DNA from: Cyanobium sp.
GTDB taxonomy: Bacteria > Cyanobacteriota > Cyanobacteriia > PCC-6307 > Cyanobiaceae
Length of the DNA stretch: 39,621 bases
Direction of reading: 5' to 3'
Assembly (NCBI GenBank): GCA_007135755.1
Contig: SLIG01000121.1
Span: forward strand, 1 to 39,621
Positions 1 to 39,621 of this stretch are shown piece after piece (the stretch's first letter is position 1; each line of letters opens with the position of its first letter). Position numbers and translations under genes: made by a program. Below the pieces are notes generated by a model. It was not told the origin of the DNA. It was given only the letters and a program-made list of their open reading frames with translations, and searched no databases.

Positions 1-1
1 C

Positions 2-1093
2 CCGTCCGCGCGCACGGCCTCGGCCGCGCCGGCGGCCCGCGTCTCCCAGGGGTCCGATGAGGACCGCTTCGGCATGGGCTCCCTCGAGGGGCTGACCATG
101 GCCGATCTGCTTGGCCCAGACCCCGGCAGTGGCCGCTCCCGTGCCTCCGGCGCCCCCCGCAGCGCCGCCGCCAGTCCCGCCGCTGTGGTGTCCCGCAGCG
201 TCGACGACTTCGACTTCGACGAGGAGGCCTTTCTGGCCGCCCTGGATGAGCAGGATTTCGTGGGCAGCGCCGGCGAGGTGGTGCGCGGCACGGTGGTGGG
301 CCTGGAGGGGGATGGGGTGTATGTGGACATCGGCGGCAAGGCTCCTGGCTTCATGCCCAAGAAGGAGAGCGGGCTGGGGGTGATCACCAACCTCAAGGAG
401 CGCTTCCCGCTGGGGCTGGAGGTGGAGGTGCTCGTCACCCGCGAGCAGAACGCCGACGGCATGGTGACCGTGAGTGCCCGCGCCCTGGCCCTGCGCCAGA
501 GCTGGGAGACGGTGCGGGCCATGGAGAAGGAGGGCCGGGTGGTGCAGGTGAAGGTGAATGGCTTCAACCGCGGCGGTGTGACCTGCGATCTGGAGGGGCT
601 GCGCGGATTCGTGCCCCGCTCCCAGCTGCTGGAGGGCGACAACCACGAGGCCCTCGTGGGCCGCACCCTCGGCGTCACCTTCCTGGAAGTGAATCCGGAA
701 ACCCGCAAGCTCGTGCTCTCCGAGAAGCGCGCCGCCACCGCCGCCCGCTTCTCGGAGCTGGAAGTGGGTCAGCTGGTGGAGGGCGTGGTGGCGTCGGTCA
801 AGCCCTACGGCCTCTTCGTGGATCTGGGGGGCGTGAGCGGCCTGTTGCACCAGAGCTCCATCACCGGCGGCCAGCTGCGCTCCCTGCGCGAGGTGTTCGA
901 CCAGGGGGATCATCTCAAGGCCCTGGTCACCAGCCTCGATCCGGGCCGGGGCCGCATCGCCCTGAACACCGCCCTGCTGGAGGGCGAACCCGGCGAGCTG
1001 CTGGTGGACCGCCAGAGGGTGATGGCGGAGGCCGAGGACCGTGCCCACCGTGCTCGCTCATTGCTGCGTCAGCAGGAGCAGCAGGCCGGATGA
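2..1093 (+). CDS. S1-domain RNA-binding protein (cyanobacterial Rps1b-like), 5'-truncated
   Basis: RNA-binding protein with three S1 (OB-fold) domains, of the type that accompanies the full ribosomal protein S1 in cyanobacteria. Counting from the in-frame ATG at 74, S1 repeats lie at about residues 65-137, 153-220 and 228-303; the third has the classic pattern KPYGLFVDLGGVSGLLHQS. The frame is open from 74 back to the window edge (Pro/Ala/Ser-rich, then SDEDRFG), with no other start codon inside the window, so the true start is probably upstream and this entry is treated as partial; ATG 74 is the alternative. The stop overlaps the start of the next gene by 4 bases (ATGA), suggesting translational coupling with the Tab2-like gene. 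The family role is mRNA binding in translation; the exact role here is inferred from domain content only. Confidence 0.85.
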   Translation, partial: PSARTASAAPAARVSQGSDEDRFGMGSLEGLTMADLLGPDPGSGRSRASGAPRSAAASPAAVVSRSVDDFDFDEEAFLAALDEQDFVGSAGEVVRGTVVGLEGDGVYVDIGGKAPGFMPKKESGLGVITNLKERFPLGLEVEVLVTREQNADGMVTVSARALALRQSWETVRAMEKEGRVVQVKVNGFNRGGVTCDLEGLRGFVPRSQLLEGDNHEALVGRTLGVTFLEVNPETRKLVLSEKRAATAARFSELEVGQLVEGVVASVKPYGLFVDLGGVSGLLHQSSITGGQLRSLREVFDQGDHLKALVTSLDPGRGRIALNTALLEGEPGELLVDRQRVMAEAEDRAHRARSLLRQQEQQAG

Positions 1094-1995
1094 TGGCGAT
1101 CCCCGTGCCGAACCGGGTGCTGGCACCGGACTGGGAGCTCGACTTCTATTCCCGCCCCATCCTCGAACCCGATGGCAAGAAACGCTGGGAGCTGCTGATC
1201 TGCTCCACCCCTGACGTCGGCCCGGACGGCCGCCAGCTGGGGCCGGAGTTCCGCTGGCTGCGCGCCTGCCCGGCGGCCAGTGTCAATTCCATCTGGCTGC
1301 GCGAGGCCCTCGAGCAGGCCCTTGCCGAAGCCGAGGCCAGCGGCCTGGGGATGCCCCGCCGCCTGCGCTGCTGGCGGGCTTCGATGCGCACCATGGTGCA
1401 GCGGGCGGCCGAGGGCCTGGGTCTGGAGCTGGTGCCCAGCCGCCGCACCTACGCCCTGGTGAACTGGCTGCAGGAGCGGGAACGGGAGGTGTATCCCGGC
1501 GAAGACGGCTACATGGCCGGTCCCCTGGCTCCGCCGGCGGCGGCGATCCGGCCGGTGCCCGTGCCCCTGCCGGAAGCGGCCCGGGGGCAGAGCTGGTCAT
1601 GGGCCAGCCTGCCCCTGGAGGTGCTGGCGGGAGCCGCCGGCTGGGACGCGGCCTTCGCCTCGCTGGTGCCCCTGCCGGAGGGCGCCGATCCCGAGGCTGC
1701 CGTGCCGGGCATCCGCCTGTTCGGGGCTGCCCGGGCCCTCGCCATTGCCGGCTGGCTGGCGGGGCTGGAGCCGGTGCGGCTGGAGATCGAGGCCGACAAG
1801 CTGGTGCTGGAAGCGGGTCTGGAGGACCGCTGGCTGCTCGGTTCCCTGGCCGCCGATGAAGCGGAAGCTGCCAGGGCCGCCTTTGCCAGGGCCCGTGAGC
1901 AGGCGGGGGGCCTGCAGTTCCTCGCCGTGCAGGGCCGCGACAGCGACCAGCGCTTCGAGGGCTTCTGGCTGCTGCGCGATCTCCCCGACGCCTGA
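1090..1995 (+). CDS. Tab2/Atab2-family RNA-binding protein
   Basis: 301-residue cyanobacterial protein of the Tab2/Atab2 (DUF1092) family. In Chlamydomonas and Arabidopsis, family members are needed for translation of photosystem I psaB mRNA; bacterial members are presumed RNA-binding factors for thylakoid protein synthesis. The N-terminal block WELDFYSRPILEPDGKKRWE is the family signature, and the region around residues 60-130 (SIWLREAL, RRLRCWRASM, GLELVPSRRTYAL) also fits. ATG ATG at the start gives two possible initiators (1090 or 1093); the first overlaps the upstream stop as ATGA. No membrane segment or signal peptide is visible. Its pairing with an S1-domain gene supports a translation-related job, which is inference. 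Confidence 0.85.
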   Translation: MMAIPVPNRVLAPDWELDFYSRPILEPDGKKRWELLICSTPDVGPDGRQLGPEFRWLRACPAASVNSIWLREALEQALAEAEASGLGMPRRLRCWRASMRTMVQRAAEGLGLELVPSRRTYALVNWLQEREREVYPGEDGYMAGPLAPPAAAIRPVPVPLPEAARGQSWSWASLPLEVLAGAAGWDAAFASLVPLPEGADPEAAVPGIRLFGAARALAIAGWLAGLEPVRLEIEADKLVLEAGLEDRWLLGSLAADEAEAARAAFARAREQAGGLQFLAVQGRDSDQRFEGFWLLRDLPDA

Positions 1996-1996
1996 C

Positions 1997-2800
1997 ATGG
2001 CCGAGGCCGTTGATCCCCCCTTCGACCGGCCCGACGTGGGCTTCAACGACCTGCCCGGCTGGACCTGGGTGGGCTGCTACGGCGGCTACTACCTGCAGGC
2101 CGATCTGCTGGCCGACTTTGAACACGGCTTCTTCACCCGCCAGTGGCAGGGACGGGAGCCGGAGGTGCTGGCCGGCTACCTCAGTGCCGGGGTGAGCGTG
2201 CACCGGCCCCGGCAGGTGCATGGCAATGCCGTGCTGCCGGCCTCAGCGGCCAGCCAGGCCCCCTGGCCCGAGGCCGATGGCCTCCACAGCGACGGCGGCG
2301 GCCAGAGCCTGTGGGTGTGCGGGGCTGATTGCACGCCGGTGCTGCTGGCCGACCCGGTGCGCGGGGCCGTGGCCGCCTGCCACGCGGGCTGGCGCGGGGT
2401 TGCGGGCGCCATCCTGGCGAAGGCGGTGGAGGGCCTCGAGGCGGCGGGTAGCCGCCGCGCCGATCTGCGTGCGGCCCTGGGTCCGGCCGTGAGCGGCGAG
2501 CGCTACCAGGTGGAGCCGGCGGTGAGCGCCCAGGTGGCCGCTGGGCTGCCCGGCGGCGATGGCGAGGCCGCTCTGGTGGCCCTGCGCCAGGCCGGCGCCA
2601 TCCTCGATGACCCCGATCCGGGGCGGGAGCGACTCGACATCCGTGCCGCAGCCCGCCTGCAGCTGCTGCAGCTGGGGGTGGCCGACGAGCAGATCAGCGT
2701 CTGTCCCCTGTGCACCGTGGCCGAACCTGAGCTGTTCCACTCCTGGCGGCGCGATCAGGTGAAGGCGGTGCAGTGGAGCGGCATCGTCTCCCAGGCCTGA
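1997..2800 (+). CDS. pgeF: Peptidoglycan editing factor PgeF / polyphenol oxidase-family (DUF152, YfiH-like) protein
   Basis: 267-residue YfiH/DUF152 protein. Family members are metal-dependent; E. coli YfiH removes wrongly incorporated residues from peptidoglycan precursors, and others were described as purine nucleoside phosphorylase/adenosine deaminase-like or laccase-like enzymes. The three metal-ligand motifs are visible: QVHG (His75), GADC (Cys112) and CHAGWRG (His129). An open frame continues upstream to 1745, but that part overlaps the Tab2-like gene in another frame and shows no conservation, so ATG 1997, one base after the previous stop, was chosen. The gene ends 12 bases before the convergent photolyase stop. 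The enzymatic activity in this organism is not decidable from sequence. Confidence 0.85.
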   Translation: MAEAVDPPFDRPDVGFNDLPGWTWVGCYGGYYLQADLLADFEHGFFTRQWQGREPEVLAGYLSAGVSVHRPRQVHGNAVLPASAASQAPWPEADGLHSDGGGQSLWVCGADCTPVLLADPVRGAVAACHAGWRGVAGAILAKAVEGLEAAGSRRADLRAALGPAVSGERYQVEPAVSAQVAAGLPGGDGEAALVALRQAGAILDDPDPGRERLDIRAAARLQLLQLGVADEQISVCPLCTVAEPELFHSWRRDQVKAVQWSGIVSQA

Positions 2801-2812
2801 GGGTCCGCCGGC

Positions 2813-4504
2813 TCAGCTCCACAGCTCCAGTTGGGTGGCGCCATCCCTGCTGGAGCGGCGCCGCCCCCTCCCGCCGCCACTGGTGCGGGCTGGTGGCCGA
2901 TTGGCCCGGGGCTGGAGGCTGCGGCTGGGGCCGAACCAGCTGGCCAGATCCCGCAGGGCCGGGCCATCCAGCTGCTCCAGCGGCAGGGCGGCGGGATAGA
3001 GTTGGGGGGCGTGCTGCCGGGCCCAGTCCACGGCACTGCCCTCGATCCGCTCGGCAGCGAAAGGGGTGAGATCGGCGGGCAGGGGGCTGAAGCCATGGGG
3101 GCGCCAGTGTTGCCGCTGGGCGTTGAGCCGGGCCAGGCAGCGGCGCCGGGCACGGTCGTAGTCGAGCAGGGGGCGGGGATAGGCGGCCATGGGGGGAGGG
3201 CTGCCCAGCTGGTCGTTGGTGAGATCGGCCAGCTCCGGCAGCCAGCGGCGGATGAACACGCCCTGGGGATCGCAGCGTTCCACCGCCGTCTGGCCCGGGT
3301 GATAGATGCGGCTCCAGCCCCCACCCCGGCCGCCGCCCGGTGCGGTGACACCGGCCTGCATGGCCCACTGGTAGTGGTCGATGCAGCAGTCGCCATCGAT
3401 CAGGTGGCGCATGTAGTGCAGGGCGCCGTAGCGCCAGTCGATGCCGCAGAGGTTGGTGAGGAAGCTGGCGTGGATGGCCCGGCTGCGGAAGTTCAGATCC
3501 AGCCAGCCGCCGCCGGTGAGCAGGCAGCGGCTGCCGGCATCCACGATCGGAAAGCCGGTGTGGCCGCTCTGCCAGGCCGCATACAGCTCCTCCTGCTCGG
3601 CGCTGAGGCTGACGCCGGCGCTCCCGTAGCACTGCCAGAGGGGGGTGAGTTCCAGCTGGGGCAGGTAGCGGAAGCGCTGGGCCATGCCGGCGCCCCAGCG
3701 CAGGCGGCTCACCAGCTGCCGCCAGCTGCGCCGCTCGCCGGCGCCGCCCTGGCGCAGGCCGGCGATGGTGTGCAGTACCCGGCGATGGCTGATCACGCCG
3801 AATTTCAGGTAGGGCCCAAGGCCGGTGGTGATCCGCGCCGAGGGCTGGCTCAGCTGCCAGAAGTAGCGGTCGGCGGCACCGCTGGCGCAGAACTGCTGCA
3901 GCCGCTCCAGGGCCGCGGCGGTACCGGCGGCGGGGATCGGTTTGCCGTCGCCGCGCAGTCCCAGGTCCACCAGCTCCAGCGGGGCGCCAGGGGCGTGGTC
4001 CCGGTCCGTCCCGGTCGGGGGCGGCGTGGGGATGTGGCCGGGGGCGGGGAGCGGTTCGAGGGCCATCTGGCCGTGCCAGAAGCGGCGGTAGTCGGGGTAG
4101 GCCAGCAGCTCAGGGCAGGCCCCCGGTGGTTCCACCCAGCGCAGGGGAATGCCGGCGGCGGCCAGAGCCCGCTCCACACGGCCATCGCGCACCCGGCCCA
4201 CCAGCCGCTCGCTGTCCACATGGGCCACCACCCCGCTGGCCCCCATCTGCCGCACCAGCGCCGTGAGCACCGCGGCCGGTTCACCGTGCCGAACCAGCAG
4301 CCGCGAGCCGCGGCCGCGCAGGTCGCTGTCCAGGGCCCGCAGGCAGGCGAGCATGAAGGCCACCCGGGCCGGGGCCGTTTCCGGGTGATGAAGCAGGTGG
4401 GGGTCGAGGATGAACAGGGGCAGCACCGCTCCACGGCTGCAGGCCTCGATCAGGGCCGGGTGGTCGTCGAGGCGCAGGTCACGCCGGAACCACAGCACCT
4501 GCAC
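2813..4504 (-). CDS. Cryptochrome/photolyase-family flavoprotein
   Basis: 563-residue flavoprotein of the photolyase/cryptochrome superfamily. The N-terminal antenna (Rossmann-like) domain begins with VLWFRRDLRLDDHPAL (residues 3-18); the FAD-binding domain spans about 220-500, with TGFPIVDAGSR at 316, the SRAIHASFL helix at 341 and IDWRYGALHYMRHLIDGD at 355-372, then YHPGQTAVERCDPQG at 401 and IRRWLPEL at 418. The family repairs UV-induced pyrimidine dimers with blue light or acts as a light sensor. It is divergent: the segment after LIDGD reads CCIDHYQW, where photolyases usually have a Leu-Ala-x-Asn-Asn pattern, so repair activity is not certain. The last 40 residues are a basic Gly/Arg-rich tail. 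It follows the FAD dehydrogenase gene on the same strand with a 9-base gap from that gene's stop. Confidence 0.85.
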   Translation of the reverse strand: MQVLWFRRDLRLDDHPALIEACSRGAVLPLFILDPHLLHHPETAPARVAFMLACLRALDSDLRGRGSRLLVRHGEPAAVLTALVRQMGASGVVAHVDSERLVGRVRDGRVERALAAAGIPLRWVEPPGACPELLAYPDYRRFWHGQMALEPLPAPGHIPTPPPTGTDRDHAPGAPLELVDLGLRGDGKPIPAAGTAAALERLQQFCASGAADRYFWQLSQPSARITTGLGPYLKFGVISHRRVLHTIAGLRQGGAGERRSWRQLVSRLRWGAGMAQRFRYLPQLELTPLWQCYGSAGVSLSAEQEELYAAWQSGHTGFPIVDAGSRCLLTGGGWLDLNFRSRAIHASFLTNLCGIDWRYGALHYMRHLIDGDCCIDHYQWAMQAGVTAPGGGRGGGWSRIYHPGQTAVERCDPQGVFIRRWLPELADLTNDQLGSPPPMAAYPRPLLDYDRARRRCLARLNAQRQHWRPHGFSPLPADLTPFAAERIEGSAVDWARQHAPQLYPAALPLEQLDGPALRDLASWFGPSRSLQPRANRPPARTSGGGRGRRRSSRDGATQLELWS

Positions 4505-4513
4505 GGCGTGCTG

Positions 4514-6208
4514 TCATCGCTCAGGATCTCCAGTGTGGCCAGGGGCCACGTCCCACTGCGCCACCCACTGCGCCACCCGCTCGGCCACCTTGATGCCGTC
4601 GATTGCCGCCGAGAGGATGCCGCCGGCGTAGCCGGCTCCCTCGCCGGCTGGGAACAGTCCTGGTGTGTTCAGTGACTGCAGGCTGGTGGCGTCGCGCGGC
4701 AGCCGGACCGGCGAGGAGGTGCGCGTCTCCACGCCGGTGAGCACCGCATCGCCGTGGCAGAAGCCGGGGATCCGCCGCTCGAAGGCGGGCAGGGCCTCCC
4801 GCAGGGCCGCCAGCACGAAGGGGGGCAGGCAGGCCCCCAGATCGGTGAACACCACCCCCGGTTGGTAGGAGGGCACCACACTGGCCGCGCCGCCCACGCT
4901 GGGCCGGCCGGCCAGGAAGTCGTCTAGCCGCTGGGCCGGGGCCCGCAGGCTGCGCCCTCCGGCCGCGAAGGCCTTCGCCTCCCAGTGGCGCTGGAACGCC
5001 ACCCCCGCCAGGGGATCGCCGGGTCCTGACCCGTAGGGCTCCAGGTCGGCCAGCTCCACGTTGACCACCAGGCCGCTGTTGGCGTTGCGCTCGTTGCGCG
5101 AGTGCTGGCTCATGCCGTTGGTCACCACCGCCCCCGCCTCCGAGGTGGCCCCCACCACCAGGCCTCCTGGGCACATGCAGAAGCTGTAGGCCGTGCGCCC
5201 GGCCAGTTCCGGCGCCCGGCAGTGGTGCACCAGCTTGTATTCGGCCGCCCCCAGCCGGGGGTGGCCCGCCTGCTCGCCCCAGCGGGCGCGATCGATCAGC
5301 TGCTGGGGGTGCTCGATGCGCAGCCCCACCGCGAACGGCTTGGCCTCCATCGCCACGCCCGCCTGCCGCAGCCAGGCGAAGGTGTCGCGGGCGCTGTGGC
5401 CCACGGCCAGCACCACCGCCCGGGCGATCAGGCGCCGGCCATCGGCCAGCAGCACCGCCTCCACCTGGCGGCCGGCGGGATCGAGCTCCAGGCCGCTCAC
5501 GCGGCAGCCGAACCACACCGCGCCGCCGAGGCTCTCGATGGCACCGCGGAGGCCGCGCACCACCGTGGCCAGCTTGAAGGTGCCGATGTGGGGCCGGTGC
5601 AGGGTGAGGATCTCGGGGTTGGCCCCGGCCGCCACCAGCTCCTCCAGCACCCGGCGCACGATCGCCCTCGACTCGCTCACCTGGCTGTACAGCTTGCCGT
5701 CGGAGAAGGTGCCGGCTCCCCCCTCGCCGAACTGGGCGTTCGACTCCGGATCGAACGGGCGCACACCCTTCCAGAAGCCGAAGGTGTCGGCGCTGCGCTG
5801 CTTCACCGGCTGCCCCCGCTCCAGCAGCAGGGGGCGCAGGCCCATGCGGGCCAGCATCAGGGCGGCGAAATAACCGCAGGGGCCGGCCCCCACCACCACC
5901 GGCCGGGGCTCCGGCGCCTCCCCCGGCCCCAGCTCCAGGGGCAGCCGGTAGCGCTCGTCGGGGCTGGGGCGCAGGTGGGGGTCGCTGCCGCAGCGCCGCC
6001 GCAGCCGGGCTTCGGCGGCGGGGTCGAGGTCCAGATCGAGGCTGTACACCAGTTGGATCGCCCCGGCCTTGCGGGCATCCACGCTGCGCTTCACCAACCG
6101 GTGGCGGTGCAGCTGCTCGGGCCGCAGGCGCAACCGCCGGCAGATCGCCGCGGCCAGGTCGGCGTCGGCGTGGTCGAGGGGCAGCTTCAGTTCGCTCAGC
6201 CGCAGCAC
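4514..6208 (-). CDS. FAD-dependent dehydrogenase (COG2509 type)
   Basis: About 564 residues, a soluble FAD/NAD(P)-binding dehydrogenase of the COG2509 family, whose substrate is unknown. The dinucleotide-binding motif VVVGAGPCGYFAALMLARMG is preceded by an N-terminal domain of about 110 residues (LRLSELKLPLDHADADL). Other family blocks are FGEGGAGTFSDGKLYSQ, YSFCMCPGGLVV and the C-terminal FAD contact GEGAGYAGGILSAAIDGI. The frame extends upstream to an ATG at 6292, but the added 28 residues are Pro/Gly-rich; the conserved sequence starts at the GTG at 6208, which has GGAG a few bases upstream, so that start is preferred. The C-terminus includes a duplicated Val-Ala-Gln-Trp encoded by a 12-base tandem repeat. 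It probably shares a transcript with the photolyase gene. Confidence 0.88.
   Translation of the reverse strand: MLRLSELKLPLDHADADLAAAICRRLRLRPEQLHRHRLVKRSVDARKAGAIQLVYSLDLDLDPAAEARLRRRCGSDPHLRPSPDERYRLPLELGPGEAPEPRPVVVGAGPCGYFAALMLARMGLRPLLLERGQPVKQRSADTFGFWKGVRPFDPESNAQFGEGGAGTFSDGKLYSQVSESRAIVRRVLEELVAAGANPEILTLHRPHIGTFKLATVVRGLRGAIESLGGAVWFGCRVSGLELDPAGRQVEAVLLADGRRLIARAVVLAVGHSARDTFAWLRQAGVAMEAKPFAVGLRIEHPQQLIDRARWGEQAGHPRLGAAEYKLVHHCRAPELAGRTAYSFCMCPGGLVVGATSEAGAVVTNGMSQHSRNERNANSGLVVNVELADLEPYGSGPGDPLAGVAFQRHWEAKAFAAGGRSLRAPAQRLDDFLAGRPSVGGAASVVPSYQPGVVFTDLGACLPPFVLAALREALPAFERRIPGFCHGDAVLTGVETRTSSPVRLPRDATSLQSLNTPGLFPAGEGAGYAGGILSAAIDGIKVAERVAQWVAQWDVAPGHTGDPER
4552..4575. repeat. 12-base tandem repeat, two copies, inside the FAD dehydrogenase gene
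   Basis: CCCACTGCGCCA occurs twice head to tail. On the coding (minus) strand it encodes a duplicated Val-Ala-Gln-Trp near the C-terminus. It keeps the reading frame and looks like a small slippage duplication. Confidence 0.8.
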
Positions 6209-6333
6209 AGGGGGTCTCCAACGGTGGGCTGCCCACCCGGGCCCGGGACCCGGCGGCGGTGCGCGCTTCATTTCAGCAGCCGCCGTTGCCACCCCAGCTC
6301 TGCCAGGGTTGGTGGGCCACCCCCGGGGCCCTG

Positions 6334-6462
6334 ATGTCTCTCACCCACTGCCCCCTCTGCATGGCCCTGGCGGCTGTGAGCGCTGCCCGCGGCCTCAGTT
6401 ACGTGTTGCTGCTCTGGCAGCTGCTGGCCGGCCGCCGCCGTCTCGCCCCGGCAACCGCCTGA
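6334..6462 (+). CDS. Doubtful 42-residue membrane-associated micro-ORF
   Basis: ATG frame encoding a short protein with a CPLC motif near the N-terminus, a hydrophobic stretch (SYVLLLWQLLAG) and an Arg-rich end (GRRRLAP). It lies in the largest inter-gene interval of the window (6209-6477), between the divergently transcribed FAD dehydrogenase and the metallo-hydrolase-like gene, and ends 15 bases before the latter. No clear ribosome binding site is seen. In DNA this GC-rich, open frames of this size arise by chance, so it is reported as a possibility only. The remainder of the interval shows no other recognizable feature. Confidence 0.25.
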   Translation: MSLTHCPLCMALAAVSAARGLSYVLLLWQLLAGRRRLAPATA

Positions 6463-6477
6463 GGCCGAACCCTGCCG

Positions 6478-7272
6478 ATGCCCCCCGCTCCTTCCCGTTC
6501 TGGTTCTGCCATGGTTGCCGCCACCTACTTCGGTGCCAACGGCTGGCTGCTCGACTTCGACGGCCTGCGCGTGCTGGTGGATCCCTGGCTCTGCGGCGAG
6601 CTGGTGTTCCCGCCCGGCCGCTGGCTGTTCGCCGGCAGCCTGCCCAGACCCTGGCCCGTCCCTCGCGACCTCGACCTGCTGCTGCTTACCCAGGGGCTGC
6701 CCGACCACTGCCATCCCCCCAGCCTGGCCCTGCTTGATCCGGCCCTGCCGGTGGTGGGCTCTGCCAGCGCCGCCCGGCGGGTCCGCCAGCTCGGCTTCGC
6801 GAATGTCACGGCCCTGGCGCCGGGCCAGGCTCACCTGCTGGGGGAATTGAACATCCGGGCGACGGCGGGCGCTCCCGTGCCCCAGGTGGAGAACGGCTAT
6901 CGCCTGGATCATCCGGCCGGCAGCCTCTACCTGGAACCCCACGGCTATCTCGATCCCGACCTGCCCAGCGAACCCCTGGATGCCGTGATCACGCCCGTGG
7001 TGGATCTGGGTCTGCCGCTGGCTGGCGCCTTCGTGCGCGGCCGCCAGGTGCTGCCGCTGCTGCTCGAGCGCTTCCAGCCGCGGGCTGTGCTGGCCAGCAC
7101 AGCGGGTGGCGATGTGCGCTTCGCCGGCCTGCTCACCCGTGCCCTGCAGCAGCAGGGCTGCCCCGAAGAGGCCGCGACCCTCACCGCGGCGGCAGCCGCC
7201 AGCGGCCAGGCGCCGCCGCGGTTCATCGATCCGATCCCCGGCGAGGCTTACCAGCTCGCCCCGGGCCCCTGA
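6478..7272 (+). CDS. Metallo-beta-lactamase-fold (UlaG-like) protein with degenerate metal motif
   Basis: 264-residue protein of the metallo-beta-lactamase-fold type widespread in cyanobacteria and plastids. The early strands (VAATYFGANGWLLDF, VLVDPWL) and the loop LLLLTQGLPDHCHPPSL fit the fold, but the usual HxHxDH signature is reduced to Gln-Gly-Leu-Pro-Asp-His-Cys-His, so the first two metal-ligand histidines are missing. The substrate is unknown. Conserved sequence begins at MVAATYFGANG, so the internal ATG at 6511 (residue 12) is a credible true start; ATG 6478 is the longest choice. It is followed 21 bases later by the MscS gene on the same strand, a likely two-gene unit. Confidence 0.75.
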   Translation: MPPAPSRSGSAMVAATYFGANGWLLDFDGLRVLVDPWLCGELVFPPGRWLFAGSLPRPWPVPRDLDLLLLTQGLPDHCHPPSLALLDPALPVVGSASAARRVRQLGFANVTALAPGQAHLLGELNIRATAGAPVPQVENGYRLDHPAGSLYLEPHGYLDPDLPSEPLDAVITPVVDLGLPLAGAFVRGRQVLPLLLERFQPRAVLASTAGGDVRFAGLLTRALQQQGCPEEAATLTAAAAASGQAPPRFIDPIPGEAYQLAPGP

Positions 7273-7293
7273 CCCACCGGTCACCCTTGCGCC

Positions 7294-8217
7294 ATGGCCG
7301 TTCCTCTGCCTTCCCTGCCTGCCTGGAGCGGTGATCCCCTGATCGGCAAGCTCCTGGCCGCAGCCGCGGTGGTGCTCACCATCGTCGTGCTGATCCGGCT
7401 GAGCCAGGCCTGGCTCAGCCGCTCCCTGCACGATGCCGACACCCGTTACTACGCCCGCAAACTGGCGGCCCTGAGCGGCTACTTACTGGCGGTGGTCGGG
7501 ATCACGGTGATCTTCAAGGACCGCCTCGGCGGGCTCACCGTGGCGATCGGCGTCGCCGGTGCCGGCATCGCCTTCGCCCTCCAGGAGGTGATCGGCAGTG
7601 TGGCCGGCTGGATCGCCATCTCCTTCGGCAATTTCTACAGCCCCGGCGACCGGGTGCAGGTGGGCGGGATCAAGGGAGATGTGATCGACATCGGCATCCT
7701 GCGCACCACCCTGATGGAACTGGGTGAGTGGGTGAATTCGGATCTCTACAGCGGCCGGATTGTCCGCGTCGCCAACAGCTTCGTGTTCAAGCAGCCGGTG
7801 TTCAACTACTCCGGCGACTTCCCCTTCCTCTGGGACGAACTGCGCGTTCCCGTGCAGTACGGCAGTGATCACCGTCAGGTGCGCCGCATCCTGCAGGACA
7901 TTGGAGCAGAGATCTCCGGCGAGGCTTTCATTGCCAACGTGCGCTCGGCCTGGCGCCGGATGCTGAAGAAATATCTGCTGGAAAACGCCAGTGTGGAGCC
8001 CCAGGTCACCCTGGTGCTCACCGACAACTGGATGGAGTTCACCCTCCGCTATGTGGTCGACGTCAAAGCCCGTCGCTCCACCAAGGACCACCTCTACCAG
8101 CGCATCCTCGAGGAGTTCGACCGTGCCGGCGACCGGGCCCGCATCGCCTCCACCACCGTGCAACTGGTGCAGCCTCCCCCGCTGGAGGTGCGCCTGCAGC
8201 GTCCCCCCCAAGGCTGA
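7294..8217 (+). CDS. MscS-family mechanosensitive ion channel
   Basis: 307-residue small-conductance mechanosensitive channel homologue in the inner membrane. Predicted helices are at about residues 16-38 and 58-76, followed by the pore-lining helix with the Gly/Ala-rich pattern LTVAIGVAGAGIAFALQEVI (about 80-100). The beta-domain signature ISFGNFYSPGDRVQVGGIKG and the Asp-Ile-Gly-Ile-Leu-Arg-Thr-Thr stretch follow, then a cytoplasmic C-terminal domain to residue 307. Family members open under membrane tension to release osmolytes during hypo-osmotic shock. The length is close to E. coli MscS (286). The gene ends 9 bases before the convergent ppsA stop; no terminator hairpin is evident in that gap. 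Confidence 0.9.
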   Translation: MAVPLPSLPAWSGDPLIGKLLAAAAVVLTIVVLIRLSQAWLSRSLHDADTRYYARKLAALSGYLLAVVGITVIFKDRLGGLTVAIGVAGAGIAFALQEVIGSVAGWIAISFGNFYSPGDRVQVGGIKGDVIDIGILRTTLMELGEWVNSDLYSGRIVRVANSFVFKQPVFNYSGDFPFLWDELRVPVQYGSDHRQVRRILQDIGAEISGEAFIANVRSAWRRMLKKYLLENASVEPQVTLVLTDNWMEFTLRYVVDVKARRSTKDHLYQRILEEFDRAGDRARIASTTVQLVQPPPLEVRLQRPPQG

Positions 8218-8226
8218 GAGCCGGAC

Positions 8227-10710
8227 TCAGCCGGTGTGGCGGCTGCCCGCGAGCCGCTCCTCCAGCTTCGCCACGGCGATGCGGGTGGGGATCACCGCAT
8301 CGGGGTTGAGGCTGATGGAGTCGATCCCCTCAGCCAGCAGGAACTCGGCAAATTCGGGATAGTCGCTGGGGGCCTGGCCGCAGATGCCCACCTTGCGCCC
8401 GCAGCGCCGGGCGGTGGTGATGGCCATGGCGATCATCGCTTTCACACTGGCGTCGCGCTCGTCGAACAGCTCGGCCACCAGGGTGGAGTCGCGGTCCAGC
8501 CCCAGGGTGAGCTGGGTGAGGTCGTTGGAGCCGATCGAAAAGCCGTCGAAGCGCTCGGCGAAGGCCTCGGCGCTGATCACGTTGCTGGGCAGTTCACACA
8601 TCACATACACCTCCAGCCCGTCACGCCCCCGCTCCAGCCCCTGGCGGGCCATCTCCGCCAGCACCCGGTCGCCTTCCTGGGGGGTGCGGCAGAAGGGCAC
8701 CATCGGGATCACATTGGTGAGCCCCATCCCCTGGCGCACCCGCTTGAGGGCCTGGCATTCCAGGGCGAAGGCCTCCCGGAAGGCGGGGGCGGTGTAGCGG
8801 GAGGCGCCCCGCCAGCCGATCATCGGGTTTTCCTCCCTGGGCTCGAAGTGACGCCCGCCCAGCAATTTGGCGTACTCGTTGCTCTTGAAGTCGGAGAAGC
8901 GCAGGATCACCGGCTTGGGGAAGAAGGCGGCGGCGATCCGGCCCATCCCCTGGGCCAGCAGATCCACGTAGTACTCCGCTGGGGTGTCGTAACCGCGGGT
9001 GAGTTCGGCGATGGCGTGCCGCTCGCTGGCGTCGCTCACCCGTCCGGGCTCCAGCAGGGCCAGGGGGTGGACGCGGATGTGATTGGCGATGATGAATTCC
9101 AGCCGGGCCAGGCCCACGCCGTCGCAGGGGATGGCGGCCAGCTTGAAGGCCTCCTCCGGATTGCCCACATTCATCAGGATGCGGGTGCGGGTGTCGGGCA
9201 GGTCGCCGAGTTCCTGCTCCTCCAGCCGGAAGGGCAGCTCGCCGCGGTACACGCGGCCTTCATCGCCTTCGCAGCAACTGGCGGTGATCAGATCGCCATC
9301 GGCGATGCACTCGGTGGCATCCCCGGCGCCCACGATCGCGGTGATCCCCATCTCCCGGGCGATGATCGCCGCGTGGCAGGTGCGTCCCCCCTGGTTGGTG
9401 ATCACGCCGCTGGCGCGCTTGAGGATCGGTTCCCAGTCGGGATCGGTGCGCTCGGTCACCAGCAGATCGCCCGGTTGGAAGCGCTGGATCTCGCCGGGGT
9501 CGCGGATGATCCGGGCCCGGCCGCTGCTCACGGAGGCGCCGATGGCCCGGCCGCGCGCGATCGGCTTCTCCTGGTGGGGTTCCAGGTGCCAGCTGCGCAG
9601 GACCGTGGCCGACCGCCGTGACTCCACGGTCTCGGGCCGGGCCTGGAGGATGAACAGCTCACCGCTCTGCCCGTCCTTGGCCCACTCGATGTCCATCGGT
9701 GTGGGGCTGCCGCGGCGCTGGCTGTAATGACGCTCGATCGTGCAGGCCCAGCGGGCCAGCTGCAGGGCCTCATCGTTGCTGATGGCGAAGCGCCCCTGCT
9801 CCTCCTGGGGCACCGGCACGTTGCGGGTGGCCCCCTGCCCGGGCTCGTGGTTCCGGCGGCCGCCTTGGCTGGCGTCGGCATAGACCATGCGGATCGCCTT
9901 GCTGCCCAGCCGCCGATGGATGATCGGCTCGAAGCCCTCCTCCAGCGTGGGCTTGAAAATCAGGACTTCATCGGGGTTCACCGTGCCTTGCACCACGTTC
10001 TCGCCGAGGCCATAGGCGGCGGTGAGCAATACGGCGTCACGGAAGCCGGTTTCGGTGTCGATGCTGAACATCACTCCGGAGGCGGCCAGGTCGGCGCGCA
10101 CCATCCGCTGCACGCCGATCGAGAGGGCCACATCGAAGTGATCGAAGCCGTTGATCTGGCGGTAGGAGATCGCCCGGTCGGTGAACAGGGAGGCGAAGCA
10201 GCGCCGGCAGGCCGCCAGCAGGGCCGCTTCGCCCTGCACGTTCAGAAACGTTTCCTGCTGGCCGGCGAAGGAGGCATCGGGCAGGTCTTCGGCGGTGGCG
10301 CTGGACCGCACCGCCACCGACAGCTGGGCACCGTCCGCCACCCCGCTGCCGGCGGCCAGCTGGTGGTAGGCCGTCAGGATCTGTTCCTGCAGGTTGTCCG
10401 GCAGGGGGGCGTTGAGCAGCAGGGAGCGGGCCGAGGCGCCAGCAGACTGCAGGGCGGCGATGTCATCGCCGTCGAGGCCGTCGAGCAGCTCATGCAGCCG
10501 CTCAGCCAGGCCGCTGTCAGCGATGAAGTGGCGGTAGGCCGCGGCGGTGGTGGCAAAGCCATCCGGCACCCGCACGCCCTTGCTGCCGAGTTCCCGGATC
10601 ATCTCCCCCAGCGACGCGTTCTTGCCGCCCACCCGGTCGATGGCCTCGATGCCCACGGCGCTGAAGGGGAGCACCAGAGGGCTGGACCCGGAGCTCTGGG
10701 GTGTGGACAT
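8227..10710 (-). CDS. ppsA: Phosphoenolpyruvate synthase (pyruvate, water dikinase)
   Basis: 827-residue PEP synthase, converting pyruvate, ATP and water to PEP, AMP and phosphate. The N-terminal ATP-grasp domain starts with VGGKNASLGEMIRELG; the swivelling phosphohistidine domain holds GGRTCHAAIIAREMGI (catalytic His); the C-terminal PEP/pyruvate barrel includes RFSDFKSNEYAKLLGG, GSNDLTQLTLGLDRDS and the catalytic-loop motif ICGQAPSDYPE. E. coli PpsA is 792 residues, so the length is right. The frame extends upstream to 10884, but that part overlaps the divergent exported-protein gene and is not conserved; ATG 10710 (MSTPQSSGSS) was chosen. The 118-base divergent interval to 10829 should hold both promoters. 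Confidence 0.95.
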   Translation of the reverse strand: MSTPQSSGSSPLVLPFSAVGIEAIDRVGGKNASLGEMIRELGSKGVRVPDGFATTAAAYRHFIADSGLAERLHELLDGLDGDDIAALQSAGASARSLLLNAPLPDNLQEQILTAYHQLAAGSGVADGAQLSVAVRSSATAEDLPDASFAGQQETFLNVQGEAALLAACRRCFASLFTDRAISYRQINGFDHFDVALSIGVQRMVRADLAASGVMFSIDTETGFRDAVLLTAAYGLGENVVQGTVNPDEVLIFKPTLEEGFEPIIHRRLGSKAIRMVYADASQGGRRNHEPGQGATRNVPVPQEEQGRFAISNDEALQLARWACTIERHYSQRRGSPTPMDIEWAKDGQSGELFILQARPETVESRRSATVLRSWHLEPHQEKPIARGRAIGASVSSGRARIIRDPGEIQRFQPGDLLVTERTDPDWEPILKRASGVITNQGGRTCHAAIIAREMGITAIVGAGDATECIADGDLITASCCEGDEGRVYRGELPFRLEEQELGDLPDTRTRILMNVGNPEEAFKLAAIPCDGVGLARLEFIIANHIRVHPLALLEPGRVSDASERHAIAELTRGYDTPAEYYVDLLAQGMGRIAAAFFPKPVILRFSDFKSNEYAKLLGGRHFEPREENPMIGWRGASRYTAPAFREAFALECQALKRVRQGMGLTNVIPMVPFCRTPQEGDRVLAEMARQGLERGRDGLEVYVMCELPSNVISAEAFAERFDGFSIGSNDLTQLTLGLDRDSTLVAELFDERDASVKAMIAMAITTARRCGRKVGICGQAPSDYPEFAEFLLAEGIDSISLNPDAVIPTRIAVAKLEERLAGSRHTG

Positions 10711-10828
10711 GCTCAGCTGGCGACCATGTCCACTCTTGCCGCGCTGTGCCCCGGGTGGCCGCAACTGTGAACGGCACGACGCACTGGGACAGACCGGAGA
10801 CAGGTGGCACAGTGGAGACGCTTCTCCC

Positions 10829-11266
10829 ATGCCCCCGTTCGTGCTCCGCCCCACCCACGCCTGGATTGCCTCAGCCGCTCTCACTCTCTCGGCGGTCCTG
10901 CCCCTCCCCGCGGCGGCTCAGGCCCAGGGCGGCCCGACCGGTCCGATCCCCCAGCAGGGGATGAACGACATGGCTCTTGCTGCGGCCGTGAACGTGTGCG
11001 AGCTGGCCGTGGAGGACAAGGTGCCGGTGCAGAAGTCAGTGCTGTCCAACGCCAAGGCCATGACCTACGTGGTCACCAACGTCTACGGATCCCAGGTGGC
11101 CGGGGTCGGTCGCCTGACGGCCGACCAGATCGCCAACGGCAGCATCGTCCAGGTGGTGGGCCGGGTGCGGCAGGGCTGCTACGACAAGCTCACCGCGGCC
11201 GACAAGAAATTCATCGACGACATCCTCGCGGAGGTGAACAGGGCCGTGCAGGGCCAGGGCCGCTGA
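10829..11266 (+). CDS. Small exported protein of unknown function (cyanobacterial family)
   Basis: 145 residues with a clear Sec signal peptide: hydrophobic segment at about 9-27 (WIASAALTLSAVLPLPAAA) with a likely cut near AAAQAQG. The mature part is compact (NVCELAVEDKVPVQKSVLSN, TYVVTNVYGSQVAGVG, GRVRQGCYDKL), with two cysteines that could form a disulfide in the periplasm. I recognise the pattern from picocyanobacterial genomes, where it is sometimes labelled cAMP phosphodiesterase class-II; nothing in this sequence supports that activity. The frame is open upstream to 10547, but ATG 10829 is the start that yields the signal peptide. It is divergent from ppsA. Confidence 0.8.
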   Translation: MPPFVLRPTHAWIASAALTLSAVLPLPAAAQAQGGPTGPIPQQGMNDMALAAAVNVCELAVEDKVPVQKSVLSNAKAMTYVVTNVYGSQVAGVGRLTADQIANGSIVQVVGRVRQGCYDKLTAADKKFIDDILAEVNRAVQGQGR

Positions 11267-11301
11267 ACCGACCCTGAAGACCCCATCCGTGAGCAGTGCC
11301 T

Positions 11302-11523
11302 TCAGGTTTCATCCTGAGGGCTGTCGGATCGCTCCGGCGTCTGCTCGGGCAGCAACTGGGCCAGCACTCCCCCGCCGATCAGCACCCCACCCAGGCTGAG
11401 GGCCAGGGTGCGATTGGCGGCGGCGGGGCCTTCGCTCCCCCAGGCGGCGGCGGCCAGGAAGGCGGCGCCGAGCAGCAGGCAGGGCACGAGCACGATGCCC
11501 TTGGCGGTGCGGTTGATGCCCAT
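11302..11523 (-). CDS. Small two-helix membrane protein, function unknown
   Basis: 73 residues with two predicted transmembrane segments: about 9-28 (GIVLVPCLLLGAAFLAAAAW) and 38-57 (RTLALSLGGVLIGGGVLAQL), plus an acidic hydrophilic tail (PEQTPERSDSPQDET). It begins 13 bases after the SNase-like gene stop on the same strand, so it is probably the last gene of the hemH-to-here run. Not recognised as any characterised family. It faces the convergent exported-protein gene across 35 bases. Confidence 0.6.
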   Translation of the reverse strand: MGINRTAKGIVLVPCLLLGAAFLAAAAWGSEGPAAANRTLALSLGGVLIGGGVLAQLLPEQTPERSDSPQDET

Positions 11524-11536
11524 GGTCAGTAGCGGC

Positions 11537-11980
11537 TCAGGAGCGGGTGAGGTCTTCAGCTTGGCGGTCGCCGCAGGCCAGCGGATCGGCGTCCGCCAGA
11601 GGGGCGGCCAGTCTCTCGGCCATCAGGCCCATGCCCAGGTCGAGGGCCGGCCCGCCGCGCTCGGGCTGGGTGCGCACCCGTGCCAGCAGCACCCCATCGC
11701 GCTGCCCCACCGGCCGCAGGTTCACCCGCGTGCCCCGGGGAGCCTGCTGGCGCAACCAGTGGGTGGCTGCGGCCTCCTGGGCGGGATCCACGGCCACACA
11801 GGCCAGCAGCACCGCGTAGCTGCGGTTGCTGTCGCCCACCTGCAGCAGGGTGGCGCCACGCACCTGACGCACCTCGGCCGCCCCGGCGGCGGCGGGGCTC
11901 AGCAGCAGAGGCGGCAGCAGCAGCAGACCGATCAGCAGGGCCCGCAGCAGCTGGGACAGGAGGGCGGCGGCGGGGGTCAG
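11537..11980 (-). CDS. Secreted SNase-like (thermonuclease-fold) small protein, atypical start
   Basis: About 147 residues. A leader of one Arg followed by a long Leu-rich stretch ([26 protein letters not shown]) looks like a signal peptide; the mature part ([52 protein letters not shown]) resembles the staphylococcal-nuclease-like fold, although the full catalytic Arg/Asp/Glu set is not evident. No ATG, GTG or TTG occurs in frame between the ilvB internal ATG at 12337 and the leader; the first standard codon is a GTG after the leader (about 11872), which would remove it. A CTG at 11980 overlaps the ilvB stop as CTGA, mimicking the common ATGA coupling, and is used here as the tentative start. 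The function is uncertain. Confidence 0.6.
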
Positions 11981-13869
11981 AGCTTGGCCCCGCAGTTGGG
12001 ACAGAAGAGGTGGCTGCTGGCGGTGGTGGTGCCGCAGTGGCCGCAGGTGCGGGTGGTGTCGATCGCCAGTTCCGGGTGGCTGGGCAGGCCCACCATCTGG
12101 GCATTGCTGGCGCCGGGGGGCACCATCGGGTAGCAGTTCTCGTTGCGGCGCACCTTCACATCGATGAAGGCCGGACCGGGGTGGTCGATGGCGTCGCGCA
12201 GTTGCTGATGCAGGCTGGCGCGCTCGCTGATCAGCACCCCCCGAACCCCGAACGATTCGGCCAGACGCTCGAAATTGGGCATGCCGCCGGTCATCTCCGA
12301 GGCCGAGTAGCGCTCGCCGTAGAAGCTCTCCTGCCACTGGCGCACCATCCCCTGCCAGCCGTTGTTGATCACCACCACCTTCACGGGCAGGCCGTACTGG
12401 GCCAGGGTGCCCAGTTCCTGAATGTTCATCAGGATGCTGGCGTCGCCCGCCACGCAGATCACCTGCTCAGCGGGGAAGGCCGTCTGCACCCCCATGGCGG
12501 CCGGCAGGCCGAAGCCCATCGTGCCGAGGCCGGCGGAACTGATCCAGCGCCGCGGTCCGTTGTGCAGGAACTGGGCGGCCCACATCTGGTGCTGCCCCAC
12601 ATCGGTGGTGTAGAAGGCGTCGGGCGCCAGTTCCTGCAGGGCCACCACCACCTCCTGGGGAGCGATCTCACCCTCCGCCGCTGGCACCACCAGGGGGTAG
12701 TGGTGCTTCCAGGAGGCGATGCGCTCCAGCCAGGCCTCGGTGCGGCCCTCGGCGCCGTCGCCGTTGCTGGCGGCGAGCAGGGCCTCGACGGCCTGCTTCA
12801 CATCGCCCACCACCGGCACGTCGGGCACGCGGGTCTTGCCCACCTCGGCGGCGTCGATGTCGATGTGGATCACCTGGGCGCGGGGGGCGAAACCGTCCAG
12901 GCGCCCGGTGACGCGGTCGTCGAAGCGGGCGCCGGTGGCGATCAGCAGGTCACAGTCGGTGACCGCGAAATTGGCGTAGGCGGTGCCGTGCATCCCCAGC
13001 ATCCCCAGGGCCAGGGGGTGCTTTTCATCGAAGGCGCCCTTGCCCATCAAGGTGGTGGTGACCGGCAGCTGGAACCGCTCCGCCAGCTGCAGGATGGCCT
13101 CATGGGCGCCGCTGCTGATCGCCCCGCCGCCCACGTAGAGCAGGGGCCGGCGGGCCTGGCGGATCAGTTCGAGGGCCGCCTGGATCGCTTCGTCAGCGGC
13201 CGGCGTCGGCAGCCGGAAGCCCTTGGGCACCGACGAGCCCGGCGCCACCGGCACGTAGTCGAACTCCTCGAGGCCCACATCCTTGGGCACGTCGATCAAC
13301 ACCGGGCCTGGCCGGCCGCTGGCGGCGATCAGGAAGGCCTCGGCCACGATCCGGCCGATGTCGCGGGGATCACGCACCACCCAGGAGTGCTTCACGATCG
13401 GCAGGGTGATGCCGAAGATGTCGGTTTCCTGGAAGGCATCCGTGCCGATGGAGGCCCGCGGCACCTGGCCGCTGATCACCACCATCGGCACCGAATCCAT
13501 GTGGGCGGTGGCGATCCCGGTCACCAGATTGGTGGCGCCCGGGCCGGAGGTGCCGAAACACACCCCCACCTGGCCGGTCGCGCGGGCGTAGGCGTCGGCG
13601 GCGTGGGTGCCGCCCTGCTCGTGGCGCACCAGGATGTGCTTCAGCCAGCCCCGGGCTTCGGCCTTGTGCAGCTCGTCGTAGATGGGCAAGATCGCTCCAC
13701 CCGGGTAGCCGAAGATGTGCTTCACCCCATGCAGACGCAGGGCGTCCATCAGGGCATAGCCGCCATTGACGCGCTGGCTCTGGCGGACGGTGGCAGCGGT
13801 GGTGGGCACGCCCAGATCAAGTTCAGGGGTGGTCGTCTGGGCGGCAGAGGTGAGGGGCGAAAGCGTCAC
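11977..13869 (-). CDS. ilvB: Acetolactate synthase large subunit with C-terminal zinc-ribbon tail
   Basis: Thiamine-diphosphate enzyme for the first common step of valine, leucine and isoleucine synthesis. N-terminal TPP-pyrimidine domain: [32 protein letters not shown] with the catalytic Glu, [18 protein letters not shown]/central domain: [25 protein letters not shown]-terminal TPP-diphosphate domain: the [12 protein letters not shown] to VVINNGWQG motif. The last 22 residues contain CxxC-x10-CxxC, a small zinc-ribbon-like tail not needed in the classical enzyme. The start is uncertain: GTG 13869 is preferred, TTG 13884 is the longest. The stop overlaps the next gene as CTGA. A perfect inverted repeat lies at 13912-13926, about 40 bases upstream. 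Confidence 0.95.
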
Positions 13870-13911
13870 GGCTGCGGCGGCCAAGCACCCTGGCCAAGTT
13901 GGATTTCAGGC

Positions 13912-13926
13912 CAACACTAGGTGTTG
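13912..13926. promoter_or_regulatory. Perfect inverted repeat upstream of ilvB
   Basis: CAACAC-TAG-GTGTTG: two perfect 6-base arms around a 3-base centre, in the roughly 100-base gap between the M23 peptidase stop and the ilvB start. Position and symmetry fit a dimeric regulator site; no known cyanobacterial consensus (NtcA GTAN8TAC, LexA) matches. The regulatory role is inferred. Confidence 0.35.
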
Positions 13927-13968
13927 AGCGAGCGTCTGGGGTTCAGGTGAGGCTCGGTGGCTGGCGGC

Positions 13969-14586
13969 TCAGCCGGCGCCGCCGCGGGCCCGGGCCATCG
14001 CCCGCAGCACCAGGGCCGGATCGACCCAGTCGTTGCGGAAGCGCATGCCCCAGTGCAGGTGCGGGCCGGTGCTGCGGCCGGTCACCCCCACGTGGCCGAT
14101 CAGTTCGCCGGTGCGCAGCCGCTGGCCGGCGCTGATCGCCACCGGACCGCTGCGGTAGACCCCGCCGGATACCGAGCCTGAGAGGTGGCAGTAGATGTGC
14201 TCGTACTCGCCGGAGCGGATCACCAGCCCGAGGCCGCAGGTGCCGTCGTTGATCACGCTCTCCACCACACCGCCCCACCAGTTGCGGATCGGCGAGTGCA
14301 TCGGGGCAGCGATGTCCAGGCCGTAGTGGGGCTCAACAGCGCCCCAGGGGCCGGTGCGGGTGCCGAAGTGGCTGGTGTAGCCGGCGAAGTTCACCACCGG
14401 AAACACGCCGCGGCTCCACACGCTGCTGGCCTGAGCGGGCTGGGGATCGAGAACGCCGCCCTGCAGCGCGATGGCGACGGCACCCGCCGCTCCCAGGCAG
14501 GCGCCCAGCAGGAGGGTGGGGCGGCTGCGACGGCCTTCTGGAAGGGACTCAGAGCAGACCCAGCGCATGGAGCGGTCCTCGGCCAC
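13969..14586 (-). CDS. M23-family (LytM-type) metallopeptidase
   Basis: 205-residue secreted or membrane-anchored murein endopeptidase candidate. A hydrophobic segment at about 24-42 ([19 protein letters not shown]) can serve as a signal peptide or anchor. The LytM domain carries the zinc ligands: His87 and Asp91 in PHYGLD, and HxH at 176-178 in GPHLHWGM, so the site looks intact. Family members cut peptidoglycan cross-bridges. The start overlaps the 3' end of hemH: ATG 14586 gives a 38-base overlap, ATG 14568 (residue 7) about 20 bases. Either suggests cotranscription with hemH. The gene ends about 100 bases before ilvB on the same strand. Confidence 0.85.
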
Positions 14587-15724
14587 TGATGAGTTCGAGC
14601 AGAAAAGCAGAAAATCCCACCATCGCCAAGCGTCCGTTCCACACCTCGGAGCTGTTGTTCCAGCCCCAGGCCCAGCGGTCCTGGGGATACAGCTTCACCT
14701 TGGTGGCCAGGGCGGCGGCCTGATCGAGGTTCACTTCCGGTCCCTCCAGGGCCCGCTCCACCAGGTGAGCCAGGCCCTCGATGAACGAGGGGGTGGTGTC
14801 GAGGGCCGGCACCCGGCGGAAATTGGTGATTCCCGCCTCGGTGGCGATCTCGCGGTACTCGATGTCGATCTCCTCGAGGGTCTCGATGTGCTCGCTCACA
14901 AAGCTGATCGGCACCACCACCAGGTCCTTCACCCCCTGGTGCCCGAGCTCCTCCAGGGCTTCATCGGTGTAGGGCCGCAACCACTCCACCGGCCCCACCC
15001 GGCTCTGATAGGCGAGGGTGTGGGGGTTGGCGTGGCCGAGGTCGCGCTCCAGCCGCTCCATGATCAGGCGGCTGCAGTCCTCGATCTCCCGTTGGTAGGG
15101 ATCGCCCGCTTCCTCCACGTAGCTCTTGGGCACCCCGTGGGCGCTGAAGAACACGTGGGCCGACGCGGGGTCGGGGCAGGCCTGGATTTCGCGGGCGATC
15201 AGCTCCGCCATGGCGCCGATGTAGCCAGGATCGTCGTGGTAACTGCGGATGCAGCGGATCGGCAGGGCGGCAAAGGCGGGATCGGCCTGGCGCAGGCGCT
15301 GCAATTCCCGGAAGCTGGAGCCGCTGGTGCTGATCGAGAAGTGGGGGTAGAGGGGCAGCACCACCACCTCATCCACGGCGTCGGCCTTGATGTCGGCCAC
15401 AGCCGATTCGGTGAACGGGTGCCAGTAGCGCATGGCCACGTAGCTGGTGGCCTCGATGCCGCGCTGGCGCAGCACGCTCTGCAGCTCCCGCGCCTGCTGC
15501 TCGGTGATGCGGCGCAGGGGCGAGCCCCCGCCGATGGAGCGGTAGGCCGCCTGGGATTTGCCGGCCCGCAGGCTGCTGATCAGCCAGGCCAGGGGCTTCT
15601 GCAGGGCTGGATTCGGCAGCCGGATGATCTCCGGATCGGAGAACAGGTTGTAGAGAAAGGGGCCAACGTCCTGAATCCGCTCGGGACCCCCGAGGTTCAG
15701 CAGCAGCACGCCCACCTTGGCCAT
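14549..15724 (-). CDS. hemH: Ferrochelatase with C-terminal chlorophyll-binding-like helix
   Basis: 391 residues, the usual length for picocyanobacterial ferrochelatase, which inserts Fe2+ into protoporphyrin IX, the last step of heme synthesis. Blocks: [20 protein letters not shown] at the N-terminus, [50 protein letters not shown] (catalytic His) and [16 protein letters not shown] (catalytic Glu). The C-terminal tail has a CAB-type helix ([19 protein letters not shown]), typical of cyanobacterial and plastid enzymes and implicated in thylakoid association and regulation. ATG 15724 gives [10 protein letters not shown]; a second in-frame ATG sits 5 codons upstream (15739). The start region overlaps the divergent recombinase start at a shared CATG. 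Confidence 0.95.
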
Positions 15725-17126
15725 GCCTTCCTTGGCCATCCCTGGTTCCGCACGGCACACCGACCGAGAGCGTAACGCTGGCCGGCCGGCCCTAGCCGCG
15801 CCGGGCACCCATCGATACCTTCGGGCTGCCTCCACCAGCCGGGCGATCGCCTCTCTTCCCGTCCCCGTCCCCGTCCCTGGCCCCACCCCAGCCGATGGCA
15901 TCGCTGCTATCGATGCCATCGATGCCGCCCTGGCGGAGCACAACGCCCGGCTGGCGGCCATCGGCATCGCCCTGAGGATCGAGCGCCGGGGGGGCAGGCT
16001 GGCTCTGCGTGGCCCCCTGCCCTGCCGCCGCGGCGGTGAGTCGCGGCCGGTGCAACGCCTCACCCTGGGGGTCCCCGCCACCGCGGCCGGCCTGGAGCAG
16101 GCCCGCCAGCGGCAGCTGCAGGTGCTGCGCCAGCTGGAGCAGGGCAGTTTCCGCTGGCCCGCAGCCCGCCGGGCGCCAGCGGCTGGGCCGGCGGCGCTCG
16201 ATCCGGCCCCGCAGGATCCCGGGGTGTCGGCAGCGGGGAGAGGCGATCTGGCGGCGCTGCTGGAGAGCTTCGAGCAGGCGTTCTTTCTTGATCCCCAGCG
16301 CCGTCGCAACCCCGCCGGCAGCCGCAGCACCTGGAGTGCCGCCTACCGGCCCTACCTGCGCCGGCTGCTCAGGCTGGCTGGCAGCGGTGCGAACAGCCGC
16401 GCCGGCGAAGAGCCCTGGACCCGCCTGTGGGAGGGCGTGCTGGAGAGCTACGACCCCGGCAGCAGCAGCCGCCAGCAGTGCGGCATCGCCCTGGCGGCCT
16501 TGGCCCGCCACGGCGGGGTGCCACTGCCCCCCGACTGGGCCGCCCGCGCCGGCGGCTACGGCCTGCACGCCGCCCGCTTCCGCCAGCTGCCCAGTGACGC
16601 CCAGATCCTGCAGTTGCCGGAGTTGATCCCCAATCCCGCCTGGCGGCTGGCCTACGGCCTGATGGCCACCTACGGCCTGCGCAACCACGAGGTGTTCTTC
16701 TGCGATCTCGCCAGCCTGGCGCCGGGCGGTGACCGGGTGATCCGGGTGCTGCCCAGCAGCAAGACCGGCGAGCACCAGGTGTGGCCCTTCCAGCCCGGCT
16801 GGGTGGACCGGTTCGGGCTTGAGCGGCTGGGGGAGAGCCCGGAGCTGCTGCCGGCGGTGCGCACCGACCTGCGCCACACCACCCTGCAGCAGGTGGGCAG
16901 GCGGGTCGCGGAGCAGTTCCGGCGCTATCGGCTGCCGATCACTCCCTACGACCTTCGCCACGCCTGGGCCGTGCGCACCATCCACATCGGTCTGCCCGAC
17001 ACGGTGGCGGCCCGGATGATGGGCCACTCAGTGGCCATCCACACGCGCACCTATCACCACTGGATCACGCGCCGCGACCAGCAGCAGGCCGTGGATGCCG
17101 CCCTGGCCCGGCAGCGCCCGGCCTGA
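15717..17126 (+). CDS. Tyrosine recombinase / phage-type integrase
   Basis: 469 residues in three parts: an arm-DNA-binding-like N-domain (about 85-148: [35 protein letters not shown]), a core-binding domain (about 175-290) and a catalytic domain with Arg322 (YGLRNHE), Lys349 (SSKTGEHQ), Arg414 ([12 protein letters not shown]), His437 (MMGHS) and Tyr446 (HTRTYHHW). The His of box II is replaced by Tyr411. In-frame starts exist only at 15717, 15723 and 15732, all within or against the hemH start on the other strand; the next 50 codons contain none. Short tandem repeats (GTCCCC x3, ATCGATGCC x2) lie in the 5' part. No att repeats, tRNA or phage genes are nearby, so it looks like a resident chromosomal gene or an old remnant. 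Confidence 0.85.
15861..15926. repeat. Short in-frame tandem repeats in the recombinase 5' region
   Basis: Two clusters: GTCCCC, GTCCCC, GTCCCT at 15861-15878 (Val-Pro x3) and ATCGATGCC twice at 15909-15926 (Ile-Asp-Ala x2). Both keep the frame, consistent with slippage in a low-constraint N-terminal segment. Confidence 0.7.
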
Positions 17127-17162
17127 GGCCGCCAGAGTGGCGCCATCCCTGGAGTGTTGGCC

Positions 17163-17882
17163 GTGAGTGCCGTGCAGCAGACCGAAACCACCACTGCCCC
17201 GGCCTCCGATACGGATGCTGCCCCCCAGGAGCTCGACCGGCTCGCCGCGGAGCTCGGCCCGGGTGGCGAGCTGGCGCCCGAGCGCGACCAGGAGGCCTAC
17301 CGCAAGCGCATGGCCAGGCGCCGGGAGGTGCAGCAGCAGCGCGTGGGGGAGCGCAACCTGGAGAAGGGCCTGGTGCTGGTGTTCACCGGCAACGGCAAGG
17401 GCAAGACCACCGCGGCCCTGGGGCTGGTGTTGCGCAGCCTCGGCCACGGCGAGCGGGTGGCGGTGGTGCAGTTCATCAAGGGCGGCTGGCAGCCGGGTGA
17501 GGCCAAGGCCCTGGAACTGTTCGGCGATGCCCTGGCCTGGCACGCCCTGGGCGAGGGCTTCACCTGGGAAACCCAGGACCGCGAGCGCGACCGCGCCCTG
17601 GTTCAAAGCGCCTGGGAGCGCTCCTGCGCCTATCTGGCGGATCCCGGCCGCCATCTGGTGGTGCTCGATGAGGTGAACGTGGCCCTGAAGCTCGGCTACC
17701 TGGCGGTGGAGCAGGTGCTTGAGGGTCTGGCTTTGCGGCCGCCGCTCACCCACGTGGCGCTCACCGGCCGCGGCGCGCCGCCGGCCCTGCTGGAGCGGGC
17801 CGACCTGGTGACGGAGATGACGCTGGTGCGCCATCCCTTCCGCGAGCAGGGGGTGAAGGCCCAGCGCGGCATCGAGTTCTGA
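17163..17882 (+). CDS. cobO: Cob(I)yrinic acid a,c-diamide adenosyltransferase
   Basis: 239-residue corrinoid adenosyltransferase (CobO/BtuR family), which transfers the adenosyl group of ATP to the cobalt of corrinoids in cobalamin synthesis. The P-loop GNGKGKTTAALGL follows a hydrophilic N-terminal extension of about 70 residues; other family blocks are VAVVQFIKGGWQPGE, HLVVLDEVNVALKLGYL and VALTGRGAPPALLERADLVTEM. GTG 17163 is preferred because GGAG lies at 17151-17154, 8 bases upstream; GTG 17154 and TTG 17157 are in frame but overlap that site. It lies 36 bases after the recombinase stop and 73 bases before pyrH. A cobK fragment at the right end of the window also belongs to cobalamin synthesis. 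Confidence 0.93.
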   Translation: MSAVQQTETTTAPASDTDAAPQELDRLAAELGPGGELAPERDQEAYRKRMARRREVQQQRVGERNLEKGLVLVFTGNGKGKTTAALGLVLRSLGHGERVAVVQFIKGGWQPGEAKALELFGDALAWHALGEGFTWETQDRERDRALVQSAWERSCAYLADPGRHLVVLDEVNVALKLGYLAVEQVLEGLALRPPLTHVALTGRGAPPALLERADLVTEMTLVRHPFREQGVKAQRGIEF

Positions 17883-17955
17883 ATGGCATCGGCAGGACGG
17901 GCCCTGAGGCCTGGCCTGGGGCCATTGCTACGGTGCCGCAGATCAACGGGGGGCG

Positions 17956-18663
17956 ATGGGGTTCAAGCGTGTGCTGCTCAAGCTCAGCGGCGAGGCGCTG
18001 ATGGGGGAGCAGGGCTACGGCATCGACCCGGCCATCGTGCAGTCGATCGCCGCCGATGTGGCCGCCTGCGTGGCCGACGGCACCCAGCTGGCGATTGTGG
18101 TGGGCGGCGGCAACATCTTTCGTGGTCTCAAGGGCAGTGCCGCGGGCATGGACCGGGCCACCGCCGACTACGTGGGCATGCTGGCCACGGTGATGAATGC
18201 CATCACTCTTCAGGACGGCCTGGAGCGGGCCGGCGTGCCCACCCGCGTGCAGAGCGCCATCTCCATGCAGGAGGTGGCCGAGCCCTACATCCGCCGCCGG
18301 GCGATCCGCCACATGGAGAAGGGCCGGGTGGTGATCTTCGCCGCCGGCACCGGCAACCCCTTCTTCACCACCGACACCACGGCCGCCCTGCGGGCCGCCG
18401 AGATCAACGCCGATGTGGTGTTCAAGGCCACCAAGGTGGATGGGGTCTACGACCGCGATCCGGCCAAGCACGCCGATGCCCGCCGCTATGAAACCCTCTC
18501 CTTCCTGGAGGTGCTCAGCGGTGAGCTGGAGGTGATGGACGGCGCCGCCATTGCCCTCTGCAAGGACAACGCCATCCCCATCGTGGTGTTTGATCTGTTC
18601 GGTCCCGGCAACATCGGCCGGGCCGTGCGCGGCGAGCCGATCGGCACCCGCATTCACCCCTGA
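17956..18663 (+). CDS. pyrH: UMP kinase
   Basis: 235-residue bacterial UMP kinase of the amino-acid-kinase fold; phosphorylates UMP to UDP with ATP, as a hexamer. Motifs: [18 protein letters not shown] near the N-terminus, [51 protein letters not shown], and [13 protein letters not shown]. Family length is about 235-245. ATG 17956 follows a GGGGGGCG stretch. It is followed 23 bases later by frr, the usual pyrH-frr pairing of bacteria. Confidence 0.97.
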
Positions 18664-18686
18664 GCCCCCCAGCCTGAGCAACCCCC

Positions 18687-19226
18687 ATGGATCTGGAAGC
18701 CACGATGCGCAAGTCGGTGGACGCCGCCCTGCGCAACTTCAACACCATCCGCACGGGGCGGGCCAACACCTCCCTGCTGGACAAGATCAGCGTCGAGTAC
18801 TACGGCGCCGAGACCCAGCTGAAATCTCTCGCCAGCCTCAGCACCCCCGACTCCCAGACGATCCAGATCCAGCCCTTCGACCAGGGCTCTTTGGGCCTGA
18901 TTGAGAAGGCGATCGCCATGAGTGATCTGGGCCTCACCTGCAACAACGACGGCAGGGTGATCCGCATCAACATTCCGCCCCTCACCGAGGACCGCCGCAA
19001 GGAGCTGTGCAAGATCGCCGCCCGCTACGCCGAAGAGGGCAAGGTGGCCCTGCGCAACAACCGCCGGGACGGCATCGATCGCATCAAGAAGCGCGAGAAG
19101 GATGGCGAGCTCTCCGAAGACCAGAGTCGCGACGAACAGGAGCAGGTGCAGAAGCTCACCGACCGCTTCATCGCCGAGCTCGACAAGCACCTGAGCGAGA
19201 AGGAGGCTGAGATCCTCAAGGTGTGA
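18687..19226 (+). CDS. frr: Ribosome recycling factor
   Basis: 179-residue RRF, which with EF-G splits post-termination ribosomes. Typical blocks: [73 protein letters not shown] and the C-terminal three-helix-bundle segment with [10 protein letters not shown]. Length is near the usual 180-185. It sits in the conserved pyrH-frr order; its stop overlaps the next gene's start as GTGA, so the flavoprotein is probably translated from the same message. Confidence 0.97.
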
Positions 19227-20401
19227 CCATCCCTGCGGGCCCATGGGAGGTGATCGTGGTGGGGGCCGGGGCCGCCGGGGCCGCGGCCGCCGCCCACCTG
19301 GCCCGGACCGGACGCCGCGTGCTGCTGCTGGATCAGGCGCCGTCCTTCCCCCGGGCCAAGGCCTGCGGTGGCGGCATGGCCGCCTCGGTGCAGGCCTGGT
19401 TCCCCTTCGACCTCAGCCCGGTGGTGGAGGCGGTGATCGAGCGGGTGCGCTTCACCTGGGACCTGGGGGATCCGGTGGTGGCCGAGCTGCCGGGTGAGGC
19501 GCCGTTCTGGATCGTGCAGCGCGCCAATCTCGACGCCTTCCTGGTGGAGCAGGCCCGGGCCTCCGGTGCCTGCTTCCTGCCCGGGTGTTCGGTGCAGGCG
19601 CTGCAGCGTCGCGATGGCCGCTGGCGGCTGCAGCTGGCCCCCTCCGCCGGCAGCTCGGCGGGGGAGGGGCTGGAGGCCCTGGCCGTGGTGGTTGCTGACG
19701 GCTCCGGGTCGCGGCTGGCGGCTGGTCTGGGGCTGGGTCCCGGCCGGCCCCGCTTCGCCACCACCGTGTCGGTGGAGGTGGAGGGAGCCGTGGCCGATCC
19801 GACAACGGCCCATTTCGGCTTTGGACTGGTGCCCAAGGGGTTCTGCTGGGCCTTCCCCCGGCGCGGGGGCATGAGCATCGGCCTGGGGAGCTTCATCGGC
19901 CGGCCCGCCGATGCGGCCACGGCCCGCTCCGAAGCTGACGCCGTGTTGGCCCGGCTCCTGCCCAGCCTCGGCTTCGCCGCCGGTGCGGGCCAGCGCACAG
20001 TGAATCGGCTGCGGGTGTGGGACGGCCACCATCCTCTCCATGGTGAGGGGGTGGTGGTGGCCGGCGATGCTGCCTCGCTGTGTGATCCCTTTCTGGCCGA
20101 GGGTCTGCGGCCTGCGTTGCTGAGCGGCTGCCGGGCCGCCAGCGCCATCGACCACTGGCTGGCCGGGGATGCCGGTGCCCTGGCGGGCTACAGCGACGGG
20201 CTGCGCCGCGACTGGGGCGACTCGATGGCCTGGGGACGGCGCATCGCCAGCGTGTTCTACCGGGTGCCGAAGGTGGGCTACCAGCTGGGCATCAAGCGCC
20301 CCACCGCCCCCCGGCGCATCGCCCAGATCCTTTCGGGGGAGATGGGCTATGGCGACATCGCCCAGCGGGCGATTCGCCGGCTGCTGCTGCAGCGGAGCTG
20401 A
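19223..20401 (+). CDS. Geranylgeranyl-reductase-family FAD oxidoreductase
   Basis: 392-residue flavoprotein of the geranylgeranyl reductase/PHBH superfamily. The FAD-binding motif [20 protein letters not shown] is at residues 10-29, followed by the [10 protein letters not shown] motif typical of this family at about 44-53 and the second FAD contact [20 protein letters not shown] near 275-295. It lacks the N-terminal sequence characteristic of chlorophyll-pathway ChlP, so it is more likely a paralogue reducing another isoprenoid or quinone-like substrate; the substrate is unknown. It starts at GTG overlapping the frr stop (GTGA). The convergent CNBD gene ends 7 bases downstream of its stop. 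Confidence 0.85.
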
Positions 20402-20408
20402 GCACCCG

Positions 20409-20837
20409 TCAGCCGATGCGGGTGCAGTCCTTGAGCTGGCGCAGGCGCTGATCGATCGAGCCCAGCAGCTCGATCGCGAACATCGGTGACTCCTGCACCG
20501 CGAACAGGAACTTCTCCCGGTTCATCACCAGCAGCTGGCAGGCTGTGGCCGCTTTGGCGTCGCCGTAGCGACGGTGCTCGCTGGTGACCAGGGCGCCGGC
20601 GCCGAACACGTCGCCGGCCCGGATCTGTTCATGGCCGGCATCGCTGTTCCAGCTCAGCTGCACCTCGCCCTCCAGCACCCCGAACATGCAGTCACCGCTC
20701 TCGCCGGAGCGGAAGATCAGCTCACCGGGCTGCACCGTGATCACTTCGCCCTCACTGGCAAGGGCGCGCATGGTGTCAAGTGCGTTCACGGCGGGGGCGG
20801 GACGGGTCAGCGGCCCAGTGTGGACCAGCCAGGTCAA
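20409..20837 (-). CDS. Stand-alone cyclic nucleotide-binding-domain protein
   Basis: Up to 142 residues made of a single cNMP-binding (CRP-type) beta-roll: VITVQPGELIFRSGESGDCM, FGVLEGEVQLSW, IRAGDVFGAGALVTSEHRRY, ATACQLLVMNREKFLFAV, plus a short C-terminal helix. There is no helix-turn-helix or catalytic domain. The phosphate-binding cassette (GAGALVTSEHRRYGDAKA) lacks the clear GE-x(3)-RxA pattern of true cAMP binders, so ligand binding is doubtful. The conserved part begins at about residue 17; GTG 20789 is a plausible later start, as the first 16 residues look unconserved. It lies downstream of the transaldolase gene on the same strand. Confidence 0.75.
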   Translation of the reverse strand: MTWLVHTGPLTRPAPAVNALDTMRALASEGEVITVQPGELIFRSGESGDCMFGVLEGEVQLSWNSDAGHEQIRAGDVFGAGALVTSEHRRYGDAKAATACQLLVMNREKFLFAVQESPMFAIELLGSIDQRLRQLKDCTRIG

Positions 20838-20870
20838 GAGCGGATTAAGGCCGCGGCTGCTGCCGTGGTC

Positions 20871-22043
20871 TCAGCTCCCGCTCACCGCCAGGGCGGCCCC
20901 CAGCCCGCCGCGCACGTCGTCGGGGGCGAGCCTGCCGTCGTTGTCGGTGTCGAGGGCATCGAATACGGCATCGCTTCCCAGCCACTCCTCGCGGGTGATG
21001 CAGCCGTCGCCGTCGAGGTCGTTGAGCAGAAAGATCTCGTGCACGGCATGGCCGAAGGCGGCCCCCCCCTCCAGCACCGCCAGGCGGTGGGCCAGCTGGG
21101 CCTCGAGGGTTTCGATCGCCTTGCAGAAGCCCCGGATGCCCTCATCCAGCTTTTCGGTGGCCATCGGGTCTGCCCCGTGCATGGCACGGAAACGGGCTTC
21201 ATCCAGGTGGATCTGGGCTTCGGTGGGGGCAGGGTCGAAGGCGTTGAGCTTGCGCTCCAGCACTCCTTCGGTGCCGCGGAGTTCCTGCAGCAGGGCCGGG
21301 GAGATGGTGAGCAGATCGCAGCCCGCCAGTTCGATGATCTCGTCGGTGTTGCGGAAGCTGGCTCCCATCACCTCCGTTTTGTATCCGTAGGTTTTGTAGT
21401 AGTTGAAGATCTGGGTCACCGAGACCACCCCCGGATCCTCCGGCCCCGGATAGCTCTCCCGGCCGGTGCTCTTCTTGTACCAGTCGAGGATGCGGCCCAC
21501 GAACGGGGAGATCAGGGTGACGCCGGCCTCGGCGGCAGCCACGGCCTGGGCAAAGGAGAACAGCAGGGTGAGGTTGCAGTGGATGCCCTCCTTCTCCAGC
21601 TGCTCGGCGGCGCGGATGCCCTCCCAGGTGGAGGCCACCTTGATCAGCACCCGGTCGTTGCGGATGCCGGCCTGGTTGTAGAGCTGAATCAGGCGCCTGG
21701 CCTTGGTGATCGTGGCTTCGGTGTCGAAGCTCAGGCGCGCATCCACCTCGGTGGACACCCGGCCCGGCACGATCTTGAGGATCTCCTTGCCGAACGTGAC
21801 GCAGATTTCATCGAGGGCTTCCCGCACCACCGCATCGGCCCCGGCCCCCGCGCCCATCTCGGCGCGTGACTCGCGCAGGGAGCGATCGATCAGCTCCTGG
21901 TAGGCGGGAATCTGGGCCGCCGCCAGGATCAGCGAGGGGTTGGTGGTGGCATCCCGCGGCGTGAACTGCTTGATCGCGTCGATGTCGCCGGTATCGGCGA
22001 CAACCACGGTCATGGCGGCGAGTTGATCGAGCAGGTTGGCCAT
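20871..22043 (-). CDS. tal: Transaldolase with C-terminal EF-hand pair
   Basis: 390-residue transaldolase B-type enzyme (pentose phosphate pathway; transfers dihydroxyacetone units from sedoheptulose-7-P to glyceraldehyde-3-P). Blocks: [75 protein letters not shown] (Schiff-base Lys), [20 protein letters not shown] and [12 protein letters not shown]. After the barrel come two EF-hand loops: [12 protein letters not shown] at 342-353 and [12 protein letters not shown] at 365-376, both with acidic residues at positions 1, 3, 5 and 12. The frame extends to 22130, but ATG 22043 begins the conserved protein. Confidence 0.95.
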
Positions 22044-22156
22044 CGCTGGCGGAATTCCCGGTTGCCTGAACGCTAGCCAGGGGGGTTGCCGCTCCCCAGC
22101 TTCGGGGGCGGTGCTTGCGCGAATGGCCACATGGGGCGACCGGCGCTGCCGGTGCC

Positions 22157-24001
22157 TCAGGCCGGTGGACTGGCGGGCTGGGGCGCCTGTGCTGGTGCGG
22201 CCACCGGAGTGGAGGGGGGGATCTGCTCCAGCACCAGCAGGGCATCGATGATCTGGCGGGCCACGGGCGCGGCCACCGTGGAGCCGAACGTGTTGCCGCC
22301 CTGGGGTTCATCCACCACCACCAGCACCACGAAGCGCGGGTCTTCGATCGGCAGCACCGCCACGAAGCTGGTGATCAGGGCCCCGGGGATGTACACGCCA
22401 CGCTCAGCCTTCTGGGCGGTGCCCGTCTTGCCGCCGATGCGGTAGCCGGGCACTTTCACGCCCAGGCTTTCGCTGCGGGCCACGGTCTGCTCCATCCACT
22501 CCAGCACCGTGGCCGTCACCTGCGGATCGAGCAGCTGGAGACCGGAATGGCCGGTGCTGCTGGCCAGGGCCTCGCCGGAGCGCAGGCCGCGGGTGATGTG
22601 GGGGCTCACCAGCCGGCCACCATTGGCCAGCATCGCGTGAAGCTGGGCCAGCTTCAGGGGGGTGAGGGAGAAGCCCTGGCCGAAGGCCGCCACAGCCGGC
22701 TCGATCGCGTGACCGGTGAACACCCCGCGCGGTTTCAGCTCCCCGGCCACTGCACCGGGCAGGTCGGTGTCGGGCCGCGTATCGATGCCGATCTTGTTCA
22801 GCCACTCCCAGAAGCGCTCCCGCTTCACCTGGGCCATGGCATTCACCATGCCCACGTTGCTGGACACCTCCAGCACGGTGGCGAAATCGATCACGCCATT
22901 GCCCTGGCGATTGGCGTTGAAGATCGGCCAGCCACCGATGCTCAGCTGCCCTGGGTCGTTCACCGTGCCCTTGGGGTCGATCGCCTTCTCCTGCAGGGCG
23001 ATCGCCAGGTTGATGGGCTTGAAGGTGGACCCGGGTTCGTAGAGATCCTGCACCGACCATTCGCGGAACAGCCCGGGATTGAATTTCCAGAACTGGTTGG
23101 GGTCGTAGGTGGGATAGGAGGTGAGGGCCAGCATCTCGCCGTTGCGCACATCCATCACCAGGGCGGCGCCGCGCTTGGCCTTCCATTTCGCCACCTGACT
23201 GGCCAGGGCCTGCTGACTCACCTGCTGCAGGCGCGCGTCGAGGGTGAGCTGCAGGCGCAGATCATCGCCATAGAGCGAGCCCGCCGTGAGCCCCTCCGGC
23301 AGGGGGGTGCCATCGGCCCCCCGACGCATGCTGAGGGTGTTCTCCAGGCGCTGGAGGTCGCTGTCGCGGCTCTGCTCCAGCCCCGCCTGGGGCACCCGCT
23401 CGAGGTTGAGGAAGCCCACCACGTTGGCGAACAGCGAGCCCTGGGGGTAGACGCGTTGGGGATAGCCCTCCAGGTCGAGGCCGCTGATGCCCAGCCGGCG
23501 GATGCGCTCGGCGGTCTCCGGGTCGATGTCGGTGCCCAGCTTCACGCCACTGGGGCGGCCCACCATGCGCTCGTGCAGCAGCGCAGCCGGCTGGGCCAGC
23601 ACCGGCCCCAGCCGGGAGGCCACCTCCTCCCGGCTGCGCAGCTTCTGGGGGTCGTCACCGGGAAAGTTGAAGAAGCGGGGGTGGGCCCAGAGGGTGAACC
23701 GCTCCTCGTCGAGGGCCACCAGGCGGCCGTTGCGATCGACGATCGTGCGGCGCTTGCCCAGGGGGGTCTGGGACTGGGTCTGAAGGGCCCGGGCCTTGGC
23801 CTCCAGGTTGGCGGTGTCGAACACCTGCAGCCAGGCCAGGCGGCCGGCCAGACCCGCCAGGCCGAGGCAGAGCAGGCCATAGACGGCCAGCAGCCGTCCG
23901 GGGCTGAGGGGCTGAATCGACACCACCCGCCTCTGGCGGCTGGATCCCGCTGGGCGCGTTGTCGGAGGACGTCGGGAGCGTGGAAGCGACGTGGGGGTCA
24001 T
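22157..24001 (-). CDS. ftsI: Penicillin-binding protein, FtsI/PBP3-type transpeptidase
   Basis: 614-residue class B PBP that cross-links septal peptidoglycan. A short basic cytoplasmic N-terminus is followed by one transmembrane helix (about 35-56), the PBP dimerisation/pedestal domain ([20 protein letters not shown] and after), and the transpeptidase domain with the three active-site motifs: SxxK in EPGSTFKP (about residue 325), SxN in VSSNVGM and KTG in GGKTGTAQ (about residue 524). The frame is open upstream to 24481, but ATG 24001 gives a normal FtsI N-terminus. It lies 23 bases downstream of a small TM/coiled-coil gene that may encode the FtsL partner. Confidence 0.95.
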
Positions 24002-24024
24002 GGATCCCGCCAGGGGGGGGCGAC

Positions 24025-24468
24025 TCAGTAGCCGATGGCGGCCGGTTTCCAGTCCAGGGACGCCAGGGGCAGGCCGGAGGTGGATTGGGACGGCGCCGAC
24101 GGTGGCGGCATGAAGATCAACCGGTCGCTGCTGGTGGGCACCAACTGGCCGGGCTGGCCTGCGCGGCTGAGGTGGTGGCGCTCCAGCTGGGCGGCCGATT
24201 CCTGCAGCCGGTGTTCGAGCACCTGGGCGGATTCCAGGGCCTGAAAGCTCTGCCCCCACTCGTTCTGCCAGTGCAGGGTGAGACCGCTCAGGGCCAGCAT
24301 GCAGAGACCGAGGCCGGCCAGGGTGCCGTCGGTGGCCCGGTGCAGACCCATCAGCCAGGGAGTCCGTCGACCGGCGGCACGGCCGGTGAGCGAACCCTGG
24401 ATCAGCTGCAGGGGCCGCTGCGGCTGGAGGCTGTCGGCGGCCGGCCCAGCGAATTTGGAGGCGACCAC
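24025..24468 (-). CDS. Candidate FtsL-like single-pass membrane protein
   Basis: 147 residues: basic N-terminal part (LTGRAAGRRTPWLMGLHR), one transmembrane helix at about 49-66 (TLAGLGLCMLALSGLTLHW), then an amphipathic, likely coiled-coil stretch at about 70-98 (SFQALESAQVLEHRLQESAA) and a Pro/Ser-rich tail. This type II, TM-plus-coiled-coil architecture directly upstream of ftsI on the same strand matches the mraW-ftsL-ftsI gene order of many bacteria. Sequence similarity to FtsL is weak by nature, so the name is inferred. GTG 24468 is the only standard start after the stop of the CPBP gene at 24536; longer frames overlap that gene. Confidence 0.65.
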   Translation of the reverse strand: MVASKFAGPAADSLQPQRPLQLIQGSLTGRAAGRRTPWLMGLHRATDGTLAGLGLCMLALSGLTLHWQNEWGQSFQALESAQVLEHRLQESAAQLERHHLSRAGQPGQLVPTSSDRLIFMPPPSAPSQSTSGLPLASLDWKPAAIGY

Positions 24469-24535
24469 GGGGTGTACCCAACGCCTTGCAAGTGAACCAC
24501 CCGTCCAGTCCCGAAGCAAGGCCCGAACGGGGCTT

Positions 24536-25939
24536 TCACACCGCCAGCAGCACCAGGTTGGTGAAGGTGAACCCGTTCCAGAGCCCATGCATGAGCACAC
24601 AGGGCCCCAGCCGTCCGCTGCGTAGCCGCAACCAGCCCAGTCCGGCCCCCAGCACCACCAGGGGCAGCAGTTCGCCCAGGCTGAGGTGGGCCAGGCCGAA
24701 CACCAGGGCGCTCACCAGCACGCCTGCCGTGTCACCCCAGCGCTGTCCCAGCGCCGGCAGCAGCACCCCCCGGAACAGCGTTTCCTCGAACAGGGGTGCC
24801 AGCACCATGGCCGTGACCCCGAAGCACAGCAGGGCCGCCGGGTTGCGGGCGGTGAGCACCAGGTCCAGCAGCGGGTTGCTGCCGCCGGGATCGCCCAGCA
24901 GGCGCTGCACCAGCCAGCCGGCGAAGGTCACCAGGGGCAGCACCATCAGTAGCTGGCCCAGGGCGGCGCGGATGGCCGAGCCGGCGGGCCGCCAGCGCCA
25001 CTGCAACCAGCCGTTGGCCGGTTCCCGGCCAGCCAGGGACCGCAGCTGGGCCGCCAGGATCAGCAGGGGCGGCACCATCAAGCCCAGGTAGAGCAGCAGC
25101 ACCTGCAGGCCCTGCTGCAGCGCCGGCGTGGCGTCGAAGGGTGCGAGCAGCGGCCTCAGGGCCGGGGCCAGCAGCAGCGGCACGCTCAGTTCCCCCAGCA
25201 CCACGAAGCCACCGGCGATCAGCAGGGTCACGTCCACCAGGTCCAGGGGCGGCCCCACCAGTGCCGGGGATGCCGGGTTGCGGCGGCGGATCCGCAGCCA
25301 GAGCTGCCGCAGCAGCAGACCCACGCCAAGCAGGAGCAGCAGCGCGGGCAGCCAGCTCACCGCCAGCAGCTGCGCCAGGGCACGCCCCTGCCGTCGCGGC
25401 TCGCCGCAGTCGGCTCGACCGGGCTCAAGGGCCTGGCAGAGCAGCTGGCTGGTCAGGGGGCTGAGATCGTCCTGCCAGGGGGCCGTGAGGGCGGCGGCCC
25501 GCTCACGCTCCACGGTCAGGGGGTCTGGGCTGCTCTTGAGCAGGGCCACGAGCTCCTGCCGCTCGGGGGGCACCTGGGCGCGCAGGCGCTCCAGCAGGCC
25601 AGCGCCGGCTTCGGCCCTCTCGCCGCGACGCTGCAGCAGGGCCAGTTGCAGCAGCTGGTCGGCAGTGCCCGGACCGGGACCGGCGGCCAGGGACTCCTCC
25701 AGGGCGACGGTGAGCTGCTCGAAGACATCAGGCCCGGCGAGCAGGGGTTTCAGCCGCTCCGGCAGGGCTGGAGCGGCCAGCACCTGGAGCTGCCGCTGGC
25801 GCAGCTCCAGGGCGTTGCCCACCGAAGGGCGATCCAGGCTCTGGAGCAGGCCGTTGATCCAGAGCAGGCTGCACAGCAGCAGGCTGACGCCGGCGAGCAG
25901 GAGCTTCCAGCGCGGCGGCGCTGTGGAGGAGGGGGCCAA
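24536..25939 (-). CDS. CPBP-family intramembrane glutamic endopeptidase
   Basis: 467-residue multi-pass membrane protein. The C-terminal CPBP (Rce1/CAAX-protease-like) domain carries the signature residues: EExxxR in PLFEETLFRGVLLPAL, FxxxH in VFGLAHLSLGE and HxxxN in LMHGLWNGFTF. The N-terminal half has a TM helix (about 12-33), a soluble, Leu/Arg-rich segment of some 150 residues and several more hydrophobic helices. Bacterial members are putative proteases acting on membrane proteins; the substrate is unknown. The start is TTG 25939, the only plausible initiator before the first helix. It is divergent from the histidine phosphatase gene across about 57 bases. Confidence 0.85.
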   Translation of the reverse strand: MAPSSTAPPRWKLLLAGVSLLLCSLLWINGLLQSLDRPSVGNALELRQRQLQVLAAPALPERLKPLLAGPDVFEQLTVALEESLAAGPGPGTADQLLQLALLQRRGERAEAGAGLLERLRAQVPPERQELVALLKSSPDPLTVERERAAALTAPWQDDLSPLTSQLLCQALEPGRADCGEPRRQGRALAQLLAVSWLPALLLLLGVGLLLRQLWLRIRRRNPASPALVGPPLDLVDVTLLIAGGFVVLGELSVPLLLAPALRPLLAPFDATPALQQGLQVLLLYLGLMVPPLLILAAQLRSLAGREPANGWLQWRWRPAGSAIRAALGQLLMVLPLVTFAGWLVQRLLGDPGGSNPLLDLVLTARNPAALLCFGVTAMVLAPLFEETLFRGVLLPALGQRWGDTAGVLVSALVFGLAHLSLGELLPLVVLGAGLGWLRLRSGRLGPCVLMHGLWNGFTFTNLVLLAV

Positions 25940-25996
25940 GCGCTAGGCGGCGGTGAGGCAATGGCCTGGATTCTCACCCCTGCCTGCTCCCATACG

Positions 25997-27361
25997 ATGC
26001 CCAGGCGCAGCCCTGGGTTCGTGTCCCTCCGGATTGTGCTGGTCCGTCATGGGCTCAGCAGCTTCAACGTCGAGCACCGGATCCAGGGCCGCGACGACCT
26101 CTCATCCCTCACCGAGGAGGGCGTGAATCAGGCCTCTGCCGCCGGCGCCGCCCTCGCCGCCGTGCCCCTGGACGCCGCTTACAGCTCCCCCCTCCAACGG
26201 GCCCGTGATACGGCCTCCCATCTCCTCAGCGTCCACGGCCAGGGCCTGGAGCCGGTGCTGGAGAACGACCTTCTGGAGATCGATCTCGCCCCCTGGAGCG
26301 GGTTGCTGCGCCGTGAGCTGCGCGAGCGCTTCCCCAGCCAGGAGGCCCTGTGGCGCACCGCTCCCCACACCCTGGAGCTGCAGCGCAGTGATGGCAGCAG
26401 CTACCGCCCTCTGCCGGAGCTGATGGCCCAGGCGGCCCGGTTCCGTGCCCTGCTGCTCGAACGCCACGGGGCCGCCCTGGAGGGCAGCGATCAGAGCGTG
26501 CTGGTGGTGGCCCACAACGCCATCCTGCGCTGCCTGATGCTCACCCTGCTGGGTCTCGATGCGGTTGGCTTCCGGCGTCTGCGCGTGGACAACGGCTCGA
26601 TCTCGGTGCTCAACCTCAGCCGTGGCCCCGGCGCTGGGCCCGCCGTGCAGGTGGAGTCCCTCAATGGCACCGCCCACCTAGGCGAGCCCGTGCCCCCCCG
26701 GGGAGGGGGAGCGCGGCTGCTGCTGGTGCGCCATGGCGAAACCGACTGGAACCGCCAGGGCCGTTTTCAGGGTCAGATCGATATCCCACTGAATGCCAAT
26801 GGCCTGGCCCAGGCCGAGGCCGCTGGCGGTTTCCTGGCGTCGGTGAGCATCCACCGGGCCTACACCAGTTCGATGGCCCGTCCGCGCCAGACCGCCGAAC
26901 GGATTCTTGCCGCCCACCCGGGGGTGCCGCTCACCGCCACCAAGGGGCTGGTGGAGATTGGTCATGGCCTCTGGGAGGGCCGGCTGGAGCAGGAGATCGC
27001 CGAGGGCTGGCCCCAGCTGCTGGCCGACTGGAAGCGGGCGCCCCACACCGTGCAGATGCCGGAGGGGGAGACCATCCACGACGTGTGGCAGCGCTCCCTC
27101 GCCACCTGGAGCACGATCGCGGCCAGCCTCGATGCCGCCGAAACGGCCCTGGTGGTGGCCCACGATGCCGTCAACAAGACGATTCTCTGTGCCCTGCTGG
27201 GGCTCACCCCCGCCGACATCTGGATGATCAAACAGGGCAATGGCGGCGTCACCGTGGTCGACTATCCCCAGGGAGCCGCCGGTACCCCGGTGGTGGCGGC
27301 CCTGAATCTCACCTCCCATCTGGGCGGCGTGCTCGACCGCACCGCCGCCGGAGCCCTGTAG
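25997..27361 (+). CDS. Tandem two-domain histidine phosphatase (phosphoglycerate-mutase-like)
   Basis: 454 residues with two histidine-phosphatase domains in a row. Domain 1: LVRHGLSSFNVEHRIQGRDD with the second catalytic His in VVAHNAILR. Domain 2: LLVRHGETDWNRQGRFQGQ with VVAHDAVNKT. Both RHG motifs and both distal histidines are present, so both sites look competent. Cyanobacterial members of this two-domain group are candidates for phosphoserine phosphatase or sugar/alpha-ribazole phosphatase activity; the substrate cannot be read from sequence. ATG 25997 is used; the GTG at 26021 gives VSLRIVLVRHG, where conservation starts, and is an equally good start. A longer open frame to 25646 is antisense to the CPBP gene and unsupported. 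The next gene starts 4 bases after the stop. Confidence 0.88.
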   Translation: MPRRSPGFVSLRIVLVRHGLSSFNVEHRIQGRDDLSSLTEEGVNQASAAGAALAAVPLDAAYSSPLQRARDTASHLLSVHGQGLEPVLENDLLEIDLAPWSGLLRRELRERFPSQEALWRTAPHTLELQRSDGSSYRPLPELMAQAARFRALLLERHGAALEGSDQSVLVVAHNAILRCLMLTLLGLDAVGFRRLRVDNGSISVLNLSRGPGAGPAVQVESLNGTAHLGEPVPPRGGGARLLLVRHGETDWNRQGRFQGQIDIPLNANGLAQAEAAGGFLASVSIHRAYTSSMARPRQTAERILAAHPGVPLTATKGLVEIGHGLWEGRLEQEIAEGWPQLLADWKRAPHTVQMPEGETIHDVWQRSLATWSTIAASLDAAETALVVAHDAVNKTILCALLGLTPADIWMIKQGNGGVTVVDYPQGAAGTPVVAALNLTSHLGGVLDRTAAGAL

Positions 27362-27365
27362 GCCC

Positions 27366-28664
27366 GTGGTGCCCCCTCCGCTCTGGCTGCGCCGGGTGCA
27401 GCTGCTCACCGCCCCTGGTGAACCCCTGCAGCGCCAGGACGCCCTGATCGATGGCGAGGGCCGGCTGCAGGCCTGGGGTGAGGCGGCGGGCCGTGAGGCC
27501 GCCGCGCTGGGTGCGGAGCCCCTGGCTGCCGATGGCTGGCTGCTCGCCCCCACCCTGGTGGACCCCCACAGTGTGCTGGAGCAGCCCTTCGAGGGCACTG
27601 CCGAAACCCTCGACAGCCTGGCCCGCTCAGCGGCTGCCGGCGGCTACGGCACGGTGGCCCTGCTGCCCTGGGCCCGTCCCTGGCGCGACCGTCCCGAGCG
27701 CCTCAAGGGGTTGGCGTGGCCCGAGCCCCTGCGGCTGCTGCTGTGGGGCAGTTTCAGCCTGGAGGGCGACGACGTCGAGCTGGCGCCCCACCGCGACCAG
27801 CTCCATGCCGGGGCGATCGGGGTGGCGGCCGGGGAGCAGACCCCGCCCCTGCCGCTGCTGGAACGAGGACTGCTGCTGGCGGAGCTGGAGGACCGGCCGG
27901 TGCTGGTGCCTGCGCGCAGTTCTGCCCTCTGCGCCGGCGGCTTCGTGCGCGAGGGGGTGGAGACGCTGCGGGCGGGCTGGCCGCCCGATCCGCTGCTCAG
28001 CGAGCTCCTGCCCCTGCAGTCGCTGCTGGCCCTGGCCGCCGCCCGGCCGCACAGCCGCCTCACCCTGATGAACCTCTCCACTGCTGCCGCCGCGGAGCAG
28101 CTGCGGGCCCAGGGCGCCCCCCTGGCCTGCACGGCGAGCTGGTGGCACCTGCTGGCCGACAGCGGCAGTCTCGCCCCCGCCCAGGTGGGCTGGCGTCTGG
28201 TGCCCTCCCTCGGAGCCCCCCGCGATCGCCGGGCCCTGCGGACGGCGGCGCTGGAGGGTCTGATCAGCGCCGTTGCGGTGCACCATCTGCCCCTCGACGC
28301 GGAGGAGCAGTTGCTGCCCCTGGACCAGCGCCGCCCCGGTGTCGCCGGCCATGGAGCCCGCCATGGCCTGGTGCTGCCCCTGCTCTGGCAGGAGCTGGTG
28401 GAGGGTCAGGGCTGCCCGGTGGAGCGGCTCTGGGAGCTGCTCAGCTGGGGAGGCTCGGCGGTGCTGGGCCTGGATCCTGAACGCCTGGAAGCCGGCAGCC
28501 GCCGCTGGCTGCTGTTCGACCCCGGCCGCGCCTGGCGCTGGAACGCCGCCACGTCGCTGTCGCTGGCGGCCAATCAGCCCCGCCTGGGGGAAACGATCCG
28601 CGGGGCGGTGCTGGCCACGGGCCTCACGGAGCCGGACAGCTGGGCGCTCACGGCTGGCTGCTGA
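27366..28664 (+). CDS. Dihydroorotase-like protein lacking metal-ligand residues
   Basis: 432-residue amidohydrolase-fold protein related to dihydroorotase (PyrC). Order: small beta-sandwich N-domain (LWLRRVQLLTAPGEPLQRQD, ALIDGEGRLQAWGE), then the barrel entry LLAPTLVDPHSVLEQPFEGT. In active dihydroorotases this stretch is D-x-H-x-H-x-R; here only one His remains (DPHSVLEQ), and later metal residues are also not evident, so catalysis is unlikely. Inactive homologues act as scaffold partners of aspartate carbamoyltransferase in some bacteria; that role here is speculative. GTG GTG at 27366/27369 gives two starts. Probably cotranscribed with the phosphatase 4 bases upstream; the 3' end overlaps the convergent lepB by 17 bases. 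Confidence 0.75.
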   Translation: MVPPPLWLRRVQLLTAPGEPLQRQDALIDGEGRLQAWGEAAGREAAALGAEPLAADGWLLAPTLVDPHSVLEQPFEGTAETLDSLARSAAAGGYGTVALLPWARPWRDRPERLKGLAWPEPLRLLLWGSFSLEGDDVELAPHRDQLHAGAIGVAAGEQTPPLPLLERGLLLAELEDRPVLVPARSSALCAGGFVREGVETLRAGWPPDPLLSELLPLQSLLALAAARPHSRLTLMNLSTAAAAEQLRAQGAPLACTASWWHLLADSGSLAPAQVGWRLVPSLGAPRDRRALRTAALEGLISAVAVHHLPLDAEEQLLPLDQRRPGVAGHGARHGLVLPLLWQELVEGQGCPVERLWELLSWGGSAVLGLDPERLEAGSRRWLLFDPGRAWRWNAATSLSLAANQPRLGETIRGAVLATGLTEPDSWALTAGC

Positions 28665-29385
28665 GGGGCACCAGAGAGCCCACTTGATTGAAGGGGTAGA
28701 AGCGCCAGAAGGCCCGCCCGATGATCTCCTGGCGGGGGATGAACGGGCCGCCGGGCCAGAAGCGGCCATCCCAGCTGTTGGCGCGGTTGTCCCCCAGGGC
28801 CAGCACGTGATCGGGGGGCACAACGGCGTTGATGGTGCGGCACGGCCCCATCCCCTGGGCATCCACCGGGCAGAGGTTCTGGACGTAGGGCTCCTGGAGC
28901 CGGCGGCCGTTGATGCTGATCTGGCCGAGGGGGTCCACCACCACCCGCTCCCCGGGCAGGGCCACCACCCGTTTGATGTAGGCGTCGCAGGCCGGGCTGG
29001 ACAGACCCGGCAGGTTGCCCACCACCGGCAGGTTCACCAGCAGGCAGCGCAGCGGGTTCTGGTCGCTGCTTCCGGCCAGCACCGGATCAAATCGATGGGG
29101 GGAGCGGAACACCACGATTTCACCCCGCTGGGGGGGGCGTCGGCGGTAGGTGAGCTTCTCCACCAGCAGGCGGTCCTGGATCTGCAGGGCCGGCAGCATC
29201 GATCCCGAGGGGATGTAGCGGGCTTCCACCAGCACGTGCCGGATGCCCAGGGCCACGGCCAGGGTGATCAGCACGCTGCGCCAGAAACTCCAGGCACTGT
29301 CGGCGTGGCGGGAGGACTCGGGGGACCTTGCCTTCTGCTCCCGCGCCACTTCGGCGTTCTTCAGCTCGGGTCCAGGCAAGGGCAC
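28648..29385 (-). CDS. lepB: Signal peptidase I
   Basis: 245-residue type I leader peptidase, which cleaves signal peptides of exported proteins at the membrane. One N-terminal TM helix (about 33-50), catalytic Ser62 in IPSGSMLPAL, catalytic Lys138 in AYIKRVVALPGE, and box E in LALGDNRANSWDGRFW. GTG 29385 is chosen because GGAG lies 6 bases upstream; the longer frame to 29580 has unconserved Arg/Gly-rich sequence that is antisense to the divergent gene. The 3' end overlaps the convergent dihydroorotase-like gene by 17 bases. Confidence 0.94.
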   Translation of the reverse strand: MPLPGPELKNAEVAREQKARSPESSRHADSAWSFWRSVLITLAVALGIRHVLVEARYIPSGSMLPALQIQDRLLVEKLTYRRRPPQRGEIVVFRSPHRFDPVLAGSSDQNPLRCLLVNLPVVGNLPGLSSPACDAYIKRVVALPGERVVVDPLGQISINGRRLQEPYVQNLCPVDAQGMGPCRTINAVVPPDHVLALGDNRANSWDGRFWPGGPFIPRQEIIGRAFWRFYPFNQVGSLVPLSSQP

Positions 29386-29458
29386 GGTCGTCTCCAGGGG
29401 CCACCGCCCGCAATGGCGGCCAGGGCAGATTAGGCAGGCCTCCACCACGCCCCGGCCG

Positions 29459-30985
29459 ATGGTCCGCCCCCGCTGGCAGCGCCCCCGCCCGCCTTCGCGC
29501 AGCGCGCTGGACCGCGGCTGGGCCCGTTTCGTGGCGGTGTGGGCCAGCCTCAACCTGGTGTGGGTGGCCTTCGATCTCACCTATGTGGCCCTGCGACCGT
29601 TCTGGCTGCAGCGCAATCTCCGGCCGATTCCCGGCGTGCCGCTCACCGTGCCCCTGCAGATGCTGCCCGACATCACCCCCTGGGTGGATCCGATCAAGGG
29701 CATCGAGCCTCACCGCGAAACCCAGGCCTATCTCGACCAGTTCCAGCGCCTGGACGCAGCCCTGGCCGGGGCCTCCGCCCCCTTCACGGCTGAGCAGCTG
29801 CTGCTGCTGGAGCAGCAGCTTGAGCTCACCGAGCAGATGATCGACACCAATCCCTTCCAGGGGTCGGGCCAGAGCGGCACGCTGGAGAAGATCAAGAACC
29901 GCCTGCGCGACCGGGCCGACCAGGACTCCTCCAAGCAGGCCGCCGCCCAGCTGCTCAGCCCGGCCTGGCTGGAGCGGAGCCCCTGGCAGCAGGAGCGGCT
30001 GTTCTGGCGAAGTCAGGTGCTGCCGCTGGTGGAAACCAACTACTGGCGCTCGATCGACGAGAACGCCCAGCCCACCAACCAGGGCTGGCGCATCGATCTG
30101 CTGGTGTTCCAGTGGGTGTTCCTGATCGACATCCTGGTGCGGGTGGTGCGGCTGCGGCGCCGCATCCCCGGCCTGAGCTGGCGGGATGCGCTGCTGCGGC
30201 GCTGGATCGACCTGCCCCTGCTGCTCCCCTTCTGGCGCTGGTTGCGGATCGTGCCGGTGGTGGAGCGCCTGCAGACCTCCGGTCTGGTGAACTTCGAGCC
30301 CCTGCGGGCGGTGGTGAGCCGTGGCGTGGTGGCCCTGCTGGCCCTGGAGCTGTTCGAGGTGCTGGCCCTTCAGCTCATTGATGGTGTGCAGGGCCTGGTG
30401 CGCTCGCCGCACTGGCCGCAGCGGATCCGCTCCCTGCGCAGCCATCAGGCGGTGAGCCGCAGCGAGGATGAGCGCCAGTTGCTCGAGCTGCTGCGCATCT
30501 GGGGGCCGTTGCTGCTGGTGGATGTGGCGCCGCGGCTGGCGCCCGAGCTGCAGAGCCTGCTGGGCTACAGCCTGCGCCAGAGCCTTGATCGCACCATCGT
30601 GCCAGCGCCCCTGCGGCAACTGAAGCCCTTGCTGCAGCTGGAATCGGGCCTCAGCACCCAGCTGGCGGGGGGCATGGTGGACAGCCTGCTCGACCTCTCG
30701 CGCAGCACCGGCGACCGCCTGGGCCGCACCGATGATGCCCAGCTGGAGATGCTGCAGCGTTGCATCGACCGCTTCTGGGACGAACTGGCCTTGAGCCTGC
30801 AGACCGGACCTGCCCTGGAGCGCTCCCAGGAGCTCATCTGCGCCCTGATCGAGGGGCTCAAGAGCACCTACCTCAGCCAGATCAGCCGCGCCCGCATCAC
30901 CTCCCTGATCGAAGAACTCGACCAGCTGATGGCCTCGGCGCCGCCGCCGGTGTCGTCGTCAGAGGAGGCGCCAGCGGGGGAGTAG
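29459..30985 (+). CDS. Cyanobacterial membrane protein with voltage-sensor-like helices, function unknown
   Basis: 508 residues. N-terminal TM helix at about 23-45 (FVAVWASLNLVWVAFDLTY), a soluble alpha-helical segment (about 85-195, Leu/Gln-rich), then a membrane block at 210-310. In that block VFQWVFLIDILVRVV (216-230) resembles an S2 helix with an acidic residue and an Arg four later, RRWIDLPLLLPF (247-258) resembles S3 with its Asp, and RWLRIVPVVER (260-270) resembles a short S4 with spaced arginines. A further helix (VALLALELFEVLALQLI) and a C-terminal helical domain follow; no K+-channel selectivity filter (TVGYG) is present. I do not recognise a characterised family. ATG 29459 is chosen; a longer frame to 29243 is antisense to lepB. 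Confidence 0.75.
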   Translation: MVRPRWQRPRPPSRSALDRGWARFVAVWASLNLVWVAFDLTYVALRPFWLQRNLRPIPGVPLTVPLQMLPDITPWVDPIKGIEPHRETQAYLDQFQRLDAALAGASAPFTAEQLLLLEQQLELTEQMIDTNPFQGSGQSGTLEKIKNRLRDRADQDSSKQAAAQLLSPAWLERSPWQQERLFWRSQVLPLVETNYWRSIDENAQPTNQGWRIDLLVFQWVFLIDILVRVVRLRRRIPGLSWRDALLRRWIDLPLLLPFWRWLRIVPVVERLQTSGLVNFEPLRAVVSRGVVALLALELFEVLALQLIDGVQGLVRSPHWPQRIRSLRSHQAVSRSEDERQLLELLRIWGPLLLVDVAPRLAPELQSLLGYSLRQSLDRTIVPAPLRQLKPLLQLESGLSTQLAGGMVDSLLDLSRSTGDRLGRTDDAQLEMLQRCIDRFWDELALSLQTGPALERSQELICALIEGLKSTYLSQISRARITSLIEELDQLMASAPPPVSSSEEAPAGE

Positions 30986-31039
30986 CGGTGGTTGAAGCAC
31001 CGGGGAGTTCCTGGGAGGCTGGACTGGCCTGCGTCCCCC

Positions 31040-31387
31040 TCAGCTCAGCAACAGCTGCTGCCACTCCTCCGGGCGGAAGCCGCTGAGCACCCGGCCATCG
31101 TCGCTGACCAGAAACGGCCGGCGGATCAGCTTGCCATCGGCGGCCAGAGCCGCCAGGGCCTGTTCATCATCCATGGCCTGGACCGCCTCGGCGCCGAGGG
31201 CCCGGTAGCTGGCGCCGCTGGTGTTGAACAGCCGCTTGCGGCCCAGCTGAGCCAGGGCCAGGGCCAGCTCCTCGAGGCTGGGGGGCTGGAGGGTGATGTC
31301 GATGGGCACCACCGCCAGGCCGTGGGCCTCCAACCAGCCGACGGCCTTGCGGCAGGTGCTGCAGCGGGGATAGCTGTAGAGCTTCAC
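31040..31387 (-). CDS. Spx/MgsR or arsenate-reductase-like (ArsC family) protein
   Basis: 115-residue thioredoxin-fold ArsC/Spx-family protein. The N-terminal redox motif KLYSYPRCSTCRKAVGWLE has CxxC; later blocks are LAQLGRKRLFNTSGASYRAL and LIRRPFLVSDDGRVLSGFRP, which are typical of the family. The CxxC and the short length fit the YffB/Spx-like branch more than classical arsenate reductases, and nothing nearby (no arsenic efflux genes) suggests arsenic resistance. Role in redox sensing or thiol reduction is inference. It lies 37 bases downstream of the ferredoxin gene on the same strand. Confidence 0.85.
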   Translation of the reverse strand: MKLYSYPRCSTCRKAVGWLEAHGLAVVPIDITLQPPSLEELALALAQLGRKRLFNTSGASYRALGAEAVQAMDDEQALAALAADGKLIRRPFLVSDDGRVLSGFRPEEWQQLLLS

Positions 31388-31424
31388 GGCCGAGCGTCGG
31401 GGGCGCCTCGCAGGGGCCCTCGGC

Positions 31425-31787
31425 TCACTTCCGGCCCACCAGAGACTTGAGGGCCCCCAGCAGGCTGTTGGAACCCTTGCCCACGCCCTCCTCCGGCCGG
31501 GTGCGCACCGTCACGTCCCCATTGACGCTGGTGCGGCAGCTGAGGCGGTAGTTGGCGGGGCGGTCGGCGAGGTAGACCTCCTCCACGTCGCTGCGGGGAG
31601 AGAGGTTCTGCATGCCGTCCAGCACCTCCATCACGCAGGTGCCGCACTGGCCCAGACCGCCGCAGTTGTTGAGGTTGTTGAGGCCCTTGTAGGGGTTGAT
31701 GCCGGCGTCGAGAGCCGCCTTGCGCAGGTTGGCGCCCTCGATGCATCCGACCTGCTGGCCTTCCTGTTCGAAACGGATGGTGGGCAC
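31425..31787 (-). CDS. 2Fe-2S ferredoxin
   Basis: 120-residue plant/adrenodoxin-type [2Fe-2S] ferredoxin. The cluster ligands are in NNCGGLGQCGTCVMEV (Cys42, Cys48, Cys51) and YRLSCRTSV (Cys84), fitting C-x5-C-x2-C-x32-C. The C-terminus has a 25-residue basic/hydrophilic extension (EEGVGKGSNSLLGALKSLVG), not found in the photosynthetic PetF, so it serves a more specialised electron-transfer role. The partner is unknown. It is divergent from the methyltransferase gene across 50 bases. Confidence 0.92.
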   Translation of the reverse strand: MPTIRFEQEGQQVGCIEGANLRKAALDAGINPYKGLNNLNNCGGLGQCGTCVMEVLDGMQNLSPRSDVEEVYLADRPANYRLSCRTSVNGDVTVRTRPEEGVGKGSNSLLGALKSLVGRK

Positions 31788-31837
31788 GGCCGGCAGGGGA
31801 TGAACACGCGCTCGAACTTAGGCCCTCACAGGGGTCG

Positions 31838-32596
31838 ATGCCTAGCATCGCCTCCAGTTGTTGCGGGCCTGTGGGAGAACACCAGTCAGCCGTCTCCAGT
31901 CAGCCCGGTACCGGCCAATCAGGCGGAGCCCAGCTCAGCGACTCCCAGGGCTACGACCTGGTGGTGCAGCAGCTGATCCCCGGCTACGCCAGCCTGGCCC
32001 GCCTCGCCGTGGCTCTGCTGGCGGCGTCGCCGAAGGCCGGAGGGGTCGGGGCTGAGGTCCTGGTGGCGGGATGCGGCACCGGGGCGGAGCTGGTGGAGGC
32101 CCGCGCCCAGCGTCCCGACTGGCGGATCACCGCCATCGACCCCTCGCTGGACATGCTGGAGGCAGCGCAGCGCCGTCTGGGTCGCGATGGCATCCACTGG
32201 CGGCAAACGCGGGTGGAGGAGCTTGAGGCCGAGGCCTGTTTCGCTGGGGCACTGTCGGTGCTGGTGCTGCAGGCGCTGCCGGATGACGGCACAAAGCTGG
32301 CCTTTCTCACCGCCCTGGCGCGCAGCCTGCAACCGGGAGGCCAGCTGGTTCTGGTGGACCTGATGGCGCCCGAGCGTTCCCCCCTGCAGCCCCAGGTCCA
32401 GGCGGCCTGGCTCGGCTTCCAGCGCGCCAGTGGCTTGAGTGAGCAGCAGAGCCAGGAAGCGGCCCTTGCCCAGGGGCTGCACCCGATCGGTGTGTCCCGG
32501 CTCACGGCCCTGGTGAACGCAGCCGGCTTCGGCGATCCGGCCCGCATCTTCCAGGCCCTGGGATACGAGGGATTTCTGCTGCAGCGGCCCGCCTAG
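31838..32596 (+). CDS. Class I SAM-dependent methyltransferase
   Basis: 252 residues with a Rossmann-like SAM-binding core: motif I EVLVAGCGTGAELVEA (about 73-88), acidic end of strand 2 in RITAIDPSLDMLEAAQRRL, motif IV region GALSVLVLQALPDDG and the post-barrel LQPGGQLVLVDLMAP. Similar to small-molecule or tRNA-modifying (CmoA-like) methyltransferases, but the substrate cannot be assigned. ATG 31838 has AGGGG 5 bases upstream. The stop codon shares CTAG with the convergent ppa stop. Confidence 0.85.
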   Translation: MPSIASSCCGPVGEHQSAVSSQPGTGQSGGAQLSDSQGYDLVVQQLIPGYASLARLAVALLAASPKAGGVGAEVLVAGCGTGAELVEARAQRPDWRITAIDPSLDMLEAAQRRLGRDGIHWRQTRVEELEAEACFAGALSVLVLQALPDDGTKLAFLTALARSLQPGGQLVLVDLMAPERSPLQPQVQAAWLGFQRASGLSEQQSQEAALAQGLHPIGVSRLTALVNAAGFGDPARIFQALGYEGFLLQRPA

Positions 32597-33102
32597 GCGG
32601 CGGCATCGATGCAGCGCTGCAGCAGGGCCGGCACCGCCTTCTCGTCGAGCCAGCCGAGGATGTCGGTGACCCGGCCTTCGATGCTCTTGTAGGTGCGGAA
32701 GAATTCGGCCACCTCCTCCAGCTGGTCGTTGGCGATCTGGCGGATGGAGGTGACCCTGCGGTTGCTGAGGTCGGCCTCCGGCACGCACAGCAACTTGCCG
32801 TCATGGGCACCGCTGTCCACCATGTCGAGAATGCCGATCGGCCGGGCGCGGATCAGGCAGCCCGCAAACGTGGGCTCTTCGAGGATCACCATGGCGTCGA
32901 GCGGAGAGCCGTCCTCCGCCAGGGTGTTGGGCACGAAGCCGTAGTCGAACGGGTAGCGCACCGAGGAGTGCAGGATCCGGTCGAGGGCCATCACACCGGA
33001 GAGGGCGTTGTACTCGTATTTATTGCGCGAGCCAGCGGGGATCTCCACCACCAGGTTCACGAGCCCGGGCGCTGGGGATGCCGGCAGCTGGCTCAGATCC
33101 AT
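32593..33102 (-). CDS. ppa: Inorganic pyrophosphatase (family I)
   Basis: 169-residue soluble family I pyrophosphatase, hydrolysing PPi to phosphate and driving biosynthetic reactions. Signature blocks: VVEIPAGSRNKYEYNALSGV, SSVRYPFDYGFVPNTLAEDG, SPLDAMVILEEPTFAGCLI, GILDMVDSGAHDGKLLCVPE. The active-site Asp/Glu/Lys/Tyr set is present and the length is typical (about 170-175). Its stop codon is shared in a CTAG with the convergent methyltransferase stop. Its 5' end overlaps the stop of a small membrane-protein gene by 83 bases in another frame. Confidence 0.95.
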   Translation of the reverse strand: MDLSQLPASPAPGLVNLVVEIPAGSRNKYEYNALSGVMALDRILHSSVRYPFDYGFVPNTLAEDGSPLDAMVILEEPTFAGCLIRARPIGILDMVDSGAHDGKLLCVPEADLSNRRVTSIRQIANDQLEEVAEFFRTYKSIEGRVTDILGWLDEKAVPALLQRCIDAAA

Positions 33103-33334
33103 GGAGGCCTGGCGGATCCGGGGACGGGGGGCGGGCCACCAGCACGGTGGCGAGAGGGAGAAGGATGGCCACGAAGCCGATCAGGCCGCCGATGGCATCG
33201 AGCAGGGTGAGCAGGCCCGGACTGTAGGGGTCGTCGTCGTTGGGCTCGCCTGCCGCAGGCTGCCGGTCGTCGGCGGAGGACTGCGCCGAGGGAGTCGGCC
33301 CTGGAGCACGGAGCGGTTCAGTGGTGGTGGTCAT
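33020..33334 (-). CDS. Small single-pass membrane protein overlapping ppa
   Basis: 104 residues: an acidic/Pro-rich N-terminus (EPNDDDPYSP), one clear hydrophobic helix (GLLTLLDAIGGLIGFVAILL continuing PLATVLVARP) and a Pro/Gly/Arg-rich tail. The tail is encoded by 83 bases that also encode the first residues of PPase in another frame on the same strand, which is unusual. ATG 33334 (MTTTTEPLR) is the chosen start; the frame is open to 33436. The hydrophobic segment is the only convincing part; function unknown. If the real protein ends earlier through a sequence error, the tail would be spurious. Confidence 0.5.
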   Translation of the reverse strand: MTTTTEPLRAPGPTPSAQSSADDRQPAAGEPNDDDPYSPGLLTLLDAIGGLIGFVAILLPLATVLVARPPSPDPPGLHGSEPAAGIPSARAREPGGGDPRWLAQ

Positions 33335-33387
33335 GGAGTGGGTGCCGGACTGCCGCTGAACGGGCTGCCGTGGTGGCACCTGGAGAT

Positions 33388-33403
33388 GCCGGATCGATCC
33401 GGC
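33388..33403. promoter_or_regulatory. 16-base perfect palindrome
   Basis: GCCGGATCGATCCGGC, fully self-complementary, in the 133-base interval between two same-strand genes and about 55 bases upstream of the small membrane protein/ppa pair. It could be a regulator site; nothing known matches. Confidence 0.3.
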
Positions 33404-33467
33404 CAGAGGGTTGTCCACATATTGTGGCACCACCACAGCGCCGCGTCGACGCCGCCGGGTGAGCAGC

Positions 33468-33989
33468 TCAGGCGGCGGGACGGTTCTGCTGGTCGAACCG
33501 CAGGCCGTTGCCTGTTGGCCTCAGGGTGTCCTCAGGCCGTGGTTCGCGGCTGGGTGGATCAAGGTGATCAAGCCGCCGGTTGATGGTCTGCAACTCGGCC
33601 AGGATCGCGCTGAGCAGCTGCTGGGTGGCCGTGGATGGTGAATTGAGCACCTCCACCGTCACTTCTTTGATCCGCAGGACGTCTCGGGCGAAGCGGGCAA
33701 CCTCGTGGGGATGGAACAGCAACGGGTCTTTCTGATCGCTGCGGTATTCGGGATTGAGCCGGCGGGGGTTGAAGGGGGGATTGAGCTGGCGGGGATCGGT
33801 GTTGGTGTAGCGGTAGACCGAGGCGCGGGAACGGTTGAGGGCTTTCTGCACGTCGTCGATGCCGATCAGGCCCGAGCCCGGCTCGCTCCCAGCATCGGCG
33901 TCGCCGCCCGCTGCCGGGGCAGGCGAGAGGGTGGCTGGGTGCATGGCGGAACGGCCCAGGGGATCGGAACTGCCTGGGCTGAAAGCCAT
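33468..33989 (-). CDS. Putative DNA-binding (HTH/excisionase-like) protein of picocyanobacterial type
   Basis: 173 residues. A Ser/Pro/Ala-rich, disordered N-terminus of about 40 residues leads into GLIGIDDVQKALNRSRASVY-RYTNTD, which reads like a MerR/AlpA-type helix-turn-helix (recognition helix SRASVYRY), then NPRRLNPEYRSDQKDPLLFH and a HPHEVARFARDVL helix. The C-terminal part (TATQQLLSAILAELQTINRR) may form a coiled-coil dimerisation helix. ATG 33989 was chosen; the open frame to 34232 overlaps the proS start region. It is divergent from proS across 172 bases that hold direct and inverted repeats, so autoregulation is plausible but unproven. Confidence 0.7.
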   Translation of the reverse strand: MAFSPGSSDPLGRSAMHPATLSPAPAAGGDADAGSEPGSGLIGIDDVQKALNRSRASVYRYTNTDPRQLNPPFNPRRLNPEYRSDQKDPLLFHPHEVARFARDVLRIKEVTVEVLNSPSTATQQLLSAILAELQTINRRLDHLDPPSREPRPEDTLRPTGNGLRFDQQNRPAA

Positions 33990-34057
33990 GAGACTCAAAT
34001 GAGACGAGTGGAGGTTGCGAGAAGCTAGCAGGGCCCCCAGGCCCGTGCTGTGTCTTT

Positions 34058-34083
34058 GGTCACCAGTCGCGGTCACCAGTCGC
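34058..34083. repeat. 13-base perfect tandem direct repeat in the proS divergent promoter region
   Basis: GGTCACCAGTCGC occurs twice head to tail (34058-34070 and 34071-34083) in the non-coding interval between the HTH-like gene and proS. Tandem sites like this can bind two copies of a regulator; a slippage duplication is the alternative. Confidence 0.6.
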
Positions 34084-34095
34084 TGCGGGCCGTCT

Positions 34096-34117
34096 TGCGC
34101 GCCGACGCCGGCGCGCA
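34096..34117. promoter_or_regulatory. Perfect inverted repeat upstream of proS
   Basis: TGCGCGCC-GACGCC-GGCGCGCA: 8-base perfect arms with a 6-base loop, 45 bases before the proS ATG. It could be an operator or, if transcribed, a 5' leader hairpin. No U-tract follows, so an intrinsic terminator is not indicated. Confidence 0.4.
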
Positions 34118-34161
34118 TCCAACACAGTGGTAGCTTCCCGCCACCCCCGCCGCAAGTGGCC

Positions 34162-35988
34162 ATGCGCGTCTCCCGCCTGATGCTGGTGACGCTGCGGGAC
34201 GATCCGGCCGAAGCCGAGATCCCCTCCCACAAACTGCTTCTGCGGGCCGGCTACATCCGCCGCCTGGCGCCGGGCATCTTCGCCTACCTGCCGCTGATGT
34301 GGCGGGTGCTGCGCAAGGTGTCACGGGTGGTGCGCGAGGAGATGGACGCCGCCGGCGCCCTTGAGACCCTGCTGCCCCAGCTGCAGCCCGCCGACCTCTG
34401 GCGCCGCAGCGGCCGCTGGGCTGGTTACACCGCAGGCGAGGGGATCATGTTCCACCTCCACGACCGCCAGGACAGGGAGCTGGGGCTGGGCCCCACCCAC
34501 GAGGAAGTGGTCACCTCCCTGGCCGCCGATCTGCTGCGCTCCTACCGGCAGCTGCCGGTGAACCTCTACCAGATCCAGACCAAGTTCCGCGATGAGATCC
34601 GCCCCCGCTTCGGCTTGATGCGCGGGCGTGAATTCATCATGAAGGACGCCTATTCCTTTCATGCTGATGAGGCCTGCCTGGCGCAGACCTATGCGGTCAT
34701 GGACCGGGCCTACCGGCGGATCTTCGCGCGCTGCGGTCTGCGGGCCGTGGCCGTGGAGGCCGACAGTGGCGCCATCGGCGGCTCCGCCAGCCAGGAGTTC
34801 ATGGTCACCGCCGACGCCGGTGAAGATCTGATTCTGGCCAGCCCCGACGGCCACTACGCGGCCAACCAGGAGCGGGCCCAGTCGCTGGCGGAGCCGGCCG
34901 TTCCCCTGGCCGGCGGGCTCCGGGCCGGCGGCGCCGGCGAACCGCTGGCCACTCCCGGCCAGGCCACGATCGAGCAGCTCTGCGCCGGCCATGGCCTGCA
35001 GGCCAGCCAGGTGGTGAAGGTGCTGCTGTTGCTGGCCCGCTTCGAAGACGGCCACGACCAGCCTCTGCTGGTGGCCCTGCGCGGGGATCAGCAGCTCAAC
35101 GAGGTGAAGCTGGCCAACGCCGTCAGCGGCCGGCTGGGCGCCAAGCACGGCGCCCTGCTGGAGGTGGCCGCCCTCACGCCGGACTCGCTCAAGCGTGCGG
35201 GCCTCGACCCGTTGCCCTTCGGCTTCCTCGGCCCCCAGCTCGGCGACGACCTGCTGGCCGGCGGCGGCGTGGCCCCCTCCTTTCTGCGCCTGGCGGACCA
35301 CACCGCCGCGGAGCTGGAGATCTTCGTGTGCGGCGCCAACCAGCCGGATCGGCACCTGCTCGGTGCCAGCTGGAGCGGTCTGGGCCTGAGCGTCGAGGGT
35401 GTCGATCTGCGTGCCGCCCAGCCGGGTGAGCGCTGCGTCCACGACCCCCGGCAGCGGCTGGAGGCCAGCCGCGGCATCGAGGTGGGCCACATCTTCCAGC
35501 TGGGCCGCAAGTACTCCACGGCCATGGACGCCTGTTTCACCACCGAGGCCGGCAGCAGTGAACCGTTCTGGATGGGCTGCTACGGCATCGGCGTCTCGCG
35601 GCTGGCCCAGGCTGCCGTGGAGCAGCATCACGATGGCAACGGCATCTGCTGGCCCCTGGCCATCGCCCCCTTTGAGGTGCTGGTGGTGCCGGCCAACGTC
35701 GCCGATGCCGCCCAGGCGGCCCTGGCCGGGCGCCTCTACGACGATCTCCTGCAGGCCGGCGTGGAGGCCCTGCTCGATGACCGCTCCGAGCGCGCCGGGG
35801 TGAAGTTCAAGGACGGTGATCTGCTTGGCATTCCCTGGCGGGTGGTGGTGGGCCGTGGCGCTGCCGAGGGGCGCGTCGAGCTGGTGGAGCGCAGCGGTGC
35901 CGGCAGCCATGAGCTGCCCGCCGACGACCTGCTGGCCCATCTGCTGCCGCGCGTCGAGCGGCAGCGCCGGGGCCTGCTCGATGGCTGA
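34162..35988 (+). CDS. proS: Prolyl-tRNA synthetase, bacterial type with editing insertion
   Basis: 608-residue class II synthetase charging tRNA-Pro. Motif blocks: RAGYIRRLAPGIFAYLPLM, GLGPTHEEVVTSLAAD, YQIQTKFRDEIRPRFGLMRG (motif 2) followed by REFIMKDAYSF, and GCYGIGVSRLAQA (motif 3). Between motifs 2 and 3, residues of about 230-400 form the INS editing domain (VVKVLLLLARFEDG, PLLVALRGDQQLNEVKLANA) that clears Ala-tRNA-Pro in bacterial ProRS. The anticodon-binding domain follows (PFEVLVVPANVADAAQ, GVEALLDDRSERAGVKFKD). ATG 34162 starts conserved MRVSRLMLVTLRDDPAEA; the open frame to 34015 is not conserved. Confidence 0.97.
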   Translation: MRVSRLMLVTLRDDPAEAEIPSHKLLLRAGYIRRLAPGIFAYLPLMWRVLRKVSRVVREEMDAAGALETLLPQLQPADLWRRSGRWAGYTAGEGIMFHLHDRQDRELGLGPTHEEVVTSLAADLLRSYRQLPVNLYQIQTKFRDEIRPRFGLMRGREFIMKDAYSFHADEACLAQTYAVMDRAYRRIFARCGLRAVAVEADSGAIGGSASQEFMVTADAGEDLILASPDGHYAANQERAQSLAEPAVPLAGGLRAGGAGEPLATPGQATIEQLCAGHGLQASQVVKVLLLLARFEDGHDQPLLVALRGDQQLNEVKLANAVSGRLGAKHGALLEVAALTPDSLKRAGLDPLPFGFLGPQLGDDLLAGGGVAPSFLRLADHTAAELEIFVCGANQPDRHLLGASWSGLGLSVEGVDLRAAQPGERCVHDPRQRLEASRGIEVGHIFQLGRKYSTAMDACFTTEAGSSEPFWMGCYGIGVSRLAQAAVEQHHDGNGICWPLAIAPFEVLVVPANVADAAQAALAGRLYDDLLQAGVEALLDDRSERAGVKFKDGDLLGIPWRVVVGRGAAEGRVELVERSGAGSHELPADDLLAHLLPRVERQRRGLLDG

Positions 35989-36056
35989 GGGGCGAGCTGG
36001 GTGCCTGAAGGCTCAATCGGGCCCATCCTTAAGATCCAGGTTCCCGCGATCGCCCC

Positions 36057-36491
36057 ATGGCCTCAGCACTCCCCCTCCCGTTGCAGCGGTGGCGTGAGCG
36101 CTGGGGCCGCGCCCTGGCGGCCCTGGCGCTGGTGGGCTGTCTGCTGCTCGGCGCCTGCAGCGCCAGCAGCTCCAGCCTCAGCGGCAACTACGTCGACGAC
36201 ACCGTGGCCGTGGCTGACAGCCTGATCGCCACCATTGCCCTGGCGGCCGACGATCCTGGGCGCGGCGAGGCGGAGACCGAGGCGCGCAGCCTGATCAACG
36301 ACTACATGGCCCGCTACCGCCCCCGCTCGGCCGTCAATGGCCTGGCCTCCTTCACCACCATGCAGACGGCGGTGAACTCCCTGGCCGGCCACTACGCCAA
36401 CTACCCCAACCGGCCGGTTCCCGAAGCCCTGCGTGAGCGCCTCACCAAGGAGCTGCAGAAGGCCGAGCGCAACGTGACCCGGGGAGCCTGA
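36057..36491 (+). CDS. psb27: Photosystem II assembly lipoprotein Psb27
   Basis: 144-residue lumenal lipoprotein that binds CP43 during photosystem II assembly and repair. A lipoprotein signal peptide with basic N-region (RWRERWGR), hydrophobic core and lipobox LLGAC places the lipidated residue at Cys34. The mature four-helix bundle has typical Psb27 blocks: [59 protein letters not shown] and [14 protein letters not shown]. The start follows proS by 68 bases, an interval containing one HIP1-like octamer (36046-36053). It is a strong marker for an oxygenic phototroph. Confidence 0.95.
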
Positions 36492-36549
36492 GGCCCAGCT
36501 GCCGAGGAGCGCGGCCTTTACGGATTCCCCCGCCGGATGAGAGGCTCTT

Positions 36550-36567
36550 CGCTTGTGCTCACAAGCG
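36550..36567. promoter_or_regulatory. Near-perfect operator-like palindrome upstream of purA
   Basis: CGCTTGTG-CT-CACAAGCG: perfect 8-base arms with a 2-base centre, ending 13 bases before the purA GTG. The tight centre argues for a DNA-binding dimer site rather than an RNA hairpin. No known cyanobacterial consensus fits. Binding here would cover the ribosome-loading region, giving a simple repression geometry. Confidence 0.45.
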
Positions 36568-36580
36568 GCTTCCGGCCGCC

Positions 36581-37900
36581 GTGTCCTTGGCCAACGTCGT
36601 CGTCATCGGTGCGCAGTGGGGTGACGAGGGCAAGGGAAAGATCACCGATCTGCTGAGCCGCTCCGCCGACGTGGTGGTGCGCTACCAGGGCGGTGTGAAT
36701 GCCGGCCACACGATCGTGGTGGACGGCCGGGTGCTGAAGCTGCACCTGATCCCCTCGGGAATTCTCTACCCCGACACCGTCTGCCTGATCGGTTCCGGCA
36801 CGGTGGTCGATCCCAAGGTGATGCTCAGTGAGCTGGACATGCTCCTGGAGCTGGGCATCGCCGTGGATGGCCTCAAGCTGGCCTCCACGGCCCACGTGAC
36901 GATGCCCTACCACCGCCTGCTGGATCAGGCGATGGAGCAGCGCCGGGGCTCACGGCGCATCGGCACCACCGGCCGGGGCATCGGCCCCACCTACGCCGAT
37001 AAATCGGAGCGCAACGGCATCCGCATCATCGACCTGCTGGACGAGCAGCGGCTGCGCGAGCGCCTGGCGGGTCCGCTGGCAGAAAAGAACGAGATTCTTC
37101 AGAAGCTCTACGGCCTCGAGCCGCTCGATTTCGAGGCGGTGGTGGCCGAGTATGTGGGCTATGGGCAGCGTCTCGCCCCCCACGTGGTGGATTGCACCCG
37201 TGCCATCCACCAGGCGGCCCGTGCCCGCCAGAACATTCTGTTCGAGGGGGCCCAGGGCACCCTGCTCGATCTCGATCACGGCACCTACCCCTACGTCACC
37301 TCGTCCAACCCGGTGAGCGGCGGCGCCTGCATCGGCGCCGGGGTGGGTCCCACCCTGATCGACCGGGTGATCGGCGTGGCCAAGGCCTACACCACCCGGG
37401 TGGGCGAAGGGCCCTTCCCCACCGAACTGGAGGGCAGCATCAACGATCACCTCTGCGACCGTGGCGGCGAGTACGGCACCACCACCGGCCGCCGCCGCCG
37501 CTGCGGCTGGTTCGACGGCGTGATCGGCCGCTATGCGGTGGAGGTGAACGGCCTCGACTGTCTGGCCATCACCAAGCTGGATGTGCTCGACGAACTCGAT
37601 GAGATCCAGGTGTGCGTGGCCTACGAGCTCGACGGCCGCCGCATCGAGTATTTCCCCAGCAGCGCCGAGGATTTCGCCCGCTGCCGGCCGATCTACGACA
37701 CCCTGCCCGGCTGGCAGACCTCCACGGCCCACTGCCGCCGGCTGGAGGAGTTGCCGCCCACGGCCATGAGCTACCTGCGCTTTCTCGCCGAACTGATGGA
37801 GGTGCCGATCGCGATCGTGTCGCTGGGGGCCGGCCGCGACCAGACGATCGTGGTGGAGGATCCCATTCACGGCCCCAAGCGGGCCCTGCTGAGCGCCTGA
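36581..37900 (+). CDS. purA: Adenylosuccinate synthetase
   Basis: 439-residue PurA, joining IMP and aspartate with GTP hydrolysis in AMP synthesis. The P-loop-like [20 protein letters not shown] starts at about residue 6; further blocks are [80 protein letters not shown] and [20 protein letters not shown]. Family length is about 430-445. Start is GTG 36581 (VSLANVV), as the conserved motif follows directly; no good ribosome-binding site is visible, and a palindrome ends 13 bases upstream. The stop overlaps the next start by one base (TGATG). Confidence 0.97.
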
Positions 37901-38964
37901 TGACGGTCACCGGATCGCCCACCGGCGTGGATCACGGCCCGGCGGGGCATGAAATCCTGGATGTGGTGGCCATCGGCAACGCCATCGTCGATGTGCTCGT
38001 GCAGGCCGACGACCGCTTTCTCGACGACCAGGGCCTCACCAAGGGCACCATGGCCCTGGTGGATGAGGCCCAGGCCCAGCGTCTCTACGGGAGTGTGGGG
38101 GCGGGGCTGGAGACCTCCGGCGGCTCGGCGGCCAACACCGTGGCCGGCCTGGCCCAGCTGGGCAGCCGGGCCGGTTTCATCGGCCGGGTGCGGGACGACC
38201 AGCTGGGGGCCATCTTCAGCCACGACATCCGCGCCGTGGGGGCCCGCTTCGCCACGCCCGCGGCCACGGCCGGAGCCTCCACGGCCCGCTGCCTGATCCT
38301 GGTGACGCCCGATGCCCAGCGCACCATGTGCACCTATCTCGGGGCATCGGTGGGGCTGGATCCGGCCGATCTCGACCTGGACATGGTCGCCCGGGCCCGG
38401 GTGCTCTACCTGGAGGGCTACCTGTGGGACAGCGAGCCGGCCAAGCGCGCCTTCATCGCCGCCGCCGAGGTGGCCCGGGCCCACGGCGGCGAGGTGGCCC
38501 TGAGCCTCTCTGACGCCTTCTGCGTGGAACGCCACCGAGACAGCTTCCTGGAGCTGGTGGATGGCCATGTGGATCTGCTGTTCGCCAACGAGATGGAGAT
38601 CACCGCCCTCTACCGCGCCAACTCCTTTGCCGAGGCCGTGGAGCAGGTACGCGGCCGCTGCCGGGTGGCGGCCCTGACCCGCAGCGAGGCGGGTTCACTG
38701 GTGCTCGGGGGCGGCGACAGCCACCTGATCGAGCCGGTGACTCTGGGGCCGCTGGTGGACACCACCGGAGCCGGTGATCTCTATGCCGCGGGCTTCCTGC
38801 ATGCCTACACCCGCGGCCTCGACCTGCAGACCTGCGGTCGGCTGGGCTCCCTCTGCGCCGGCCAGGTGGTGACCCAGCTCGGACCCCGCTCCCAGGTGGA
38901 CCTGCGCGAGCTGGCCCGGCGTCAGCTGGCGTTGGAACCACTCTCCAAAAGCCAGGCGCCATAG
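37900..38964 (+). CDS. PfkB-family carbohydrate/adenosine kinase
   Basis: 354-residue ribokinase-fold kinase. N-terminal block LDVVAIGNAIVDVLVQADDR, substrate-lid region SGGSAANTVAGLAQLGSRAG, and the C-terminal PfkB signature with anion hole DTTGAGDLYAAGFLHAYTRG containing the catalytic Asp. In cyanobacteria this group is often annotated adenosine kinase or sugar kinase; coupling to purA by TGATG overlap supports a purine-related substrate, by inference. A long open frame upstream (from 37612) overlaps purA and is not conserved. The 3' end overlaps convergent cutA by 43 bases. Confidence 0.9.
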   Translation: MTVTGSPTGVDHGPAGHEILDVVAIGNAIVDVLVQADDRFLDDQGLTKGTMALVDEAQAQRLYGSVGAGLETSGGSAANTVAGLAQLGSRAGFIGRVRDDQLGAIFSHDIRAVGARFATPAATAGASTARCLILVTPDAQRTMCTYLGASVGLDPADLDLDMVARARVLYLEGYLWDSEPAKRAFIAAAEVARAHGGEVALSLSDAFCVERHRDSFLELVDGHVDLLFANEMEITALYRANSFAEAVEQVRGRCRVAALTRSEAGSLVLGGGDSHLIEPVTLGPLVDTTGAGDLYAAGFLHAYTRGLDLQTCGRLGSLCAGQVVTQLGPRSQVDLRELARRQLALEPLSKSQAP

Positions 38965-39251
38965 CCGGCGCTGCAGCGGGCCGGCCACTGGATCCACTCC
39001 GGCGTGCTGTAGCTGTGCCGTTCCCGCACCGCCGCCTCCAGGGCGTCGAGCTGGTGGGCCAGGGTCTTGATCAGCAGCTGCACCTCCCTGCCGCGCTCCA
39101 GCCGGCCCTGCCAGTGGTAGAGCGACAGCACCGGATGCAGGCTCACGCAGGCCGCCAGGCGGCGTTCCAGCAGCACCCCAGCCAGGGCCTCGGCCCGCTC
39201 CTGATCGGCCTCGGTGGTGAGCACCAGCACCAGGTCGGCGTCCGTCGGCAT
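38922..39251 (-). CDS. cutA: CutA1-family divalent-cation tolerance-like protein
   Basis: 109-residue small trimeric CutA-type protein. Family blocks: LVLTTEADQERAEALAGVLL, ERRLAACVSLHPVLSLYHWQ, EVQLLIKTLAHQLDALEAAV, and the HSYSTPEWIQWP segment matching the family's HPYExPE. E. coli CutA was linked to copper tolerance; the true role is debated. It follows cobK on the same strand with a 15-base gap; its 3' end overlaps the PfkB kinase gene, with the last 14 codons encoded opposite the kinase C-terminus. Confidence 0.92.
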   Translation of the reverse strand: MPTDADLVLVLTTEADQERAEALAGVLLERRLAACVSLHPVLSLYHWQGRLERGREVQLLIKTLAHQLDALEAAVRERHSYSTPEWIQWPARCSAGYGAWLLESGSNAS

Positions 39252-39266
39252 GGGCAGCGGTGCGCT

Positions 39267-39621
39267 TCAGCCGGTCCAGGCTGCCAGGTGCCGCACCAGG
39301 GCGTCCCCATCGAGGCTGAGCACGGCCGGGCTGGGTTCAGGCCGGCGCAGCAGCAGCAGGCGGCAGCCGTGAGCTGCCGCCAGGCGGCGCCAGAGTGACT
39401 CGGTGGGGGGACCCGAGGCCCGCGCCAGCACCGCCTCGATGCGCCAGCGCCGCAGCAGCGCCGCCTCCACCGCCCCCGCTGGCAGTGCCGGCTCGGGACG
39501 CGGGTGCAGGGGGGCCAGGCGCTCGGCGGCCAGGCCCGCCGCCAGGGCCTGGCGCAGGGCCTGGGGCGTGGGCAGTACCCGGGCGTGGTGCAGGGCGGCG
39601 GGGGTGCAGCGCAGCGCCTCG
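39267..39621 (-). CDS. cobK: Precorrin-6A reductase, C-terminal part (runs off window)
   Basis: 118 visible residues, open to the right edge. The fragment LWRRLAAAHGCRLLLLRRPE follows RRWRIEAVLARASGPPTESL, which fits the C-terminal NADPH/substrate-binding half of CobK/CbiJ (conserved ARASGxPTE, where most family members read VxKxSGxxT). CobK reduces precorrin-6A to precorrin-6B in corrin ring synthesis. Together with cobO elsewhere in the window it points to cobalamin synthesis. The N-terminal half lies outside the window. Cys/Arg/Ala-rich residues near the edge (ALRCTPAALHHARVLPTPQA) belong to the same frame. Recognition is from a few motifs. Confidence 0.75.
   Translation of the reverse strand, partial: EALRCTPAALHHARVLPTPQALRQALAAGLAAERLAPLHPRPEPALPAGAVEAALLRRWRIEAVLARASGPPTESLWRRLAAAHGCRLLLLRRPEPSPAVLSLDGDALVRHLAAWTG

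Follow-up and report, generated by a model that had tools for sequence, protein, structure and literature searches.

How the septal peptidoglycan synthase FtsW-FtsI is activated in cyanobacteria has been left open by the statement that these organisms lack FtsL and FtsB, which is made in a review that also lists FtsQ for them and gives Synpcc7942_0482 as the ftsI of Synechococcus elongatus PCC 7942 (PMC7766704); a second paper reports that FtsL and FtsB were not detected in cyanobacteria (PMC4748335). The question is raised by a small gene next to ftsI in Cyanobium sp., on contig SLIG01000121.1 of assembly GCA_007135755.1 (39,621 nucleotides, hereafter called the window), for which a preliminary description, made from the letters alone, had proposed the identity of a picocyanobacterial FtsL. 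A search of titles and abstract openings in the open literature (preprints and most subscription papers lie outside it) found none that names this family as FtsL.

The preliminary description gave the right coordinates and length (24025-24468, 147 residues) and left the strand, which is the minus strand, unstated. The gene lies directly upstream of ftsI and on the same strand, as is characteristic of ftsL, the 23 bases claimed for the gap agreeing with a stop codon that ends at 24025 and an ftsI ATG at 24001 (Table 1), and the neighbour is indeed ftsI, the downstream protein carrying a PBP transpeptidase domain (1.5e-63). Compared with two Cyanobium relatives, the gene has 11, 4 and 19 substitutions at first, second and third codon positions in one case and 19, 8 and 42 in the other; this excess at third positions, together with the matches across genus and family described below, indicates that it is more than a chance open reading frame. 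Immediately upstream of it, at 24536-25939 of the window on the minus strand, is an ORF that presumably codes for a CAAX/CPBP-type membrane protease, judging from a motif of this group, and a similar ORF precedes the FtsL-like gene in loci L048, L050-L056 and L059.

Table 1. Features of the FtsL-like gene and its surroundings in the window, and two ORFs of other genomes discussed in the text
Feature	Position	Strand	Remarks
FtsL-like gene P0002	24025..24468	minus	GTG start, TGA stop, 147 codons + stop (147 aa)
Predicted transmembrane segment, residues 48-66	24271..24327	minus	from hydrophobicity; inside the AlphaFold2 helix
Helix continuation, residues 67-103, coiled-coil-like	24160..24270	minus	helix in the AlphaFold2 model; the coil itself is a prediction
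Conserved post-helix segment QLVPTSSDRLIFMPPP, residues 108-123	24100..24147	minus	aligned with the sister-class post-coil LGM..p..Yi..p
C-terminal Gly-Tyr of the FtsL-like protein	24028..24033	minus	last Tyr invariant among the class sequences collected
Interval from the FtsL-like stop to the ftsI ATG (24001)	24002..24024	minus	23 bases
ftsI, P0003, 614 aa	22157..24001	minus	Pfam Transpeptidase 1.5e-63, PBP_dimer 1.6e-7
Coiled-coil lipoprotein-like ORFs	L198:4803-5237, L199:4596-5030	plus	match to the A1 profile, apparently by chance

The protein has the basic N-terminus attributed to it, with six Lys or Arg residues against one Asp or Glu in its N-terminal third (residues 1-44). The single transmembrane helix also finds agreement, because the most hydrophobic 19-mer (residues 48-66, with a modest mean Kyte-Doolittle value of 1.45) falls within the only helix, residues 37-103, of an AlphaFold2 model built from 13 rows (the window protein and 12 relatives), in which both ends are disordered and the block means of pLDDT over residues 51-90 are 91-95. 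In this model the same helix runs on through residues 67-103, the stretch described as coiled-coil-like, and the family consensus LYGxTVxxQxxWxxxYxxLExLQ starts within the membrane helix. This is the layout of FtsL, a small bitopic protein in which a basic N-terminus and a transmembrane helix are followed by a coil, the membrane orientation and the coiled coil being predicted here. A search of PDB sequences with the family profile listed two chains, at E 1.3 and 2.1, which are taken as chance matches to coils.

Used as a query, the single FtsL-like sequence matches 12 of the 13 genomes of the genus, its own included, at E <= 1.2e-41; the match in the thirteenth (G002, E 0.003) has a stop inside and is unconvincing. 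In the bacterial family, 213 of 251 genomes match at E <= 0.01, a few of them weakly, and weak second matches of the same sequence in G000 and G009 fall in frames of 701 aa. In other cyanobacteria the region preceding ftsI encodes proteins with the same layout and a common motif, and 14 such sequences served as the seed that was grown across the class to the 83 rows of alignment A1, rows at least 80% identical to one already kept being dropped. The A1 profile has a convincing match in each of 117 class genomes, one per genome, the weakest best E being 1.7e-17, and gives four additional weak matches over the same sample; genus g18, with four genomes in it, is matched throughout by the profile and missed by the single sequence. 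A draw of 146 genomes from the phylum, which overlaps the former sample, contains 65 genomes of the class, and 63 of them have a convincing match. The two others are G389 (0.06) and G452 (none); a profile search of the sequence preceding ftsI in both genomes was negative, and in G389 this sequence is truncated by a contig end. A locus of the picocyanobacterial type, with the FtsL-like gene and ftsI, is also carried by a record titled as a Bifidobacterium breve MAG (L024, CALPNT020000013.1), which for this reason looks mislabelled or contaminated.

The association with ftsI is close in the relatives of this organism and looser across the class. The preliminary description had taken absence of the gene beside ftsI in close relatives as evidence against its proposal; the two genes adjoin in all 12 relatives' loci and, within the class sample, in each of the 11 genomes that belong to the same family. 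In 14 of 22 loci (L016-L027 and L048-L057) the stop codon of the FtsL-like gene abuts or overlaps the first ATG of ftsI. Over the 117 genomes, the FtsL-like gene is upstream of ftsI and on the same strand in 88, with no more than 672 bases between the aligned parts, and it is not beside ftsI in 29, one of which (G307) has no ftsI match. This separation is real and not an artefact, since at least five of the genomes concerned consist of a single contig (G253, G254, G297, G301 and G319). None of 41 cyanobacterial ftsI loci contains rsmH within the flanks read, which span 1.5-5 kb.

The other classes of the phylum supply the gene order not seen at these cyanobacterial loci. In E. coli the order seen is rsmH-ftsL-ftsI, and outside family f43 the corresponding order rsmH-X-ftsI was found in all 17 testable loci of these classes (14 of 14 in families f42, f44, f46, f47 and f48, and three of three in f50), X being a protein that shares the layout of the cyanobacterial FtsL-like protein. 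The first two cases came from matches of the A1 profile (6e-8 and 1.2e-4), and the others from searches with the FtsI of these two. The presence of rsmH was established with Pfam MraW at 12 loci (L196, L197 and ten others) and with tblastn at L259 and L266; at the three f50 loci it was found by tblastn and ftsI was placed by the FtsI search. L256, being the same locus as L196, was counted once, G365 has no ftsI match, and two loci were left out of the 17: L269, where the contig begins in ftsI, and L262, where it begins inside the gene, leaving a partial match (E 0.001) that ends in GF. The f50 proteins, which match at E 0.07 or worse, are recognised by their place and not by sequence. In family f43, which has many genomes, no X precedes ftsI in any of the ten loci fetched (L285-L292, L296 and L298; L297, with 416 bases, was excluded), and in L285 and L286 the ORF preceding ftsI looks by eye like rpsO.

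The A1 profile also matched ORFs that were rejected as FtsL. Those of G359 and G369 (L198 and L199) resemble coiled-coil lipoproteins and adjoin a transaldolase-like gene; it was ftsI that led to the rsmH-X-ftsI loci of both genomes. Another coil ORF, which does not occupy the place of ftsL, accounts for a second match in G455 (7.6e-5). Because the ORFs of L198 and L199 score like some true members, single E-values of about 1e-5 to 1e-3 prove nothing here. According to their consensus lines, the 14 sister-class X proteins gathered in alignment A5 have in common with the cyanobacterial family an LYxxTV where the membrane helix ends and an aromatic last residue, and they differ from it in the adjacent rsmH, in an A..LGM element and in a better fit to FtsL models. 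Compared by hhalign, A1 (83 rows) and A5 are related with a probability of 94.4% and an E-value of 8.9e-8.

A membrane helix followed by a coil is a common design, and a membrane protein associated with FtsI could have acquired both the place and the layout by convergence, with no descent from FtsL; the coiled-coil false positives just described, given by the very same profile, and the fact that no curated FtsL model reaches its cut-off speak for this explanation. The comparison of trimmed A1 with A5 (95.3%, score 51.5) nevertheless stands far above 200 column shuffles carried out separately within tail, membrane, coil and end (mean 15.5, sd 2.9, maximum 25.1) and above reversed columns (16.7), and the sister-class proteins share both the LY-x-x-TV motif and the aromatic end, so that convergence is very improbable. 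The 28 picocyanobacterial rows taken alone give 26.8% against A5 (score 27.7, with 100 shuffles reaching 23.6), and the other 55 rows of A1 give 94.3% to A5 and 98.2% to the picocyanobacterial rows; the link between picocyanobacteria and the sister classes therefore runs through these 55 rows. When E. coli FtsL is the sole sequence compared, the cyanobacterial family gives no hhalign match (0.1%) and A5 hardly any (4.3%).

Among the 14 A5 proteins, the leading NCBIfam matches are FtsL_Actino (12 proteins, best 5.1e-7), ftsL_broad (6) and FtsL_COG5462 (5), all below cut-off, as seen from the bits for one member and implied by the E-values for the others. Over the 83 cyanobacterial rows, ftsL_broad (TIGR02209) matches seven (best 1.5e-4) and FtsL_Actino (NF053549) seven (0.001), and nine match, with a weaker best E, GspM, a similar membrane-coil protein. 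None of the 83 passes an NCBIfam FtsL model, the best E of 1.5e-4 probably lying far under the cut-off of 42.45 bits, and no FtsL model is among the matches listed for the window protein. Such a cut-off is set by a database and does not define FtsL biologically. Pfam FtsL (PF04999) is over its cut-off in none of the 117 class genomes; among 14 control genomes, archaea and B. subtilis included, it matches two and is over the cut-off in one. B. subtilis and other control organisms have a known FtsL, so the silence of PF04999 in cyanobacteria says little. Homology to FtsL is reached by a chain, from the cyanobacterial family to the sister-class proteins by profile comparison, and from these to FtsL models that match 12 of the 14 rows below cut-off.

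In Pfam the window protein matches PepSY_TM alone (E 5.3e-5), which might make it a partial PepSY-type membrane reductase. The score of 23.6 bits stays below the cut-off of 28.8, the model matches only 10 of the 83 family members even at E up to 10, and the match covers only the membrane helix and coil of a 147-residue protein that has no other domain; a PepSY identity was rejected on these grounds and has next to no chance of being correct.

A more serious competitor is the other half of the pair, since FtsL and FtsB/DivIC have the same architecture, and the FtsL-like protein could be the FtsB/DivIC member. For the 14 sister-class proteins Pfam does give DivIC in five (best 1.6e-4) against FtsL in two, and A5 matches a small set of FtsB-like sequences (A3, five rows) with 87.1%, a value that falls to 21.0% with the larger set of 35 rows (A6). 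The position of X, however, is that of ftsL in the order rsmH-X-ftsI, NCBIfam puts FtsL models first for the same proteins, and neither DivIC nor FtsL is among the 25 families listed, out of 60, for the 83 cyanobacterial rows; judged by these profiles, the FtsL-like family does not appear to belong to FtsB/DivIC (PF04977). Moreover, the same organisms have a distinct family that shows the layout of FtsB. Scans of the class with DivIC gave many weak matches, over the cut-off in none of the 117 genomes, from which this family was picked by eye as a seed of five rows (A3), later a set of 35 (A6). Its members have a membrane helix, a coil and a conserved ...QEQ...PNQRxVIW end, they are found in 112 of the 117 genomes at E <= 0.01 (weak matches included), DivIC matches 14 of the 35 rows, and the comparison with the FtsL-like family gives only 16-22% with the five rows and 1.0% with the 35. 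It is thus very unlikely that the FtsL-like protein is the FtsB/DivIC partner.

The FtsB-like sequences correspond to a family already named in NCBIfam, NF052344 ('slr1601 family putative cell division protein'), which all 35 rows match (best 2.2e-40); a literature search on slr1601 found no paper. The copy of the Cyanobium genome lies outside the window (G000:C159:10540-10911; L236:4035-4586, minus strand; E 1.8e-10) and scores 37.5 bits against the NCBIfam cut-off of 70. In this genome the gene stands beside one that by eye resembles por, as it does in all seven picocyanobacterial loci read. The slr1601 family is like the FtsL-like family in having a membrane helix and a coil and in occurring in the same genomes, and differs from it in being a separate family, as the 1.0% indicates, at a different locus; by analogy with other bacteria, it is the probable partner of the FtsL-like protein. 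Another protein, CyDiv (All2320 of Anabaena), resembles the FtsL-like protein in having been proposed as a late-divisome component where FtsL and FtsB had not been detected; it is proposed to be FtsB/DivIC-like, has its transmembrane segment near the C-terminus and the coil at the opposite end, which sets it apart, and is reported to be exclusive to filamentous species (PMC4748335).

With these alternatives weighed, the order rsmH-X-ftsI and the profile-profile homology in the sister classes identify the gene of the window as, very probably, the cyanobacterial orthologue of the division protein FtsL, diverged beyond the reach of curated models. Of the proposal of a picocyanobacterial FtsL, the identity is supported, by gene order and profile homology, and the restriction to picocyanobacteria does not, the family being class-wide (117 of 117 genomes). 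The cyanobacterial protein is like the FtsL of other bacteria (TIGR02209, NF053549, PF04999) in its place upstream of ftsI, its size, the helix leading into a coil and the segment after the coil, and has matches below threshold to TIGR02209 and NF053549; it is unlike them in staying below the cut-offs, in an LVPxxPxxxIFLxP that replaces the sister-class A..LGM, in having no rsmH within the flanks of the 41 ftsI loci read and in an invariant tyrosine. A plausible history is that the photosynthetic class kept ftsL-ftsI and lost the nearby rsmH, and that the protein drifted below the curated FtsL cut-offs.

This tyrosine is the last residue of the protein in all 83 rows of A1 and in all of 140 distinct cyanobacterial sequences (E < 1e-6), in which it is preceded by Gly in 123 and by Ala in 13. 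The 14-sequence seed was chosen partly by its ending in GY or AY, so the endings of the seed sequences are not independent; later members were found by profile. In the sister classes, the 14 rows of A5 end in GF, GY, AY or AW, that is, in Phe, Tyr or Trp, and the three f50 proteins in Phe. A variable tail with an obligatory aromatic end suggests, as a proposal, that the C-terminus docks into a partner, and to our knowledge such docking has not been described for other FtsL proteins. It can be put forward tentatively, with slightly less than an even chance, that cyanobacteria have a complete FtsQ-FtsB-FtsL module, with the slr1601 family as FtsB, in which the FtsL tail carries an aromatic-ended docking signal for some partner of the septal synthase.

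From what is generally known of FtsL, which is essential for division, the protein would be bitopic, with a basic cytoplasmic tail, a membrane helix continuing into the periplasm as a coiled coil, a short conserved segment after the coil and a flexible tail with Gly-Tyr at its end. Its helix would pair with that of an FtsB-like protein, for which the slr1601 family is the likeliest candidate; the two proteins, held by FtsQ, would rest against FtsI and switch on the FtsW-FtsI septal peptidoglycan synthase. A physical partnership with FtsI/FtsW is suggested by this analogy; an AlphaFold2 model of the FtsL-like protein and FtsI as one read-through chain (A2, 18 shallow rows) had a mean pLDDT of 30 and no readable interface, and speaks neither for nor against it. 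With a class-wide candidate beside ftsI and a matching FtsB-like candidate, the activation of FtsW-FtsI becomes directly testable in laboratory strains of cyanobacteria, and the invariant C-terminal Tyr offers a single residue open to test. The findings suggest that cyanobacteria do have the FtsQBL switch, in a diverged form.
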